A DNA stretch of 64,000 nucleotides from an uncultured Oscillospiraceae bacterium. Its GTDB lineage: Bacteria; Bacillota; Clostridia; Oscillospirales; Oscillospiraceae. The stretch is from positions 30,083 to 94,082 of the forward strand of contig CALWOP010000001.1 in assembly GCA_944383195.1 (NCBI GenBank), in the 5' to 3' direction. Shown here piece by piece: positions 1 to 64,000 of the stretch. Below the pieces are notes generated by a model. The model saw nothing but the letters and a program-made list of their open reading frames with translations. It had not been told where the DNA came from and ran no database searches. Numbering within the stretch: position 1 is the first letter of the stretch; each line of letters opens with the position of its first letter. Position numbers and translations under genes: made by a program.

Positions 1-696
1 TTGGGGCGAAACAGCCTGCCGAACCTGGCCAAAGCAGGGATCATCATGGTGTTCTCTGTGTTTGTGTTCGGGATGTCGCCGGATGTGCCCGCTGTGCCCG
101 GGACGATGCTGGAGTTTGCCCTGCGTCTGCTTTTGGAACTGGGGATCGGCTTTGTACTGGGCTTTATCATGCGGCTGTTCTTCATGATCATCCAGGTGGG
201 CGGAGAGGTGATCGATGCACAGATGGGCCTGACTATGGCGCAGGTCTATGACGCCAGCAGCCAAATCAACATGACGGTGACAGCTTCACTGCTCAACATT
301 TTGATGGTGTTGGTCTTTTTTGAAGAAAACGGGCACTATACCATGCTGCGGATCTTTTTCTCCTCCCATCAGGTCGTCCCATTTGGTCAGGCTGCCTTTG
401 GGCAGGCGGTGGCCTCTGGAGTGGTGGAAGTATTTCTGTCCTGTATGCTGCTGGCCATCAAGCTCTCTCTGCCGATTTTGGCGGCCGAGCTTCTGGGAGA
501 GCTGGGCATGGGGATCTTGATGAAAGCGATTCCTCAGATCAACGCTTTCGTGATCAACATTGAGCTGAAAGTGATTATCGGCCTGGTACTGTTGTTTTTG
601 TTTCTCGTTCCCATCAGCGAATTTTTGTTGGGAGCGGAGGCCGAGATGCTGGAAACGATGGGGCGAATGCTGGAAGTGATTGCCGCGCCGGGATGA
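1..696 (+). CDS. fliR: Flagellar export gate protein FliR, 5'-truncated by the window edge
   Basis: FliR is an integral membrane part of the flagellar type III export gate and works with FliP, FliQ and FlhB. The 231 visible residues are strongly hydrophobic, with about five membrane segments. They align from the second helix of the family onward, and the conserved stretch GGEVIDAQMGLTMA lies near residue 67. Family members are usually about 255-260 residues, so roughly the first 25 residues should lie left of position 1; the TTG at base 1 is therefore probably an internal codon. flhB follows after 21 bases and the gene order fliR-flhB-flhA is the usual one. Confident in the family, not in the start. 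Confidence 0.93.
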   Translation: MGRNSLPNLAKAGIIMVFSVFVFGMSPDVPAVPGTMLEFALRLLLELGIGFVLGFIMRLFFMIIQVGGEVIDAQMGLTMAQVYDASSQINMTVTASLLNILMVLVFFEENGHYTMLRIFFSSHQVVPFGQAAFGQAVASGVVEVFLSCMLLAIKLSLPILAAELLGELGMGILMKAIPQINAFVINIELKVIIGLVLLFLFLVPISEFLLGAEAEMLETMGRMLEVIAAPG

Positions 697-717
697 TCCA
701 GTGGGAGGTGGTGCGGC

Positions 718-1782
718 ATGGCGGACAGTCAGAAAACCGAAAAGGCAACCCCGAAAAAGCGACGGGATGAACGAAAGAAGGGCAACATCTTCTTCAGTAA
801 CGACGCGGTATCGGTGGTGGTGCTGTTGGTCGGGCTTTCCACCTTCTTTCTGACGGCCACGTGGGCCGCGGCGGGAATACAGCGTTTTTTTCGACTGTGT
901 ATCTCCATGACGCAGCTTCAGCAGGAGCAGCCCACAGCGGGCGATCTGGAAAAACTTTTGCCCCAGTTTTTATGGACTGCGGTCCAAGGGGTTGGCCCCC
1001 TGATCGCGGCTACGGTCATTGCCGGCATTGCCGCTACGTTTTTTCAGACCAAAATGCTGATCTCTGGAGAGGCCATGCGGCCAAAACTGAGCCGCCTGAG
1101 CCCGATCCAGGGCATAAAGCGGCTGTTTTCTATGCGCAGTGTGGTGGAAGCCCTGAAAGGGCTGCTTAAAATCACCGTTCTGCTCTACTTAATTTATCAG
1201 TTTCTGTCAGGAACCGTTGACCTCTTCTCCAAATACTTGTTTACGGATTTGAGTGCGGCCTGTGCTCATTTGATGGAGCTGGCCTTCCAGATGGCGATGC
1301 AGATCGCCATTGCGTATGCTGTTCTGGCCGCGGCGGATATCTTTTACCAATGGTGGGACTATGAGCGGCAGATCCGTATGTCCAAGCAGGAGATCAAAGA
1401 AGAGTATAAACAAATGGAGGGCGACCCGCAGATCAAAGGAAAGATCAAGGAAGCCCAGCGGAAGATGGCCCAATCCCGCATGATGCAAAAGGTGCCTCAG
1501 GCGGATGTGGTCATTCGAAACCCCACTCACTTTGCTGTGGCTTTACGTTATAAGCCCGACCGGGACCCCGCTCCTGTGGTGTTGGCCAAAGGGCAGGACT
1601 CCCTCGCCATGCGGATTGTAAAGGTGGCGGAGGAACATGGCGTGGCAGTGGTGGAAAATGTCCCGTTGGCCCGTGCCCTATACAGCTCGGTGGAATTGGG
1701 ACAGGAGATCCCGCCCACGCTGTACAATGCGGTGGCAGAAGTGCTAGTGTACCTCTACCAGCTGAACAGCAAAGGCAGTTAA
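718..1782 (+). CDS. flhB: Flagellar export switch protein FlhB
   Basis: FlhB is the export-gate subunit whose cytoplasmic domain cuts itself and switches secretion from rod/hook to filament substrates. It has 354 residues, normal for the family. The N-terminus is a basic soluble tail (EKATPKKRRDERKKG), followed by four membrane segments to about residue 215 and then the cytoplasmic domain. The self-cleavage motif NPTH is intact at residues 268-271. It sits 21 bases after fliR and 24 bases before flhA, so all three are surely one transcript. A second, membrane-less FlhB C-terminal paralogue lies at 20028-20339. Confidence 0.97.
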   Translation: MADSQKTEKATPKKRRDERKKGNIFFSNDAVSVVVLLVGLSTFFLTATWAAAGIQRFFRLCISMTQLQQEQPTAGDLEKLLPQFLWTAVQGVGPLIAATVIAGIAATFFQTKMLISGEAMRPKLSRLSPIQGIKRLFSMRSVVEALKGLLKITVLLYLIYQFLSGTVDLFSKYLFTDLSAACAHLMELAFQMAMQIAIAYAVLAAADIFYQWWDYERQIRMSKQEIKEEYKQMEGDPQIKGKIKEAQRKMAQSRMMQKVPQADVVIRNPTHFAVALRYKPDRDPAPVVLAKGQDSLAMRIVKVAEEHGVAVVENVPLARALYSSVELGQEIPPTLYNAVAEVLVYLYQLNSKGS

Positions 1783-1806
1783 CAGAAAGCGAGCAGCTAG
1801 GAAGTT

Positions 1807-3903
1807 ATGAAACGAATTTTTGACAATGCCATATCGTTGATGGTGGTGATCATTGTCCTGTTTCTGGTGATCCCGCTGACGGCGCCAGTACTGGACGTGC
1901 TGCTGGTGATCAACATTTCGTTGTCCATCATGATTTTGATGATCACCATGAGCATCTCCGAGGCACTGGAGTTTTCGATTTTTCCATCCCTGCTGCTGGT
2001 AACTACACTGTTCCGGCTGGGGCTGAACGTATCCTCCACCCGGTTGATCCTTCGGGACGGCGGCCAGGCGGGTATGGTGATCAAGGCCTTCGGCAATCTG
2101 ATCACCCAGGGAAATATCGTTATTGGCGTGCTGATCTTCCTGATCATCGTGCTGGTACAGTTTATCGTGATCACCAAGGGCGCGGAGCGTGTGTCTGAGG
2201 TGGCGGCCCGCTTTACGTTGGACGCCATGCCCGGCAAACAGATGGCCATTGATGCGGACCTCAGTTCCGGCCTGATCGACGAAAAAGAGGCGCGTCTGCG
2301 CCGGTATAAGATTCAAAAGGAAGCGGACTTTTACGGCGCCATGGACGGCGCGACCAAGATCGTAAAAGGCGACGCGATCATGTCCCTGATCATTACCGTG
2401 ATCAATTTTGTGGCAGGATTGATCATCGGCCTGGTTCAGGGCGGCAGTGACCTGCAAACAGTGTTAAGTGTGTACTCCATTGCCACCATCGGTGATGGCC
2501 TGGTGTCTCAGATCCCCGCGCTGATGATCTCCACCGCCACCGGCATGATCGTGACCCGGTCTGTGTCGGACGGCAGCCTGAACTCCGATGTGGTCAGCCA
2601 GTTCAAGGCGCAGCCCAGAGCCATTTTGGCCACGGGCGTGATTTTGATCTTGCTGGCGGTATTTCCAGGGACCCCCACCATCCCCCTGATGCTGGTGGGA
2701 GTTTGCCTGACGGCGGGCGGAATTGTGGGAGCGCGGCGGATGGAGGCGGAGAAACTTCTCCAAGCCCAGCAGGCGGATACCTCCACTGAAGCTCCGGTGC
2801 CGGAGATGGCCGCGGGAGGCGAGGAGGAGTATTTCAAGGACATCAACAATGTCTACTCCCTTTTGGCCGTGGAACCCATTGAAATGGAATTTGGATATAG
2901 TCTGATTCCGCTGGTGGATGAGAACAGCGGCGGCAAACTCATCAGCCGTATCGTCATTTTCCGGCGGCAATATGCCCAGGATATGGGCTTTGTGATCCCC
3001 TCCATCCGGCTGCACGATGGTGCGGCCCTGGGGACCAATCAGTATATCATACGGATTCGAGGCGAAGAGGTAGCCAGAGGCGAGGTGTTGGTTGACTACT
3101 ATCTGGCCTTGGAGCCCCCCAACCTGTCCGGCCAGATCGACGGCATTGAGGCCATTGAGCCGGCCTACGGAATCCCGTCCCGGTGGATTTTGCCGGAGAA
3201 CAAAGAGATGGCGGAAATCTATGGCTATACCGTGATCACGCCGCTTACGGTTATGCTTACCCACCTGTCGGAGACCATCAAAAAACACGCCTATGAGCTG
3301 TTGGGCCGTACAGAGGTCATGCAGCTTGTGGAGCATTTGAAAACCACAGATCCCGACCTGGTGGCCGATGCCATCCCCAATGTTGTGACATATGTGGGAC
3401 TGGAAAAGATCCTGCGCAATCTGCTGAAAGAGGGGATTCCCATTCGAGATCTTGGCCTGATTTTAGAGGCCATTTTGGATGCGGGGCCCAACCGGGATGT
3501 GGATGCGGTCACAGAACAGGTACGTACCCGTCTGAGCCGGACCATTACCCGCCGGTTCTGTGAAAACGGTCAGCTGCGTGTGGTGACGCTGGATGCCGAG
3601 GTGGAGAAAAAGATCCTCTCCGCCCTGACCAAAAATGAGCAGGGCATCTATTTGGCCCTGAGTCCGGATGTCATGCAGCAGATCATGAGCCAGCTGGGCG
3701 AGCTGCGCAAGAAATTCCAGGAGCTGTCCCAGACGCCGGTGGTCTTGACCAGCCAGGTGATCCGGGTGTATCTCAGCCGGCTGATCGCGCAGTTCTATCC
3801 CGATGTGTATGTGCTCTCGTTCCATGAGATCACCAGCAACATTCAAATTCAAGCAATCGGAAATATCACGCTGCAATCCCAGACGCAGGCAGCGGCAGTG
3901 TAA
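1807..3903 (+). CDS. flhA: Flagellar export gate protein FlhA
   Basis: FlhA is the largest export-gate protein: its membrane part forms the proton-coupled gate and its cytoplasmic ring docks chaperone-substrate complexes. The 698-residue length is normal. Residues 1 to about 315 hold some eight membrane helices and the conserved cytoplasmic loop with GLNVSSTRLIL and DAMPGKQMAIDADL. A linker rich in Glu/Ala follows, then the four-subdomain cytoplasmic region. The usual downstream neighbours flhF and flhG are absent; the sigma-28 gene starts 21 bases later. No signs of damage. Confidence 0.97.
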   Translation: MKRIFDNAISLMVVIIVLFLVIPLTAPVLDVLLVINISLSIMILMITMSISEALEFSIFPSLLLVTTLFRLGLNVSSTRLILRDGGQAGMVIKAFGNLITQGNIVIGVLIFLIIVLVQFIVITKGAERVSEVAARFTLDAMPGKQMAIDADLSSGLIDEKEARLRRYKIQKEADFYGAMDGATKIVKGDAIMSLIITVINFVAGLIIGLVQGGSDLQTVLSVYSIATIGDGLVSQIPALMISTATGMIVTRSVSDGSLNSDVVSQFKAQPRAILATGVILILLAVFPGTPTIPLMLVGVCLTAGGIVGARRMEAEKLLQAQQADTSTEAPVPEMAAGGEEEYFKDINNVYSLLAVEPIEMEFGYSLIPLVDENSGGKLISRIVIFRRQYAQDMGFVIPSIRLHDGAALGTNQYIIRIRGEEVARGEVLVDYYLALEPPNLSGQIDGIEAIEPAYGIPSRWILPENKEMAEIYGYTVITPLTVMLTHLSETIKKHAYELLGRTEVMQLVEHLKTTDPDLVADAIPNVVTYVGLEKILRNLLKEGIPIRDLGLILEAILDAGPNRDVDAVTEQVRTRLSRTITRRFCENGQLRVVTLDAEVEKKILSALTKNEQGIYLALSPDVMQQIMSQLGELRKKFQELSQTPVVLTSQVIRVYLSRLIAQFYPDVYVLSFHEITSNIQIQAIGNITLQSQTQAAAV

Positions 3904-3924
3904 GGAAAAGGAGGCGGGAGACAG

Positions 3925-4749
3925 ATGGAACAGGCAAATGCGCCGGTACAAGGCGGAGAAGCGAATCTGTCTCCCGTGTCCAAGCAGGAAGCGGAGAAGC
4001 TGGATGACCGGAGCTTGCTGGAGCTGTATCAGCGCACAGGAGATCAGGATTTAAAATGGATGCTGGTTCTGCGGTACACCTCCCTGATTCGCCGGATCGC
4101 CCTGCAGGCCAGCGGATTATACAGCAGCTTTGCCCAGCTGGACGATATCATTCAAGAGGGACTGCTGGTACTGCTTAACGCAGTGGATAAGTTTGATCCC
4201 AGCAAAAACGTAAAGTTCGAAACCTATGTCTCCACCCGCCTGCGGGGGATGATCGTGGATTTGGCCCGGCGTCAGGACTGGCTGCCTCGTCAGGTGCGCC
4301 AAAAAGCGGGGCGCCTGAATCAGGCCATGGATGAACTGTCCGCCAATTTGGGCAGGGTTCCGACCAGCAATGAGGTGGCCCAGTATCTGGGGCTGTCCCG
4401 GGAACAGTATGACGCCATGCTTTCCGAGACGGCGGTCTCCAGCCTGGTCTCTTTTGAGGCGGTGCTGGATGGCTGCGGAAAGGCCATGGAAAAAATGCTG
4501 GCCCAGGAGGAGCAGAGCAATCCCACCGAGGAGATCTTTCAGAACCAGGAGCTGCACCAGGTACTGGAAGAGGGGATTGCCGCCCTGCGGGAGAATGAGC
4601 GGATGGTCCTTTCCCTTTATTATGAGAAAGAACTGAATATGAAGGAAATTGCTCAAGTGTTGGGAGTGAGCGCGGCCCGCATCTCTCAGATCCACAGCCG
4701 GGCGCTGCAGCATCTCCGGGTACACATGAAGCAATATATGCAGATATAG
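3925..4749 (+). CDS. fliA: RNA polymerase sigma-28 factor for motility (FliA/SigD/WhiG family)
   Basis: This alternative sigma factor directs late flagellar and chemotaxis transcription. Its 274 residues include region 2 with QLDDIIQEGLLVLLNAVDKF and the -10-recognition stretch, a region 3 helix pair, and a region 4 helix-turn-helix with ELNMKEIAQVLGVSAARISQ. AAAGGAGG lies about 12 bases before the ATG. The product presumably reads the TAAW-N13-GGWCGATAW promoters before hemerythrin, yjfB, cheA, flagellin, fliD and one receptor in this window. An anti-sigma FlgM gene was not seen here. The N-terminal 25-30 residues are poorly conserved, so a later start cannot be excluded. Confidence 0.95.
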   Translation: MEQANAPVQGGEANLSPVSKQEAEKLDDRSLLELYQRTGDQDLKWMLVLRYTSLIRRIALQASGLYSSFAQLDDIIQEGLLVLLNAVDKFDPSKNVKFETYVSTRLRGMIVDLARRQDWLPRQVRQKAGRLNQAMDELSANLGRVPTSNEVAQYLGLSREQYDAMLSETAVSSLVSFEAVLDGCGKAMEKMLAQEEQSNPTEEIFQNQELHQVLEEGIAALRENERMVLSLYYEKELNMKEIAQVLGVSAARISQIHSRALQHLRVHMKQYMQI

Positions 4750-4775
4750 CTTTGCTTGGAAAGAAGGAATCGTCT

Positions 4776-5531
4776 ATGACCAAAGGATTTTATCAGCTGA
4801 CCTCCGGTATCCTGTCTCAAGGCAGACGGCTGGACGTGGTGGGCAACAACATGACCAACCTGACCACCGCCGGCTATAAAGCGGAGACTTACACCGACAG
4901 CACATTTCAGGAGGTGCTGATCAGCCGGGTGGGCAACAAGGACAAGACGGGGGCCACAGTGATCGGCGAGGAGAGCTATATTTTGGCTCCCGACCAGCTC
5001 TACGTCAATTATGCCCAGGGGAGCATGAAAGAGACGGGGCTGACGCTGGACTTTGCCATCCAGGGAGACGGATTCTTTGCTATCCAGACGGACAATGGCG
5101 TGGAATATACCCGCTCGGGAAGCTTCTGCCTCAATGAGGCAGGACAGCTGACGCTGGAGGGGCAAGGCACAGTGCTGGGAATGGATGGTCAGCCCATCAC
5201 CCTGAGTACCGACCTCATTCGGGCCGATGGAGCCGGGCGGATCTACACGCAGGACGGGGCCTACCAGGGCCAGCTTGGAATCTATACCTTCGCCGATAAC
5301 GGCCAGCTGGCCAAGGGAGAGAGCGGCCTGTTTCAGGCCAACGGCCAGCAGCCCCAGCTGCAGGCCCAGCCTGAGGTCATGTGGAAATATGTAGAGGAAT
5401 CCAATGTGGATATGCTGCAGGAGATGAGCCGTATGCTGACGGCCCAGCGCTCTTTGCAAAGCGGGGCGCAGGTGCTCAAGCTCTACGATCAGCTGCTGAC
5501 CAAGGCCACCAGCCAGATCGGCCAGCTATAA
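4776..5531 (+). CDS. flgF: Flagellar rod/hook-basal body protein (FlgF/FlhO type)
   Basis: A structural protein of the flagellar rod. The N-terminal helix with the family signature VVGNNMTNLTTAGYKAE (residues about 18-34) and the C-terminal coiled segment ending SRMLTAQRSLQSGAQVLKLYDQLL are the two conserved parts that pack in the axial structure. With the ATG at 4776 the protein has 251 residues; that start has AAGGAA six bases upstream, whereas an in-frame TTG at 4752 overlaps the end of fliA and has no ribosome site. The paired gene downstream is a paralogue, the arrangement seen for flhO-flhP in Bacillus. Which of FlgF or FlgG each one represents is not settled. Confidence 0.9.
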   Translation: MTKGFYQLTSGILSQGRRLDVVGNNMTNLTTAGYKAETYTDSTFQEVLISRVGNKDKTGATVIGEESYILAPDQLYVNYAQGSMKETGLTLDFAIQGDGFFAIQTDNGVEYTRSGSFCLNEAGQLTLEGQGTVLGMDGQPITLSTDLIRADGAGRIYTQDGAYQGQLGIYTFADNGQLAKGESGLFQANGQQPQLQAQPEVMWKYVEESNVDMLQEMSRMLTAQRSLQSGAQVLKLYDQLLTKATSQIGQL

Positions 5532-5553
5532 AATAAGGAAAGGGGAAACGGGT

Positions 5554-6303
5554 ATGCTTCAAGCATTTTATAGCGCCACGGTCGGCGCTCAGCAGCAGAT
5601 GCTGCGTATGGACGTACAGGGAAACAACCTGTCTAATGTGAACACCCATGGCTACAAGGCCCAGGTCCCCGCCTTTCAGGCGCTGATGTACGGGATGCAG
5701 GAGGGGATTGACGGGGCGCAGCTGCCCCGGGGAAGCGGCGCTTATATGTCAGGCACCGCCACCAACTGGGCTTCGGGCAGCCTGGAGCAGACCGGCCGGG
5801 ATCTGGATTTTGCTATCGTGGGGGATGGGTATTTTGCCCTGCTTGATCCCGCCACAGGCGAGATATCCTTTACCCGGGACGGGGCCTTTACGCTGGCTGG
5901 TTTTCAAGAGGTAAGTGAACAGACCGATGAAAACGGGAACCCCGTGGTCAACACCGTATACTACCTCTCCGATGGAGAAGGACGGAAAGTGATGGGGCAG
6001 GATGGCTTTGCCATACAGGTAGACGACCCGTCTGAAGATCTGAATGTGGGCGTATTTTCCATCCAATATCAGGATGGCCTGCAGCGCGTGGGCAGCAGCC
6101 GATTCACAATGAGAGATAAAAACGGCTTGGTTTGGGTGAGCGATGCAAAAGTGGAGCGGGGAATGCTGGAGTCATCCAACAGCGACCTGGCCACTGAGAT
6201 GAGTCAAGTGATCGAGGCACAGCGCTCTTATACCTATGTCCTGAAGATGATGCAGACAGCGGATGAGGTAGAGTCCACTATCAACGGTTTGACCAACGGG
6301 TAA
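5554..6303 (+). CDS. flgG: Flagellar rod/hook-basal body protein (FlgG/FlhP type)
   Basis: Second rod protein of the pair, 249 residues. The N-terminal signature MDVQGNNLSNVNTHGYKAQ (about residues 19-37) and the C-terminal helix with SNSDLATEMSQVIEAQRSYTY are clear. A central beta-rich region carries LDFAIVGDGYFAL, the usual FlgE/F/G core motif. AAAGGGG precedes the ATG. The gene lies 22 bases after its paralogue and 14 bases before cheC, so rod assembly and chemotaxis genes share one transcript here. Confidence 0.9.
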   Translation: MLQAFYSATVGAQQQMLRMDVQGNNLSNVNTHGYKAQVPAFQALMYGMQEGIDGAQLPRGSGAYMSGTATNWASGSLEQTGRDLDFAIVGDGYFALLDPATGEISFTRDGAFTLAGFQEVSEQTDENGNPVVNTVYYLSDGEGRKVMGQDGFAIQVDDPSEDLNVGVFSIQYQDGLQRVGSSRFTMRDKNGLVWVSDAKVERGMLESSNSDLATEMSQVIEAQRSYTYVLKMMQTADEVESTINGLTNG

Positions 6304-6317
6304 TTTGGGGAGTGTGT

Positions 6318-6938
6318 ATGAAAAATTATGAGGATTTGAACGGCCTGGAACTGGATACCATCCGGGAGATCGGCAGTATCGGGACAGGTAACGCGGCGAC
6401 CGCACTGTCCAGTATGCTGGGCTGTGAAGTACGAATTGAGATGCCTGAAGTGCGGATCATGGGCTACAATGAGGCCATTAACTGGATCGGCGGGCCCGAG
6501 ATTATTACGGCGGGCGTGCTGGTACATATGTCGGGCGAGTTGAACGGGATCATGCTTTCCGTGCAGCAGATGGAATTTGTCAATCTGGTGTTAGAGCGCA
6601 TGGTGGGCCATACCGTAGAGAACTATGAACAGCTCAATGATTTGGATCGTTCTGCTCTGGTTGAAGTGGGCAACATCATGATCTCCACCTTTATCAACGC
6701 CCTGTCCGGGCTGGCGGAGATTACCACTCGGCTTACTGTGCCGGCCTTTGCTGTGGATATGCAGGGAGCCATTTTGACCGTACCTATGGCCGAATTTGGC
6801 GGGCAGTCTGATTACATTATGACCATTGGAACGAACTTTATTTGCAATGGGAAAGCGGTGCCTTGCAGACTGCTGTTGTCTCCAGATATTCGCTCGTTGA
6901 ATTTCTTGCTGAAAAAGCTGGGGGTTTTGGATGGATGA
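6318..6938 (+). CDS. cheC: CheY-P phosphatase CheC
   Basis: CheC dephosphorylates CheY-P and binds CheD in Bacillus-type chemotaxis. The 206-residue protein shows two copies of the phosphatase helix: EIGSIGTGNAATALS near residue 15 and EVGNIMISTFINALS near residue 115, each with the conserved Glu and Asn. The ATG at 6318 follows a GGGG tract by seven bases; an in-frame GTG two codons earlier is less well placed. The 3' end overlaps cheD by eight bases, which fits the known CheC-CheD complex. Confidence 0.94.
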   Translation: MKNYEDLNGLELDTIREIGSIGTGNAATALSSMLGCEVRIEMPEVRIMGYNEAINWIGGPEIITAGVLVHMSGELNGIMLSVQQMEFVNLVLERMVGHTVENYEQLNDLDRSALVEVGNIMISTFINALSGLAEITTRLTVPAFAVDMQGAILTVPMAEFGGQSDYIMTIGTNFICNGKAVPCRLLLSPDIRSLNFLLKKLGVLDG

Positions 6939-7413
6939 TAAGCTGGTAGTTGGAATTGCGGACATGAAAATGGCCCGGCAAAATGGAATGCTGATTACCT
7001 ATGCCCTGGGGTCCTGCATTGGGATCTGCCTTTATGATCCGTTGATCCAGTTGGCGTCACTGGTGCATATCATGCTGCCACTGAATATGGAAACCGGGCG
7101 AAAGTCTCCGCTGAAATATGCGGATACAGGGATTTGTGAGACCTTGCGCCGTATGGAGCAGCAAGGAGCCGCCCGGAGCCGGATTGTAGCTAAAATTGCG
7201 GGCGGAGCCCGTATGTTTGAGACAGCCGGGGGCGGAAATCTGGGTAATATCGGCCAGCGCAATATTGAAAGCACCCATATGGTGTTAAAGCGGGAAGGAA
7301 TCCGCCTGCTGCGGGAAGATGTGGGAGGCACGGTTGCACGAACGCTTTTGTTCGATGCAAGCAGCGGCCAAGCGTGTGTACGCAGCTACGGAAAACCAGA
7401 ACTGATTTTTTAG
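6931..7413 (+). CDS. cheD: Chemoreceptor glutamine deamidase CheD
   Basis: CheD deamidates glutamines on methyl-accepting receptors and modulates CheC. The 160-residue protein has the catalytic Cys29 in ALGSCIG and His46 in LVHIMLP, followed by the GGARMF motif. Translation begins inside the end of cheC (eight-base overlap), suggesting coupling. Two probable substrates, the receptors at 39458 and 44061, are in the same window. cheV follows after 26 bases. Confidence 0.95.
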   Translation: MDDKLVVGIADMKMARQNGMLITYALGSCIGICLYDPLIQLASLVHIMLPLNMETGRKSPLKYADTGICETLRRMEQQGAARSRIVAKIAGGARMFETAGGGNLGNIGQRNIESTHMVLKREGIRLLREDVGGTVARTLLFDASSGQACVRSYGKPELIF

Positions 7414-7439
7414 AGATTATGGAGAAAGTGGGGAACGGC

Positions 7440-8378
7440 ATGGCAGAGGAAACAAAAAGCGGGATCTTGCTGGAAACAGGAACCAATGAGATTGAGATCA
7501 TGGAATTTACCATTGATGGAAACCTCTTTGGAATCAATGTGGCCAAGGTGCGTGAGATCATGATGTCCGCACCGGTAAAGCCAATGCCTCATACGCACCA
7601 GGCAGTGGAAGGGATTTTTAAGCCCAGAGATACTGTGATCACTGTGGTGGACCTGCCTAAGTATTTAAGCGGCAGGGAGCATGAGCATAAAGAAAAGGAT
7701 CTGTTCATTGTAACAAACTTTAACCAGATGCATGTGGCCTTCCGAGTGGACAGCGTGGTGGGAATCAGCCGTATCTCCTGGAAAGACATTCAAAAGCCCG
7801 ACAGCACCATTTCCGGCGGTGCGGACGGCGTGGCCACCGGCATTGCCCAATGCGGCGAAGATCTGGTGAATATCCTGGACTTTGAGCGGATCGTGGCGGA
7901 AATTGCGCCGGAAACCAGTATTCAGATCAGCGAAGTAGAGGCGCTGGGAGCCCGTGACCGTAACAGCAGTCCCATCTGGATCGCGGAGGACTCCATCCTG
8001 CTGACGCGGATGATCCGGGAGTCTCTGGAGCGGGCAGGCTATACCAACCTGCGCACCTTCCCCAATGGGGCGGAGCTTTGGGAGGCACTGGAGGAGTGTG
8101 TTCAAACTGGCCCTGTAGACGACCAGGTAGCACTGGTCATCACGGATTTGGAAATGCCTCAGATGGACGGACACCGCCTGACCAAGCTGATCAAAATGAG
8201 CCCGGAATTCAAGCATATCCCCGTGGTAATTTTCTCCTCCCTGATTACGGAAGAGATGCGGCGGAAAGGCCGGGAAGTGGGCGCGGATGAACAGCTGAGC
8301 AAGCCTGAAATTGGGCACCTGATTGGTATCCTGGATGAACTGCTGAAACGGGATCGCGGAAACGGGAAAGGAGAATAG
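7440..8378 (+). CDS. cheV: Chemotaxis coupling/response-regulator protein CheV
   Basis: CheV joins a CheW-like coupling domain (residues about 15-165) to a phosphoacceptor receiver domain (about 180-305), and serves as an adaptable link between receptors and CheA. The receiver shows the acidic pair in IAEDS, the phosphoacceptor in VITDLEMPQMDG, and a late Lys in LSKPE. The ATG at 7440 gives 312 residues and has GTGGGG seven bases upstream. Longer in-frame openings reach back into cheD but have no ribosome site. The EAL/HDOD-type gene follows after four bases. Confidence 0.94.
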   Translation: MAEETKSGILLETGTNEIEIMEFTIDGNLFGINVAKVREIMMSAPVKPMPHTHQAVEGIFKPRDTVITVVDLPKYLSGREHEHKEKDLFIVTNFNQMHVAFRVDSVVGISRISWKDIQKPDSTISGGADGVATGIAQCGEDLVNILDFERIVAEIAPETSIQISEVEALGARDRNSSPIWIAEDSILLTRMIRESLERAGYTNLRTFPNGAELWEALEECVQTGPVDDQVALVITDLEMPQMDGHRLTKLIKMSPEFKHIPVVIFSSLITEEMRRKGREVGADEQLSKPEIGHLIGILDELLKRDRGNGKGE

Positions 8379-8382
8379 TACA

Positions 8383-9672
8383 ATGAGCAGCAAATACATT
8401 GTACGTCAGCCCATCAAAGACCGGAACAACCGAATCGTGGGATATGAGATTCAGTACTATGGGGAGAACAGTGCCTTTGGTGGAGACGGGGAAGCGGCCA
8501 ATGACTTTGCCGCTGCGGACACCATTTACAATTTTCTGACCCTGAATACGGATAAGCTGCTGCGTGGTACGTTGAATTTTATGACGTTTACCACCACACT
8601 GCTGATGAAAAAAACCCCCCGTCTGTTTAACAAAGACGAGCTGGTCATTCAGATCGACGACAGTGTGATCATCCACCCGCTGGCTATGCACATCCTGCAG
8701 CAATATGCCAAGGAGGGGTACAAAATCGCCGTCAATGAATTCCAGTTTGCCCCCCGGTATCTGGCTATGCTGGACAGTATTGATTACATCAAGGTGAATT
8801 TCCAGACCATGCAGGAGCTTACGCTGAAAAATATCATTGAGATCGCCCACAGCATGAACAAGTCGTGCATTGCAGTGGGGATCGACACTGAGGAGCTGTA
8901 TCAGCGGGCTCAGAAGCTGGAAGTGGACGCCATGGAAGGGACTGTCGTGGCAGAGAAGATGGCGCAAAAGACCCACAACAGCGGATATATGCAGAGCAAC
9001 TTCTTCCGCTTGATGGTGGCGGTCATCAAGGATGAGCCGGATGTGGAGGAGATCGAGCGGATTATTTCTGTGGATGCAACCTTGACCTACGGCCTTCTGC
9101 GGATTGCCAATTCCCGCTATTTTTCCCTGCGCAGCAAGGTGACCAGTGTGCGGCAGGCTGTTATGACCATCGGCCTGAATGGGCTGAAGCAGTGGGTGTA
9201 CCTGCTGAGCGCCAGCAATGCGGAGAACCAGATGGATGAGGGCGCGGAAGAATTCCTGCGGTTGTCTCTGATGCGGGCACATTTCTGCGAGAGCTTGATG
9301 AATTACGCCAAAAATATGCCTGTCAGCAAGTCTGATGCTTACTTGATGGGTATGTTCTCCACACTGAACTATCTGATCGACGCTCCTATGGAGGAGATTT
9401 TGCAGCAAATCCCCATGTGCCAGGAAGTGAAAGATGCCCTGCTGCACCATAAGGGACGGTGTGGAATCCTCTATGACCTTGCCCTTTGCTATGAGCGGGC
9501 GGCCTGGGCCCAAATTGACCGGCTGGCTGGTGAACTGGGCATCCAGACCAATTTGTTGACCAGCCTATACTTCAGCTGCATGGAGGAAGTAAACCGGATC
9601 TGGGGAGAAATTTCCCAGGCCGAGGGAATTCAGCCTGAGCAGCTGAAAGAAGAGCAACCCGCGGCTGAATAA
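8383..9672 (+). CDS. EAL/HDOD domain signalling protein (YuxH type)
   Basis: A 429-residue two-domain protein. Residues 1 to about 195 resemble a degenerate EAL domain (opening SSKYIVRQPIKDRNNRIVGYE), but I do not see an intact catalytic EAL signature, so c-di-GMP hydrolysis is unlikely. Residues about 200-400 match an HDOD domain (NFFRLMVAVIKD, LLRIANSRYF, a run of amphipathic helices). Such proteins are thought to be signalling scaffolds. It is the last gene of the operon, four bases after cheV, and is followed by a strong terminator. Its exact role is unknown. Confidence 0.85.
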   Translation: MSSKYIVRQPIKDRNNRIVGYEIQYYGENSAFGGDGEAANDFAAADTIYNFLTLNTDKLLRGTLNFMTFTTTLLMKKTPRLFNKDELVIQIDDSVIIHPLAMHILQQYAKEGYKIAVNEFQFAPRYLAMLDSIDYIKVNFQTMQELTLKNIIEIAHSMNKSCIAVGIDTEELYQRAQKLEVDAMEGTVVAEKMAQKTHNSGYMQSNFFRLMVAVIKDEPDVEEIERIISVDATLTYGLLRIANSRYFSLRSKVTSVRQAVMTIGLNGLKQWVYLLSASNAENQMDEGAEEFLRLSLMRAHFCESLMNYAKNMPVSKSDAYLMGMFSTLNYLIDAPMEEILQQIPMCQEVKDALLHHKGRCGILYDLALCYERAAWAQIDRLAGELGIQTNLLTSLYFSCMEEVNRIWGEISQAEGIQPEQLKEEQPAAE

Positions 9673-9708
9673 GCACCGGCTGTGCGTAAAAGTATTGAAT
9701 ATTGCAAC

Positions 9709-9745
9709 AAACGCCCCTTTCGGCTTTTAGCCGAAAGGGGCGTTT
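9709..9745. terminator. Bidirectional hairpin between the flagellar/che operon and bacteriohemerythrin 1
   Basis: A 17-base perfect stem (AAACGCCCCTTTCGGCT pairing with 9729-9745) with a three-base loop. It lies between two convergent genes and carries A/T runs at both stem ends, so it can serve both strands. Confidence 0.9.
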
Positions 9746-9765
9746 GTCCTATTAAGCAGAAGGAA

Positions 9766-10170
9766 TCAGGCACCATGCTCCTGGACATATCTGGCCATGC
9801 GCTTATCCTCGGTCCGGATATGGGTAACTAACACAGCTACCATACGGTTCAACTCGCCCAGCGTTTTGACCGTAGGGCCTTCTTGCAGCAAAACCTGAGC
9901 ACTCTGCGCCAGTTGATTGCGGTATGACTCATGAAACTGCTTGTGGCCGGTGTAACCAGGATAATTGGTGCGGGTTTGCAGACGTTCTTCATCGCCGAAG
10001 TGCCGTGTCACATAGTCGCTTAAAAATTTTACAGTATCTTGGATCTGGTCACGGCCTTTCCCCTGGGCGCAGGCGTCCATCAGGCGGTTGACCGCTTCAA
10101 AAAGCTGCTTATGCTGGCTATCGATCAGTTGGTAACCAGTCAGCAAGTCTTGTGTCAGTTCGTAGCTCAT
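9766..10170 (-). CDS. Bacteriohemerythrin 1
   Basis: A 134-residue single-domain oxygen-binding protein with a di-iron site. All seven usual iron ligands are present: His20, His57, Glu61 (HFGDE), His76 and His80 (HKQFH), His117 and Asp122 (HIRTED). AAAGGAG lies 9 bases before the ATG. Upstream is a TGCCGATAT box with a suitable -35 spacing, so it is probably made with the late flagellar genes. It may scavenge or report O2 at the motor or receptors. A close paralogue with the same promoter type is at 46153-46560. Confidence 0.95.
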   Translation of the reverse strand: MSYELTQDLLTGYQLIDSQHKQLFEAVNRLMDACAQGKGRDQIQDTVKFLSDYVTRHFGDEERLQTRTNYPGYTGHKQFHESYRNQLAQSAQVLLQEGPTVKTLGELNRMVAVLVTHIRTEDKRMARYVQEHGA

Positions 10171-10226
10171 GTTGGTAACTCCTTTTGATCATGGGATTGG
10201 AACAGAAACTTGTTCACTTACTATCT

Positions 10227-10252
10227 ATATCGGCAGCTCTTTTGAATAATAA
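10227..10252 (-). promoter_or_regulatory. Sigma-28-type promoter of bacteriohemerythrin 1
   Basis: On the minus strand the -10 element reads TGCCGATAT (10227-10235), with TTAT 13 bases upstream. The -10 is a textbook match to the sigma-28/SigD consensus. It sits about 57 bases upstream of the start codon. Confidence 0.75.
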
Positions 10253-10333
10253 TAGCTCTTATTATTTTTTATAAATTAGTTGGAAATGAAAATGGCCGCT
10301 TATCTGAGGGATGATATTTTCCCTATGTCCTCT

Positions 10334-10360
10334 TATTCCAAGATAAAAAGTGGTCGATAA
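10334..10360 (+). promoter_or_regulatory. Sigma-28-type promoter of the yjfB-like gene
   Basis: The -10 element GGTCGATAA occupies 10352-10360, with TATT at 10334-10337 as a weak -35. The 9-mer is identical to those before cheA and the receptor at 44061. It lies 43 bases before the small gene's ATG. Confidence 0.7.
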
Positions 10361-10402
10361 TAAAGCTGAAAGAATTAGCTGCATTGGAAAGGGGGGATCA
10401 GA

Positions 10403-10573
10403 ATGGTAGAGGCTATCATGGGGATGCAGACGGCACAGATCCAAAGTGCCTACAGCACCGCGCTGATGAAACGGTCCATGGATGATGCAGAGAGTCAGGC
10501 GATTTCTCTGATCAACGACATGATCGCTTCAGTGCCTGCACCGGCACAGTACACCTTTGATGTGCGTGCCTAA
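10403..10573 (+). CDS. yjfB: YjfB-family putative motility peptide
   Basis: A 56-residue protein beginning MVEAIMGMQTAQIQSAYSTA, with a helical middle (residues about 17-44) and a short Pro/Ala tail. This pattern (small, helical, conserved MxxAQxQ, Met-rich second helix) matches the YjfB family found near flagellar genes in firmicutes, whose function is not established. A GGGGGGA tract lies seven bases before the ATG. The upstream GGTCGATAA element places it in the sigma-28 regulon, and a strong terminator follows, so it is a monocistronic unit. Confidence 0.8.
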   Translation: MVEAIMGMQTAQIQSAYSTALMKRSMDDAESQAISLINDMIASVPAPAQYTFDVRA

Positions 10574-10620
10574 AAGGTGGGGAAAATACCAGACCAATTA
10601 AAAAAGCGTATCATAAAGAA

Positions 10621-10657
10621 AACACCGTGCTCAGGAGAAAAACCTGAGCACGGTGTT
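10621..10657. terminator. Terminator of yjfB and of the second S-layer gene
   Basis: A 15-base stem (AACACCGTGCTCAGG pairing with 10643-10657) with a seven-base A-rich loop and T-run on the plus side. It separates two convergent genes and has an acceptable tail on the minus strand too. Confidence 0.9.
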
Positions 10658-10686
10658 TTTTAACATAGCGTTTCAGCTGTAGAGAC

Positions 10687-13600
10687 TTACAGTGTTACCG
10701 CTTTGGCCAGCACGACCGCCATTTCCGCCCGAGTCATAGTCTGGAGGGGGCGGAGCCGGCCTTGCGTGTCCCCGGAAAATAGGCCGTTTTTCACCAGTAC
10801 AGCCATGGCGTTTCGTGCGTAGGGGGAAATACTCTGCCAGTCAGAGTAGCCATACAGGACGCTTTCTGATTCTGTACTGAGGCTCCAACCAGAAGAGACC
10901 ATAGCCTGGTAGAGCATGGTTGCGGCGGCCTCACGGGTGAGGGGGGCCATGGGACGGAATGTGCCGTCCGGGTAACCAGAGGCGATACCCAAAGCATAGG
11001 CTTTTTGAACCGCCTGGGCATAGTAGGCGTTGGAAGGAACGTCCGAGAAAGTATGCCCGGAGGCGCTGGGGAAGGAGAATGCCTGATCCAGCATGACCAG
11101 GAAACTGCCCCGGGTCATGGGAGCTTGGGGAGAATAAGTCCCAGTCCCTGTTCCGGTGACTACGTGGTTCTCATATAAGAAGTCCACAGCGGCGGCGGCC
11201 CAGCTGGCGCTTCCCATATCAGAGAAGTACCGGGAGGTGGTGTTGGGAGTGACCCGGATCTGTACGGTGCCCTGATAGGTACTGCCGTTGGAAGTGGTAG
11301 CAGTGTAGCGCAGAGAGACCGTTCCCTGGAATCCGACCAGAGGGACAAAGGAAATTTCCGAAATACCCGGTGTGGCGGAGGGGTAATAAGACGTGGCAGA
11401 ACGCACCTGGCTGTTGGCAGAGTGAATCCCGTTGTAGCGATAGTAGAGGTGTCCGCCGGTGATCTGGTCCACTCCGGTAAACTGTACCGAAGACAGGGTG
11501 CCATTCCCTTGCTGGGAGCATACCGACTCAAAGTCAGAGGAGCGCAGAGCCACAGGCTGGTAGGAGGTGTAGTAGGTAATGACATCCGCCTGCACCTGGT
11601 TCACCGTGATGGTGACGGTACCGGAGAATTGCCGTCCCTTGGTGCTTTCTCCGGTAAAGGACAAGGAGAATGTACCGGAATACGTACCGCTGGGCACAAA
11701 GCTGACCCGGTCCAGATAAGGGGAGGAGGAGCGGTAATAGCTGCGGGAGGCCGTCACCTTACTTCCGTACTGGCTGGGAGAGGTATAGTCATAATACAAT
11801 GTGCCGTAGGAAGTGGAGGGCAGGGTGAAGCGGACAAAGTTGAGGGAATCCCCTGTGGCGGAACGGCAGTAGTCATCGAAATCGCCGTCCTGGAAAGTGA
11901 GGACCTGTCCGCTGGTGATTTGATAGGACAGGCGCGACTGGACACCGCCCACATCGATTTCCACCGTGCCGGAGAAGCTCTCTCCCTCGGTGTTCCAGCC
12001 GGTAAAGGGGATGTACACAGTCCCGTTGAACCCACTGGCCGCCACGAAAGTGACATCATCCAGTCTGGGGGAAGAGGTGCGGTAATAGTTGAGGTTTTCG
12101 TTTACTTTACTGTCGTAATTGCCGGAGGAGGTATAGTCATAATACAGCGTCCCCTGAGAAGAAGCGGGCAGGGTAAATCTGACCCGATAGAGGTTGCTGC
12201 CGGTCAGGGAGCGGGACAGGTCGTTAAAATCGCTGTCATCCAGGTTGACCATACCATTTTGGTGGATGGCGTAATGAATGGAACCGTTGCCTTGGGAGGA
12301 AATGGTGATGCCCACCTCGCCATAGAAGAGCGTGCCCCGAGTGTCCCAGGCGGTAAAGGGAATGGAGACGGCGCCCACATAGTCCTTGTTTGCCACGAAC
12401 GTAATGTTGTCCAAGTACGGGGAGGAGGAGCGGTAATAGTCCCGGCTCTCCGTCACCAGAGAGGAGTAATCTCCCGTGGAGGAGTAACCATAGTACAACG
12501 TTCCTTGGGAGGAGAGAGGCAAGACAAAGCGGACCCGGTCCAGATTGTAGCCGGTCAGAGAGCGGGAGAGATTATTGAAATCATCATCATCAAAGCGCAC
12601 CCGGCCGCCCTGAGAGACGGTATAGGTAATGTCGCCGGAAGCAGAGGCGGAACGCACTTCAATGGTGACACGGCCCCGGTAGGAGTAGCCGTTGACGTTC
12701 CAAGCCGTGTAAGGGATGATGATGGTATCAGATACCCCTTCTGCGGGCAAGAAGTACACATCTCCCAGATTGGGACTGCCGGAATACTTGTATTTTTCCG
12801 TGGAGGCGACAGGGGTGCCTGGATAGCTGGAGGAGAGGTAGTTGGAGTACAGCGTCCCCCAGCCCTTATCCGGAAGGGTGAACATCACATAACTCAGGTC
12901 GTTGCCGGTACGGTTGCGGCAGGCCACCGCAAAATCGGAGGCGCTGAACTGGATCACATTTCCGTTGGAGGTGGAATAGGTCACATCCTGGGGCGCGTCC
13001 ACAGTGACCTCAATGGTCCCCTGGAAAAACTCTGTGCCGGAAGCGTAGCCCATATAGGAGATCACGGCAGTGCCCTCAAAGTCCGGCTTTGGCACAAAGG
13101 TAATGTCGGACAGGGAATTTTGTCCATTCCCCGGGCTGACGTAGAAGGTCTCATTGGTGCCCACGCCGGAGCCGGTGTCCCCCTCAGAGGTGTAGTGGTA
13201 GTATAGCGTACCCTGCTGCGTGGAAACGGACAAGCCGCTGACATAGAGCAGGCTCTTTTGCAGGACGTTGAAACTTTGGCTCTGCAGAGGTGAGATCAGG
13301 GAAGAGAAGGACAGGGGAGAAGCTACGCCTGCGGAGGTGTGAATGACCTCGGCGGTGGCTTTTTCCACTGTGACCACAACGCTGTCAGTGTAGTTGGAGT
13401 ATCCGTTGATCTGCACGGTAATGGTTGCGGTTCCCGGATTCTTGGGGTAAAGGTAGCCCTGGCTGACTTCTACCACACTTGAGTCGCTGCTGGTCCAGGT
13501 AAGGCTATCCTTAATGGAATCACCATAAATTTTATAACGAAGTGTATAGTTTTTGCCCACCCGAAGGGTCACAGCGCTGTCATCCAGAATGATGCCCTGG

Positions 13601-14361
13601 ACCTGAACCACACATTCCGTCAGTATGCCATTGGCAGAGGCGGTGATCTCCGTTTCGCCGGCGGACACGCCGGTAACAGTGGCGGTGGTGGGGGCGCCGG
13701 GCGTCACAGTGGCCACGGAGGCGTCCCGGGTAGCCCAGGTCACTTCCTGGGGAGCGGTCTCCGGCGTGACGGCGGCAAGGAGCTGCCCGGACTGGCCGGG
13801 GGCCAGCTCCAGGGTCTGAGGCGTGACGGTGATCCCAGGGGGGGTATTGGGGGAAACCGTGACATTACAGGTGGCTACCGGCAGCGGAGCTTGGCCGCTG
13901 GGGGTGACAGTCACCGTAATGCTCACTTCTTTGATGGGATCGTTGGTTTCGGCGGTTTTCAGGGCCTCCACCTGAATGGTGAGGCTGCCGTCGGAGGTCA
14001 GCACCTTGACCTCGTCAGGGGCATTACTTTCCCAATGAACCGTGGTTCCCTGGGGAATGTAATCGATCACAGTTCCATCCGTGGTTGTCAGCTTGGCGGT
14101 CAGAGTGCCGCGCTCGCCCACTTTCAGCGACATACTTTGCTGATCCAGGGAAACGCTTCTCAAAACAATGGGAGCTTCCGGCGTATCGTCGGTGCCGTCC
14201 CCATCGGCCAAGGGGGATTCTGGCTGGGACGTGAGCGGGGCTTGAACGGCGTCATTGCCCAGGCTGGTGTCCTCTGCGGCCCATGCCGGGGGAACCATAG
14301 CTGTCAACATGACTACCGACAGACAGGCAGCCAGCAGACGGGTTCCAAAAGGTTTTTTCAT
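10687..14361 (-). CDS. S-layer protein with Ig-like (BIG2) domains, six repeats and C-terminal SLH domains
   Basis: A 1224-residue exported protein. It has a signal peptide (MKKPF...PPAWAAE), then Ig-like/BIG2 modules to about residue 335. Six repeats of about 110 residues follow, each with a core like VRFxLPxSSQGTLYYxY, a Tyr/Ser-rich YYRSSSPYLD stretch and a closing FxGTVxIxV strand. Three SLH domains (from about residue 1045) end the protein; SLH domains anchor proteins to pyruvylated wall polymer. A GGAGGAG site precedes the ATG. A hairpin separates it from the SLH gene upstream. It probably builds or decorates the surface lattice; the repeats might alternatively mediate adhesion. Confidence 0.88.
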   Translation of the reverse strand: MKKPFGTRLLAACLSVVMLTAMVPPAWAAEDTSLGNDAVQAPLTSQPESPLADGDGTDDTPEAPIVLRSVSLDQQSMSLKVGERGTLTAKLTTTDGTVIDYIPQGTTVHWESNAPDEVKVLTSDGSLTIQVEALKTAETNDPIKEVSITVTVTPSGQAPLPVATCNVTVSPNTPPGITVTPQTLELAPGQSGQLLAAVTPETAPQEVTWATRDASVATVTPGAPTTATVTGVSAGETEITASANGILTECVVQVQGIILDDSAVTLRVGKNYTLRYKIYGDSIKDSLTWTSSDSSVVEVSQGYLYPKNPGTATITVQINGYSNYTDSVVVTVEKATAEVIHTSAGVASPLSFSSLISPLQSQSFNVLQKSLLYVSGLSVSTQQGTLYYHYTSEGDTGSGVGTNETFYVSPGNGQNSLSDITFVPKPDFEGTAVISYMGYASGTEFFQGTIEVTVDAPQDVTYSTSNGNVIQFSASDFAVACRNRTGNDLSYVMFTLPDKGWGTLYSNYLSSSYPGTPVASTEKYKYSGSPNLGDVYFLPAEGVSDTIIIPYTAWNVNGYSYRGRVTIEVRSASASGDITYTVSQGGRVRFDDDDFNNLSRSLTGYNLDRVRFVLPLSSQGTLYYGYSSTGDYSSLVTESRDYYRSSSPYLDNITFVANKDYVGAVSIPFTAWDTRGTLFYGEVGITISSQGNGSIHYAIHQNGMVNLDDSDFNDLSRSLTGSNLYRVRFTLPASSQGTLYYDYTSSGNYDSKVNENLNYYRTSSPRLDDVTFVAASGFNGTVYIPFTGWNTEGESFSGTVEIDVGGVQSRLSYQITSGQVLTFQDGDFDDYCRSATGDSLNFVRFTLPSTSYGTLYYDYTSPSQYGSKVTASRSYYRSSSPYLDRVSFVPSGTYSGTFSLSFTGESTKGRQFSGTVTITVNQVQADVITYYTSYQPVALRSSDFESVCSQQGNGTLSSVQFTGVDQITGGHLYYRYNGIHSANSQVRSATSYYPSATPGISEISFVPLVGFQGTVSLRYTATTSNGSTYQGTVQIRVTPNTTSRYFSDMGSASWAAAAVDFLYENHVVTGTGTGTYSPQAPMTRGSFLVMLDQAFSFPSASGHTFSDVPSNAYYAQAVQKAYALGIASGYPDGTFRPMAPLTREAAATMLYQAMVSSGWSLSTESESVLYGYSDWQSISPYARNAMAVLVKNGLFSGDTQGRLRPLQTMTRAEMAVVLAKAVTL

Positions 14362-14390
14362 CGGAATCTCCTCCTTCCGGTTTTAAAGAC

Positions 14391-14417
14391 AAGGGCGGGC
14401 AGACGCTGCCCGCCCTT
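14391..14417 (-). terminator. Hairpin between the two S-layer genes
   Basis: An 11-base GC-rich stem (AAGGGCGGGCA pairing with 14407-14417) with a short loop, followed on the minus strand by GTCTTTAAAA. It would stop or reduce read-through from the larger SLH gene into the smaller one. Confidence 0.7.
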
Positions 14418-14428
14418 GCTTTGGTTGG

Positions 14429-17400
14429 TTAATTTTCAGGCCGGTAATCACCACGGACGACCACAAATTGGCCGCTGCCGGTGATAAAGCCGCCCTCGCC
14501 CGCACCAGCCTGGAACTCCAGAATAAAGGCATCATTGGTACTGTTCATAGCCGCGTCGCTGAGTACCATACTGGTGGGAAGGATAATCTGGTAGCCGTTG
14601 GTGATGTTCTCAAATTTCAGGGTGAAGGTACGAGTGGTAGCAGTGGAATTGCTTCCGGACTTGATCTCACTGGGATTGCCGATCATGGTCAAAATGGAGG
14701 TCATGGTGGGATTATCGTTCTCATCATTGGCACCATAGCCCCGATTGATCACCGGGCGCAGGGTATCTTCATCGCCCACGCCGCTGCTCCCAGGCAATTC
14801 ATCCATGCAGTAGAGGGATTCATTGAACGTGAGGGTCACGGTTCCGGAATAGGTCGCGGGAGTTCCTGCCTGCATACTGGTGACCGTGGTTCCCACTTTG
14901 ATCAGGTAGGGAGGCTCCCGATCAGGGATGTGCACATTGTCCACCGCTTTGAAGGAGTAGGCGCTGCCCAGGGCATTCTGGGCGGTGGCCAGACAGTAGA
15001 AGTAAGTGGCGTTCAGTTCACTGCGCATGGCATCGGTAAAGTCCACAGACTGGGAAACGTCTTTCTTCGTGTCCAGCTTGCCGGTGTCCACCGGAGTGCC
15101 GCCGCCGGTCAGACGGCGCTGGATGATTTGCTGTATCTCGTCCTTGGCAGTCTGACTGGCGTAGACATCGAAGTAGGACTTTCCGGTAGCTTGTTCCTTG
15201 GTAGTCAGCATGGCCTCCAGAATGGTCATGTATGTGTTGTCATCCTTCTCATCGCCATCGAGAGGCCCTTCTGTAAAGGAATCGTCCAGATAGCTTCCCT
15301 TCAGCTCTTTCTTGAATATGCTGGGCAGCTGATTGGGAGCAAAGAGAGCGTAGTCCAGCTTGGCGTTCTCCGTCGTGGTGAACGATACCTCCGGGTTGGT
15401 GGCCTCCAGGGTGATATAGGGGATATCCACATCAGAGGTCACAAACCGATAGGCGTACACCTCAGAATAGGTCTGGTTGGACATACCCTGAATGACGAAG
15501 TAAACGATGTACTTGGTGTTCGGCTCCAGATCCTCCACGACCTTCTCAATTTCAGAGGGGCCAAGGTTGAGGGAGCCATACTTGATGCGGGGGTTGGCCG
15601 CATAGGAGGTACTGGCGTTGACAATATCCAGCCGGGCGGGGGTAGAGATCTCCTGCAGGTAGTCAAACTTCATGTTCTCATAGTACCCCTCTTCCGGAAG
15701 CTTCTCATAGTCCGCATCCGAAGAGAAGTCGCTGGGAATTTGATCTTTATCCTTACCGGTGGTGGGGATGGTTTCCTTGGGCGCCACCACATAGTACACC
15801 GTACCCGGGCGGTCCAGCATAAGGTACATATTCACCGCGGAAGAACCCGCCGCAAAGGTGGGGTGGTTGCTGGCAAACACGGGGGGCGTCTGATCGCTGA
15901 ACTGCTTGATGAGGTTGAAATCATCCGGCTGTCCAATGTTGGTGATGCTGGAAGGCACCATATTGTTGTAATTGTCCACAGTCAGGTTGTTGGCCAGAGT
16001 CTGAAGGTTGTTGGTGCTGCCGGCCAGGATATTGATGCCAATGTTGATGCGCTGGCTCCAGGTATCCGGGTCGGTGAGACTGCCCACCTGTGTAAAGTGG
16101 ATGGCGTACTCATACTCAGCGTCTTCTTTCAGCGTGTTGAGCTGAGCAAAGTCCGGGGCGTTGCTGGGGTCCAAGAAATGCCGGGTCAGACTGACGCCGA
16201 TGCGCTCAGAGCCATCAGGCACCGTCACGGTATAGCTGCCCAGCAATTCCCACTCAGACGGGGAGCCGCTTTCCGTGTTGCGGTAGTAAAGCTCAAAGGC
16301 CGCGCTGGTGTCCGACCAAATGATCATGTCCCAATCGATGTTGTCGGCGGTATTTTCCGTGGTCATGGGGGTGAGCTTCCAGCTCACATCCACCCGGTTT
16401 TTCACCTTGGCCTGCTCCACATCGTCCGGATCATCAGGGTTAGTCGGGGTATAAAGCTCCAGGCTGGTGATGTTGGGGTTGCTCAGATTCACAATGGCAA
16501 AGACGGTTTTAAATCGGTCCAGCGTGGTCTTGCCCATGACGTTTTTGGTGGCGGAGGTGTCGGCAATGGTGCCGGCTTCGATCTCAAAGTAGTACTCCAC
16601 GCCGCTTTCCAGGTTCAAAGCGCTGTTGGCTTTCACAGACTTGGTGGGGAAGGTGACCACCGTTTTGCCCTCCTCCAGGGTGATCTCGGCATAGCGGTAG
16701 TCAATGACCCACTCTTCCGTGGTCTTATCCATGGCGCCGATGGCCTCGGGCACCACCTCGGGCCGGCCGTTTCCGGTGTCTACATAGAGCTTAATGCTGT
16801 TGCGCAGGAAGTTTGCCATGGCCTCACGGGCAGAGGCATCGTTGCCGCCCGCCTGGATGACGTTTTGATACAGCTGTACCAGAGGGGTGTTGGTATCGGC
16901 GGTCTGAACTTCCTCACTGAATACCAGGCGGATATCCGTGTTGGGCAGGGGGGTGTCCACGTCGTCCCCGTTGTACTTGGTAAATTCCTGGGTCGCGGTG
17001 GGGGCGTTGGGGTCGGCGGTATGGATGGTGAGTTTTTTCACCGTGGCGGAGAAGTTCCCCGCCTTATCCTGGGCCACGTAGTAGACATCATAGGCCTTTT
17101 CCGACTCCAGGCCGCTGATGCTGAAGGAGGCGTCCTGGTTTTCCTTCATGCTGACCTTGCCGCTCTTCAGGGCGTTCATACCTGCCGACACCTGAAGCTT
17201 GGCCGTGTCGCTGCTCAGGTCCACCGCGCCGCTCTGGCCGGCCAGAGGCTTGGGGTATTCCTCGCCCTGGGGCACAACGACCCAGTATAGAGTGCCGTCT
17301 TCATTGAGGTTGGCGTACAGACCCACGGAAGTCTTCTCCACTTTGTTGACGGTAGGCTCGGTGTTGAACAGGGGGGGCGTACCGTCAACGGTGGTAAAGC

Positions 17401-19387
17401 TGAGCTTCTTCACCGCAGAGCTCTGGCCGTTATCCACATCGGTGAGCCACAGGTACAGATCGTAGCTCTCCAGCTCCTCCAGCGGTACGTTGTTCACGTC
17501 AAAGCTGTATGCGGTATTCTTGGTCACATCCGTGCTGCCAAAGCCCAGATTTCCGGTGACGGCGTTGGCCTTGAAGTCCTCGGCCTTGGGCGCGGTCGCT
17601 CCCTTGGGGAGCACGGCCCAGTACAGACGGCAGGTCTTGGTGGGCATGGCGGTGACCTGTGCGGAGATGCTGGTGACCCGGGACAGATAGGGGTAGCCGG
17701 AAGCAAAGTCAGGCTTGGTATTGTCCGGGGTGGTAAAGGAAATGACTTTCAGGGGGCTGCGTTCATCGCGGGCGTCCACAAAAATAGCGGAGAGATAATA
17801 CGAGCCGTCCGAAGTCAGCTTGCTGAGATTGGCGGTGCTTTCCAGGCCGGCGCCGGTGAGAGTCACGGTGCCCTGCTGGATCACCTTGGGGTTATAAGAG
17901 GAGGGATTGAGCAGTTCCTCGGTGGTGGCCGAGCCGTCCGTCACCGCAGTCAGAGCCCAATATACCGTGCCCTTTTTATTGGCGCTGAAAGCGGCAGTAG
18001 CGCTGGTGGGAGCCAGGTTCTTGATCTGGGGGTAACCCGCATACAGACGGGGATCAGCGGAAGACTCCGCCGCCGCGGCACTGTCCATGTTGTCGCCGTT
18101 GATGTTGGCGCTGTTGCCCGGACGGATCACGATCTGATCCGGGAGCATGGACACCGTACTGCCGTCGGAGTTGACCGTCAGATTGCCGATATCACCCCCG
18201 CCGGTCACCTTGGTGCCGGTGTCCAGATTGACCGATTCCACACGGCTGCCCGAAGCAATCTCCAGAGTGGAATCCACGGCCTTTTCGTCCACGGTGATGC
18301 TGTGGGCCTTGCCGCTGGCCAAAGATACTGAGGTCTTGGGGGAGGTGTTGATGACGTCCTTGATGTTTCCGGCTAGAGTGAGGGAGAGCTCCTCCTCGCC
18401 GTCCAAATTGATCTTGGAAACGCCGTATTGATCGGCGGTATTGTCAGCCAAAAATGTGTCGGTCCGGATGTACGCCTGATCCACCTTGCTGTCGCCCTCT
18501 ACTTTAAGGGAGAGGAGATGGTTGTCGATGTTGTCCACCAGAAGGGTAGGCGCGGTGACGTTGCGCAGGATGATGCTGTCCTCGCCGCCTTCGCTGGCGC
18601 CGCCGCCGCTGACCACGATCTCGCCCAGCACGGTGACATTTTCCAAGGTGACATGGCCCAGATCAACGCCCTCAGTGATATAAAGGTTTCCGCCGATGAC
18701 GGTGTTGCGCAGCGTGACCTGAGAGGACGTGATGGTGACATTGCCCCACACCGTGCCCAGGTTATATTCGCCCGGCTTCTGAATGGGAGTACCCAGCGCG
18801 TTGACCAGCAGGATCGCCGCCTGACCGCGGGTCAGGTTGTCCTGGGGGCCGAACCGTCCATCCGGGTAGCCGGTGAAAAGGCCCTGGTCTGTCACGGAGG
18901 TGATGTAGCCGCGGCTCCAGTTTGCCATGGTCCGGCTGTCGCTGAACTGTGTGTTTTCGCCCACCTGGGCCGGGAGCATCAGGACTCGGGCCATAATGAC
19001 CGAAGCCTGCTCACGGGTGACGTAAGTGTTGGGGGAAAAGGTCTTGGCGGAGGTGCCCTCCATATATCCTATGTTGTAAGTGATGCCCACATCCTCATAA
19101 TACCAGGAGGTCTCCGGTACATCCTGGAAGGGCGTGGGTCCGGTCTGCCGGTAGCCAAAGGCCCGGTTAATCATGGTAGAAAATTCCGCACGGGTAATGG
19201 GACGGTTTTCCATCAGGTTGCCCTGAATGTCTCCCCGCATAACGCCCCACTCCACAAGTTGATCCAGATAGGGCTGCATATAGGAAGCGGCGCCTGCCGT
19301 TGTAACAGACAGAGCCAAAATCAGGACCAACATAGTGGCCCAAATCCGAGCTGACAGCTTCTTTTTCCACATTCTCCAGCCTGTCAT
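14429..19387 (-). CDS. Large S-layer protein with N-terminal SLH domains
   Basis: A 1652-residue exported protein. A signal peptide (residues 1 to about 33) is followed by three SLH domains (about 34-205; ENRPITRAEFSTMI, NTYVTREQASVIM and QDNLTRGQAAILL are the conserved strands). Then comes a beta-helix-like stretch (VTITSSQVTLRNTVIGGNLY), and after about residue 440 a series of fibronectin-like modules with recurring GTVYWA/GTLYWV motifs. Start chosen at ATG 19387, with AAAGGA ten bases upstream; a later Met has no spacing for a ribosome site. It lies 45 bases after the PilZ gene on the same strand. Likely an S-layer or large surface protein. Confidence 0.88.
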   Translation of the reverse strand: MTGWRMWKKKLSARIWATMLVLILALSVTTAGAASYMQPYLDQLVEWGVMRGDIQGNLMENRPITRAEFSTMINRAFGYRQTGPTPFQDVPETSWYYEDVGITYNIGYMEGTSAKTFSPNTYVTREQASVIMARVLMLPAQVGENTQFSDSRTMANWSRGYITSVTDQGLFTGYPDGRFGPQDNLTRGQAAILLVNALGTPIQKPGEYNLGTVWGNVTITSSQVTLRNTVIGGNLYITEGVDLGHVTLENVTVLGEIVVSGGGASEGGEDSIILRNVTAPTLLVDNIDNHLLSLKVEGDSKVDQAYIRTDTFLADNTADQYGVSKINLDGEEELSLTLAGNIKDVINTSPKTSVSLASGKAHSITVDEKAVDSTLEIASGSRVESVNLDTGTKVTGGGDIGNLTVNSDGSTVSMLPDQIVIRPGNSANINGDNMDSAAAAESSADPRLYAGYPQIKNLAPTSATAAFSANKKGTVYWALTAVTDGSATTEELLNPSSYNPKVIQQGTVTLTGAGLESTANLSKLTSDGSYYLSAIFVDARDERSPLKVISFTTPDNTKPDFASGYPYLSRVTSISAQVTAMPTKTCRLYWAVLPKGATAPKAEDFKANAVTGNLGFGSTDVTKNTAYSFDVNNVPLEELESYDLYLWLTDVDNGQSSAVKKLSFTTVDGTPPLFNTEPTVNKVEKTSVGLYANLNEDGTLYWVVVPQGEEYPKPLAGQSGAVDLSSDTAKLQVSAGMNALKSGKVSMKENQDASFSISGLESEKAYDVYYVAQDKAGNFSATVKKLTIHTADPNAPTATQEFTKYNGDDVDTPLPNTDIRLVFSEEVQTADTNTPLVQLYQNVIQAGGNDASAREAMANFLRNSIKLYVDTGNGRPEVVPEAIGAMDKTTEEWVIDYRYAEITLEEGKTVVTFPTKSVKANSALNLESGVEYYFEIEAGTIADTSATKNVMGKTTLDRFKTVFAIVNLSNPNITSLELYTPTNPDDPDDVEQAKVKNRVDVSWKLTPMTTENTADNIDWDMIIWSDTSAAFELYYRNTESGSPSEWELLGSYTVTVPDGSERIGVSLTRHFLDPSNAPDFAQLNTLKEDAEYEYAIHFTQVGSLTDPDTWSQRINIGINILAGSTNNLQTLANNLTVDNYNNMVPSSITNIGQPDDFNLIKQFSDQTPPVFASNHPTFAAGSSAVNMYLMLDRPGTVYYVVAPKETIPTTGKDKDQIPSDFSSDADYEKLPEEGYYENMKFDYLQEISTPARLDIVNASTSYAANPRIKYGSLNLGPSEIEKVVEDLEPNTKYIVYFVIQGMSNQTYSEVYAYRFVTSDVDIPYITLEATNPEVSFTTTENAKLDYALFAPNQLPSIFKKELKGSYLDDSFTEGPLDGDEKDDNTYMTILEAMLTTKEQATGKSYFDVYASQTAKDEIQQIIQRRLTGGGTPVDTGKLDTKKDVSQSVDFTDAMRSELNATYFYCLATAQNALGSAYSFKAVDNVHIPDREPPYLIKVGTTVTSMQAGTPATYSGTVTLTFNESLYCMDELPGSSGVGDEDTLRPVINRGYGANDENDNPTMTSILTMIGNPSEIKSGSNSTATTRTFTLKFENITNGYQIILPTSMVLSDAAMNSTNDAFILEFQAGAGEGGFITGSGQFVVVRGDYRPEN

Positions 19388-19432
19388 TGAGAAGTCATCC
19401 TTTCCAAATTGATTTTATACCCGGTATGGTTG

Positions 19433-20008
19433 TCAGGTTCCTTGTAATTGCAGACTGAATACTGCCTCACGCACCATGCTTTCCTCCTCGTGCAAAAGGG
19501 AGAGAAAGCGTGCGGCGTACACCGGGTCTTCCTCCAAAGAGGAAAGGCGGCGCAGGATCTCCATCGTTAGAAGCAGAGGCTGGGAAGTGACGGGAATCAC
19601 CACCTGGACCTGCTCGCCCACTTCCAACGAACAAGGACAATAAAAGGCCAGGCCGCCGCAGCTCAGATCCTTGCTGACGATGGGCAGCCGGCCGCGCCAG
19701 GCTTCTGACGTGGGGTAAATATAGCTGACAAAACGAACGGGGATGCGCAGATTGTCCCGCAGAGATGCTTCCAAGTGGCGCAGAGGCTCCAGCACGATGG
19801 TATTTCCCTGCCGCTGGATGATTTTGGCCTCTAAAGCGGGGACGGCGTCAGAATTGCCCACCAGGCGGAGGTTGGTGTGCTTGGCGATCTCTTCCAGATC
19901 GCCGTCGTCCACCACCATCCGCCACTTGGCGTCTCTGGGGTTGTATTCGGAGCGGCCGTGTGCCACGGCGTTTCCTTTGCTGTCTAGGATCAGGTATTGA
20001 TAGGCCAT
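19433..20008 (-). CDS. PilZ domain protein (probable c-di-GMP effector)
   Basis: A 191-residue protein with a C-terminal PilZ domain. The first binding motif is RDNLR near residue 95 and the second, DLSCGG, about 35 residues later; both are what c-di-GMP binding needs. The N-terminal half is a beta-rich YcgR-N-like region. The ATG at 20008 follows GGGAGGAAT; a GTG five codons earlier falls inside that ribosome site and is rejected. It is downstream of FlhX and the FliK-like gene, so a motor-brake role like YcgR/YpfA is reasonable, but unproven. Confidence 0.85.
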   Translation of the reverse strand: MAYQYLILDSKGNAVAHGRSEYNPRDAKWRMVVDDGDLEEIAKHTNLRLVGNSDAVPALEAKIIQRQGNTIVLEPLRHLEASLRDNLRIPVRFVSYIYPTSEAWRGRLPIVSKDLSCGGLAFYCPCSLEVGEQVQVVIPVTSQPLLLTMEILRRLSSLEEDPVYAARFLSLLHEEESMVREAVFSLQLQGT

Positions 20009-20027
20009 TTTGATTCCTCCCACTGGG

Positions 20028-20339
20028 TCATGGTTGCTGGCTTTGACGATCCCGGCGGAACTTTTCCGGGTCTTGCGGATCGAAATTCAAAAAGTAAAGG
20101 TATATGTCCACCACGGCGTGGTACAGCTCTTCCGGGATCTCCCGGCCCAGTTCCATCTGGGTCAGGACGGTGGCAAGAGAGGTGTCTTCATAGACCGGAA
20201 CGCCGTTATCCTCGGCCACTTCCACGATTTTTTCCGCCAAATGCCCCATGCCGGAGGCGACGATAATGGGCGCCCCGTCCTCTGGGCGGTATTGCAGGGC
20301 GGCTGCCCGTTTGGATGAGGTTGCTTCAGACTTTGACAT
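20028..20339 (-). CDS. flhX: FlhB C-terminal-like protein (FlhX/YlqH)
   Basis: A 103-residue soluble paralogue of the FlhB cytoplasmic tail, without membrane segments. It aligns with the region after the FlhB cleavage site (GHLAEKIVEVAEDNGVPVYED, then ELGREIPEELYHAVVDIYLYF, like the end of the FlhB at 718). The NPTH motif is absent. Proteins of this kind can replace the cleaved FlhB fragment in some bacteria. The ATG at 20339 overlaps the 3' end of the FliK-like gene by 14 bases. The pair matches ylqG-ylqH of Bacillus. Confidence 0.88.
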   Translation of the reverse strand: MSKSEATSSKRAAALQYRPEDGAPIIVASGMGHLAEKIVEVAEDNGVPVYEDTSLATVLTQMELGREIPEELYHAVVDIYLYFLNFDPQDPEKFRRDRQSQQP

Positions 20340-21765
20340 TGACGCCCCGCTTCCCTTCAAACAGATTTGGAAACACCTGGGTCAGGGCCAGAGGCGTTTC
20401 CAGCTTGGATACTTGAATGCGTTTGCCGGACAGCTGGTGTCTGGCAAGGATGGTTTCCATATCTTCCGAAATGGTGGCGCTGTTGCCGGAGACCGAGTCC
20501 GGGCCGTAGATATGCAGATCCACCTGGCCGTCCTTTGCTGCCAGGGTGATCTCCAAAAATCCCAAAGACTCCAGATCCAGCTTGAACAGGAACTGGATCT
20601 TCTGATCTCCGTCACGGCTGCCCGGCTGCCCATCTTCCGCGTCCGGGTCCACCCAAAGCTCAGAGTACATCATTTTGCCGTTCCATTCTACGGGGAAGAG
20701 CATATGATTGAGGGGCAGATAGACGCTTTCATGAATGAGCAGGGCCCGCACGATCTCCGCGAACGACTCCCGCGCTTCCGTGCCGTAAACGCCCTGAAGC
20801 GCCTGGTGGGCGGCCCGGGCCAGGCCCTGGGTGAAGGAGCTGTCCGCGGCCCGGGTAAAATCATTTTCCCGCAGAAGTTTGAAAATGGCCGCATCATCCA
20901 GCTTGTTTAATCCGGCCAGCATCTCGCTGTACCCCTGCATTTGCCGGAAGGACATCAGAAGAGGTCCCTCCGCGCCGTTTTCATAGCGGGCGATATTCAA
21001 TACCAGAAGATTCAGCAGGGCACGGAGGGGGCCCAGATCATGGGTCCGCTCCACATACCGGCCCAGATAGGGGATGATCTGCTGCTGCAGCAGAGCCAGG
21101 TTTTCCCCCCGGGTACCGGACTGAAGGCCGCTTTCCAGTTGGGCGGTCATTTCTGCCAGCTGTCCGCGCCAGCTCTGGGGCAGGTAATCGTTCATCTGCT
21201 TGAGCAGGGTGATCATATTGTTGCCGATGTGCCCTGTGGAGGAGAAATCACAGTACCGCCGGGCAAACTCCAAAATGGCTTGCCGGGCGTGGCCGCTGGA
21301 AAGCTGTCCATAGGCCTGACGCAAAAGGGAAAACAGAGCGCCGGAAAAACGGTTCCCGCCGCGGACCTGCTCCAGGAATAGGTTCCGAAAGCTCTCCTCA
21401 TCCAGATGCAGCATTTCCAGCAGCTGGGCCATTTCCCTGGCCACTCCGGCCTGCAGGCCGGGGGTGACTACCAGCCCCCGCAGCAGCAGGATAGTTTTGG
21501 CCATGGCCTGCGTCAGCTCCGGGGACTGGCGCAGCTGCTCCAAAAAGGTCTGCAAATTGGAATCATAGCGCAAAATTTCCGACTGAAGGGCGTCGTTTGA
21601 CCCTTGCTGGTCGGTTCTGGCATCGGCCCGGCCCACCCGGGTGGGGTCGGGTACGTTTTGAATCTGAGGATCTCCCGCCCGGGAGGGGGTCATCTGCTGT
21701 GTGCGGTTGTTGTTGGCGCTGTCATAGCCGGGAATTCGGTTTGCCGCGCCTAAAAGATCTGCCAT
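20326..21765 (-). CDS. FliK-like / YlqG-type protein
   Basis: A 479-residue protein with a polar, Gln-rich N-terminus (residues 1-60), a long helical middle (about 60-330) and a C-terminal domain (about 350-479) that resembles the hook-length-control FliK C-terminus: FLFKLDLESLGFLEITLAAK, then DLHIYGPDS. Its position directly before flhX is that of YlqG, which is FliK-like. It could help set substrate specificity with FlhX or be a second ruler; a classical FliK is presumably elsewhere. GGTGGAG precedes the ATG. Confidence 0.7.
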   Translation of the reverse strand: MADLLGAANRIPGYDSANNNRTQQMTPSRAGDPQIQNVPDPTRVGRADARTDQQGSNDALQSEILRYDSNLQTFLEQLRQSPELTQAMAKTILLLRGLVVTPGLQAGVAREMAQLLEMLHLDEESFRNLFLEQVRGGNRFSGALFSLLRQAYGQLSSGHARQAILEFARRYCDFSSTGHIGNNMITLLKQMNDYLPQSWRGQLAEMTAQLESGLQSGTRGENLALLQQQIIPYLGRYVERTHDLGPLRALLNLLVLNIARYENGAEGPLLMSFRQMQGYSEMLAGLNKLDDAAIFKLLRENDFTRAADSSFTQGLARAAHQALQGVYGTEARESFAEIVRALLIHESVYLPLNHMLFPVEWNGKMMYSELWVDPDAEDGQPGSRDGDQKIQFLFKLDLESLGFLEITLAAKDGQVDLHIYGPDSVSGNSATISEDMETILARHQLSGKRIQVSKLETPLALTQVFPNLFEGKRGVNVKV

Positions 21766-21795
21766 ATATGCTCCACCTCTTAAATCGCTGAGCGA

Positions 21796-21821
21796 AGGGA
21801 TGGACGAAAAACTCCATCCCT
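21796..21821 (-). other. Hairpin in the leader of the FliK-like gene
   Basis: A nine-base perfect stem (AGGGATGGA pairing with 21813-21821) with an eight-base loop, located between the FliK-like start and the divergent cheA promoter. No T-run follows on the minus strand, so it is not a classical terminator. It could be a leader structure or the end of an unseen transcript. Confidence 0.45.
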
Positions 21822-21849
21822 GAAACTTTGATATTTCTGGGAACAGCCC

Positions 21850-21877
21850 TTAATTATTGAGATATTTTGGTCGATAA
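21850..21877 (+). promoter_or_regulatory. Sigma-28-type promoter of cheA
   Basis: TTAAT at 21850-21854 and GGTCGATAA at 21869-21877 with a 14-base spacer from TAAT. The start codon of cheA is 42 bases downstream. It should drive the cheA-cheW-cheR-cheB unit. Confidence 0.8.
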
Positions 21878-21918
21878 ACAAATGAGAAGTCCAACACCAA
21901 GGAAGGAGCGTGCCGCTT

Positions 21919-24033
21919 ATGAGTGTCGGCAGCGATAGTATTTTAGATGCCTTTTTGTATGAAACCAATACCTTGCTTGAGCAATTAGACAGCATTGTTT
22001 TGGCTGCGGAACAGCAGGACAGCTTTTCGCAGGAAGACATCAACACGATCTTCCGAATCATGCACACGGTCAAGGGCTCTTCCGCCATGATGGAGTATAA
22101 CTCCTTGATGACCATTGCCCACCGGGCGGAGGACCTGTTTGCCATCATCCGGGACAAGACCATGGACGTGGTGCCTGAGGCGCTTCGGCCGGAGCTGTTT
22201 GATCTGCTGTTTCAGACCATCGACTTTTTCCGTCAGGAGCTGGAGCATATTGAAAATGAACAGCCCCTTACTGAAAATATCGACACCTTATTGCAAAAAG
22301 TTAATAGATTGATTGACCAAATTCGTTCCGGCGGGCAGCCTCAAGCAGACCAGCCGGAACAGGCTCAGACTGCCTCTCCGGCGGCGGCCAGCAGCCACAG
22401 CGGGTTCCCCTACGGCCTGAAACTCTTCTTCGACGAGGGGTGCGGCATGGAGAATCTGCGGGCGTTCATGCTGGTCTCCTCGGTGCGGGATCTGTGCTCC
22501 GACGGTGACTTTACCTATGAGCCTCAGGGCGTGGACTCTGACCCCTCCACTGCCGATCAGATCGTGGAGTCTGGTTTCCTGCTTTGCTTCCGCAACCAGA
22601 GCGATCGGGACGCGGCCATTCAGGCGGTGACTGCCACCGGCTCTGTGCGTTCTTATCAGACGATGGATATGCCTGATGCACAGGAGAAGGCGGCAGAGCC
22701 GGCGGCTGCGCCGCAGCCGGAGGCCCAGGCGGAGGCGCCCAAGAGTGTGGAGAGCGCCCCTGCTGAGAAGCCTGCTCCTACCACCGGGGGTACCCCCCAG
22801 AGTGCGGCAGCCAAGGCGCCCGCTGGGTCGGCTAAGAGCGAAAACGGCCCTCACCACAAGGAGAGCCTGATCAGCGTCAACTTGAACAAGCTGGATCAGC
22901 TGGCTGCCGTGGTGGGCGAGATCGTGATCACAGAATCCATGGTCACGGCTTCGCCGGATCTGAAAGGGCTGAAGCTGGATGCGTTTACCAAGTCCGCCAG
23001 GCAGCTGCGCAAGCTGACGGATGAACTGCAGGATGTGTCCATGTCGCTGCGCATGGTCCCGGTGTCGGGAACGTTCCAGAAGATGAACCGCATTGTGCGG
23101 GATATGTGCAAAAAGCTGGGCAAGCAGGTGCGTCTCACCTTGGTGGGCGAGGACACGGAAGTGGACAAGACAATTGTGGACAGCATCGGCGACCCCATCA
23201 TGCACATTGTGCGTAATTCCATGGACCATGGCATTGAGGAGACGCCCCAGCAGCGTATTGACGCGGGCAAAGACCCGGTGGGAGAGATCATCCTTTCTGC
23301 CCGGCATACAGGCAGCGAGGTCATCATTGAGATCCAGGACGATGGCCAGGGCGTCAACTACGATGCGGTGCTGGAAAAGGCCATTCGCAACGGTTTGGCT
23401 CTGCCCGATGTGGACTATTCCCACAAGGATATCCTGAACTTCCTGATGGCTCCTGGTTTTTCCACCAACGCCCAGGTGACGGAGTACTCCGGCCGAGGCG
23501 TGGGCATGGATGTGGTGAAGAAAAACGTGGAGGAAGTGGGGGGAACGGTGTCCATTGCCAGCGAGCCTGGCAAGGGCATGACCACCACCTTGAAGATCCC
23601 CCTGACCATGGCCATTATGGACGGCATGGAGGTGTCGGTCGGCGGCTCCATCTTCACTATTCCCATTCACAACATCCGTCAGTCCTTCAAGATCACCGAC
23701 AGCGATTTGATCCGCGACGCGGCGGGGGGCGAGATGTTCAAGTGCATGGGCAGCTTCTACCCGGTCATCCGGATGCGGGACTTGTACCACATGGAGGGCG
23801 GTGTGAGCCGTATCGAGGACGGGATCTTGATCTGGCTGGATTCCGGGGAGCATTCGTACTGCCTGTTTGTGGATGAGCTGCTGGGCGAGCAGCAGGTGGT
23901 GGTAAAGCCGCTGCCTGCCTATCTCAACCGCTTTAACATCAAGGCCAGCGGCATTGCAGGATGCACCATTTTGGGTGATGGCAACATCAGCATTATCCTG
24001 GACGTATCCAACCTTTGTACCTACGCCCGGTAA
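21919..24033 (+). CDS. cheA: Chemotaxis histidine kinase CheA
   Basis: The central kinase of the chemotaxis array, 704 residues. The Hpt domain carries the phosphorylated His49 in MHTVKGSS. A Pro/Ala-rich linker (about 245-310) leads to the dimerisation helices, then the ATP-binding domain with HIVRNSMDHGIE, DDGQGV and GRGVGMDVV, and the CheW-like regulatory domain at the C-terminus. ATG 21919 has AAGGAAGGAG about nine bases upstream; the in-frame GTG at 21910 sits on top of it. cheW follows after 14 bases. A P2-like region lies near residues 160-240. Confidence 0.96.
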   Translation: MSVGSDSILDAFLYETNTLLEQLDSIVLAAEQQDSFSQEDINTIFRIMHTVKGSSAMMEYNSLMTIAHRAEDLFAIIRDKTMDVVPEALRPELFDLLFQTIDFFRQELEHIENEQPLTENIDTLLQKVNRLIDQIRSGGQPQADQPEQAQTASPAAASSHSGFPYGLKLFFDEGCGMENLRAFMLVSSVRDLCSDGDFTYEPQGVDSDPSTADQIVESGFLLCFRNQSDRDAAIQAVTATGSVRSYQTMDMPDAQEKAAEPAAAPQPEAQAEAPKSVESAPAEKPAPTTGGTPQSAAAKAPAGSAKSENGPHHKESLISVNLNKLDQLAAVVGEIVITESMVTASPDLKGLKLDAFTKSARQLRKLTDELQDVSMSLRMVPVSGTFQKMNRIVRDMCKKLGKQVRLTLVGEDTEVDKTIVDSIGDPIMHIVRNSMDHGIEETPQQRIDAGKDPVGEIILSARHTGSEVIIEIQDDGQGVNYDAVLEKAIRNGLALPDVDYSHKDILNFLMAPGFSTNAQVTEYSGRGVGMDVVKKNVEEVGGTVSIASEPGKGMTTTLKIPLTMAIMDGMEVSVGGSIFTIPIHNIRQSFKITDSDLIRDAAGGEMFKCMGSFYPVIRMRDLYHMEGGVSRIEDGILIWLDSGEHSYCLFVDELLGEQQVVVKPLPAYLNRFNIKASGIAGCTILGDGNISIILDVSNLCTYAR

Positions 24034-24047
24034 AGGAGTAATAGAAT

Positions 24048-24521
24048 ATGCAAGAGGACATTTTATTTCAGACCGACCTGTCCGACGAGCTAGAAGAAAA
24101 CGTAGAGGTGAACCAAACAGAAAAATACCTTCTGTTTTTGTCTGATGGGCTTTTGTTCGGTGTGCCGGCGGAGGCGGTAGTGGAGATCATAACCGGGCAC
24201 GCCATTACCAAACTGCCTCTGGTGCCCAGCTATATCCGGGGCATCATCAACCTGCGTGGACAAATCCTGCCCATTGTGGATATTCGCGGCTTGCTGGGCC
24301 AGGGCGACTGTGAGAGCGACTGCATGATGATCCTCCAGTCCGATGGCACACAGGTGGGAATCCTGGTGGATCAGGTTCAGAAAATGGTGGATATTGACAC
24401 TTCCATCCTGCTGCCCGTCCCGCCCCAGAGCTCCAAAGAACTGGTGTGTGGGATGTGTTCGCTGGAGGATGGACAGACGATGCTGGCGTTTGACTGTGCC
24501 CGCCTGATGGAGCATTCCTGA
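24048..24521 (+). CDS. cheW: Chemotaxis coupling protein CheW
   Basis: CheW links receptors to CheA. The 157-residue protein has about 25 extra acidic N-terminal residues, then the CheW fold with YIRGIINLRGQILPIVDIR near residues 62-80, the conserved receptor- and kinase-binding face. AAGGAG lies 9 bases upstream of the ATG. It is between cheA and cheR in one operon. Confidence 0.95.
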   Translation: MQEDILFQTDLSDELEENVEVNQTEKYLLFLSDGLLFGVPAEAVVEIITGHAITKLPLVPSYIRGIINLRGQILPIVDIRGLLGQGDCESDCMMILQSDGTQVGILVDQVQKMVDIDTSILLPVPPQSSKELVCGMCSLEDGQTMLAFDCARLMEHS

Positions 24522-24534
24522 GGGAGGGACAGCC

Positions 24535-25380
24535 ATGGATATGATGTTTCATGACTTGAATATCTCTGATGCGGATTTTCAGCGCCTAGTCAAGTTTATC
24601 CATAACAATTATGGAATTGATCTGAGCAAGAAGCGTCAGTTGATCACAAGCCGCCTGTCCCACTCCCTGAAAAGTAAGGGCTATAAAGATTTTAATGCAT
24701 TTTTGGAACATCTATTCTCCAAAAAGGACCCGGAGGATCTGGAACTGGTACTCAATAAGCTGACGACCAATTACACCTATTTCCTGCGCGAGAAAGAGCA
24801 TTTCACATTTTTGGAAAAAACGATACTGCCGGAGCTGGAGCAGCGGCATATGCGGGATAAAGTCCTGTCCATCTGGAGTGCAGGCTGTTCCAGCGGGGAG
24901 GAGCCCTATACGCTGTCCATATATTTAAAAGAGTATTTTGGCTCCCGGCCAGGGTCATGGGACACCCGCGTCCTGGCCACGGATATCTCCCAACAGGCCA
25001 TGGCCAAGGCGAAAGCGGCGATCTATCAGCCTCCAGTGGATATGCCCGCTGAGTGGCTGCGGCGCTATTTTGTGCCCAGCAAAACCAATCCGGGAGAGTA
25101 TACTGTGGCCCCGGCGATCCGCAACAATGTGATTTTTCGCACATTCAATTTAATGGAGCCGATCCAGTTCCGGCTGAAATTTGATGTGATTTTTTGCCGC
25201 AATGTAATGATATATTTTGATCAGAGCACACGGGACGCGCTGATTCGTCGTTTTTATGATGCTATGAATCCCAACGCCTATTTGTTTATCAGCCACTCAG
25301 AGTCCCTGGGGCAGACCCCGCTGTTCCGCCTGGTGGCCCCTGCGGTCTACCGCAAGAACAGCGCGCCTGCCCGCTCATAG
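24535..25380 (+). CDS. cheR: Chemoreceptor glutamate methyltransferase CheR
   Basis: CheR transfers methyl groups from S-adenosylmethionine to receptor glutamates. The 281 residues comprise the N-terminal helical domain and a SAM-binding domain with IWSAGCSSGEEPYTLS (about 104-119) and the downstream FDVIFCRNVMIYFD. GAGGGAGGGA precedes the ATG. It is paired with cheB, 19 bases downstream, which removes the methyl groups. Confidence 0.96.
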   Translation: MDMMFHDLNISDADFQRLVKFIHNNYGIDLSKKRQLITSRLSHSLKSKGYKDFNAFLEHLFSKKDPEDLELVLNKLTTNYTYFLREKEHFTFLEKTILPELEQRHMRDKVLSIWSAGCSSGEEPYTLSIYLKEYFGSRPGSWDTRVLATDISQQAMAKAKAAIYQPPVDMPAEWLRRYFVPSKTNPGEYTVAPAIRNNVIFRTFNLMEPIQFRLKFDVIFCRNVMIYFDQSTRDALIRRFYDAMNPNAYLFISHSESLGQTPLFRLVAPAVYRKNSAPARS

Positions 25381-25399
25381 GAAGGAGCCAACGAATGTA

Positions 25400-26464
25400 A
25401 TGATTGTCTCTCAGCGTAAAATTCGAGTGCTTGTAGTTGACGATTCTGCGGTGGCGCGGGCTTTTTTGACCAAGGGACTGGCCGAGGCCCCCAACATCGA
25501 GGTGGTTGGTTATGCCATCAACGCGCTGGATGCCAAGACGAAAATCAAGCGTCTGCAGCCGGATGTGATGACGTTGGATGTGGAGATGCCCGGCACCAAT
25601 GGCATCGATTTTCTGCGTCAGCTGCTGCCGGAGAATCCGCTTCCGGTCATCCTGGTGTCAAGCCTGAACCTGAGGGTATTTGAAGCTCTTGCCGCAGGAG
25701 CGGTGGATTTTGTACGCAAACCCGATGGCGAGGAGAGCCGGGAATCGTTCCTGCGGGCTTTGGCCCAGAAGAGCACAGTTGCCTCCTGCGCCAAGGTTTC
25801 TCCCTGCCGGCGCAGTACCATCCAGCCGACGGCTGCCGCCGCGCCCGCACCCATTAATTTGGGGCGGAGCGGAGAAAAGGTGGATCTGGACCACACCATT
25901 ATTGGCCTGGGTGCTTCTACCGGCGGCACAGAGGCAACTTTAGAGGTTTTGAAACGCCTGCCTGCTGATATTCCTGGTATGGTGATCGTGCAGCATATGC
26001 CGCCGGGATTTACGGGTATGTACGCCCAACGGCTCAATAAGCTGTGTGCCATGGAGGTGCGGGAAGCCAAAAACGGCGATGAGATCCACCGGGGACTTGC
26101 GCTGGTGGCGCCTGCCGACCTGCAGGCCAGGGTGGTGCGTATGGGAAGCCGGTACACCCTCTCCTGTCAGCCCGGCGAGAAGGTCAGTGGACACCGGCCC
26201 TCTGTGGATGCCCTGTTTACCTCCATGGCGGAGACGGTGAAGTGCCACATGGTGGGCATAATCATGACCGGAATGGGCCGGGACGGGGCCAGCGGACTTT
26301 TGGAGATGCGCAAGGCTGGGGCCTATACCATTGGACAGGATAAGGACTCCTGCGTGGTGTACGGAATGCCTGGCGTGGCCCAGGAGATCGGTGCGGTGAT
26401 GATCCAAGCCTCCTGCGACAATATCGCCTCCGTGCTGATGCAGCACTTGAAAACAGGAAAATAA
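25400..26464 (+). CDS. cheB: Chemoreceptor methylesterase/deamidase CheB
   Basis: CheB removes receptor methyl groups when phosphorylated. The 354-residue protein has a receiver domain (residues about 8-125, VVDDSAVAR and TLDVEMPG) joined by a Pro/Ala linker to the esterase domain. The catalytic triad is visible: Ser173 in GASTGG, His in VQHMPPGFT and Asp in MGRDGASG. It ends the cheAWRB unit before a strong hairpin. Confidence 0.96.
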   Translation: MIVSQRKIRVLVVDDSAVARAFLTKGLAEAPNIEVVGYAINALDAKTKIKRLQPDVMTLDVEMPGTNGIDFLRQLLPENPLPVILVSSLNLRVFEALAAGAVDFVRKPDGEESRESFLRALAQKSTVASCAKVSPCRRSTIQPTAAAAPAPINLGRSGEKVDLDHTIIGLGASTGGTEATLEVLKRLPADIPGMVIVQHMPPGFTGMYAQRLNKLCAMEVREAKNGDEIHRGLALVAPADLQARVVRMGSRYTLSCQPGEKVSGHRPSVDALFTSMAETVKCHMVGIIMTGMGRDGASGLLEMRKAGAYTIGQDKDSCVVYGMPGVAQEIGAVMIQASCDNIASVLMQHLKTGK

Positions 26465-26470
26465 GTATTT

Positions 26471-26526
26471 AAATCCCCCCTCTGAATCGGCCGAGATAAG
26501 CGGCGGTCGATCCAGAGGGGGGATTT
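26471..26526. terminator. Terminator between cheB and the PHP gene
   Basis: AAATCCCCCCTCTG (26471-26484) pairs with 26513-26526 around a 28-base loop that itself can fold. It lies between convergent genes, so it probably stops both. Confidence 0.85.
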
Positions 26527-26528
26527 AT

Positions 26529-27344
26529 TTAGCCCAAAATCCAATTTAATTCAAGCTCTACTCCACGAAGCGGCTGATCAGGATGCACGGCCTCTCCGTG
26601 AAAGTCACTGCCTGCAGTGATGTGAAGATCATATTTTTTGGCAAAGCCAAGATATTGCGCTACCATCGCTGGGGTGTGATGGGGATAGTAGCACTCCAGG
26701 CCGTCCAAACCATTATTTTTTAATGCCCGAATGGTCTGCTCCAAATGTTCTTCTGAAAAGCCTAACTGGTATGGATGTGCCAGAACGGCTTTTCCCCCTC
26801 CCTGGTGGATGGCGGCGATACAGGCCTCCGCGCTGGCCTTAAAGCGCTCGATACGTTGATACTCCTCTGTGTCCAGATAGCGGTCAAAGGCCTCCCGTGA
26901 ATCTTTCACATAGCCGTGACGCACCATGATTTGGGCGAAGTGAGGACGGGCGATCACATCGCCGCCAGCCAGCGCTTCCACCTCGGCCAGGTCGATTGAT
27001 ATGCCTTTCTCACTTAAAAAACGGACGATGCGGTATTTCCGCTCATTTCGGCCATCCAGCAGCTTCTGGCAGAGCTGAGCCAGCTCAGGACAGTCTTGCT
27101 TAAGTCCAAGTCCCAGAATGTGCATATGGCGGTCTTCCTGGGCACCCAGTTCTACTCCACGGAGGACTGTCAGTTCCAGAGACTGCCCAGCCTGTACAGC
27201 TTCCTCCACACCGTGAATGGTATCGTGATCGGTAATGGCCAATACCTGAATGCTCGATTTATGAGCCAGCTCTACCACTTGTGCAGGGGAGTATTGACCA
27301 TCTGAGGCGGTGGAATGGGTGTGAAGATCGGCCAATGATCTCAT
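26529..27344 (-). CDS. PHP-domain phosphoesterase (3',5'-nucleotide bisphosphatase / TrpH-like family)
   Basis: A 271-residue metal-dependent phosphoesterase. The metal ligands of the PHP fold are present: HTHSTASDG (residues 8-16), ITDHDT (about 37-42), a GVELG strand, RPHFA, HPYQLG, and the final GSDFHG. Members of this family hydrolyse nucleotide 3',5'-bisphosphates such as pAp, or trim RNA 5' ends. It begins 13 bases after the APS-kinase/methyltransferase gene. That neighbour would supply PAPS, and a sulfotransferase would release PAP, so PAP removal is a sensible role here; this is inference. Confidence 0.88.
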   Translation of the reverse strand: MRSLADLHTHSTASDGQYSPAQVVELAHKSSIQVLAITDHDTIHGVEEAVQAGQSLELTVLRGVELGAQEDRHMHILGLGLKQDCPELAQLCQKLLDGRNERKYRIVRFLSEKGISIDLAEVEALAGGDVIARPHFAQIMVRHGYVKDSREAFDRYLDTEEYQRIERFKASAEACIAAIHQGGGKAVLAHPYQLGFSEEHLEQTIRALKNNGLDGLECYYPHHTPAMVAQYLGFAKKYDLHITAGSDFHGEAVHPDQPLRGVELELNWILG

Positions 27345-27357
27345 GACATTCCCTCCT

Positions 27358-28500
27358 CTATGGTTTGACAGCTACAATACGGATGACTGGAGGATCATCG
27401 TTTCCGTAGGGGGCAAATCCGGTTTGCTCCTTGGCGTACTCCACCCGGAATCCACAATGCTCAAACGCATGGACCAGTTCATCCCGGACAATAAAGCGGC
27501 GGTAATGGTTATCATAGAAAAAGGCATTGCGTTCAACTGCCTTTCCTTTTCCGTATAGAGGATCGTTGACGCTGCGAACCTCTACAAAGAATTTCCCGCC
27601 CGGTTTCAACGCCCGGAACATGGCCTGCAGCAGCATGGTCTCCTGCTTTTGATTGATGGCATGGATCGTAAAACGGCTGTAGGCGTAATCATAGCTGTCC
27701 GGTTTGTGGGCGTCGCTGGCAATAAAATCGCCGCACAGGAAGCGAGCATGATCCACCGAATTCTGGTTGAGCTGATCGATGGCGGCGCGGGACAAGTCAA
27801 TGGCCAGCACATCCAGACCTTGTCCGGCAAAAAACAGCGCGTCCCGTCCGTTTCCACAGCCCAGATCTACAAGAGTCTTCCCCGGCTCTACGAGGGTGGA
27901 GACATACTGAGCGAAAGGAGAGGGCTGGGTGGAGCAAATCTGATTGTGATAGTATTGATTCCAGTAGGCAGTATTGTCAATGGGGTTTTCCACAATGTTG
28001 GGATAGAACTTGCGCTCTACTTCTTCCACCAGTTCAAGAGGCGTGCGGTCGCCGTCATTTTGCAGGATCAAGTCGGGGGACTTGGGCTCGTCAAAGGGAA
28101 GATCCACACCCACCACATTGTGTCCCGCAGTGTACAGGCCCTTTTGATTGCGCTGGATGAGGGTCTCTTTTTTGACCCGGATATAGATTTCCTTGTAATT
28201 GGGAATGTGTTCCCGGTTCCAGCGGCGCACTGTGTCAAACATGGCGATGGAACAGCATATCACATCGATGCCCTGGTCGGAGAGCAGCTTACACACCCGA
28301 AAGATTCGTCCCGCCCAGCGCAGACGCTCCTCGTGCGTGTAGCCAACGTCCTCACCGAAGGCCAGACGGATCTCGTCCCCATCCAGATAGACCACATTGG
28401 GTTTGGTGGATTTCAGACGGCGGTAAAAGAGACCGCCCACAGTAGTCTTACCTGCGCCGGACAGTCCGGTGAAGAAATAGACAGTTCCTGGATTATCCAT
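27358..28500 (-). CDS. APS kinase-like / SAM-dependent methyltransferase fusion
   Basis: A 380-residue two-domain protein. Residues 1 to about 165 match adenylylsulfate kinase: P-loop GLSGAGKTT (13-21), LDGDEIR (39-45), VGYTHEERLR, and QKGLYTAG with the downstream GVDLPFDEP. This kinase makes PAPS from APS and ATP. Residues about 175-380 are a class I methyltransferase with VDLGCGNGRD (about 210-219) and AIDLS. It lies 13 bases after the sulfotransferase-like gene and 13 before the PHP gene. The methyl acceptor is unknown. An alternative is that the kinase domain acts on another nucleotide or sugar. Confidence 0.87.
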   Translation of the reverse strand: MDNPGTVYFFTGLSGAGKTTVGGLFYRRLKSTKPNVVYLDGDEIRLAFGEDVGYTHEERLRWAGRIFRVCKLLSDQGIDVICCSIAMFDTVRRWNREHIPNYKEIYIRVKKETLIQRNQKGLYTAGHNVVGVDLPFDEPKSPDLILQNDGDRTPLELVEEVERKFYPNIVENPIDNTAYWNQYYHNQICSTQPSPFAQYVSTLVEPGKTLVDLGCGNGRDALFFAGQGLDVLAIDLSRAAIDQLNQNSVDHARFLCGDFIASDAHKPDSYDYAYSRFTIHAINQKQETMLLQAMFRALKPGGKFFVEVRSVNDPLYGKGKAVERNAFFYDNHYRRFIVRDELVHAFEHCGFRVEYAKEQTGFAPYGNDDPPVIRIVAVKP

Positions 28501-28513
28501 CCTTACCCCTCCT

Positions 28514-30466
28514 TTAATGGTACAGCGGCTGTTCCAACAGCTCCGGGTCTGGCTGGAGCACTGGGGTCATTTGCAGGGGCTGGCCGCCGTGGGTGACAAA
28601 TCTAGGTCTCTTCAGCAACAGCTCGGCAATGTGCAGCCGGTTCTCCCGGCAGTATTCCAGGTGCTCTTTGATCGTTTCTTCGTCCTCCTCCTGGCTTGTC
28701 TGACGCCTGCCCTTTGCCCGCTGGGTCTGAAAGGCTTGCCGCAGAGAGTGGGCGATCCAACCATCCATGGTGGAAAAGTGGTCGATTTTCTCCTCCACCC
28801 AGGCCTCGTCCACCGGCTCCCCCTTGTAATAGTGGAAGTCGTAGCCGCAGGCCTTGTAGATGTCTGCCATCAAATACTCCAAGAAGGCCCGTTCGTCATC
28901 GTTGGCGTACTCGTCATAGGTTCGGTATACGGTGGCGGGGTCAAAGCCCCGGACGTTCCCCTCCAGTGACTCCGGGTCGCGGCCCAGGCGGCTGGAGCAG
29001 TAAGTCATGCTCTCGGTATAAGGGATGTCCAAAAATTCTGCCAGTCGGGTGAAGGTGGCCTTAGGATTCAGCTTGCCGTCCTCAAACCGTACCAGGACGC
29101 TGTCCTGATACAGCCGATCCTCCGGCTCCCGAAGGTAGCTGCGGTTCAATACCCGTTGGACTACCTGATCTGAACATAGAGCGGATTTTTCTGGGTCGCC
29201 GATTTGGGCTGCCATAAAACGGACGGTGGCAGCGTGGCTGGTGGTGGGACGGCGGATGGGGGTAATGGTTTTGATATATTTGAACCCTTTTAAAATGGGA
29301 GATTTTTTGATTTCCTCATACTGTTGGGAAAAAAGAGCGCAGGCCCTTTCCCCCTCGGCCACATCCAGCTGATATTCCACGTTGGGGAAGTGGGGCTGGA
29401 AAAACAGGGCTGGCGCGATGCGGGCTGCCCGGTCCAGGCCGGCGGATGTCTCCGAGTCATTTAAAAACAGGGCGACTAAGAAATCTTTTGCAGTGGGGTT
29501 TTTCAGCTGAGCCAGCTGGCGGTTGACATCGCTCCCCAGAGGGTTTTTCTGATAGAGCGCACGTATTTGGTCAAGCAGCTTGCGATAATCGTCAAACATG
29601 ATGGATTCGATGCTCAGGAGATTGGGGTGACCGTAGAAAATCTCGTTAAAAAAATCACCGCCGTTGTGGGTGGCCAGCTGGGTGTGCCAGATCAGCTTGT
29701 TGACCTCCCGGATTCCAATGGGCTTAAGGGGGTACTGGCTGTAGTCGATGCCAAAGCGCGCCTTAAAGTCAATGGGGTACTGGTCAATTTCCTCCCCAAA
29801 GAGGAAGACAAACTTTTCCTCCCGAAGCAGAGGGCGCAGGTCAAGGCATGGAAGATAGGCACAGAAAAGGGCGGGGTCAGCATAATGAAGGTAGATGTGG
29901 TTTTCTCTTCCTACCCACTCGCTTTTGCGCACATTGTCGTTGAGATACTCCAACTGATATTGGGAATAGACCTCCGCCGCCAGAATTGGGTTTTCCAAAT
30001 CGTGAAAAAAGTACCGGTCGATGACAGGGGCCTTTAGATTCACATAGTCCCCGAAACGGTCCTCTACCGGATTGTAGGGAAGATATCCGCTGCTGTCAAA
30101 GGGAAAGAAGCGCAGAGGCAGCTCCTCATAGCTTGGAAACTCCGTATGGAAGCAGTAGGGGTAAGCGGACAGGGCCTGAAGGTTGCGCTCATAGCGGCGG
30201 CGAAGCTTTTCCTCATTGGGCTGGTAAAAAGCTTGGGTGAGAATATCCCACAGTTGAGGGCGAAACTCCCCCTGGTTGTAGAGCTGAACAAAGGTGGTGT
30301 AAGCCACCTTATAATCCCCGCGGGAGAAAAAAACGTAGCTGGCCGCCTCCAGCCGATCCATGGGGGAAAGATCCTCCTGCTTCTTCAGGGCCACAGTGTA
30401 GGCCTGCTGAGCCTCTGTTTTCTGTCCCAGCTCCGCCAAGCGGCGGGCGATGGCAATGGGTTCCAT
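28514..30466 (-). CDS. Large sulfotransferase-like protein
   Basis: A 650-residue cytoplasmic protein without a signal peptide. The first 90 residues look like helical repeats (EAQQAYTVALKKQE). The middle (about 100-320) is not recognised. The segment around 420-560 resembles the end of PAPS-dependent sulfotransferases: a charged ITPIRRPTTSHAATVR, then VLVRFEDGKLNPKATFTRL and EFLDIPYTESM. A clear 5' PAPS-binding loop was not found, so the assignment is moderate. It is the first gene after flagellin on the same strand, separated by a hairpin, and precedes the APS-kinase gene by 13 bases. Flagellin or its glycan is the proposed substrate. Confidence 0.6.
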   Translation of the reverse strand: MEPIAIARRLAELGQKTEAQQAYTVALKKQEDLSPMDRLEAASYVFFSRGDYKVAYTTFVQLYNQGEFRPQLWDILTQAFYQPNEEKLRRRYERNLQALSAYPYCFHTEFPSYEELPLRFFPFDSSGYLPYNPVEDRFGDYVNLKAPVIDRYFFHDLENPILAAEVYSQYQLEYLNDNVRKSEWVGRENHIYLHYADPALFCAYLPCLDLRPLLREEKFVFLFGEEIDQYPIDFKARFGIDYSQYPLKPIGIREVNKLIWHTQLATHNGGDFFNEIFYGHPNLLSIESIMFDDYRKLLDQIRALYQKNPLGSDVNRQLAQLKNPTAKDFLVALFLNDSETSAGLDRAARIAPALFFQPHFPNVEYQLDVAEGERACALFSQQYEEIKKSPILKGFKYIKTITPIRRPTTSHAATVRFMAAQIGDPEKSALCSDQVVQRVLNRSYLREPEDRLYQDSVLVRFEDGKLNPKATFTRLAEFLDIPYTESMTYCSSRLGRDPESLEGNVRGFDPATVYRTYDEYANDDERAFLEYLMADIYKACGYDFHYYKGEPVDEAWVEEKIDHFSTMDGWIAHSLRQAFQTQRAKGRRQTSQEEDEETIKEHLEYCRENRLHIAELLLKRPRFVTHGGQPLQMTPVLQPDPELLEQPLYH

Positions 30467-30492
30467 GCCGGTTTCCTCCTTTGAAACTTAAG

Positions 30493-30526
30493 AGAGGGGG
30501 GCGGCCCTGCCGGGCCGCCCCCCTCT
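30493..30526 (-). terminator. GC-rich hairpin after flagellin
   Basis: A 15-base perfect stem (AGAGGGGGGCGGCCC pairing with 30512-30526) and four-base loop. On the minus strand it lies between flagellin and the sulfotransferase-like gene. The downstream T-run is weak, so some read-through from flagellin is possible. Confidence 0.8.
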
Positions 30527-30597
30527 GTATTGTGGTGGGGAAACGGGAAGTCCCGCTTTCACCAAGAACGGATGCCTTGCAGTGATGGAATGGCCGA

Positions 30598-31782
30598 TTA
30601 CTGCAGCAGCTGGAGCACGCCCTGAGGCACGGTGTTGGCCTGGGCCAGCATGGCCTGGGCGGACTGGATGAGGATGTTGTTCTTGGTGTAGGCCATCATC
30701 TCGTCGGCGATGTCGGTGTCGCGGATGGTGGACTCGGCGTCCTGGATGTTCTCCTGCATGACGCTCAGGTTGTTGATGGTGTGATCCAGACGGTTCTGGG
30801 TGGCGCCCAGGGTGCCGCGGACATCGGAGACATAGTTGATGGCGTTCTTAATGACATTGAGAGCATCGGCAGCCCCAGTCTGATTGGAGATGTCAATGTC
30901 ACCGATGCCGATGGCATCAGAGTCGGTATTCTTGACGGAGACGGCCAGCTGGTTGAAGCTGTCGCTGGTATCGCCGATCTGGAGGATCAGGCCGCCCACG
31001 CCCTCCTTGGCGGAGGTGGTGAATGTGCCCTTCAACTCTTCATTCGCTCCGGTATTGGCGGCGGTCAGAGTGATCTTGGTTCCAGAGGCAACCGCCGCGG
31101 TATACTGGCCGCCCACATCGCCGGAGAACTTATCGGCATTGATGGCAGCAGCCAGCTTAGTGGCAAAATCATCGGCGTCCATATTAGCGGTCACTTCCAC
31201 ATCGTAGGTCTTGCCGCCCAGGGAGACGCTCATCGTGCCTGTGCCGCTGACCTTGCTGCCCACGGCAAAGCCGGCCAGATCCAATTGGAATACCGCCTTG
31301 CCGTTAGCAGAACCAGCTGTCTTAAGCGTGATCTCGGTGCTGGTGGCATCGGTGTAGCCGGCCAGAGAGCCGTCCAGCAGCTTGATGCCGTTGAAGTTGG
31401 CGGAATCAGCGATGCGGTTGATCTCAGAGCGCAGCTGGTTGACTTCCTTCTGCAGCTGGGTACGGTCGGTGCCCTCATAGGTGCCGTTGGCGGACTGCTC
31501 AGCCAGGGAGTACATGCGGTTGAGCATGTCGTGGACCTCGGTCAGATCACCCTCAGCGGTCTGCACCAGGGAGATGCCGTCCTTGGCATTGTCCTGAGCC
31601 TTGTCCAGGCCGGTGATCTGGGCGCGCATCTTCTCGGAAATGGCCAGACCGGCGGCGTCGTCGCCGGCGCGGTTGATCTTGTAGCCGGAAGAGAGCTTCT
31701 CCAGGTTCTTGGACAGGGCGGAGGTGTTGTTGTTGTAGTTGCGGTAGGCATTCATAGCCATAATATTGTGCTGGATACGCAT
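30598..31782 (-). CDS. fliC: Flagellin, filament subunit
   Basis: The filament protein, 394 residues. The N-terminal D0/D1 part begins MRIQHNIMAMNAYRNYN and contains LSSGYKINRAGDDAAGLAI; the C-terminus has the matching helices and ends NTVPQGVLQLLQ. The middle (about residues 165-300) is variable and rich in Thr/Ser/Ala. Start at ATG 31782 with AAGGAGG eight bases upstream; longer in-frame openings run into the leader. A sigma-28-like promoter lies at 31930-31956, giving a leader of about 140 bases. FliS (36842) is its likely chaperone and FliD (34218) its cap. The following genes may modify it. Confidence 0.96.
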   Translation of the reverse strand: MRIQHNIMAMNAYRNYNNNTSALSKNLEKLSSGYKINRAGDDAAGLAISEKMRAQITGLDKAQDNAKDGISLVQTAEGDLTEVHDMLNRMYSLAEQSANGTYEGTDRTQLQKEVNQLRSEINRIADSANFNGIKLLDGSLAGYTDATSTEITLKTAGSANGKAVFQLDLAGFAVGSKVSGTGTMSVSLGGKTYDVEVTANMDADDFATKLAAAINADKFSGDVGGQYTAAVASGTKITLTAANTGANEELKGTFTTSAKEGVGGLILQIGDTSDSFNQLAVSVKNTDSDAIGIGDIDISNQTGAADALNVIKNAINYVSDVRGTLGATQNRLDHTINNLSVMQENIQDAESTIRDTDIADEMMAYTKNNILIQSAQAMLAQANTVPQGVLQLLQ

Positions 31783-31896
31783 AAGATTTTCCTCCTTGAA
31801 AATTTGGTCGAGGCAAGTTCCTTCTTGCCCGCCGGATTGGTGAGTCCGGACACGCCCGCAGGCCTTTACGGACGGAACCGGACACGGGATGGGGCA

Positions 31897-31914
31897 TTGG
31901 GGCCGCGGCCCCAA
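31897..31914. other. 18-base perfect palindrome in the flagellin leader
   Basis: TTGGGGCCGCGGCCCCAA is self-complementary and lies just downstream of the proposed flagellin promoter, so it would be at the 5' end of the mRNA. It may act as a stabilising 5' hairpin or as an operator. No protein partner is apparent. Confidence 0.6.
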
Positions 31915-31929
31915 GTCCCTTCAATGGTT

Positions 31930-31956
31930 CTTTCGTCCAATTTTCCAAAAAATTAA
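31930..31956 (-). promoter_or_regulatory. Sigma-28-type promoter of flagellin
   Basis: On the minus strand TTAAT (31952-31956) is followed after 13 bases by GGACGAAAG (31930-31938). The -35 and spacer equal those before fliD (TAAT-N13-GGACGATAT), but the last three bases of the -10 are unusual. It lies about 150 bases upstream of the flagellin start, after the terminator of the preceding gene. Confidence 0.6.
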
Positions 31957-31983
31957 GCCCTTTGAGAAAAATTTTAAAAAAAT

Positions 31984-32011
31984 CCCTTCTCCCTCTTGGC
32001 AGGGAGAAGGG
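31984..32011 (-). terminator. Terminator of the ParA-ComFB unit
   Basis: CCCTTCTCCCT pairs with AGGGAGAAGGG (32001-32011) around a six-base loop, followed on the minus strand by ATTTTTTT. A classical intrinsic terminator 18 bases after the ComFB-domain gene. Confidence 0.9.
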
Positions 32012-32028
32012 GAGAGAATAAAACTGAC

Positions 32029-33183
32029 TCAAAGAAGGTGCCGGGGCGTTTCCATCACAGTCTTGCAGGCCTGGATGACCTGGGAGATGACCATGGATTC
32101 AAACTTGGCTCGGTAGAGGCTGACCATAGGCGTGGCGGCAGAGGCGGGCAGCACCACATATTTAGCAGGCAGCCGGGTGAGGGCCAGGGCCCTGGCATCG
32201 GCCAGGCACCGGGGGCAGCTGCACAGACCAAACATATGCACATACCGCTCCAGCCGCTCATCCACCAGGACCTCCATCACATTGATGCAGACTGACCCGT
32301 CCGGCAGGTGCGTCTCACGCGGGGCGAAGGGGACCTCTGGTTCTTCCTCCGGAGCGGGAGCCAGTTCAGGTTTGGGCTGTGGCTCGGGCTCCGGCTTGGA
32401 GGCGGGAGCGGCCATATCCCGGAGCATCCGCTCGATCTCCTCCTGGCTCATTTTTCCGCCGCTGGGAGCGGAAGCGGGAGCCGGTTCAGGTTCTGGCTGC
32501 GGCTCAGGTTCCGGCTTGGAAGCGGGAGCGGCCATGTCCCGGAGCATCTGCTCGATCTCCTCCTGGCTCATTTTCCCGCCGCTGGGTGCGGAAGCGGGAG
32601 CCGGTTCAGGTTCTGGCTGCGGTTCAGGCTCCGGCTTGGAAGCGGGAGCGGCCATGTTTTGGAGCATCCGCTCGATCTCCTCCTGGCTCATTTTTCCGTT
32701 GTTGGGTGCGGGGGCGGGAGCCGGCGTGGGTTGAGGTTCCAGCTCAGGCAGAGGCACCGAAACGGGCTCGGCCGGGGGCGGAGCCTGTTGGGCCAACTCT
32801 TCCTCCAGCGTTTGAGACAGGGCGTCGCGAATGGCCTCAGAGAGCGCGTCATTGTTGGTGCGGGCTACCTGCAAAATGGGGGCGGCCAACCGCTCCCCCT
32901 CCCGGTTGGCGGGGGGCGGAGCAATGTCGGCCTGCGCATGGGCCTGGTCGGCCTGATCAGAATGGGATTTTTTACGAGAACGGGCAGTGTGTTTGGATTT
33001 TTCCGGGGCCGGATGGGAGGCGGAAGAATCCGCTTCTTCTGGGGAAGGGGAGGGCTGGGCCGGTTCAGAGGAGACAGTCTGTTCCGGTTGGGCCGGAGAA
33101 ACCGATTCCTCCGGCGCACCGCCGGAAAGAAGGCTCAGCACGTGGTCCGTCTTGCTGGTGCGGGTGTTTCGTTTTCCTGCCAT
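32029..33183 (-). CDS. ComFB-domain protein with three FliM-like CheY-binding-type repeats
   Basis: A 384-residue protein, not recognised as a whole. Residues 1-160 are polar and Pro/Glu/Lys-rich. Residues 161-280 are three near-identical 40-residue repeats, each with GKMSQEEIERMLRDMA or a variant (motifs at 164-178, 204-218 and 244-258) followed by a Pro-Glu linker. The motif resembles the FliM/FliY N-terminal peptide (LSQxEIDALL) that binds CheY-P. Residues about 292-384 form a ComFB domain with the cysteine cluster LCSCPRC (321-326) and LPAKYVV. ComFB proteins are linked to competence, motility and cyclic-dinucleotide binding. ATG 33183 follows GGGAGG and shares one base with the ParA stop codon. 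Confidence 0.8.
   Translation of the reverse strand: MAGKRNTRTSKTDHVLSLLSGGAPEESVSPAQPEQTVSSEPAQPSPSPEEADSSASHPAPEKSKHTARSRKKSHSDQADQAHAQADIAPPPANREGERLAAPILQVARTNNDALSEAIRDALSQTLEEELAQQAPPPAEPVSVPLPELEPQPTPAPAPAPNNGKMSQEEIERMLQNMAAPASKPEPEPQPEPEPAPASAPSGGKMSQEEIEQMLRDMAAPASKPEPEPQPEPEPAPASAPSGGKMSQEEIERMLRDMAAPASKPEPEPQPKPELAPAPEEEPEVPFAPRETHLPDGSVCINVMEVLVDERLERYVHMFGLCSCPRCLADARALALTRLPAKYVVLPASAATPMVSLYRAKFESMVISQVIQACKTVMETPRHLL
32344..32703 (-). repeat. Three tandem 120-bp in-gene repeats
   Basis: Three direct repeats with an exact 120-base period encode the 40-residue units of the ComFB-domain protein. Units differ by a few substitutions only, so they arose recently or are being homogenised; copy number could vary between strains. 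Confidence 0.93.
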
Positions 33184-33974
33184 CAGATCTGCCTCCCATC
33201 GTTGCTGCGGGGAAATTGAGCGCCTGCCACCAGATCGCACAGATGCTCAAAATCCTGCGCGGGTTTGGAGGCGGGGGCGTAGTCGATCACGCTCATGCTG
33301 TGGGCAGGGGCCTCAGCCACCGCCACGCTGGTGCGGATTTTGCTTTCAAACACCACTGTGTCCAGCTGCTTGGCGATTTGATCGGCAAGCTCCAGTACCT
33401 CCCGGTTGAGGTTGAACCGGGCGTTAAAGCGGTTGAGCAGGATGCCAAGAACCTCCAGACGGGAGTTGTAATATTCCCGCACGCTCTCAATGGTTTCCTT
33501 GATTTGGGACACACCAAGGAGGCTGAGCACTTCGGGAGCCATGGGGATGATCAGCTTGTCCACTGCCACATAGGCATTGACGGTGAGCAGATTCAGTGCA
33601 GGCGGCGTGTCCACGATGATATAGTCGTAGTTTTCCTCCACCTTGGACAGGGCGGTTTTGAGCATATATTCCCGGCCGGGCCGGTTAAACTCCAGTTCCG
33701 CTCCCGCAAGAAGGATGTTGGAGGGCAGCAAATCGCAGGTCTGGGTATGGGAAATGGCCTGCTGGGGCTCCAGCTCTCCACGGAATACGTCGTGAATGGT
33801 CGCACAGCGCTCAATGTTCAGCCCCATGCTGAAACCCAGGCTGCCCTGAGGGTCTAAATCCACCCCCAACACCCGGGCGCCCCGGTTGTGCAGACTGGCC
33901 AGCAGGGCGGCCGCCGTAGTGGTTTTCCCAACGCCACCTTTCTGGTTGGTAATTGCGATCATCAAAGCTGGCAT
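33183..33974 (-). CDS. ParA/Soj-family partition-type ATPase
   Basis: A 263-residue deviant-Walker ATPase. The A motif KGGVGKT is at residues 12-18, the A' motif is VDLDPQGS and the switch II-like motif is IVDTPPAL. No ParB gene or parS-like site is near, which argues against chromosome segregation. ATG 33974 has AAAGGAGG eight bases upstream. The stop codon overlaps the ATG of the ComFB-domain gene (TGATG), so the two are translationally coupled. Orphan ParA proteins position chemotaxis arrays (ParC, PpfA) or flagella; such a role is inferred from the place between flagellin and fliD. Confidence 0.9.
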   Translation of the reverse strand: MPALMIAITNQKGGVGKTTTAAALLASLHNRGARVLGVDLDPQGSLGFSMGLNIERCATIHDVFRGELEPQQAISHTQTCDLLPSNILLAGAELEFNRPGREYMLKTALSKVEENYDYIIVDTPPALNLLTVNAYVAVDKLIIPMAPEVLSLLGVSQIKETIESVREYYNSRLEVLGILLNRFNARFNLNREVLELADQIAKQLDTVVFESKIRTSVAVAEAPAHSMSVIDYAPASKPAQDFEHLCDLVAGAQFPRSNDGRQI

Positions 33975-34045
33975 GGCCAGAACCTCCTTTTCTGTCCGCG
34001 GGATGGCGTGCATCGAAAATATTACAAAAAAATGTAAGAAAACGC

Positions 34046-34072
34046 TTAATCTTTCGCCGCAGCGGACGATAT
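34046..34072 (+). promoter_or_regulatory. Sigma-28-type promoter of fliD
   Basis: TTAAT (34046-34050), a 13-base spacer and GGACGATAT (34064-34072). The start codon of fliD is about 145 bases downstream, so the leader would include the hairpin at 34115-34162. Confidence 0.7.
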
Positions 34073-34114
34073 TAATAGTGAGGGTATAAGAATATGCTCC
34101 AGGGTATTGTAAAC

Positions 34115-34162
34115 AAAAGGCCGTTTTTTGTCAATAAGGCTCAAATTTTAGAACGGCCTTTT
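34115..34162 (+). other. Terminator-like hairpin in the fliD leader
   Basis: AAAAGGCCGTT (34115-34125) pairs perfectly with AACGGCCTTTT (34152-34162) around a 26-base loop. It lies between the proposed fliD promoter and the fliD start. The stem ends in T residues, so it could attenuate fliD or stop leftover transcription; there is no separate T-run. Confidence 0.55.
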
Positions 34163-34217
34163 CTATATCCGGTCCTCTTCCAGTCGTTTTAGCCGTAAGA
34201 AAAGGGAGTGTGAAATT

Positions 34218-36812
34218 ATGGCATCCGTAAATAGTTTATCCAGCGCAAGCTCCTCGTCCAGTATTTATGGCAATCGTACCTATAATATTATTTCCGGACT
34301 GGCCAGCGGTCTGGATACCGAAGAACTGATCTCCGGCGTTGTCCAGAGCTATCAGCAGAAGATCCAGAGCCTCCAGAGTAAAAACACCAAGCTCCAGTGG
34401 CAGCAGGAGGCCTACCAGAGCATCTCCGACAAGTTGGTGGAGTTTTACCGCAATTACGCTACTTTTGCGTATTCCAACAACAACCTGGCCAGCTCCAGCT
34501 TTTTCAACAACGCGGTGATCACCTCGACAAACGGCAAGTATGCCAACCTGGTCACCGCTACCGGAAAGACCAGCAGCGACGTTATGCTCAACGCCGTCAA
34601 GCAGCTGGCCTCGGCCGCCAGGTATACCCATGATGCATCCAACCTGACCGATAACATCACAGTGGATGATAGTGGCAAGAAGATTACCGGCGACTCCATG
34701 GAGATCAATTCGGATAACACGGTGGATGTGAGCAAGCTGGCCGGTTCCCTCACCATAACCTACGGTAACCAGGAGGTCACGCTGGATTTTGGTGAGCGGG
34801 AATTTTTTGAAAAAGACGGTCAATTTGACGTTCAGACATTCCAGAATGCAATTAATCAAAAGCTCAAAGAGCAAAAGATCTCAACCAACAACGGTTCCGG
34901 TTCGGCGGACGAGTATATCAGTGTAAAAGTCCGGGATGACGGCTCCGGACATATTTCTCTTACAGTCGACGACCTGAAAAACAGCGGCAATACCTTTAAG
35001 ATCAGCGAGGCCACCGGCAGCCTGGGCGATTTGATTGGTAAGCAGCTGGGCGACGATACCAAGACGGTCAACCTGGGAATCCCTGATAACTTTACAGACA
35101 AGAAAGCCCTGTCTGAGTTCATTGACGGGGAGAGCATTACCGTTACTTTGGACGGCAAGAAAAAGACCATCAGCCTGGACGGGCTGAAAGACGTGAAAGA
35201 CCTCGGGGAATTTGAGAAAGCGCTCAACGAAGAGCTGAGAAATGCCTTTGGAACCGAAAAAGTGACCAATTCGGATGGTTCGTCCAGTGTGGTCAATAAG
35301 ATCAGCGCCACTCTGGACCCCAAAGATGGCATCTCCTTTACTATGGCACCCTCCATTAAAAATTCCACCATGTCTGTCACCGCCTCCAACAGAGATGTGG
35401 GCGATATTTTGGGCATCGGCTCTGGCCTGACCAGCTATCTGGACACCACCAAGACCCTGGGAGATCTGGGAGGACTGAGCCTGGAAGGTCTGACGGCCGC
35501 CGAAGCGGTGGGCGATATCACGGAGAAAAAGGCGGAAGACGGCAGCACCTACCGTGTGGATTCGGAAGGTTACCGGGTCAATGATGACAATAAGCGGATT
35601 GACGAAGACGGCAACCTGATGTATGATTTAGAGATCAATGGTGTGAAAATTGGAAGCTACAGCAAGAATACCGAGCTGAACACCGTTATCAACGATATCA
35701 ACGCCAATACGGAAGCCGGCGTTAACATCAGCTACTCCAAGACCACCGGCCAGTTTGTATTCACCGCGAAGGACACTGGCTCCAGCGGCCGTGTGGAGAT
35801 CGAAGCCGGCGGATTGGGCGAGAGACTGTTTGGCAAAGTTACACGCAACCAAGACACTGGAGAGTTGGAATCTGACACTGGCACCTACGAGTCGGGCCGG
35901 GATGCTCAGATCATCGCCACCATCAACGGCCAGACCATGGAGCTGACCCGTTCCTCCAACAGCTTTGATCTGGACGGCATGAATATTACCGTTAACGGTA
36001 CGTTCAATCCGGAGACTACTGTGGACGAGGTGGAAGCGGCCATCAAAGATGGTAAGCTGGACACGGACAGCCAGATCACCTTCACCAGCAAGACAGACGC
36101 GGACACGATTGTGGACGCGGTAAAGAAGATGGTGGAGGACCTGAACACCCTTATCAAGGAGGTCAAGAGCGCTTATTCCGATATGCCTCTTCAGAAGAAC
36201 GACGGCTCTTCCTATGAGCCGCTGTCTGACGAAGCCATGGAAGGAATGAGCGAGTCGGCCATCGAAAACTACGAGAAGAAGGCAAAAACTGGCATCCTGT
36301 TTATGGACAACGACCTGTCCTCGTTGTACAATGATCTGCGTAATGCCATTACCTCCAGCGGAGCGGACGGCGCAACGCTGCGGTCCATCGGAATTGAAAC
36401 CTCTTACTCGGATGGGCTGACCACCCTCACCTTTAATGAGGAAAAGTTCCGGGCGGCTCTGGAGAGCGATCCGGACAAGGTGCAGGAGGCGTTTACCAAG
36501 TCCAAGGAGAACGGCGCCGCCACCGACGGTCTTATGACGAGACTGACTGGGATTACCGACAAATACGCTGCTACAACCGGCGACGTAAAGGGTATCCTGA
36601 TCGAGAAGGCCGGCTCCAAATACTCCCCCAGCGCCGCATTGGATAATACACTTCTGGATCAGATGAAAGATGTGGAGGAAGAGATTTCCAAGTGGCAGGA
36701 TAAAATGTCCAATAAGGTGGACTACTACACCAACAAGTTCACCCAGCTGGAACTTCTGATCAACCAGATGAACTCCCAGAGCTCGGCTCTGGCCGGCTTG
36801 ATGGGAGGTTAA
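34218..36812 (+). CDS. fliD: Flagellar filament cap protein FliD, enlarged
   Basis: FliD caps the growing filament and folds arriving flagellin. The N-terminal domain (residues about 22-120; ISGLASGLDTEELISGVV and the coiled QQKIQSLQSKNTKLQWQQEAY) and the C-terminal domain (about 590-864, ending in coiled QLELLINQMNSQSSALAGLMGG) are conserved. At 864 residues it is far longer than common FliD proteins of about 450-700; the extra length lies in the middle, outward-facing region and looks beta-rich with repeated Gly/Thr/Asp strands. fliS follows after 29 bases. Confidence 0.94.
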   Translation: MASVNSLSSASSSSSIYGNRTYNIISGLASGLDTEELISGVVQSYQQKIQSLQSKNTKLQWQQEAYQSISDKLVEFYRNYATFAYSNNNLASSSFFNNAVITSTNGKYANLVTATGKTSSDVMLNAVKQLASAARYTHDASNLTDNITVDDSGKKITGDSMEINSDNTVDVSKLAGSLTITYGNQEVTLDFGEREFFEKDGQFDVQTFQNAINQKLKEQKISTNNGSGSADEYISVKVRDDGSGHISLTVDDLKNSGNTFKISEATGSLGDLIGKQLGDDTKTVNLGIPDNFTDKKALSEFIDGESITVTLDGKKKTISLDGLKDVKDLGEFEKALNEELRNAFGTEKVTNSDGSSSVVNKISATLDPKDGISFTMAPSIKNSTMSVTASNRDVGDILGIGSGLTSYLDTTKTLGDLGGLSLEGLTAAEAVGDITEKKAEDGSTYRVDSEGYRVNDDNKRIDEDGNLMYDLEINGVKIGSYSKNTELNTVINDINANTEAGVNISYSKTTGQFVFTAKDTGSSGRVEIEAGGLGERLFGKVTRNQDTGELESDTGTYESGRDAQIIATINGQTMELTRSSNSFDLDGMNITVNGTFNPETTVDEVEAAIKDGKLDTDSQITFTSKTDADTIVDAVKKMVEDLNTLIKEVKSAYSDMPLQKNDGSSYEPLSDEAMEGMSESAIENYEKKAKTGILFMDNDLSSLYNDLRNAITSSGADGATLRSIGIETSYSDGLTTLTFNEEKFRAALESDPDKVQEAFTKSKENGAATDGLMTRLTGITDKYAATTGDVKGILIEKAGSKYSPSAALDNTLLDQMKDVEEEISKWQDKMSNKVDYYTNKFTQLELLINQMNSQSSALAGLMGG

Positions 36813-36841
36813 CGATCTCCAAAGGAAAGGAACGCACCTTT

Positions 36842-37216
36842 ATGGATATGCGAGGTTACCAGCATTATCGGGAGCAGTCCCTGAATACTATGACCCCCGG
36901 TGAGCTGCTGCTGTTGGTTTATGACGAACTGATCAAGCGGCTGACACAGGCAGAGTTGGCCCTTTCCCAAGAGGACTACCAGACCTTTGAGGCGGCTGTG
37001 GATCATTCCGTCCGTATTGTCCATTATTTGGATGATACATTGGATCGGCAGTATGAGATCAGCAGTCAGCTGACCCGGTTGTATGAATACTTCTGCTATG
37101 AACTCAGCCGGGTAAAGAGCGGCCGCAATAAAACCGAGTTGGAGCGGGTAAAGCGTATGGCTGCTGAACTGCGGGAAAGCTTCCGTACTGCGGACAAAAA
37201 CACCTCCAGCCGATAG
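36842..37216 (+). CDS. fliS: Flagellin export chaperone FliS
   Basis: FliS binds the flagellin C-terminus and keeps it export-ready. The 124-residue helical protein shows the family start (GYQHYREQSLNTMTPGELLLLVYDELIKRL). AAAGGAAAGGAA precedes the ATG; the Met two codons later is an alternative start. It is in the usual fliD-fliS order, with a small chaperone-like gene nine bases downstream. Confidence 0.95.
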   Translation: MDMRGYQHYREQSLNTMTPGELLLLVYDELIKRLTQAELALSQEDYQTFEAAVDHSVRIVHYLDDTLDRQYEISSQLTRLYEYFCYELSRVKSGRNKTELERVKRMAAELRESFRTADKNTSSR

Positions 37217-37225
37217 GAGCTCACC

Positions 37226-37636
37226 ATGTTACATGATCAGCAATTAGATGAAGCTAACGCTATCCAGCGCAAGATGTATACCTCCCTGGCAGAAGTGGCA
37301 GAGCTGACAAGTGAGCTGTCCGAGGCGGTGAACCGCCAGGACCAGGTGTCAGTTCGGATGTTTCTGTCCATGCGGCAGGAGGAGATTGGACGGCTGAATG
37401 ATTATCAAGCCATGCTGAACCGGCAGTGTAAGCAGCTGCCGGCGGAGGATGGCGCGTTACTCAGCCAGTATATTTCAGGCCGGTTTTCGGGGAAGCTCCC
37501 TACGGCCAGCGGAGAGGCGCTGCTGCGCCAGGTGGAAAAAAACTACGCTCTGTTGGAGCGGGTCCGCCAGGCGGATCGGGCAGTGAGCAGCCGTTTGGGT
37601 GGGGCTAATTCCTTTTACATGAAACAAGGAAAATAG
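37226..37636 (+). CDS. FlgN/FliT-like flagellar chaperone
   Basis: A 136-residue, mostly helical and charged protein with a central ELTSELSEAVNRQDQ and MRQEEIGRLNDYQAML. Composition and length fit FlgN/FliT-type export chaperones, and the position after fliS is that of fliT in many firmicutes. No single decisive motif, so FliT or FlgN cannot be distinguished. TAGGAGCTCACC precedes the ATG. A convergent terminator follows. Confidence 0.65.
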   Translation: MLHDQQLDEANAIQRKMYTSLAEVAELTSELSEAVNRQDQVSVRMFLSMRQEEIGRLNDYQAMLNRQCKQLPAEDGALLSQYISGRFSGKLPTASGEALLRQVEKNYALLERVRQADRAVSSRLGGANSFYMKQGK

Positions 37637-37653
37637 TGTATCTGCTCAAAATG

Positions 37654-37682
37654 CCCCCTGCCGACTCAACATCGACAGGGGG
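37654..37682. terminator. Terminator after the fliD-fliS unit
   Basis: CCCCCTGCCGA pairs with TCGACAGGGGG (37672-37682) with one mismatch around a seven-base loop, between convergent genes. Confidence 0.85.
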
Positions 37683-37698
37683 TAATCCTCTTTTTCCT

Positions 37699-38571
37699 TT
37701 AACTTCCTAAAGAGGGGAAATACCACAGTGGGGCACCGCTGGACCGACTGGAGGAGAGCTCATCTAAAATAAGCTGTGGGTCCCAAAGAGCCAGGCTCCG
37801 CTCCCGGCTATTAGGGTCTGCGACCAGTATTTGCCCCGTCAAGGTGGCGCCCCGGAGGACAATGAAGTGTCCTCCGCTGGTAAAATGCCCAGGCCCCATG
37901 AGGGCGATGAGCAGCTGGCCGGTGGCCAGCCGTTGATATAGATCGTCCGCGGAGAGCTCTCCGCAGGAGTGCGCTTCCAGGCCAAAGTGCTGGGCCAATC
38001 CTTCCACAATGGACAGGTAAGACCCGCTGCCTGGGGCACAGTACCCCAGTTCATAGGCCGTCTGAGCCATTTGAGCAGGGTCTACCAATTCCGGCCCCAG
38101 CGTGGAGACTACCATGGACATTGCGGTGGGGCCGCAGCCAAAGCCTTTGACTGAGTCCGGCCCAAAGCTGGCTTCGGCCCAAGGGGATTCCCCCTGATTG
38201 AAGTAAATAAGCTCGACCACCCCGCCGGTCAGTACCTCCTGATCCTGGTGTGAGCGAAACTGTGTGATGGTCGGGTCTTGCGTAGCGGGAGGGGAAGCAG
38301 TTTCCGGTTCCTGAATTTCCTGGCTGACCGGAGCGGCTTCTTCTTGCTGTGTTTGAGGCGGCTGTGCAGGGGGGCGGATCTGACTCAACAGATTCTTGCC
38401 CTGATCCTGGAGCGATTGTTTCAATCGGGCCGCCGGCTGCATGATTTCCTGAAAAAGATCCGGGTCCATGATTCGGCATACCGCTAACTCAGTGCCCCCG
38501 ATACAGAGTAAGGCGAGCAAAATGAGCCCCGGGATGCGAAGATAATGTTTTTGTTTCTTTTTATCACTCAT
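37699..38571 (-). CDS. Membrane-anchored C39-like cysteine peptidase homologue
   Basis: A 290-residue protein with a short basic tail, one membrane segment (about 11-32), a Pro/Gln/Glu-rich spacer (about 65-100) and a papain-like C39 domain. The catalytic Cys146 in GFGCGPTAM, His235 in GGHFIVL and Asp252 in VADPNS are all present. It probably acts outside the membrane; the substrate is unknown. Start at ATG 38571 after GGGAGACTGCA; the longer opening extends through the divergent promoter region. It is divergent from the FtsE-like gene. Confidence 0.82.
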   Translation of the reverse strand: MSDKKKQKHYLRIPGLILLALLCIGGTELAVCRIMDPDLFQEIMQPAARLKQSLQDQGKNLLSQIRPPAQPPQTQQEEAAPVSQEIQEPETASPPATQDPTITQFRSHQDQEVLTGGVVELIYFNQGESPWAEASFGPDSVKGFGCGPTAMSMVVSTLGPELVDPAQMAQTAYELGYCAPGSGSYLSIVEGLAQHFGLEAHSCGELSADDLYQRLATGQLLIALMGPGHFTSGGHFIVLRGATLTGQILVADPNSRERSLALWDPQLILDELSSSRSSGAPLWYFPSLGS

Positions 38572-38650
38572 TGCAGTCTCCCGCCTCACTTCATCGTGTG
38601 ACACATTATAACAAAAATTTTTCTCATTGTATATAAGGAGGGATAGATCT

Positions 38651-39367
38651 ATGCCACAGCCGCAGATTTGCTTGAAAGAAGTGGGCAAAGACTATCCGCA
38701 GGAGTCTGAACGGCGCGTGGTCCATGCGATTCATTCGGTGGATCTCACCATTGAAAAGGGAGAGTTTGTATTTGTCACGGGCAGCAGCGGGGCGGGAAAA
38801 AGCACCCTTTTGCAGTTGATTGCCTGTGAAACCTCCCCCACCCATGGAAACATTTTTGTGGATGGAGTGAATGTCACCCGTATTTCGCAGCGGCAGCGTC
38901 AACAGCGGCGGCTGCGGTTTGGATATGTGCCTCAGCTGCCAACTTTGATCCGGAAGCGGACCATTGAGGAAAATCTGACCGCTGTGGCGCTGCTGGGACG
39001 GGGAAGGGGACGGTTGGCGCCCGACAAACGGGTGCAGAAAGCCCTCAATATGGTAGGAATGGGAGATGCGGCAAAGTGTTATCCGGTGGAACTTTCCATG
39101 GGGCAATGCCGGCGTGTAGAGCTGGCACGAGCGATCATAAACAATCCGGATATACTGGTTCTGGATGAGCTGACTGCCAATTTGGATGAGGACACGGCTT
39201 GGGATATGTTTCTCTTTTTGTCGGAACTCAATTACAATGGCATTACAGTGATTATGGCGACACACGCCAAAAAATTTGTCAATCTAATGCGCCGGAGGGT
39301 CATTACTCTGGTGGATGGAACCATATTTGGTGATGTGCAGAAAGGACGATATGGGGATGTAGTGTAA
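38651..39367 (+). CDS. Orphan FtsE-like ABC ATPase
   Basis: A 238-residue ABC ATPase. Walker A is GSSGAGKST (about 44-52) and the Q-loop lies in VPQLP. The signature is SMGQCRR instead of LSGGQ, Walker B reads ILVLDEL with Leu replacing the usual Pro, and the D-loop is NLDED. Overall it is closest to FtsE, which works with FtsX in cell-wall hydrolase control at division. No ftsX or other membrane subunit is adjacent. ATG 38651 follows AAGGAGG by nine bases. The substitutions may mean altered or regulatory ATPase activity. Confidence 0.75.
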   Translation: MPQPQICLKEVGKDYPQESERRVVHAIHSVDLTIEKGEFVFVTGSSGAGKSTLLQLIACETSPTHGNIFVDGVNVTRISQRQRQQRRLRFGYVPQLPTLIRKRTIEENLTAVALLGRGRGRLAPDKRVQKALNMVGMGDAAKCYPVELSMGQCRRVELARAIINNPDILVLDELTANLDEDTAWDMFLFLSELNYNGITVIMATHAKKFVNLMRRRVITLVDGTIFGDVQKGRYGDVV

Positions 39368-39388
39368 TTGGATCAAGAATATTTCGGT

Positions 39389-39416
39389 TTGCTCTTTCGG
39401 GTATACCGCTTATATA
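39389..39416 (+). promoter_or_regulatory. Possible vegetative promoter of the chemoreceptor at 39458
   Basis: TTGCTC at 39389-39394 and TATATA at 39411-39416 with a 16-base spacer. No sigma-28 element was found here, unlike the other receptor gene. Weak assignment. Confidence 0.35.
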
Positions 39417-39457
39417 TAGCACCATACAGACAAGAACTACGTTTTGGAGGGTAGAAC

Positions 39458-41230
39458 ATGAAAAATAAAAGAGTTGGCATAAAAATCCTTTTTTCCTTTG
39501 GCGTTACAATGCTTTTGTCGCTCCTGTTGATGGCTGTGGCCATTTGGACGATCTTCAGCGTTCGAAATCAATATTCTGAAGTCATATCTACCCAGATCGC
39601 TATCGTAGATGCGGTTCAAGAGAGCGAGACAGAGATCAACGCCATTGCCCGACAGCTGCGGGACATGGCGCTGTTTGGCTATGATACGAACACAGTCAGC
39701 GAAATTGATGCCTCCCTTACTGCCTTAGATGAGTCTTTGAAAACAATCTCCTCGCTGCAGACAGAGGGTACCGCTTTGGCAACAGACTTTACCCAGAAAG
39801 TGGAGCAGTGGCGTGCTTCGTTCAGTGCCATTGACAGTGCGCTTCAGGCGGGGAATACCGCTCAGGTCCGACAGCTGCTGCGGGATGAGTGTACCCCCAG
39901 GCTGAATGCCGCGGTAGAAGCGGGCCAGGCCCTGACCAGCCAGTTGACACAGAATGGAGACCAGGCATTGAGCCACACATCGGGCAACATTACCCGTCAG
40001 ACGGTCATTTTGCTCGTTTTGATTGTCATCATGGCTGCGGTGGGCTGTGCCCTGAATGGGTATGTTGTTCGTTCGATCGTAAGGCCCTTGCGTAAGGCCC
40101 AGGACTCTGTGGTTGCGTTCAGCAAAGGTGATCTGTCCTATGAGCTGGACTATGAGTCGGCGGATGAGATTGGCGGAATCTGCGACGCGGTGCGTACTTC
40201 TCAGGAAGTTCTGCACAATACCATTGAGGATATCGTATCGGTGACGAAGCAGCTGGCCGACGGCGATCTGTCCTGCCAGGTGACTCAGCAGTATCCGGGT
40301 GAGCTGGCTCCCATCAAGGAGAACATTGAATATCTGCTGGAGCAGCTCAATGATACCATGGGCGGCATTCTTCAGGCAGCCGATCAGGTGGCTGCTGGGG
40401 CCGATCAGGTGTCCACAGGCTCTCAAGGGCTGGCCCAGGGCGCCACGGAACAGGCCAGCGCAGTGGAACAGCTGTCCGCAGGTATCAACGATCTGGACCG
40501 TTTCGCTCAGGAAAACCGCAAGACCGCCCAAGACGCAAAGGAGCGCGCGGATCAAGCGGCCGGGCAGGTGCTGATCAGCAATGAGCGCATGAAAGAAATG
40601 CGCAAGGCGATGGACGAGATCATGGCTGGGCAGAAAGACATCAGCAAGATTATCGAAACCATTGAGAATATTGCGTTCCAGACCAACATCCTGGCCCTGA
40701 ACGCCGCGGTGGAAGCTGCCCGTGCCGGCAGCGCGGGCAAGGGCTTTGCCGTGGTGGCAGACGAAGTGCGCAATCTGGCTTCCAAGTCGGATCACGCCGC
40801 CAAGCAGACAAAGAAGCTCATCGAAACGTCCATGGCTGCGGTGGAGCACGGCGGCGCCCTGGCTGAGGATGTGGATGACAATATGCAGAAGACTGTGGAG
40901 TATGCCGGAGTGGCCATTGAGTACATGGGGAAGCTGGCTGAGAGCACCATTGCGGAGGCGGAGTCCATTGATCAGCTGACCGCCGGCGTGGACCAGATTT
41001 CTGCTGTGGTTCAGACCAACTCCGCCACCAGTGAGCAGTCCGCGGCTGCCAGCCAGGAGCTGTCCTCTCAGGCGGTGATGATGAAGCAGCTGATCCAGCG
41101 CTTCCGCATCAAGAACTCCGACCCCTTTGCTGCTTATGAGCCACAAGAGCAGCAGGAGCAGGAGCCTGTGCAGAGTTCCAGCCGGCCTGCCGCTCCCGCA
41201 GTGGAGGAAAATCCCTTCAGCAAGTATTAA
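39458..41230 (+). CDS. Methyl-accepting chemotaxis protein, four-helix sensor type
   Basis: A 590-residue chemoreceptor. Topology: membrane helix near 10-32, an extracellular helical sensor (about 33-180), second helix about 181-205, HAMP domain and a long signalling coiled coil. The hairpin tip is [22 protein letters not shown] with [12 protein letters not shown]. The sensor is short and all-helical (four-helix bundle type), and its ligand is not predictable. GGAGGG lies 8 bases before the ATG. It sits 90 bases after the FtsE-like gene and 36 before the FtsA-like gene. Confidence 0.94.
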
Positions 41231-41266
41231 AAGACTGATCCCGGCAGGAAAGGAGATGGCAGATGA

Positions 41267-43198
41267 ATGTCTGAACAGACGGAACGTGCTCCTCAGCAGA
41301 AGCAAGAACTGATTTATGCGCTGGATATCGGAACCAGAAGCGTGATTGGCCTGCTGGGTACAAAGGAGGAGGACAAGGTCAGGATTCTGGCAATGGAAAA
41401 GCTTCTCCACAACCACCGGGTCATGATGGACGGTCAGATTGAAGATATAGCCCAAGTGGCTGCCACGGTTCGTACCGTTACTGAGCGGCTGGAACAGCAG
41501 GCCGGCTGTAAACTGCAGCGGGCCTGTGTGGCGGCGGCTGGGCGTGCCCTGCGCACAGAACAGGGCCACAGCCAACGGGAGTTTTCTGCCCCGGAACCTA
41601 TTGATGAAACCATCGTCGCCCAGCTGGAGGCAGCCGCGGTGGCGGATGCCGAACAGGCGATCCAGAGCGACGAGGGACAGCAGATGTTCCTGGTGGGCTA
41701 TACGGCCATCCAATACCGTTTGGATGGCTACCCGCTGGCCAATTTGCTGGGCCATACGGGGCGCTGTCTGGAGTCCCATGTGGTGGCTACGTTCCTGCCT
41801 AACGGAGTGATCGACAGCTTGTATGCGGTCATGCGGCAAGCGGGTCTGGAAGTGGCCAGTCTGACTTTGGAGCCTATCGCGGCGCTGAACGCGGCGATCC
41901 CGGCAGATCTGCGCCTGCTGAACCTGTGTCTGGTGGACATTGGAGCGGGCACCTCGGACATTGCGCTATGCCGGGATGGCAGCGTAGTGGGCTATACTAT
42001 GGTGACCGTGGCAGGGGATGAGATCACCGAGGCGCTGATGAAAGAGTATCTGGTGGATTATGCCACTGCCGAGCGCATGAAGTCCCAACTGGCCCAGGCA
42101 GAGCAGCTGAGCTTTACCGACATTCTGGGGCTGGAACAGACGTGCACCAGCCAGCAGGCCCAGGCGGCCTTGGAGCCGGCGGCCCAACTGCTGGCCAAGG
42201 AGATTGCCCAGCAGGTCATCGCGCTGAACGGCGGGACGCCTTCGGCCGTATTTTTAGCCGGGGGCGGCAGTAAGCTGGCCGGACTTCGGGAAAAAGTGGC
42301 CTCAGCCCTGGAAATGGACCCGAAACGGGTTTCCGTGGCGGGGGGACACTTTAAAACCAGCGCCTATTCCGACGTGTTTTCCCTGGAGGACCCGGAATAT
42401 ACAACTCCCCTGGGGATCGCAATTTCGGCGGGGCTGGGGCTTATTAACGACAGCTGCCAGGTCATGCTCAACGGGACCAGGGCCAAGCTGTTCCGCAGCG
42501 GTGATCTGTCCGCTATGGACCTGCTGATGATGAACGGATACAGTTATTATGATCTGCTGGGCAAAAGCGGAAAACCGCTGATCCTGCAGGTAGACGGGCG
42601 GCGCACAGTGTTTCACGGACAGCCTGCCCGGCCGGCCCGTTTGCAGATCAACGGTGTGGAGGCCCAGCCCTCGGCGGTGGTCCATGCCGGGGATCAGGTG
42701 GAATTTGTACCGGCGGAAGCGGGGGCAGACTGCCGCCTGACTGGGGAGCAGCTGGCCCGGCGTTTAAATGCCAGGGCGATTTTGGTCAATGGAGCGCCTT
42801 GGGACCCGGACGAGCTGGTGCCGAGTGGTGCGTTTGTGGTAGTACAGGCGGAGCAGCCGGAGCTGACTAGTGTGCAAACGCCTGAAAAACCCACTGTGGA
42901 ACCACACACACAGCCCACCGTACCGCAGCAGCCGGTCCGCACATTTGTGCCGGAACCGACCGTGATGAGAAGTGCCCTTTCCGTTACCTTGAATGGGCAG
43001 CCGGTGACGCTGGCGCCTAAGGAGGATGGCGCACCTTATTATGTGATGGATTTGCTGGAACGTTCTGGAATCGATTTCAAGAATCTTCAGCGGCCGGTAA
43101 GCCTGCGCCTGAACGGAGGGGAATGCCTCTTCCAAGAGGTGCTGAAAACCGGCGACCGGGTTGATATTGGATATGAAGACGAGGTGACTGTGCGGTGA
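41267..43198 (+). CDS. FtsA-like actin-fold ATPase with C-terminal extension
   Basis: A 643-residue protein of the FtsA/SHS2 superfamily. It opens with the phosphate-1 loop ALDIGTRSVIGLL; the phosphate-2 motif is VDIGAGTSDIAL near residue 224 and the adenosine motif is FLAGGGSKLAGL near 328. Residues about 410-643 are an extension absent from classical FtsA, with two small beta-rich modules around a Pro/Thr linker (SVTLNGQPVTLAP). The membrane-targeting helix of true FtsA is not evident. Such FtsA-like proteins are common in Clostridia but their job is unclear. The next gene overlaps its stop codon. Confidence 0.8.
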   Translation: MSEQTERAPQQKQELIYALDIGTRSVIGLLGTKEEDKVRILAMEKLLHNHRVMMDGQIEDIAQVAATVRTVTERLEQQAGCKLQRACVAAAGRALRTEQGHSQREFSAPEPIDETIVAQLEAAAVADAEQAIQSDEGQQMFLVGYTAIQYRLDGYPLANLLGHTGRCLESHVVATFLPNGVIDSLYAVMRQAGLEVASLTLEPIAALNAAIPADLRLLNLCLVDIGAGTSDIALCRDGSVVGYTMVTVAGDEITEALMKEYLVDYATAERMKSQLAQAEQLSFTDILGLEQTCTSQQAQAALEPAAQLLAKEIAQQVIALNGGTPSAVFLAGGGSKLAGLREKVASALEMDPKRVSVAGGHFKTSAYSDVFSLEDPEYTTPLGIAISAGLGLINDSCQVMLNGTRAKLFRSGDLSAMDLLMMNGYSYYDLLGKSGKPLILQVDGRRTVFHGQPARPARLQINGVEAQPSAVVHAGDQVEFVPAEAGADCRLTGEQLARRLNARAILVNGAPWDPDELVPSGAFVVVQAEQPELTSVQTPEKPTVEPHTQPTVPQQPVRTFVPEPTVMRSALSVTLNGQPVTLAPKEDGAPYYVMDLLERSGIDFKNLQRPVSLRLNGGECLFQEVLKTGDRVDIGYEDEVTVR

Positions 43199-43911
43199 AA
43201 CGCGCAATAAAACTAGCGGCACCGCTGTTGGCGGCTTTGATATTGTCTGCCTGCGGCGGGGATGCAAAGGAGCCGCCTCAATCCTATGTTCTGGAAGAAA
43301 ACAGCCTGCCTTCCTTGAATGCGTTGGTGGCGCTGGAGGATGGGGTGGAATTTGAGCAGACCGCCGGAGAAGAGGGCGGCACCGCATACCGGTATACACA
43401 ACTTTCCGATGCGGGAAAAGTTGTGGAGGAGTACACCCAAGCGTTGGAGACCGACTACGACTGCATCATCGCGGCTGACTCCGACAGCAGCAGTGCGCCG
43501 GATTATTCTGCCGACTCAGGGCAGGTACTGGCAGCGCAGGAGTTGGAGGACTCAGACCAGGTGTTTTTGCTGACCATCCAGTGGGAAGAGAATGCCTGCA
43601 CCATTACTGCTTCCTTAGCGGAGCAGGACGTGCTGCCCCAGCAAGAAGAACAGAGCATGACGCTGGCTCAGGCAGTGGAATTGATCAGGCGCACCCCCCT
43701 GTCGGTCCTAGGCCTTTCCGGAGAGAGTATGGACGATTATCTGGTCATTCCTTTGGAGGGAACGGTCTTTCTGGATGGAACGCCCTGTATTCTGGTCAAT
43801 ATCTATCTGGCGGAGAACCATAAGTTTGAACAGAGCTATTTGATCGACGTGGCTAATATGCAGCTTTACCGCGCCGATCCGGAGACTAAAAAAGCTGTGC
43901 TCTTGAATTAG
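43195..43911 (+). CDS. Putative lipoprotein of unknown function
   Basis: A 238-residue protein with a lipoprotein signal peptide: basic start, hydrophobic stretch and lipobox LSAC with Cys19. The mature part is acidic with two alpha/beta segments; no family recognised. The GTG start overlaps the stop of the FtsA-like gene by four bases, so the two are translationally coupled, hinting at a shared envelope function. A strong terminator follows. Confidence 0.8.
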   Translation: MKRAIKLAAPLLAALILSACGGDAKEPPQSYVLEENSLPSLNALVALEDGVEFEQTAGEEGGTAYRYTQLSDAGKVVEEYTQALETDYDCIIAADSDSSSAPDYSADSGQVLAAQELEDSDQVFLLTIQWEENACTITASLAEQDVLPQQEEQSMTLAQAVELIRRTPLSVLGLSGESMDDYLVIPLEGTVFLDGTPCILVNIYLAENHKFEQSYLIDVANMQLYRADPETKKAVLLN

Positions 43912-43916
43912 AATGC

Positions 43917-43946
43917 ACCGAAGCTGGGCTTGATTCCAGCTTCGGT
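43917..43946 (+). terminator. Terminator after the lipoprotein gene
   Basis: ACCGAAGCTGG pairs with CCAGCTTCGGT (43936-43946), eight-base loop, then ACTTTTTTC. A classical intrinsic terminator. Confidence 0.93.
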
Positions 43947-43974
43947 ACTTTTTTCATTTTTTTAAAATTTTAGG

Positions 43975-44001
43975 TTAATTTGTTGCGAATTTGGTCGATA
44001 A
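43975..44001 (+). promoter_or_regulatory. Sigma-28-type promoter of the chemoreceptor at 44061
   Basis: TTAAT (43975-43979), 13-base spacer from TAAT, GGTCGATAA (43993-44001). It lies inside the longer open frame of the receptor, which supports the later ATG at 44061 as the real start. Confidence 0.8.
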
Positions 44002-44060
44002 AAACTATGAGCCATTATTTAAAAGACTGTCTGTCAATATTTGGGGGGAGATTTGAGATT

Positions 44061-46040
44061 ATGAAAAGCATACGTCAAAAGCTTCTGGTCGGTTTCTTGG
44101 CTTTGGCAGGCGCTGCGGCGGTTGTGTGCGGCGGCGTAGGTGTTGCCATGAGTTACTCCACCAGCCAGTCGGTGCTGAAGCAGACGATGGAGGTTGTCGC
44201 TGCTCAGACAGCTGAACATGTGTCTTACCAGCTTCAGTCTTATAGAAACGCGATCGAAGCTATGGGCATGATTCCCGCACTTAGTGATCCTGAGGTACCC
44301 GTTTCCGAAAAACAGGCCCTGGTGGATGCCTGGGCGGAGAATTACGGTATGGAGCGGGGAAATCTGCTGTCGGTTACTGGCGATAGCTTGTTTGACGGCA
44401 ACAATTACGCGGACCGGGAGTATTTCAAACAGGCCCTGGCGGGCAATTCTTGGTTTTCCACTCCCACTGTCAGCAAAGTTACGGGCGAGCTGTCTATTAT
44501 GGTATCCGCGCCGCTTTGGCAGGATGGTATTCAGGGCGGGAAGATCGCCGGTGTGGTCTACTTTGTACCCACCGAAACGTTCCTGAACGATATTATGGCC
44601 AGCATCAAGGTCAGTAAAAACAGCAGCGCCTATATGCTGGATCGTAACGGAAACACCATCGCCCACGAAAATATTGAGAATGTCCGCAACCAGGAAAATA
44701 GCGTACGGGACGCGGAAAGTGATTCTTCCCTGAAAGAGCTGGCCGCATTGGAGACCGAAATGGTTGCCGGAGAGTCCGGCTTTGGGCAGTACAAATACGG
44801 CGGTGTGTCCAAGTACCTGGCCTATGCGCCGGTTGCGGGGACCGATGGATGGAGTCTGGGTGTCAATGCGTATACCTCTGACTTTATGGCCAGTACTTAC
44901 CGCAACATTGTGATCATCATTGCTCTGGTGGTCATCACACTGATCGTTTCCACGGTGATCTCCATTCGGATTGCCACCGGTCTGGGCAAGCCCATCCGGG
45001 TGTGCGTGCAGAGAATCCAGAAGCTGCAGGAGGGCGACCTTACCTCTCCCGTGCCCGAGTTTAATCGTAAGGACGAAATTGGCTTGCTGACAGAGGCCAC
45101 CAGCCAAATCGTTTATGTATTACGCGGCATTATTGAAGATATTGGTTATCTGCTCCACGAGATGGCACGGGGCAACCTGAATGTCCGGTCTCGGAATTAT
45201 GATTTGTATGTTGGCGATATAAAAGAGGTCCTGACCACCTTGCGGGATCTGGAGCGTGGTCTGAGCAGCACCATGTCTCAAATCAATACTGCGGCCGAAC
45301 AGGTGTCTGCCGGGGCCGAGCAGGTCTCCTCCGGCGCCCAGGCTCTGGCGCAGGGTGCCACAGAACAGGCCAGCGCCGTTCAGGAGCTGTCCGCTACCAT
45401 CAGCGACATCAGTTCCTCTGCCAACGAGAATACCGTTGCAGCCAAGCGGGCGCAGGAGAAGGCCAATCAGGCCGGCACACAGGTGACCGCCAGCAACGAC
45501 AAGATGCGGGAACTGAAGCAGGCCATGGGCGACATCTTCAAGGGCCACCAGGAGATCGGACAGATCATTGAGGCCATTGAGAACATCGCGTTCCAGACCA
45601 ATATCCTGGCTTTGAATGCGGCGGTAGAGGCTGCACGGGCCGGGACCGCGGGCAAGGGCTTTGCCGTGGTGGCCGATGAGGTGCGCAGTCTGGCATCCAA
45701 GTCCGATCAGGCGGCCAAGCAGACCAAGGATATGATCGAACACTCCATGAGCAATGTGGAGCGGGGCAGCGTCCTGACCGATGAGGTGAGCAAGGCCCTG
45801 GATCAGACCGTGGCCTATACGGAAGAAGCGGTGCGTCTGATGAACCAGGTAACGGAGAACATCATTTCCGAGACGGAGTCGATCCATCAGGTTTCGGAAG
45901 GTACGGACCAGATTTCCAGCGTGGTCCAGACCAACTCTGCTACGGCAGAGGAGTCTGCTGCTGCCAGCGAGGAGCTGTCCGGCCAGTCCAGCCTCCTGAA
46001 GAATTTGGTGTCTCAGTTTACTCTGCGGCTGGACGAGTAA
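44061..46040 (+). CDS. Methyl-accepting chemotaxis protein, Cache sensor type
   Basis: A 660-residue chemoreceptor. A signal-anchor helix (about 8-32) is followed by a large extracellular double-Cache sensor (about 33-285) with [13 protein letters not shown] and a second beta sheet ending GVNAYTSDF. Then come the second membrane helix, HAMP and the signalling coiled coil with the tip motif [22 protein letters not shown]. dCache sensors usually bind amino acids, organic acids or similar small ligands. Start at ATG 44061 behind a GGGGGGAG tract; the upstream frame contains the promoter. Confidence 0.94.
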
Positions 46041-46075
46041 AGGACAGCTTGCGCGCGTCATTCAAAATTATGATA

Positions 46076-46113
46076 AAGCGGCGTGAACCACAGAAATGTG
46101 GTTCACGCCGCTT
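46076..46113. terminator. Bidirectional terminator between receptor and bacteriohemerythrin 2
   Basis: A perfect 17-base stem (46076-46092 with 46097-46113) and GAAA loop, between convergent genes. Confidence 0.93.
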
Positions 46114-46152
46114 CGTTTGTGCTGGTGGGGAAGGAAGAAGGAAATCTCTTCA

Positions 46153-46560
46153 TCAATCTCCGCCGTGTTCTTTGATATAGCGGGCCAGACGCTTGTCCTC
46201 GGTCCGGATGTGGGAGACCAGGACTCCGATGACCTGATTAAGGTCACCCAGCGCGCGGATGGAGGGGCCGTTCTTGAGCAGCTGCTGGGATTTTTCGCTC
46301 AACTGACGGCGGTATCCCTCATGAAACTGTTTGTGGGAGGGATAGTTGGGATAGTGATGCTGGATCTGAAGATTTTCCTCATCTCCGAAGTGCTTGACCA
46401 CATAGTCGCTCAAAAACTGAACGGTGGACTGGATCTGCTCCCGCCCATGTCCTTGAGAACAAGCATCCATCAGGTCGTTGACAGCGGCAAAAAGCTGACG
46501 ATGTTCCGAATCAATCAAAGTGTTACCAGTGACCAAATCCGCGGTTACTTCATAGCGCAT
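46153..46560 (-). CDS. Bacteriohemerythrin 2
   Basis: A 135-residue oxygen-binding di-iron protein and close paralogue of the one at 9766-10170. It has the same ligands: His20, His57, Glu61, His76, His80, His117, Asp122. AAAGGAG precedes the ATG. Its promoter at 46638-46663 is of the sigma-28 type, so both copies belong to the motility regulon. Two copies in one chemotaxis region suggest dosage or different partners rather than simple duplication noise; that is inference. Confidence 0.95.
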   Translation of the reverse strand: MRYEVTADLVTGNTLIDSEHRQLFAAVNDLMDACSQGHGREQIQSTVQFLSDYVVKHFGDEENLQIQHHYPNYPSHKQFHEGYRRQLSEKSQQLLKNGPSIRALGDLNQVIGVLVSHIRTEDKRLARYIKEHGGD

Positions 46561-46637
46561 AAAATTCGCTCCTTTCCTAGAGAGGGGATCATTTCTGTGT
46601 TTCCTTATGGAAAAGGACAGAGCTCTCTTTCACCTAT

Positions 46638-46663
46638 ATATCGACCAAATTAGAAAGATTTTA
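46638..46663 (-). promoter_or_regulatory. Sigma-28-type promoter of bacteriohemerythrin 2
   Basis: On the minus strand TAAA (46660-46663), a 13-base spacer and GGTCGATAT (46638-46646). It is the best overall match to the window's sigma-28 pattern, about 78 bases before the start codon. Confidence 0.82.
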
Positions 46664-46758
46664 AAGTGGATTTTCTGAAGAAAAAATGGGGTAGATGGCC
46701 GCCAAATCGATGATTTGTGTGCAAAAAAGCGCAAAAGGTGAATATAGATACCAAATTC

Positions 46759-46767
46759 TGCTACAAT
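46759..46767 (+). promoter_or_regulatory. Extended -10 promoter of the tyrosine recombinase
   Basis: TGCTACAAT at 46759-46767 is an extended -10 (TGnTACAAT), 30 bases before the ATG. No convincing -35 is visible, which is usual for extended -10 promoters. Confidence 0.5.
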
Positions 46768-46797
46768 AGTGGTATTATCAATAAGGAGGATACCGCT

Positions 46798-47649
46798 ATG
46801 CGGAAAAAATATTTGACGATCACCAAGGAACAGATCAAAAACTATATCATTTTTCTGCGCGAGCAGGAACGCTCAGAATCTACAGTACAGAAGTACGCCC
46901 ATGATTTAAACACTCTGGCGGAATTTTTGGACGGACGTCCCGTAGCCAAAGGACTGCTGCTGGAATGGAAAGAGAACTTGGTGGGAACATACGCACCTGC
47001 CAGTGTCAACACAATACTGGCCGCAGTCAACCGTTTTTTGACCTTTTGCGGGTGGTCAGAATTGAGGCTGCGGCCACTGAAAATACAGAAAGCATTGTTT
47101 CTCAATGAGGAAAAAGAACTGACACGGGCCGAGTATATCCGTTTGATCCGGGCAGCAGAACGTAAGGAAAATGAGCGCTTGGCTTTGGTGATTCAGACGA
47201 TCTGCGCTACGGGGATTCGGGTCAGTGAACTGCGCTATATTACGGTGGAGGCCGTGCAGGCTGGGCGAGCCGAAGTAAACAATAAAGGAAAACGGCGGAC
47301 GGTGTTTCTTCCGGACAAGCTGCGCCGGTTGCTGAAAACCTATCTCCGAAAACAAAAAATCACCGCCGGAGCGGTGTTTATCAGTCGGAACGGTCGGCCT
47401 TTGAATCGAAGCAATATCTGGCGGGATATGAAAGCTCTGTGCGAAAGCGCAGGGGTGGAGGAGGGGAAGGTATTTCCCCATAACCTGCGCCATCTTTTTG
47501 CGCGGACCTACTATGCCCAGGAGAGAGACCTGTCCCGGCTGGCCGATATTTTGGGTCACACCAACATCACCACGACACGGATTTATACGGCGGAAAGCGG
47601 TGCGGTCCATGCCCGGCAAATTGGGCGTTTAGGGTTGATCGTCACATAA
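46798..47649 (+). CDS. Lone tyrosine recombinase/integrase
   Basis: A 283-residue Xer-type recombinase. The SAM-like core-binding domain covers residues about 6-90, then the catalytic domain. Catalytic residues are visible as Arg in TGIRVSEL, Lys in NNKGKRRTV, HxxR in PHNLRHLFAR, His in LGHTNITTT and the nucleophile Tyr in RIYT. AAGGAGG lies 8 bases before the ATG at 46798; longer openings run through the promoter. No excisionase, relaxase or phage gene is adjacent, so it is an orphan. It could be a DNA-inversion enzyme, an accessory Xer protein or an element relic. A sigma-28-like promoter faces it from its 3' side. Confidence 0.88.
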   Translation: MRKKYLTITKEQIKNYIIFLREQERSESTVQKYAHDLNTLAEFLDGRPVAKGLLLEWKENLVGTYAPASVNTILAAVNRFLTFCGWSELRLRPLKIQKALFLNEEKELTRAEYIRLIRAAERKENERLALVIQTICATGIRVSELRYITVEAVQAGRAEVNNKGKRRTVFLPDKLRRLLKTYLRKQKITAGAVFISRNGRPLNRSNIWRDMKALCESAGVEEGKVFPHNLRHLFARTYYAQERDLSRLADILGHTNITTTRIYTAESGAVHARQIGRLGLIVT

Positions 47650-47665
47650 TTTTCATTCTGTAGTT

Positions 47666-47691
47666 ATATCGGCACAATTTAAAAAATTTTA
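47666..47691 (-). promoter_or_regulatory. Sigma-28-like promoter pointing antisense into the recombinase gene
   Basis: On the minus strand TAAA (47688-47691), a spacer of 13 bases and TGCCGATAT (47666-47674). The match equals that of bacteriohemerythrin 1. Transcription would run antisense through the recombinase gene. The surrounding DNA is AT-rich, so the TAAA part may be chance. Confidence 0.5.
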
Positions 47692-47849
47692 ATATATTTC
47701 AAAAATATCACTATAACCATACAACTTTATATAATTTTTATATAAATTTGTTGAAGTGAATAGGGAGAGGATGGTAAATTAAATACAACAGGCGAAATAA
47801 ATAGCCTCGAAACTGGATAAATGATACAAAATGAAAAGGAGAATAAGGA

Positions 47850-48842
47850 ATGAAAAAGCGGCTACTTAGTATGACTCTTGCATTGGCTATGGCAGTTGGG
47901 CTGCTTGCCGGCTGCGGCGGAACTGGGAGCGGAGATGGCTCCGGCTCCGGCAAAAGCGCCAGCTGGAAGGTGACCTGTCCCTGGGCTCCGTCCGGCGTGG
48001 CGGCTATGGTCAGCCAAAAGACGGCAGCCAAATCCACCCAGTATTCCGACAACATCACTTTGGTGGCGGAAGCCATTGCCGGCGACGCCGCCACTGTAAA
48101 CACCTGGGTCATGGACACAGAGGCCAACGACACCGAGCTGGTGTTTGTGGGCGAGGGTCTGCTGTCCATTACCTCCATCATCGATCCCTCCAAGCTGCAG
48201 TTCAGCGAGGATGACTTTGTCTTTGTGGAGAACCTGTATTCCTCCATCTTTGTTCTCTCCGCGGAAGCCGGTCTGAACATCAAGACCATCGCCGACCTGG
48301 AAGCCTATGTGGCTCAGGGCCAGGAGATCAGCGTGGCGGTCAACGGCGCTGTGGGTTCCGAGGCGTTCCTGGCTGCCTCCCTGTTCGGTAAGATGGGCGC
48401 CGGCGACAAGCTGAAGCTGGTGGCTTACCAGTCCGCTGCCGAGGCCGCTCAGGCTGTGGCCAAGGGCGAGACCCAGTTTGCCGTCTCCCACCAGTCCCAG
48501 ATTTTGGAGACCTATCAGCAGGGCGGCGTGACCGTGGTGTGCGCGTTTGACGAGAAGCCCCTGGAAAACGGTCCCTTTGCCGGTGTGGAAGGCGTAGGCG
48601 AGAAGGGCTATCCCTACTTCCGTAACCGCTGCTTCATCATGGCCCGGGCCGGTACTGACGAAGAGTCTGTGGCCCAGCTCAAGGAGCTGTATGACGCCAT
48701 TCTGGCCGATGAGGAAGTGGTGACCTGGCTGCAGGACACCATGCTCCTGGAGGTTGACACCATGAGCCAGGAGGACGTGGATGCCCACGTGGAAAATGTA
48801 AAGAGTATCGTCAACGAGTACAAGGATCTCGTTGCCGGCTGA
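47850..48842 (+). CDS. tctC: TctC-type solute-binding lipoprotein (tripartite tricarboxylate transporter)
   Basis: The extracytoplasmic binding protein of a TTT transporter, 330 residues. It has a lipoprotein signal peptide with lipobox LAGC (Cys22), a Gly/Ser linker, and the family's two-lobe Bug-type fold starting at WKVTCPWAPSG. Such proteins bind di- and tricarboxylates or other organic acids. GAAAAGGAGAATAAGG precedes the ATG. The membrane partners follow only in part: a TctB half exists as a fusion, and TctA is missing, so the transporter is probably not functional here. Confidence 0.88.
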   Translation: MKKRLLSMTLALAMAVGLLAGCGGTGSGDGSGSGKSASWKVTCPWAPSGVAAMVSQKTAAKSTQYSDNITLVAEAIAGDAATVNTWVMDTEANDTELVFVGEGLLSITSIIDPSKLQFSEDDFVFVENLYSSIFVLSAEAGLNIKTIADLEAYVAQGQEISVAVNGAVGSEAFLAASLFGKMGAGDKLKLVAYQSAAEAAQAVAKGETQFAVSHQSQILETYQQGGVTVVCAFDEKPLENGPFAGVEGVGEKGYPYFRNRCFIMARAGTDEESVAQLKELYDAILADEEVVTWLQDTMLLEVDTMSQEDVDAHVENVKSIVNEYKDLVAG

Positions 48843-48865
48843 TCCTGCCAATGAGCAAAATTGGG

Positions 48866-48895
48866 GGATGGGATGGGCGAAAATCCCTCCCATCC
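48866..48895 (+). terminator. Hairpin between the binding protein and the TctB fusion
   Basis: GGATGGGA (48866-48873) pairs with TCCCATCC (48888-48895), followed by TCCTTTTC. Probably an attenuator that keeps the binding protein more abundant than the membrane parts. Confidence 0.55.
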
Positions 48896-48935
48896 TCCTT
48901 TTCTATGAAGTCGGTGTGTTTAAGGAGGTTTCCGG

Positions 48936-50528
48936 ATGAAACAATGGGTCAATGCCTTCCATGCCCGGATGGACCGCTGGGGAGAGCGCCTGCACAAGAA
49001 GGAGATGCGCATCCCGGTGGATCTGACCGTAGGCATACTGTTTTTCCCGTTCGCCCTGGGGATTTTGTTTGTACTGCCCCAGCAGGTGGCCATTTCGGAG
49101 AAGGATGCCGTCAATGGGCGGGCCTTTCCCACGCTGCTGATGGTGGTGATGATGATCTGCTGCGCCATGCTGGTAGGCAAGGAGATCTATAAACTGATCA
49201 CCAAACAGCCTTTGACCTGGAAGGTCATCAATTTACAGACTGAGCTTAAGGCTCTGGTGATTTTGGCTATTTTGGTGGTGACCTATCTGCTGTGCCGTTT
49301 CACCGATCTGTTTGTGGTGGGCGCCATCTTCTGCTGCCTGGGCTTTTTGGCCTACTTCCGCTGTAAAAAGCCCTCGTACTATGTAATTACCCTGACCCTT
49401 ACGGTGGCCATCTGGGCGGCTTTCCGGTTCGTCCTGAACGTGGACTTTTATGAGACCGCTTACATCGGCAAGTGGCACCTGGCCAGCGACGGAGAGCTGG
49501 AGAAAAAGCCCACCATCGACCACACCATTACCGCTATTCCCAAGCAGCTGCGTGGGGGCTACACCGGCTTCTGGCGGGCGGCCGATGTGCTGGAGTTCAC
49601 CTCCCACGGCTACGATGGCTATGTCTTCGATGAGAATGACAACCGCCTGGACTTCAAGGGCTACCGGGCCGACTGCATTACCGACTTTGCCCTGGACTTT
49701 TTCGACCAGTACGACGGCAAAAACCCCTTCTTCATGACCATCTCCCAGATCGAGCCTCACCACCAGAATGACCACAATCACTACGAGGGGCCGGAGGGTT
49801 CCAAGGAGAAGTACAAAAACTTTGTCCTCCCCCACGACTTGGAGGTGCTCAAAGGCAACGCCGCCGAGGAGTACCCGGACTATCTGGGCCAGTGCGCCAG
49901 CCTGGACGAGAACCTGGGACGTCTGGTGGCGCGGCTGAAGAAGGAGGGGCTTTACGACAACACGGTCATCATCTTCGCTTCCGACCACGGCTCCCACTTC
50001 AAGACCCGCAACACCGACAGCCACCTGAACGGATACGATGACTACAAACGCACCTGCCACGACGGGGCGCTCCACGTGCCCCTGGTCATTGCCGGAGGAC
50101 CCTATAAGGGCGGCGTGGCAGTAGAGGAGCTGGTGAGCACCGAGAGCCTGCCCAAGACCATCCTGGCCCTGGCCGGCGTGGATGTGGGGGACGCCATGAT
50201 CGGAGAGAATCTCCTTGACGTGGTGAAGAAAACGAATGATAATAGACCCAACCAGGTGTTTGCCCAGATCTCGGAGAGCCGGGTGGGCCGCTGCGTCCGT
50301 ACCCCGGACTACCTCTACTCCGTCTACGCCCCCGGCGTCAACGGCGGCGAAGCCGCTGCATCGGACACCTACGCCGATGATTTTCTCTACGACCTGAACG
50401 CCGACCCCTGGCAGCTGAACAATGTGGTGGCGGACCCGGCCTATGCCCAGGCCAAGGCGGATCTGCGCAAGCGTCTGCTGGACTGGATCGAGAAAGCAGA
50501 GGGATCGCGCCCCACCATTACAGACTGA
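48936..50528 (+). pseudogene. Chimera of TctB and the C-terminal part of a sulfatase
   Basis: A 530-residue frame made of two unrelated halves. Residues 1 to about 170 are a TctB-like small membrane subunit with four helices. From residue about 172 the sequence is the inside of a type I sulfatase, starting at YETAYIGKWHL and continuing with PHHQNDHNHY, FASDHGSHF and a normal C-terminus. The sulfatase N-terminal part of some 100 residues, including the CxPSR/CxAxR site that becomes formylglycine, is missing, as are the end of tctB and all of tctA. The sulfatase half is therefore expected to be inactive. It looks like an in-frame deletion; an assembly error is the alternative. Confidence 0.8.
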
Positions 50529-50541
50529 GGAGAGGGTGCGT

Positions 50542-51645
50542 GTGGCTGGCGCTGGCAAAAAGGCGGATGAAGTCTACCGCTGGCTGATGGCCTATATCGA
50601 CGAGAACAAGTTTTCCGGCAACTTAAAGCTGCCTTCGGAAAACGCCCTGTGCCGCCGGTTGGACATGAGCCGGGAGACGGTGCGCGCCGCGCTGGACCGG
50701 ATGGCCCAGGAGGGACTGGTGCGGCGGGTCAAGGGCAGCGGGACCTACATCAACAAGGAGATCGCCCTGTCCAGGGAGCTGGATACCGGCTCCGCCCCTC
50801 TGAAGATCGGCCTCATCCTCCAGGGCCAGGATACCAACGCCAATTCGGAGCTGCTGGTGGGCATCAAGAGCGTACTGCCCGCCGACCAGGTGGATTTGCG
50901 TGTGTTTTTTACGGACAATAAGTTTGCCAACGAGCGCAGCTGCCTGCAGGCGGTGGTCCACCAGAATTTCCAGGGGTTTATCATTGACGGGGTAAAGGCC
51001 AGCCTGCTCAACCCAAATCTGGACTGCTATCGGGAGATCTACCGGCGGCATATCCCAGTCATTTTTTATAACAACTATTATAAAAACCTCCGCTATCCCC
51101 GGGTCATTGTCAACGACATGGAGTGTGCCGACCGGCTGGTGGGCCTGCTCATTGAGCGGGGCCACCGGCTGATCGCAGGCATCTTTGTCTATGACAACTA
51201 CCAGAGCATCGAGAAGTTCCAGGGCACCGCCGCCGCCATGCAGAAGCGGGGCGTGGAGTTCCAGGACGACTACATCAAATGGTGCGTCTCCAATGAGGCC
51301 CACGACCAGAGGTTTGCCCGGTCCATCGACCGATTTTTAAAAGGGCTGCCCAAGTACACTGCCGTGGTGTGCTGCAACTACATGATCTACCGCCTGGTGC
51401 GCCAGGTGCTGGAGGAGCAGGGGAAACGAGTACCAGAGGACTGCTCACTGGTGTGTTTCGACTACTCCGGGCGTGACTGGGAGGCGGAGGGGATCACCTG
51501 TTCCCTCCACCAGGGACAGCAGATGGGCCGGCTGGTGGCGACCCGGCTGATGACCATGATTGAGCGCCGGGACTGTGAAGACAAAAATTACACCTACGTC
51601 ATGAAGCCCAAGATCTACGAGGGCAACTCCATTCCTACCTTGTAA
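50542..51645 (+). CDS. GntR-LacI hybrid (AraR-type) transcription regulator
   Basis: A 367-residue repressor-type regulator. A GntR winged-helix domain (residues about 5-72: LPSENALCRRLDMSRETVRAA and a conserved GSGTY) is followed by a LacI/periplasmic-binding-like sensor domain. AraR proteins have this layout and sense sugars. The GTG at 50542 follows GGAGAGG by six bases. It lies 13 bases after the sulfatase chimera, so it most likely controlled that locus in response to a desulfated sugar or similar; this is inferred. A strong terminator follows. Confidence 0.88.
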   Translation: MAGAGKKADEVYRWLMAYIDENKFSGNLKLPSENALCRRLDMSRETVRAALDRMAQEGLVRRVKGSGTYINKEIALSRELDTGSAPLKIGLILQGQDTNANSELLVGIKSVLPADQVDLRVFFTDNKFANERSCLQAVVHQNFQGFIIDGVKASLLNPNLDCYREIYRRHIPVIFYNNYYKNLRYPRVIVNDMECADRLVGLLIERGHRLIAGIFVYDNYQSIEKFQGTAAAMQKRGVEFQDDYIKWCVSNEAHDQRFARSIDRFLKGLPKYTAVVCCNYMIYRLVRQVLEEQGKRVPEDCSLVCFDYSGRDWEAEGITCSLHQGQQMGRLVATRLMTMIERRDCEDKNYTYVMKPKIYEGNSIPTL

Positions 51646-51647
51646 AA

Positions 51648-51686
51648 AACGCTCTGCGCGGCCCATCTCAAGCCGCTCAGAGCGTT
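51648..51686. terminator. Terminator between the regulator and the anSME gene
   Basis: AACGCTCTG pairs with CAGAGCGTT (51678-51686), continued by CGGC/GCCG, then TTTTT on the plus side. It separates convergent genes. Confidence 0.9.
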
Positions 51687-51689
51687 TTT

Positions 51690-52802
51690 TTATGGGATAG
51701 CTGCCGCTGCCTGACGCAGGCGGGGCAGTGCGTAGTCAAAAAATTGCCGGAAGGCGGGACAGTAGTAATTCGTTCCCTGAGGGCCAAAGGTTGTCCAGTC
51801 CCGGGGACAGCCCCCCCGGCAGATGGAACAATAGGGACAGGAGGAGCAGACCTCGGGCCGGGTACGGCCCTGGGAGAGAAAACGGAGGCTGGGGGGGCTG
51901 CTCATGGCCTGCTTCACGCTCATCTGCCCGATGTTTCCAATGTACCACTCGTCCAGCACAAAAAAATCGCATGGGTACAGGCTGCCGTCCCCCTCCACCA
52001 CCAAATAGCTGCCGCAGGCGCCGGAGGTGGCGCAGGTACTGGGGGGCATCCCGGCCAGAATACGCAGATAGTCGTCAAAGAGCCGAATGCTTACATACTG
52101 CCCCTGCTGCCAGTCCCGGTACCAGCAGTCAAACAGGGTACATAAAAAGTGTCCGTAGCGCTGGGGGGACAGGGAGTAGGGCATACTGCCCCTGGGAGCC
52201 TCCAAAGGGTCCAGACAGGGGATAAACTGGAGCGGGTGGCTGCCCAGCTTTTTCAGGGACTGGTATACCTTCTGGGGGCTGCGGGCCATCTGGTTTGTGA
52301 CTACGCACAGCAGGTTGGTTTCCACTCCTGCTTCATCCAACAGGGCAAGCGCCTGCGTGGCCCGGTTCCAGGTGCCTTTCCCCTGAGGGTCCACCCGCAG
52401 GGCATCGTGCATCTCCCTGGTTCCATCCAGGGAAAGTCCCACCAGAACCCGATGCTGCCGCAAAAACTCCGACCATTCCTTTGTCAGGGTCATACCGTTT
52501 GTCTGAATGGAGTGGTTCACCCTGACGCCGTCAGGCATGATTTCCTCCTCCAGGCGTACAAAATCCCGAAAGAAGTCCAGCCCCGCCAAGGTGGGCTCTC
52601 CACCCTGAAAGGTGATCTGGATCACATCGCCTGCCTGACATTCCGCTGCCGCGGCCTGTAAGAGCGCCCTTGTTGTCTCTGGTTTCATGATCCCCATGCT
52701 TGCCTGCTGGCGGCATTGGGCGATATCCTCATAAAAGCAGTAGCGGCACCGCAGGTCACACAGGCTGGAGGCAGGTTTCACCAAAAAGGTAAGCTGCTTC
52801 AT
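51690..52802 (-). CDS. Anaerobic sulfatase-maturating enzyme (radical SAM)
   Basis: A 370-residue radical SAM enzyme that converts the active-site Cys or Ser of type I sulfatases to formylglycine without oxygen. The radical SAM cluster motif CDLRCRYC is at residues 15-22 and GGEPT follows. The SPASM region has further Cys groups (CATSGACGSY, YPCDFF, CSSCPYCSICRGGCPRD). It stands next to the sulfatase chimera, whose target cysteine is gone, so this maturase needs other sulfatases elsewhere or is a relic. Confidence 0.93.
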   Translation of the reverse strand: MKQLTFLVKPASSLCDLRCRYCFYEDIAQCRQQASMGIMKPETTRALLQAAAAECQAGDVIQITFQGGEPTLAGLDFFRDFVRLEEEIMPDGVRVNHSIQTNGMTLTKEWSEFLRQHRVLVGLSLDGTREMHDALRVDPQGKGTWNRATQALALLDEAGVETNLLCVVTNQMARSPQKVYQSLKKLGSHPLQFIPCLDPLEAPRGSMPYSLSPQRYGHFLCTLFDCWYRDWQQGQYVSIRLFDDYLRILAGMPPSTCATSGACGSYLVVEGDGSLYPCDFFVLDEWYIGNIGQMSVKQAMSSPPSLRFLSQGRTRPEVCSSCPYCSICRGGCPRDWTTFGPQGTNYYCPAFRQFFDYALPRLRQAAAAIP

Positions 52803-52869
52803 AGTTTCCTCCCCAGAGTATCTGTTCTGTGCTTCAGTATAGCAGATGTTTGGTTGGACGCAAAGACTT

Positions 52870-53427
52870 TTACTGCACCAGCCCCACCAGCAGGTTGCCC
52901 ACGCCGCACAGGACCATCACCAGGATGGGGTTGCACTTCCCCAGGCGCAGCGCCCCAAAGGCGGCGGCAAACAGCACGACCCCCACCCAGTTGATGTTGG
53001 CCGGAACCATCTCCGCCCCGCCGAAGGCCACCTGGATCAGAATGGACAATCCCGCCGAGGCAATGAGCGCTACCACCGCCGGGCGCAGGCTGGACAGTAC
53101 ACTTTGGAGAATGGAAAGATTTTTATACCGATAGTAGATAAAAGCCAGCAGAGAGACGATAAACAATGATGGAAAAATACATCCTAGAGTTGCCACCAGC
53201 GCTCCAGGCAGCCCGGCGATGCGGATGCCCACAAAGGTGGCCGAGTTGACAGCAATGGGCCCGGGCGTCATCTCAGCGATGGTGACCAGGTCGGTAAACT
53301 CGTTCATGGTGAGCCAGCCATGGAGCTGGACAGTCTGGGCCTGGATCAGAGGCATAGCGGCGTAGCCGCCCCCGATGGAGAACAGGCCGATTTGAAGAAA
53401 ACTCCAGAAAAGCTGCAAGTAGATCAC
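52870..53427 (-). CDS. chrA: Chromate transporter family protein, second half
   Basis: A 185-residue membrane protein of the CHR family, with SIGGGYAAMPLI (about 17-28) and TPGPIAVNSATFVG (about 54-67), the two family signatures. About six membrane helices. GTG start with GGGGGGAACTCCA upstream. It overlaps the 3' end of the upstream partner gene by 155 bases in a different frame. The pair would form a two-chain transporter for chromate/sulfate-like anions; substrate not proven. Confidence 0.9.
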   Translation of the reverse strand: MIYLQLFWSFLQIGLFSIGGGYAAMPLIQAQTVQLHGWLTMNEFTDLVTIAEMTPGPIAVNSATFVGIRIAGLPGALVATLGCIFPSLFIVSLLAFIYYRYKNLSILQSVLSSLRPAVVALIASAGLSILIQVAFGGAEMVPANINWVGVVLFAAAFGALRLGKCNPILVMVLCGVGNLLVGLVQ

Positions 53428-54001
53428 TGGAGTTCCCCCCTTTCTTCCGCTGGAACATGGCCAGAACCACGCCCAGCACTCCGGCAGCCAGAATGATGTA
53501 GATCACATTGACGCCGTAGACAAAGGTGGAGATAAAGGCGCCCGCCATCACCACCATGTGGATGGAGGATTTGGTCTTCACCACGTTGGCCCCCAGTCCC
53601 CACACCACATCCAGAATGACCGCCGCCACACCGGCCTGCATCCCTTTGAGCACCAGGGCCACGTAGGGATTTGCGGCGAAAGCGGCGTAAAAGAGAGAGA
53701 TAACTGACAAAATGGTGATGGGGGGCAGCACCGTACCTACCACCGCCGTGATCATTCCGGCCAGGCCGCCTACCCGCCAGCCAACCAGAATGGCGGCATT
53801 TACCGCAATGGCGCCGGGGGAGGACTGAGCCAGCGCGGTAAGGTCCAGCATTTCCTGTTCATCGATCCAGTGCAGCTCATCCACAAACTTCCGCTTCATA
53901 AAGGTTATGATGACAAAACCGCCTCCAAAGGTGAAGGCGCTGATATACAGCATACTAAAAAACAAGTCCCGCAAGACGTCTGGTTTTTTCCCCTGTGCCA
54001 T
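53273..54001 (-). CDS. chrA: Chromate transporter family protein, first half, with over-long 3' end
   Basis: A 242-residue frame. Residues 1 to about 190 are a complete CHR-type protein (FGGGFVIITFMKRKF, SSPGAIAVNAAILVG). After FQRKKGGNSSD the frame continues about 50 residues into the next gene out of register, giving a polar nonsense tail. Normally this half ends near the start of the partner. Loss of the stop codon or a small frameshift is likely. AGCGGGATGGGA lies upstream. The gene is divergent from the LysR regulator. Confidence 0.85.
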   Translation of the reverse strand: MAQGKKPDVLRDLFFSMLYISAFTFGGGFVIITFMKRKFVDELHWIDEQEMLDLTALAQSSPGAIAVNAAILVGWRVGGLAGMITAVVGTVLPPITILSVISLFYAAFAANPYVALVLKGMQAGVAAVILDVVWGLGANVVKTKSSIHMVVMAGAFISTFVYGVNVIYIILAAGVLGVVLAMFQRKKGGNSSDLLAAFLEFSSNRPVLHRGRLRRYASDPGPDCPAPWLAHHERVYRPGHHR

Positions 54002-54039
54002 CCCATCCCGCTCCTTTCTGATCTATTATATCTGCAAAA

Positions 54040-54073
54040 GAAAAATAAGTAAAATGCTATATTTTTATTTTTC
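54040..54073. promoter_or_regulatory. Inverted repeat in the chrA/LysR divergent region
   Basis: GAAAAATAA (54040-54048) and TTATTTTTC (54065-54073) form a nine-base inverted repeat between the divergent genes. A candidate operator for the LysR protein; the AT-rich sequence reduces specificity. Confidence 0.4.
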
Positions 54074-54108
54074 TCATAACAAAAACCGTATGAATGGAGG
54101 CCGCAGCC

Positions 54109-54996
54109 ATGACCCTTCGCCACATGAAAATTTTTCTGGCCGTCTATCAGGCGCAGCAGATTACCAAGGCTGCCCGGCAGCTGTGCATGACCCAGCCCGC
54201 CGTAACCCGTGCGATTCAGGAGATCGAAGCCTATTACGGCGTGCGGCTGTTTGAGCGGATCAACCGTAAGCTCTATATCACCCAGACCGGCACCATGTTT
54301 TATACCTATGCGGTCCATATTGTGGATTGCTTTGACCAAATGGAGAAAGGGCTGCGGGACTGGGACCAGCTGGGGGTGCTGCGGGTGGGGGCCACCATCG
54401 CCCTGGGGACGGATCTGCTGCCCAAGGTGCTGGTGCGCTTTCAGCAGGCAAACCCTTCGCTGCAAATCCGGTCTGTGGTCTCCAATGGGGCGGCGCTGCA
54501 GCAGGCTTTGCTGGATAACCAGCTGGACTTTGCGGTGATCGAGGGGAGCGTGGGACAGGAAGAGCTGGCCAGCCGGGCCATTGCCCCGGACCGTTTGGTA
54601 CTGATCCTGCCCCCGGATGATCCCAGAGCCAAGTGGGAACATTTGGCTTTACGGGATCTGGCGGACGATCCATTTTTGCTTCGAGATAAAGGGAGCGTGG
54701 GCCGCGCTTTTTTGGAGCGGGTCTTTGCCCTGCATGAGCTTCCTTTGCAGCCGGTTATGGAGAGCGTCAGCACCCAGGCCATCATACAGGCAGTCCATCT
54801 GGGACTTGGCATCTCATTTTTGCCGGAACGGCTGGTGGCCGAAGCCATCCGGTCAGGCGTAGTGGCCACCAAACAGCTGGATGACGAGTCTTTCCAGCGG
54901 GAAAACCATATCGTGTGGCATAAGCAAAAGTTTTTAACGGCTTCGGCCAGGGCGCTGATGGATTGCGTTTGTGAAGTCAGCTGGGAGGGGCGTTGA
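54109..54996 (+). CDS. LysR-family transcription regulator
   Basis: A 295-residue LysR protein. The winged helix-turn-helix is at residues about 1-60 (FLAVYQAQQITKAARQLCMT, PAVTRAIQEIE) and the effector-binding domain at about 88-290. ATG 54109 has TGGAGG eight bases upstream. It is divergent from the chromate transporter genes and probably controls them from the inverted repeat at 54040-54073. The inducer is unknown. Confidence 0.93.
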   Translation: MTLRHMKIFLAVYQAQQITKAARQLCMTQPAVTRAIQEIEAYYGVRLFERINRKLYITQTGTMFYTYAVHIVDCFDQMEKGLRDWDQLGVLRVGATIALGTDLLPKVLVRFQQANPSLQIRSVVSNGAALQQALLDNQLDFAVIEGSVGQEELASRAIAPDRLVLILPPDDPRAKWEHLALRDLADDPFLLRDKGSVGRAFLERVFALHELPLQPVMESVSTQAIIQAVHLGLGISFLPERLVAEAIRSGVVATKQLDDESFQRENHIVWHKQKFLTASARALMDCVCEVSWEGR

Positions 54997-55274
54997 CCCA
55001 GCGGGGATCATGCACCGGGGAGAGAGGGAAGCCGCGCCCTGTTTCAGGCGGAGCCTGGTACGCTGGAGAAACGGTAAACAAGGATGTGGCCGTGGAGAGT
55101 TCCTGCAATCTGGGAATCATTTGATCAGGGAGTGTTTTTTATGCTGTGCCGGTCATCCTACGCTGTTTGATAGGGCGCTTGCATGACTGTGGAAATGCAG
55201 GAGCCATGAGAAATACATATTGGAGCAAGGGTAAACTCAACCAGCCGCAGGGGCGGGCTTTGAGCAGGATGAGA
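54997..55274. other. Region without a recognised gene
   Basis: Between the LysR gene and the promoter at 55275 I see no credible coding frame, tRNA or riboswitch. Several short G-rich stems can be drawn, but none matches a known class. Confidence 0.5.
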
Positions 55275-55303
55275 TTGGAAAAATTACCAGTTTATGCTAT
55301 AAT
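55275..55303 (+). promoter_or_regulatory. Vegetative promoter of the acyltransferase pseudogene
   Basis: TTGGAA (55275-55280), 17-base spacer and TATAAT (55298-55303), with TG in the extended position. A near-ideal sigma-A promoter 47 bases before the GTG start. Confidence 0.75.
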
Positions 55304-55349
55304 AACTATGCAAACAGGTGGGATTTTTTATAAGCAGGAGGGAAAACGT

Positions 55350-56854
55350 GTGAAACCTGTTGCTTCTCAACCATGGTACCATCTGGACAACGCGGCCATG
55401 ATGTATTCCGCCATCCAGCGGGGGAACTATTCTGCGCTTTATCGGTTTTCCGCCGTGATGACCGACCCTGTGGACCCGCAATGCCTTCAACGGGCCATTG
55501 ATCAAACCATGCCCCGCTTTCCTGGATTCCAGGTCAAAATCCAACGCGGATTCTTCTGGTATTACTTTGAACGGGATGACGGTCCAGGCCCTGTTTTGCA
55601 GCGGGATATCCGAAATCCCTGCCAGCCGGTACGTTTCCAAAATCATGACAAGCTGATCCGATTTTTTTACTACGAAAAACGGATCTCCATGGAGGTATTT
55701 CATACGCTGGCAGATGGCGGCGGGGCGTTGGTCCTGTTTAAGACACTGCTGGCGGTGTATTTGCGGGAAAGGGGGCACGAGATTCCCAATACCCACGGAA
55801 TCCTGGATATCACCCAACCGCCCCAGCCGGAAGAGTGGGAGGACGCCTATGCCCGGTATGCCCATTCCAGGGTCCACCTGAGCATGAGCGAGCCAAAAGC
55901 CTACGCCTGTACCGGAACCCCGGAGCCTTTTTACACTCTGAATGTGACCATGGGCTTTGTCTCCGTGGGGAACTTCATGCCGCAGCAAAGGGGCATGGGG
56001 CCTCGATTACGGAGTATCTGGCCGCCGTTTTGCTGCAATCCATTCTGAGGCGGCAGCGGCGGGAGGGGCGCAGACGGGAGCTGCCCGTTTCTCTGGCGGT
56101 GCCCATCAATCTTCGGCCCTATTTTCCCTCTTCCACCCTGCGTAATTTTATTTTGACTGTCCGTCCCAGCATCAATCCGGAACTGGGCGATTACACCCTG
56201 GACGAGATCATTGCCCAGGTTCACCACCATATGCGCCTGCATATCACCCGGCAAGAGATGCAGGCGGTCATTACAAAAAATGTCTCACTCCAGCACATCC
56301 TGCCTCTCCAGCTGGTGCCCTCGCCGGTGAAGAATTTTGCTATGGCGGTGTGCGCTGGGGTTTGCTGTGGACTGCTGAATTTCTTCTTGTGGCCAGGTGT
56401 GCCCTGGTCGCTGTTTGTGGTGGGGGCCTGCGCTGTGCTGTGGGTATGGCTGGTTCCGCCTCTTCTGCTGCGGCGTTCCCCCTCGGTAGTTCTGCTTCTG
56501 CTGGATTTGCTGGCTGTGGGCGGCCTGCTGGTGCTGATTGGAATGGTTTTACATGGAAGCGTATGGCTTTATGGAATTGCCCTGCCTGTTTGGGCCGGGT
56601 TTTCCCTGATTTTGCTGGCTATCTGGATGACAGCTAAAAACCGCTCCTTTCTCAGCCGGGCTATGCTGATTTTGGGCGGTCTGGCGCTCTTTCTGGTCTG
56701 GCTGGAATATATCATCGACTGCTTTCTGGGGGCGTACCACCCTATGTGGTCCCTGATTGCCGCGGCGGTGGCCGTCACCATGATAATGCCGTTGGCAGTG
56801 ATTCGTACCCGCCCCAATCTTCGCCGTCAAGTGCGCCGCAGGTTTCACTTTTGA
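55350..56854 (+). pseudogene. Condensation/acyltransferase-type membrane protein, frameshifted
   Basis: Two overlapping frames make one protein of about 500 residues. The first frame (GTG 55350 to about 55979) has a condensation/alcohol-acetyltransferase domain with FHTLADGGG (HxxxDG active-site motif). The second frame (about 55980-56854) continues with AAAKGHGASITEYLAAVLL, PVSLAVPINLRPYF and then a C-terminal region with six membrane helices. Adding one G after the ATG at 55977-55979 would join the frames as FMAAAKGHG. It is either a real one-base deletion or a sequence error. The start follows AGGAGGGAAAAC. The adjacent esterase suggests lipid or ester metabolism. Confidence 0.8.
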
Positions 56855-56860
56855 ATAACC

Positions 56861-56896
56861 AAACGCAGGGCCTGCCCTTTGGCAGACCCTGCGTTT
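56861..56896. terminator. Terminator after the acyltransferase pseudogene
   Basis: AAACGCAGGGCCTGCC pairs with 56881-56896 with one mismatch and a four-base loop, then TTTTC. It separates convergent genes. Confidence 0.88.
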
Positions 56897-56944
56897 TTCT
56901 TATGCCAACTGCCTTAAAAAATCTGCCATGGCGGTCATTGCCTC

Positions 56945-57853
56945 TCAAGCGCTTTTCAAGGGGAACATCTGGAACACGTGCCACATATCCGGCCAGCTTT
57001 GCAGTACACAGGGGACTCCAGCGGTAGTCAGCGCATTTCGGAGCCGCTCTGAGTCGGAATAAAGGATCTCACGCTCGCCTACCTGAATCAGGGTAGGAGG
57101 CAGGCCAGACAGATCAGCAAACAGGGGAGAGAGCTTGGAGTGGCAATAATCTGCGTTTGGGGCATATGCGCTTCGTACCGACTGGATGTAGCGGTTTGTC
57201 AGCATGGGGTCCAGTTCTTCCCGCTGGGTGTAGGAATCCCCGCTGGCGGACATATCTGTCCAGGGAGAAAAGAGGACCAGCCGACCGGGCTGGAACCGCC
57301 CTTCCTCTTTCAAAGCGAGGGTAAGCTCCAAAGCCAGGTTTCCCCCTGCGGAGTCTCCCGCCAAGATCACATCTTTTGCGCCCCAGCCCTGGTGCATGAG
57401 ATATTCCCAGGCTTCCAGCGCGTCTTCCAAGGCGGCGGGGTAGGGAAATTCGGGGGCCAGGCGATACTGGAAGGCTAGAACTTCGCAGCCCGTTGCGCCG
57501 GCCATTTTGGCGGCCAGCACTCTGGCATAGCCCAGATTTCCGCTGGTGTATCCTCCGCCATGGCAGTAGAGGATCACTTTGCTGCAGTCGTGTCCCCGCT
57601 CCGGGCGGACCCATGCCATGGGCATTTCCCCCAGGGAGAGGGGTTCCCAGCTAAAGCCGATGGGAGGAGACATCAGGCGGCCCAGGACCTCCTGACCCTT
57701 ACGCTGGCGGGCCAGGTCTTCCACATCCATGGAATCCGGGGATGCCGCGCTGTGGATGGCCTTGAGCGCAGTCATCATGGCCTCGGTGAGCTTTTGGTTA
57801 AGCAGCTCCGTTGTTTCTTTATGTATCTTTTGTGAATTGATTTTTGATTTCAT
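56945..57853 (-). CDS. Alpha/beta hydrolase, hormone-sensitive-lipase family
   Basis: A 302-residue cytoplasmic esterase. The oxyanion motif HGGGYTSG, the nucleophile in GDSAGGN, the acid in the YSDSERLR region and the His in PDMWHVFQMF are all visible, so it should be active. The family hydrolyses short acyl esters. No signal peptide. GAAAGG lies upstream of the ATG. It is convergent with the acyltransferase-type gene; the two may act on the same acyl product. Confidence 0.9.
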   Translation of the reverse strand: MKSKINSQKIHKETTELLNQKLTEAMMTALKAIHSAASPDSMDVEDLARQRKGQEVLGRLMSPPIGFSWEPLSLGEMPMAWVRPERGHDCSKVILYCHGGGYTSGNLGYARVLAAKMAGATGCEVLAFQYRLAPEFPYPAALEDALEAWEYLMHQGWGAKDVILAGDSAGGNLALELTLALKEEGRFQPGRLVLFSPWTDMSASGDSYTQREELDPMLTNRYIQSVRSAYAPNADYCHSKLSPLFADLSGLPPTLIQVGEREILYSDSERLRNALTTAGVPCVLQSWPDMWHVFQMFPLKSA

Positions 57854-57993
57854 ACAGAAGTCACCTTTCCTTTGTATTGCTATGAGTCCATGATACCATG
57901 TTCAGGTTCGGAATACGGTTGTTTGGACAACGCGGCAGCAACATTGCCACGTTTTGCTTCCATGGCGGTGTTGCTTATTCGACCCCAAAACAG

Positions 57994-58036
57994 ATATGTG
58001 CTCCGAAGACGGGTTTCTTGTCTTCGGAGCACATAT
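57994..58036. terminator. Strong terminator after the Crp/Fnr gene
   Basis: A perfect 17-base stem (ATATGTGCTCCGAAGAC with 58020-58036) and nine-base loop; T-runs on both sides. It lies downstream of the Crp/Fnr gene on the minus strand. Confidence 0.92.
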
Positions 58037-58059
58037 TTTTTGTACCAGCGCAAATGAAC

Positions 58060-58767
58060 TTATTGGTTTGGGTCCTGCTCCTCCTCCGTGATGGGCATCT
58101 CAATGAGAAGTTCAAAGTTGCTCTTATCAAATTTTAAAAGGCCTTCGTCCCGCATTTTGCACAGTTCATTGGACATGGCGCTGCGGTCCACAAACAGGAA
58201 ATCGGCCAGATCCTGCCGGTTCAATGGAATGGAGAAGGTGCGGCTGCCCGCTTTATGGAATTGATCTGACAGATAATCCTGCAGGCGCTCCCGGGTGGAA
58301 CGGCGGATGCTGTCCTCCAACTTTCGGGTCAGACGGTGGGCCTGTTGTGCCGTTGCAAGCGTAAGATTCTGCAAAAAACGAATCTGAACCGGGGCCGTCA
58401 GCACATTCTTTCGCAGCAGCTGGCTGACATTTAAAAACAGGATTTCTGTTTCCGATGTGGCTTCCGCTGAAATATGCAGGCGGTACCCTCCGATGGCGTT
58501 CAGCAGACCGATGGACTCTCCGGTGCCCAGTTCCTCCATCAAATTGCTGTTTCCGTTTGCGTCTATGTGAAACAGATGAAGATTTCCGGACAGGATTACG
58601 CCCACCTGGGACATCAAATCTCCGTCTTGCATCACCAAGGTTCGCTTTGGGTAGGTCCTGCGGTGGGAGGCTATGGTTCCCAGTGCGTCCAGAATTTCGC
58701 TGTCTTCCATATTGCGAAACAGCAACCCGCGTTTCAAAACAGAAATCATGTTCTCCTGATCTATCAT
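58060..58767 (-). CDS. Crp/Fnr-family transcription regulator
   Basis: A 235-residue regulator with a cyclic-nucleotide-binding-like beta barrel (about 15-130) and a winged helix (about 160-225; LNRQDLADFLFVDRSAMSNEL is the helix-turn-helix). No N-terminal Cys cluster for an Fe-S cluster is visible, and the cAMP-binding motif is not conserved, so the effector is unknown. ATG 58767 follows AGGAGGGG by seven bases. It is monocistronic. Confidence 0.9.
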   Translation of the reverse strand: MIDQENMISVLKRGLLFRNMEDSEILDALGTIASHRRTYPKRTLVMQDGDLMSQVGVILSGNLHLFHIDANGNSNLMEELGTGESIGLLNAIGGYRLHISAEATSETEILFLNVSQLLRKNVLTAPVQIRFLQNLTLATAQQAHRLTRKLEDSIRRSTRERLQDYLSDQFHKAGSRTFSIPLNRQDLADFLFVDRSAMSNELCKMRDEGLLKFDKSNFELLIEMPITEEEQDPNQ

Positions 58768-58971
58768 GTCTTGTCCCCTCCTTTCCCAAAGTTGTTTCCA
58801 TAGAACAACCATAGCGAAAATGACCGGATTTGTCAATTATGCTTGCTGAGGGGGTGATGGTATGAAGCTATGTTGGATGGACAACCGATTTTTGATTGGC
58901 TGATACCGCATACTCATATCAGCCAATCAAAATGGCTTGGATAATCTGTTTATCCAAAGGAGAAAATAATT

Positions 58972-59418
58972 ATAAAGTTTTGGAAAAAGGGACTTGCGCT
59001 GTGTCTGATCCTTTGTATCACAGCGGGAATGATGATGACCAGTGGAGCGGAATCCCTCAGTATTCCCATAGGAAGCGGCACCTTCCCCGATCCAGCCTTT
59101 TTGAGCTGGGTTCATCAAAACGATACGGATGTGGACGGTTTTCTTTCTCAGACGGAGCGGGATGCCGTCACCAGTATGGACCTTCGGAAGAAGGGCATCC
59201 AGGACCTGAGCGGTCTGGAATGGTTTGATCGGCTGGAAAAATTAAATTGCAGTGAAAATGATTTGCTCGCCTTGGAGCTGGAGAATTTTCCCGTGTTGAC
59301 ATCGCTGACCTGCAACGAAAATTCCAGGCTGTCAAATCTGACGCTGGGCGGCGTGCCCGCGCTGGAGCAGCTTTCCTGCTTTCGCTCCAATCTCTCTCAG
59401 TCTTTGTGTGGGCGCTGA
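58972..59418 (+). pseudogene. Secreted leucine-rich-repeat protein, start codon lost and truncated
   Basis: The frame reads K-F-W-K-K-G-L-A-L-C-L-I-L as a signal peptide directly after a good ribosome site (AAAGGAG) with ATA where ATG is expected at 58972. The mature part has LRR-type repeats (LNCSENDLLALELENFPVL, LTCNENSRLSNLTLGGVPAL). The first usable Met is 19 codons later and would remove most of the signal peptide. The frame stops at 59418 after two to three repeats, much shorter than internalin-type proteins. Confidence 0.65.
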
Positions 59419-59751
59419 CCGCAGGCGCCGCAGCTTATGCCATCAGCCATCTGTGGCGGTATCTCCAGGGACGTAAAACCGGACAGGCATCTGAAGGGGA
59501 CCTCTTTCTGACCATCCTCCCCATGGCGTTTGCCGTTTTCGCGATCTCTTGGCTCGGGCAATCTCTCCTTCCTGCCCCTGGTACTGGGTACCCTTCTCAT
59601 GGTAGACGGGGTGGGAAAAGCTCCTCTGGTTATCGCCGCCATCCGCTCCAAGCCCCCCATCCTTATTCCCCTTCTTCTTTTCTCCCTCATCCCAACCATT
59701 CTGGGGGTCATGCTGGTGGTCAACCCCTTCCATGCAGCTCGAGATGGATGA
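59400..59751 (+). pseudogene. Fragment of a small membrane protein, frameshifted
   Basis: Two frames share hydrophobic helices: VWALTAGAAAYAISHLW and LTILPMAFAVFAISWLG in one frame to about 59565, then LPLVLGTLLMVDGVGK and IPLLLFSLIPTILGVMLVV in another to 59751. No family recognised. The upstream end merges with the LRR fragment, suggesting a deletion joined two genes. Confidence 0.5.
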
Positions 59752-60096
59752 ACGCAGCCGGGGAGAAGTACCCAGCAACTATCTGGAATTGGGTTTGGAC
59801 ACTTGGTATGACGACGATACCATGCAGCAGCGCTATCAGAATATGACATTGCCGCGCTCCATTTCGTGAGTGCCGAGGTATATGTCAGAGGCAAATCCAT
59901 AAATTTGCTCTGTGCGGGCAGGCATATAAAACCTGAAGGCGTCTGCCGCAGCACCGAAGATCGATTCGGATGGAACGTATCCCGGAAATTTTATAATCTG
60001 GAGGAAGGCGTGACCATGACCCGGGCGGCCGTTTGTACACACAAAATAACGACCAAACAACAATAATGACCAAACAATGACCAAACAGATAAAAAG
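59752..60096. other. Degenerate region with a short coding relic and direct repeats
   Basis: A short open stretch continues to a stop near 59869 (QLEMDERSRGEVPSNYLELG and a Tyr/Asp-rich end), not recognised. Around 60047-60083 the unit GACCAAACA occurs three times within about 40 bases. No intact gene. Confidence 0.45.
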
Positions 60097-60127
60097 AAAC
60101 CCTGAAACCGTTGCGGTTTCAGGGTTT
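60097..60127 (-). terminator. Terminator downstream of the tRNA-Val fragment
   Basis: AAACCCTGAAACCG pairs with CGGTTTCAGGGTTT (60114-60127) with a three-base loop; on the minus strand CTTTTTATC follows. Placed as the tRNA gene terminator. Confidence 0.85.
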
Positions 60128-60131
60128 TTCA

Positions 60132-60177
60132 TGGTGGACGATACAGGACTTGAACCTGTGACCTCCCGCACGTCAAC
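60132..60177 (-). tRNA. 3' end of a tRNA-Val(GAC), 5' half missing
   Basis: On the minus strand the sequence runs from the anticodon loop TTGACGT (anticodon GAC) through stem GCGGG, variable AGGTC, T-arm ACAGG-TTCAAGT-CCTGT and the acceptor end ATCGTCCACCA. The preceding bases are AT-rich and do not pair as anticodon stem, D-arm or acceptor. This is a partial gene, as left by integration or excision of a mobile element at a tRNA 3' end. Confidence 0.7.
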
Positions 60178-60639
60178 GCCACTTTATGATTCTTATAATA
60201 TTTTTTACTTATTTATGGTTGTTTTTGCTACAAACAGCTTTATTTTTGCGACTTTTGAAAAGTGGGAATTCCGGCTGTTCCGCCCCTGTCTGTGGCTGGT
60301 TGTGTGGTCAAATCGCAAAGCGATCATAAATAATTACGGACCTTAAAGCAATGGCAATTTCTAAAATTCTATAATTGTTGTATCTTGCCTCCTTGGACAT
60401 TTTTAATAGAGAGTTATCAAAGAGAGAATAGCTATGATTGGGGGGACAATGGCTCATTTTTTGTGCCATTTGGGGTGCTCACATTTTGGTGCTCTTTTGC
60501 TCGATTTCTATTTTACCGAAAACATTGCTAACTTGTACAGTTAAACGAACGGTTTGAAGAAAACCCACGAGGTTAATAGTCCTTTCTAATTACATATAAA
60601 ATTGCAAAAGATATTGAGAACTATTCTTTAAATCTTTTA
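60178..60639. other. AT-rich region without a recognised gene
   Basis: About 460 bases with no convincing coding frame on either strand. Base composition is clearly more AT-rich than the flanking genes. Imperfect repeats around TTTTTGTGCCATTTGG and TTTTGGTGCTC are visible but not interpreted. Confidence 0.5.
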
Positions 60640-60668
60640 TTGCAATACATATTGGGCTGGAATATAAT
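60640..60668 (+). promoter_or_regulatory. Vegetative promoter of the folate operon
   Basis: TTGCAA (60640-60645), 17-base spacer and TATAAT (60663-60668), 49 bases before the folC start. No riboswitch structure was recognised in the short leader. Confidence 0.78.
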
Positions 60669-60716
60669 GTCCTTCGACAACTTTAGAGGCAAAATTTTGT
60701 CTCGGATAGGAGTAGT

Positions 60717-62018
60717 ATGAATTACACAGAAGCAAGAGTATATTTGGATGAAATATCCAAATACGGAAGTGTGCTTGGCTTGGAGAGCATGAAAGAACTG
60801 CTTGACAGACTGGGGAATCCCCAGGATGACCTAAAGTTCATCCACATTTCCGGAACCAATGGAAAAGGGTCTGTACTGGCGTATCTTTCAACGGTACTGT
60901 CTGGTGCGGGATACCGAACCGGCCGCTACATCTCTCCCACGCTGTTTTCCTATCGTGAGCGAATCCAGGTCGACCAGGAATACATTGAGAAAGATGCGCT
61001 GGCCCGTCATGTCACAAAAATTGCAGCAGCAGTGGAGGACATGAAAACCGCCGGCCTGGCCGGCCCAACCGCCTTTGAAATTGAAACGGCACTGGCTTTC
61101 CTTTATTTTAAAGAAAAGCACTGTGACATTGTTACCCTGGAAACTGGGTTGGGCGGTTTGCTGGACGCCACCAATGTGATCCGGACTCCTGTGATAGAGG
61201 TGATTGCCTCCATCAGCATGGATCACATGGACTGTCTGGGAGATACCCTGGAAAAAATTGCCCAACAGAAGGCCGGAATTATTAAGCCTAACACCTTGGT
61301 CGTATCAGCAGCCCAACAGCCGGAGGCAGCTAAAGTCATTGCCGATACCTGCAAAGAAAAGAACTGCTCCCTCCGCACAGTCGATCCCACGCAGCTGCGT
61401 GACATTCACTATGGATATGATCTGCAAAGCTTTTCTTATAAAGCATGGGTGAATGTCCAGATTCGTCTGGCCGGCAGCTACCAGATCCAAAATGCCGCTC
61501 TGGCTCTGGAAGCGGTGGAGGCTCTGCGCGAAGTTGGCTATCAGCTCTCGGACGAGCAGGTTCGTGCGGGCATGCTGAATACGGTCTGGCGGGGGAGATT
61601 TACCCTGCTGCGCCGAGACCCGGTGGTTATTATCGACGGAGCGCACAATCCCGGAGCTGCGCAGGAATTAAAGCAGTCTCTGGAGCTCTACTTCCCCGGC
61701 AAAAAGCTTCACTATATTATGGGGATGTTCAAAGATAAGGATTTTCAAACCGTAATCGAACTGACTGCGCCTTTGGCGGAGGATATCATTACGGTGGAAA
61801 CTCCCCATAATCCCAGAGCACTGTCAGCAGAAGCGCTGAAAGAAGCTGTGGAGGCAGTGAACCCCCAGACCAAGGCCGCAGAAAGCATTGCGCAGGCGGT
61901 AAAAATGAGTCTGGAACGGGCGGATAAAGAGGACGTGATTATTATTTTTGGTTCTCTTTCGTTCCTTGGTGAGGCAGAAAAAGCAGTTTTAAACGGAGGG
62001 GTCGACAATGAACAGTGA
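60717..62018 (+). CDS. folC: Folylpolyglutamate/dihydrofolate synthase FolC
   Basis: FolC adds glutamate to dihydropteroate and to tetrahydrofolates. The 433-residue protein has the ATP loop SGTNGKGS (about 44-51), the omega-loop region, the SMDHMDCLG helix and the C-terminal Mur-ligase-like domain with [18 protein letters not shown] precedes the ATG. folE starts 11 bases before its stop codon. First gene of the folate operon. Confidence 0.95.
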
Positions 62019-62565
62019 AATGATCAAAGAGGGAGTTAAACTGATTCTGGAAGGAATCGGAGAAGATATTACGCGTGAGGGTCTTTTGGAGACCCCTGAC
62101 CGTATTGCGAGAATGTATGAGGAACTGGCTGGCGGCTATACGGATGATGCAGCCAAACATCTGCAGAAGCGCTTTCATGTAGACAACAATGACATGGTCA
62201 TTGAGAAGGACATCCATTTCTATTCCTTTTGTGAGCACCATATGCTGCCCTTCTATGGTACGGCCGCCATTGCCTACATTCCCAACGGTGAGGTAGTGGG
62301 TTTGAGCAAAATCGCCCGCACTCTTGAGGTTTTTGCAAAGCGGTTCCAGCTCCAGGAGCGGCTTACCGCCCAGGTAGCGGATGTATTTATGGAAGAATTA
62401 AAGCCTCAGGGTGTGATGGTCCTCATTGAAGCGGAGCATATGTGCATGACCATGCGCGGAGTGAAGAAGCCCGGTACAAAAACGGTCACCGTGGTTACCA
62501 GGGGTATATTCGACAACAATGAGACACTCCAAAATAACTTTTACCGGATGCTGGAGCGCAGATAA
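62008..62565 (+). CDS. folE: GTP cyclohydrolase I FolE
   Basis: FolE converts GTP to dihydroneopterin triphosphate, the first step of folate synthesis. The 185-residue protein has the zinc and active-site motifs [11 protein letters not shown] and the late [11 protein letters not shown], as in the type I enzyme. Overlaps folC; an HD-domain gene starts four bases after its stop. Length is normal for the bacterial form. Confidence 0.96.
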
Positions 62566-62569
62566 TAGG

Positions 62570-63052
62570 ATGGATCGAATCAATCAAATCTGCGCTCATC
62601 CACGCTGGAAAGAGTGCGTGGAACAAATTCGTGTATTGGAACAGGACCGTATCTTTTGCAGGCATGACACGACGCACTTCTTAGATGTGGCCAGAATCGC
62701 CTACATAGAAAATCTGGAAAACGGCCTGGGGCTGGCAAAAGAAGAGATCTACGCCGCTGCTTTGCTGCATGACATTGGCCGACACCTTCAATATACGAAA
62801 GGAATCCCACATGAACAGGCAAGCGCCATGGAGGCGGAAGGTATTTTGAAAGACTGTGGGTTTGCCAAAGAAGAACGGGAAAGAATTCTCGGCGCGATTT
62901 TGCAGCACAGGGCACAGGAGACTGGTACAGCCGATGGTTTAGCGGGGCTTATTTATCGTGCGGACAAGACCTCAAGGGCTTGTCTATTTTGTGCTGCCTG
63001 TCAGGAGTGCAACTGGAGCGCGGAAAAGAAAAACCTTACTCTGACCCGATAA
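62570..63052 (+). CDS. HD-domain phosphohydrolase in the folate operon
   Basis: A 160-residue HD-superfamily protein. Metal-binding motifs are His in HDTTHFLDV (about 28-36), HD in ALLHDIGRHL (about 65-74) and a later His in ILQHRAQE. Its place between folE and folP in many clostridial folate operons suggests a step on a phosphorylated pterin, for instance dihydroneopterin phosphate removal, but this is inference. ATG 62570 lies just after folE; the longer frame overlaps it. Confidence 0.88.
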   Translation: MDRINQICAHPRWKECVEQIRVLEQDRIFCRHDTTHFLDVARIAYIENLENGLGLAKEEIYAAALLHDIGRHLQYTKGIPHEQASAMEAEGILKDCGFAKEERERILGAILQHRAQETGTADGLAGLIYRADKTSRACLFCAACQECNWSAEKKNLTLTR

Positions 63053-63072
63053 TACAATAGGAGCATGGTAAC

Positions 63073-63888
63073 ATGATGAAAATAGGAAACCGTCTGTTTG
63101 ACGTGGAAAATGACTGCTATATCATGGGTATTCTCAATGTGACGCCCGACTCCTTTTCCGATGGTGGAAAATGGAATAATCTGGAGGCAGCCAAACAGCA
63201 TACCGCTCAGATGATTGCGGAGGGAGCCTCCATTATTGATATCGGCGGGGAATCGACCCGGCCCGGGCATACCCAGATCAGCGACCAGGAGGAAATTGAC
63301 CGGGTGCTGCCGGTCATTGAAATGGTGAAACGCAATTTTGACATCCCGGTGTCCATCGACAGCTATAAGAGTCAGGTAGTAGAAGCTGCCCTGAAAGCGG
63401 GGGCTGACCTGGTCAACGACATTTGGGGTCTGAAATACGACCGCAAGGTGGCGGATCTGATTGCTCAGTATCAAGTTCCCTGCTGTCTGATGCATAACCG
63501 TGAAAAGCCGGAATATGACAACTTTTTAGACGATATGTGCCAGGATATGCGGGATTCTCTGGCCATTGCCAAGAGTGCGGGCATTGCGGACGACAAGATC
63601 ATTCTGGACCCGGGTGTCGGCTTTGGAAAAACCTATGAACATAATCTGACTGCGATCTGGCATCTGGAGCGTCTGGTGGATCTTGGGTATCCTGTGCTGC
63701 TGGCCACCTCCCGAAAAGGCACCATTGGACGCGCCCTGGATCTTCCCACAGATCAGCGGGTGGAAGGCACCATGGTAACGACGGTGATCGGAGTGGAAAA
63801 GAAGGCGTCTTTTGTCCGTGTTCACGATGTAAAAGAGAATCTCCGGGCCATTCGTATGACTCAGGCGATTATGCGTGAGGGACGGTGA
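63073..63888 (+). CDS. folP: Dihydropteroate synthase FolP
   Basis: FolP joins the pterin pyrophosphate to p-aminobenzoate and is the sulfonamide target. The 271-residue TIM-barrel shows ILNVTPDSFSDGG (about 18-30), DIGGESTRPG (about 56-65), the DPGVGFGKT loop and the C-terminal RVHDV. GGAGCATGG precedes the ATG. Nothing unusual in the two sulfonamide-sensitive loops can be judged by eye. Confidence 0.96.
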   Translation: MMKIGNRLFDVENDCYIMGILNVTPDSFSDGGKWNNLEAAKQHTAQMIAEGASIIDIGGESTRPGHTQISDQEEIDRVLPVIEMVKRNFDIPVSIDSYKSQVVEAALKAGADLVNDIWGLKYDRKVADLIAQYQVPCCLMHNREKPEYDNFLDDMCQDMRDSLAIAKSAGIADDKIILDPGVGFGKTYEHNLTAIWHLERLVDLGYPVLLATSRKGTIGRALDLPTDQRVEGTMVTTVIGVEKKASFVRVHDVKENLRAIRMTQAIMREGR

Positions 63889-63893
63889 GAGAG

Positions 63894-64000
63894 ATGAATA
63901 CCATGGGCTATGATGAGATTCATGTGGAAAATCTCGAAATTTTTGCAAATCACGGCGTTTTTCCGGAGGAAACCCGTCTTGGTCAGAAATTTCTGATTTC
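63894..64000 (+). CDS. folB: Dihydroneopterin aldolase FolB (3'-truncated by the window edge)
   Basis: The first 35 residues are visible: YDEIHVENLEIFANHGVFPE followed by ETRLGQKF. The motif with NHGV and the following Glu is the dihydroneopterin aldolase active-site start. The start could also be the second Met at 63903. In clostridia this gene is often fused to folK, which cannot be seen here. It follows folP by five bases. Confidence 0.88.
   Translation, partial: MNTMGYDEIHVENLEIFANHGVFPEETRLGQKFLI

Follow-up and report, generated by a model that had tools for sequence, protein, structure and literature searches.

Organization of the ParA-ComFB locus

The window (the whole stretch of 64,000 nucleotides that was analysed) carries the gene of a ParA-family ATPase followed by that of a ComFB-domain protein (Table 1). 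Both genes lie where the first-pass annotation had placed them, between flagellin and fliD, and the translational coupling it described was found as a TGATG junction, in which the ATG of the ComFB gene shares one base with the ParA stop codon. Since this ATG, at 33183, is the likely start, the ComFB protein is 384 residues long. The identical 1-base overlap was present in 11 of the 67 measured loci (from the best 80 of 109 named loci). For two sigma-28-like promoter patterns the search gave one match each, at chance level and distant from the pair. Among the further genes of the window, one encoding an unassigned 136-aa protein after fliS (37226-37636, plus strand) and one for a C39-like peptidase (37699-38574, minus strand) are neighbours of the pair in many relatives. 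Two genes from a flagellin gene, an adenylylsulphate kinase domain is fused to a SAM-dependent methyltransferase (27358-28500, minus strand), and an EAL plus HDOD protein (8383-9672, plus strand) is encoded directly after cheC-cheD-cheV.

Table 1. Positions of the pair, of the segments of the ComFB partner and of the motility genes in the window.
Feature	Position	Strand	Basis or remark
ParA, 263 aa	33183..33974	-	Pfam AAA_31 (ParA), E 4.7e-50
ComFB-domain partner, 384 aa	32029..33183	-	Pfam ComFB, E 2.3e-15
Basic N-terminus, residues 1-20, predicted to activate the ParA ATPase	33124..33183	-	conserved K, net charge
Conserved central helix, residues 101-132	32788..32883	-	conservation, AlphaFold (pLDDT about 85, residues 111-130)
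120-bp tandem array, peptides and Pro/Glu/Ala-rich linkers	32353..32724	-	tandem repeat detection
Switch-type peptide copy 1, GKMSQEEIERMLQNM	32653..32697	-	array, motif search; helix 167-177 predicted
Switch-type peptide copy 2, GKMSQEEIEQMLRDM	32533..32577	-	array, motif search; helix 207-217 predicted
Switch-type peptide copy 3, GKMSQEEIERMLRDM	32413..32457	-	array, motif search; helix 247-257 predicted
ComFB domain, CxCxxC and later C conserved	32032..32316	-	Pfam, alignment, AlphaFold fold
Flagellin, neighbour	30598..31785	-	Pfam
fliD and fliS, divergent neighbours	34218..37216	+	Pfam; retained next to the pair in most named loci
cheC-cheD-cheV, elsewhere in the window	6312..8378	+	near the pair in many relatives

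The profile match and the KGGVGKT signature assign the ATPase to the ParA superfamily, Soj type, its Walker A motif being the deviant KGGVGKTT. Its closest solved chains by sequence are 4pfs, 8ray and 1wcv, deposited in the PDB as cobyrinic acid a,c-diamide synthase, ParA family protein and segregation protein, respectively. When the protein was read against the FlhG that adjoins flhF in relatives, neither a DQAxxLR extension nor an FlhG-like C-terminal membrane-targeting helix could be seen in it and flhF does not adjoin it, so that it does not belong to FlhG. It had been called an orphan ParA; this had to be given up, as related genomes have a ComFB partner of like build next to it.

The partner consists of a basic N-terminus, a central helix, a Pro/Glu/Ala-rich stretch with the repeats and a ComFB domain, in this order. 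Near its start a K precedes T[ADSE][HR] in all 62 intact non-redundant partners, and the net charge of the N-terminus is +2 to +6 in the 59 partners counted; a gene that adjoins parA and encodes such a positively charged N-terminal segment has the mark of a ParA activator (AAP). In the AlphaFold prediction from 12 sequences the ComFB domain reached pLDDT values of 86-96 (residues 291-380, in blocks of ten). Besides the central helix, a short N-terminal helix (11-19) and isolated 11-residue helices at the three repeats (pLDDT about 65-74) were predicted, while the remainder stayed mostly below 50. The single-sequence run, with a mean pLDDT of 54, likewise predicted an isolated helix at repeat copy 1. 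The assignment to ComFB rests on the Pfam match over the cut-off and on the predicted fold, which matches both B. subtilis ComFB (4wai, E 1.5e-4) and c-di-GMP-bound CdgR (8hja, E 2.6e-3); the sequence match to 8hja is weak (E 0.037). The tandem array has a period of 120 bp, 3.1 copies, 90% matches and a score of 604. The three 40-residue units had been described as exact repeats; three units there are, near-identical rather than exact, with ERMLQNM, EQMLRDM and ERMLRDM as the differing parts.

Conservation and distribution of the pair

As a module, the ParA-ComFB pair is conserved next to fliD-fliS, frequently with cheC-cheD-cheV nearby. From the scan with the ComFB alignment the best 80 of 109 named loci were taken, nine of which were dropped from the synteny counts because of cut ComFB ORFs. 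In the 71 intact loci a ParA was always listed, in 68 of them not more than 200 bp from ComFB, with FliD nearby in 67 and FliS in 66, and in 50, 46 and 45 of them, respectively, cheV, cheD and cheC were no more than about 6 kb away from the pair. The named loci belong to Lawsonibacter, Flavonifractor, Pseudoflavonifractor, Oscillibacter, Neglectibacter, [Clostridium] viride and others, and also to Muricomes intestini and Clostridium sp. C105KSO13, which we take to be Lachnospiraceae. Within the window's genus (64 genomes), any ComFB was present in 35, the same 35 that gave a FliM match (that of G049 being below the cut-off), and the pair could be read in 33; G014 and G060, for which the search gave just a small ComFB and whose FliY shows no motif either, were not counted as pair genomes.

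The strict repeat motif was detected in 10 of the 80 loci taken. CheY capture, which the first-pass annotation had proposed, cannot be the core function of the pair, because the pair occurs mostly without repeats. The peptides are a lineage-specific graft and, for the same reason, accessory to the pair.

The repeat peptide and its counterpart in FliY

A DNA pattern of the motif was run over the whole draft genome of the window's organism (2.36 Mb, 87% complete). It gave four matches, three in the ComFB gene and one in the FliY linker, and none with the reversed control pattern, thus the motif is not a product of chance. FliY, a CheC-FliN switch protein encoded after FliM, lies outside the window (L102:8907-10259). 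The repeat fits the organism's own FliY peptide, SQEEIE[KR]ML, better than FliM SQSQIDALL. In nearly all genomes of the genus that were read, FliM has the usual N-terminal SQSQIDALLN, and the FliY of the group starts with the CheC domain; it has no switch peptide at the N-terminus, and 0-4 copies of the peptide lie in the linker that joins its CheC domain to FliN. At least one copy was found in the FliY of 73 of the 83 tabulated relatives; three of the other ten FliY are cut short, and in five of the seven genomes with an uncut, motif-free FliY the motif is present in ComFB.

Among 66 ComFB copies of the peptide neither the Q nor the I nor the last L varies, and the S position holds S in 63 copies and N in the other 3; among 119 FliY copies the Q is constant, with S or T, I or V and L or M at the other three positions, the search pattern having allowed only some of these letters. 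The residue after I, which the pattern left free, is E in every one of the 66 ComFB and 119 FliY copies and D in FliM. In all 27 genomes with both peptides (some of them near-duplicates) the ComFB peptide scored nearer to that of FliY than to the FliM 10-mer, which rules out FliM as the model. Hence the FliM/FliY pattern recognised in the first-pass annotation stands insofar as the same peptide occurs in the organism's own FliY, and falls with respect to FliM. The repeat follows the LSQxEIDxLL type with E for D; the repeats are internal in the ComFB protein and not at the N-terminus of a C-ring protein. Recent copying from FliY to ComFB within a genome was not supported, the mean similarity being 35.9 within and 36.0 between genomes.

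Divergence of the repeat at the S-Q-E-I-L positions had been named as a refuting outcome. Judged by this, many homologues lack the repeat, and the ComFB peptides of G102 have diverged to MSDDAIAALF. G193 and G196 possess the pair and have no such peptide in either ComFB or FliY. The copies, 0-6 in the ComFB of relatives, are near-identical within a genome. The draft contigs of L043, L047, L049, L053, L054 and L055 break off within the ComFB repeat array or at its edge, as do those of L058, L060, L062, L063 and L067, therefore the copy numbers there are lower bounds.

A compensation between the copy numbers of the two proteins was considered as well. With 6 of the 83 genomes left out for a FliY that could not be parsed, 10 as duplicates and 3 because a trait was undetermined, the raw counts gave 30 genomes with none in ComFB and at least two in FliY and 25 with some in ComFB and 0-1 in FliY (Fisher p 8e-10), the other two cells holding 8 (none, 0-1) and 1 (some, at least two). 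Compensation was not supported after tree correction: on a quick FliY tree, in which 25 of 64 inner branches had less than 80% support and the repeat trait requires at least 6 changes, independent pairs were never in the same direction, but with p values of 0.25-1. That the copies in FliY and ComFB always sum to at least two is wrong, the sum being 1 in G149, G153, G154 and others and 0 in G193 and G196.

FlhF and FlhG in genomes with the pair

FlhF was not found in any pair genome of three overlapping sets (0/36, 0/50 and 0/4), the 6 best candidates having been scored per genome for the 391 Clostridia, 15 for the relatives and up to 38 for the named loci. FlhF over the cut-off occurred in 7 of 149 relatives, none with the pair. 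The 53 relatives with a FliM match comprise 36 with the pair only, 7 with FlhF only, 10 with neither and 0 with both (Fisher p 1.3e-4, phylogeny ignored), the second-kind pairs of G066, G087, G095 and G136, without FlhF over the cut-off, being left out of the 36; FlhF is thus at 0/36 against 7/17 in the other FliM-positive relatives. The set of 50 consists of genomes of named pair loci, drawn from the best 80 of 109 with 30 of the 80 left out. Of 391 Clostridia, 128 gave FlhF and 144 FliM, and FlhF was found in 124 of these 144. The genomes with a long ParA-linked ComFB (G000, G102, G355 and G436) accounted for 0/4, compared with 124/140 of the other FliM-positive Clostridia (p 2.8e-4, phylogeny ignored). 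In family f52 FlhF is present in 12 of 13 FliM-positive genomes, and the exception, G436, has the pair.

Conversely, in 14 FlhF-positive genomes, which include all 4 ComFB-bearing genomes among the 7 FlhF-positive relatives, no ParA was found beside ComFB, each ComFB standing alone. The pair was not found in 16 other FliM-positive, FlhF-less Clostridia; the loss of FlhF therefore does not require it, and the pair is not the sole way of doing without FlhF. In the window flhA is directly followed by a sigma factor gene, and the 2.36 Mb draft genome gave no FlhF over the cut-off. By sequence reading, its five AAA_31 matches are this ParA, a Soj, a MinD-like, a Mrp-like and one weak match, none of which reads as FlhG.

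Comparison with known systems

The components are known and their combination appears new. As in FlhF-FlhG, an ATPase of the ParA/MinD family is tied to flagella, and PMC12327844 and PMC12826062 report contact of FlhG with a FliY/FliM-type peptide, in Geobacillus with the first 36 residues of FliY (PMC12327844). Unlike there, the ParA is of the Soj type with neither DQAxxLR nor membrane helix seen, FlhF was not found, and a separate ComFB adaptor bears the peptides. With PpfA-TlpT, ParC-ParP, McdA-McdB and PomZ-PomX the pair shares a ParA and a partner with a basic N-terminus on a cargo-specific body, but here this body is a ComFB protein with, in some lineages, an array of FliY-type peptides. 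ParA activators of unrelated build have in common a cargo body preceded by a basic stretch at the N-terminus (PMC7993993, PMC10241942).

The repeat resembles the N-terminal CheY-P peptide of FliY/FliM, LSQXEIDALL, in its SQ-x-E/D-I-x-x-M/L-L form, of a type found in the FliY of the same genome; it differs in being internal, repeated, placed on a protein that is not a known switch component and in having E for D after I. With the ComFB/CdgR receptors the partner shares the ComFB fold and the CxCxxC cluster, while here ComFB stands behind a long disordered region and is coupled to a ParA. At the dimer interface of B. subtilis ComFB, as given in PMC4381287, N, D and Y are kept here and the equivalents of E7 and N40 are changed. 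Among the open-licence PubMed Central papers listed for ComFB with ParA or with cyclic dinucleotides, no title or abstract start described a ParA-ComFB pair; there, no paper combined ComFB with flagella and CheY, and none FlhG with EIDALL.

Proposed role of the pair

The explanation that best accommodates the architecture, the identity of the motif with that of FliY, the conservation, the synteny and the failure to find FlhF in pair genomes is a ParA/activator positioning module in the stead of FlhF-FlhG, whose adaptor in some lineages bears FliY-type peptides, likely as a dock for CheY-P. We would give this reading a probability of about 45%. The ParA would be a Soj-type ATPase of the motility machinery, probably nucleoid-binding, and the ComFB protein its dedicated partner, presumably both activator and cargo adaptor, because activators share the basic N-terminus and every intact partner has the lysine. 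The lysine-rich N-terminal segment may stimulate the ATPase, and the long disordered region would lead to a terminal, probably dimeric ComFB domain. In flagellated Clostridia with the pair, the module would replace FlhF-FlhG in the control of placement and number. In the lineage of the window and in some others, the disordered region would have acquired the docking peptide of the FliY linker in 1-6 copies, each predicted to form a short helix.

To our knowledge, the ligands of the FliY-type peptide are CheY-P and FlhG. CheY-P appears the most likely one, because it is the known ligand of the FliY/FliM peptide, and with no FlhG seen in the genome it is left as ligand, unless ParA has taken the position of FlhG. 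The latter is less likely, since such a peptide is missing from both proteins in two pair genomes. Interaction of CheY-P with LSQXEIDALL of B. subtilis FliY and FliM is stated in PMC7595845, and similarly in PMC9126983. The adaptor would then present several weak CheY-P sites wherever ParA places it. Control of the module by cyclic dinucleotides may be possible on account of the ComFB fold and the Synechocystis ComFB work cited below. The E where FliM has D, the divergence in G102 and the changes at the E7 and N40 positions of the B. subtilis dimer count against this explanation, as do the many pairs without repeats, the peptide-free G193 and G196 and the 16 FlhF-less Clostridia in which no pair was found.

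That the pair positions chemoreceptor arrays or CheC/CheD/CheV instead of flagella, similarly to PpfA-TlpT and ParC-ParP, with the peptides bringing CheY there, is in our view unlikely. The frequent cheV, cheD and cheC near the pair would agree with it, and ParA-family ATPases for chemotaxis clusters are known (PMC10241942); however, fliD and fliS are the more constant neighbours, the exclusivity concerns FlhF and thereby the flagellar system, and no array-binding domain is among the Pfam matches of the partner. The peptides might also bind ParA itself, in which case FliY and ComFB would compete for it. The binding of the 36 N-terminal FliY residues by FlhG, itself a ParA/MinD-family ATPase (PMC12327844), the failure to find FlhF in pair genomes and the lack of an FlhG among the AAA_31 matches of the window's genome are in line with such competition, which nevertheless seems improbable, as peptide-free pairs exist (G193, G196), ParA is Soj-like, and the conservation shared by all partners beyond ComFB lies in the basic N-terminus and in parts of the central helix.

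It is equally hard to regard the protein, in essence as the first-pass annotation did, as a CheY-P sink or FliM competitor under second-messenger control, with ParA serving polar placement only: the peptides are absent from most homologous pairs, and FliY usually has 1-4 copies, so that a sink need not sit in ComFB. For this role would speak the multivalent FliY-type peptides, the fold shared with a c-di-GMP receptor, three GGDEF matches of the genome, on two contigs, and the binding of c-di-AMP and c-di-GMP by Synechocystis ComFB reported in PMC12313861. Finally, the near-identity of the copies within a genome and their number of 0-6 would suit a neutral, slippage-prone Pro/Ala/Glu repeat, its motif kept merely by recent duplication. 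This is very improbable, since the linkers vary between genomes while Q, I, E and L are fixed in 66/66 copies (the fixity of Q, I and L, not that of E, being partly favoured by the search pattern) and the genome-wide motif matches fall only in FliY and the ComFB gene.

The positioning module in the stead of FlhF-FlhG can be stated more broadly, as a separate flagellar/chemotaxis placement system replacing FlhF-FlhG in many flagellated Oscillospiraceae and some more distant Clostridia (36/53 FliM-positive relatives), with an adaptor that some lineages have made into a multivalent CheY-P dock by grafting FliY-type peptides. In this breadth it is rather doubtful. If true, a single protein would link organelle placement, a chemotactic signal and a possible cyclic-dinucleotide sensor. 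Placement and count of flagella without FlhF-FlhG are little known, a question asked for enteric bacteria in PMC12826062; if the pair does this, many Clostridia use a ParA-activator system with a re-equippable adaptor for it. In the grafted peptides one would see how a positioning protein can come to carry a docking motif of the flagellar switch, and since their copy number differs between relatives, its effect is testable.

Other ComFB genes in related genomes

The pair does not extend to small standalone ComFB genes. Beside these, several of whose loci are cut by contig ends, no ParA was found in 20 loci of 12 FlhF-less and 7 FlhF-positive genomes or in 9 more loci of 7 FlhF-positive and 2 FlhF-less genomes. 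Small ComFB proteins are common in Clostridia, and in G017 the gene of one stands directly after the long ComFB gene (L028:547-1749). A second, divergent ParA-ComFB pair without repeats is present at L033, L039, L068 and L069, in genomes without FlhF over the cut-off.
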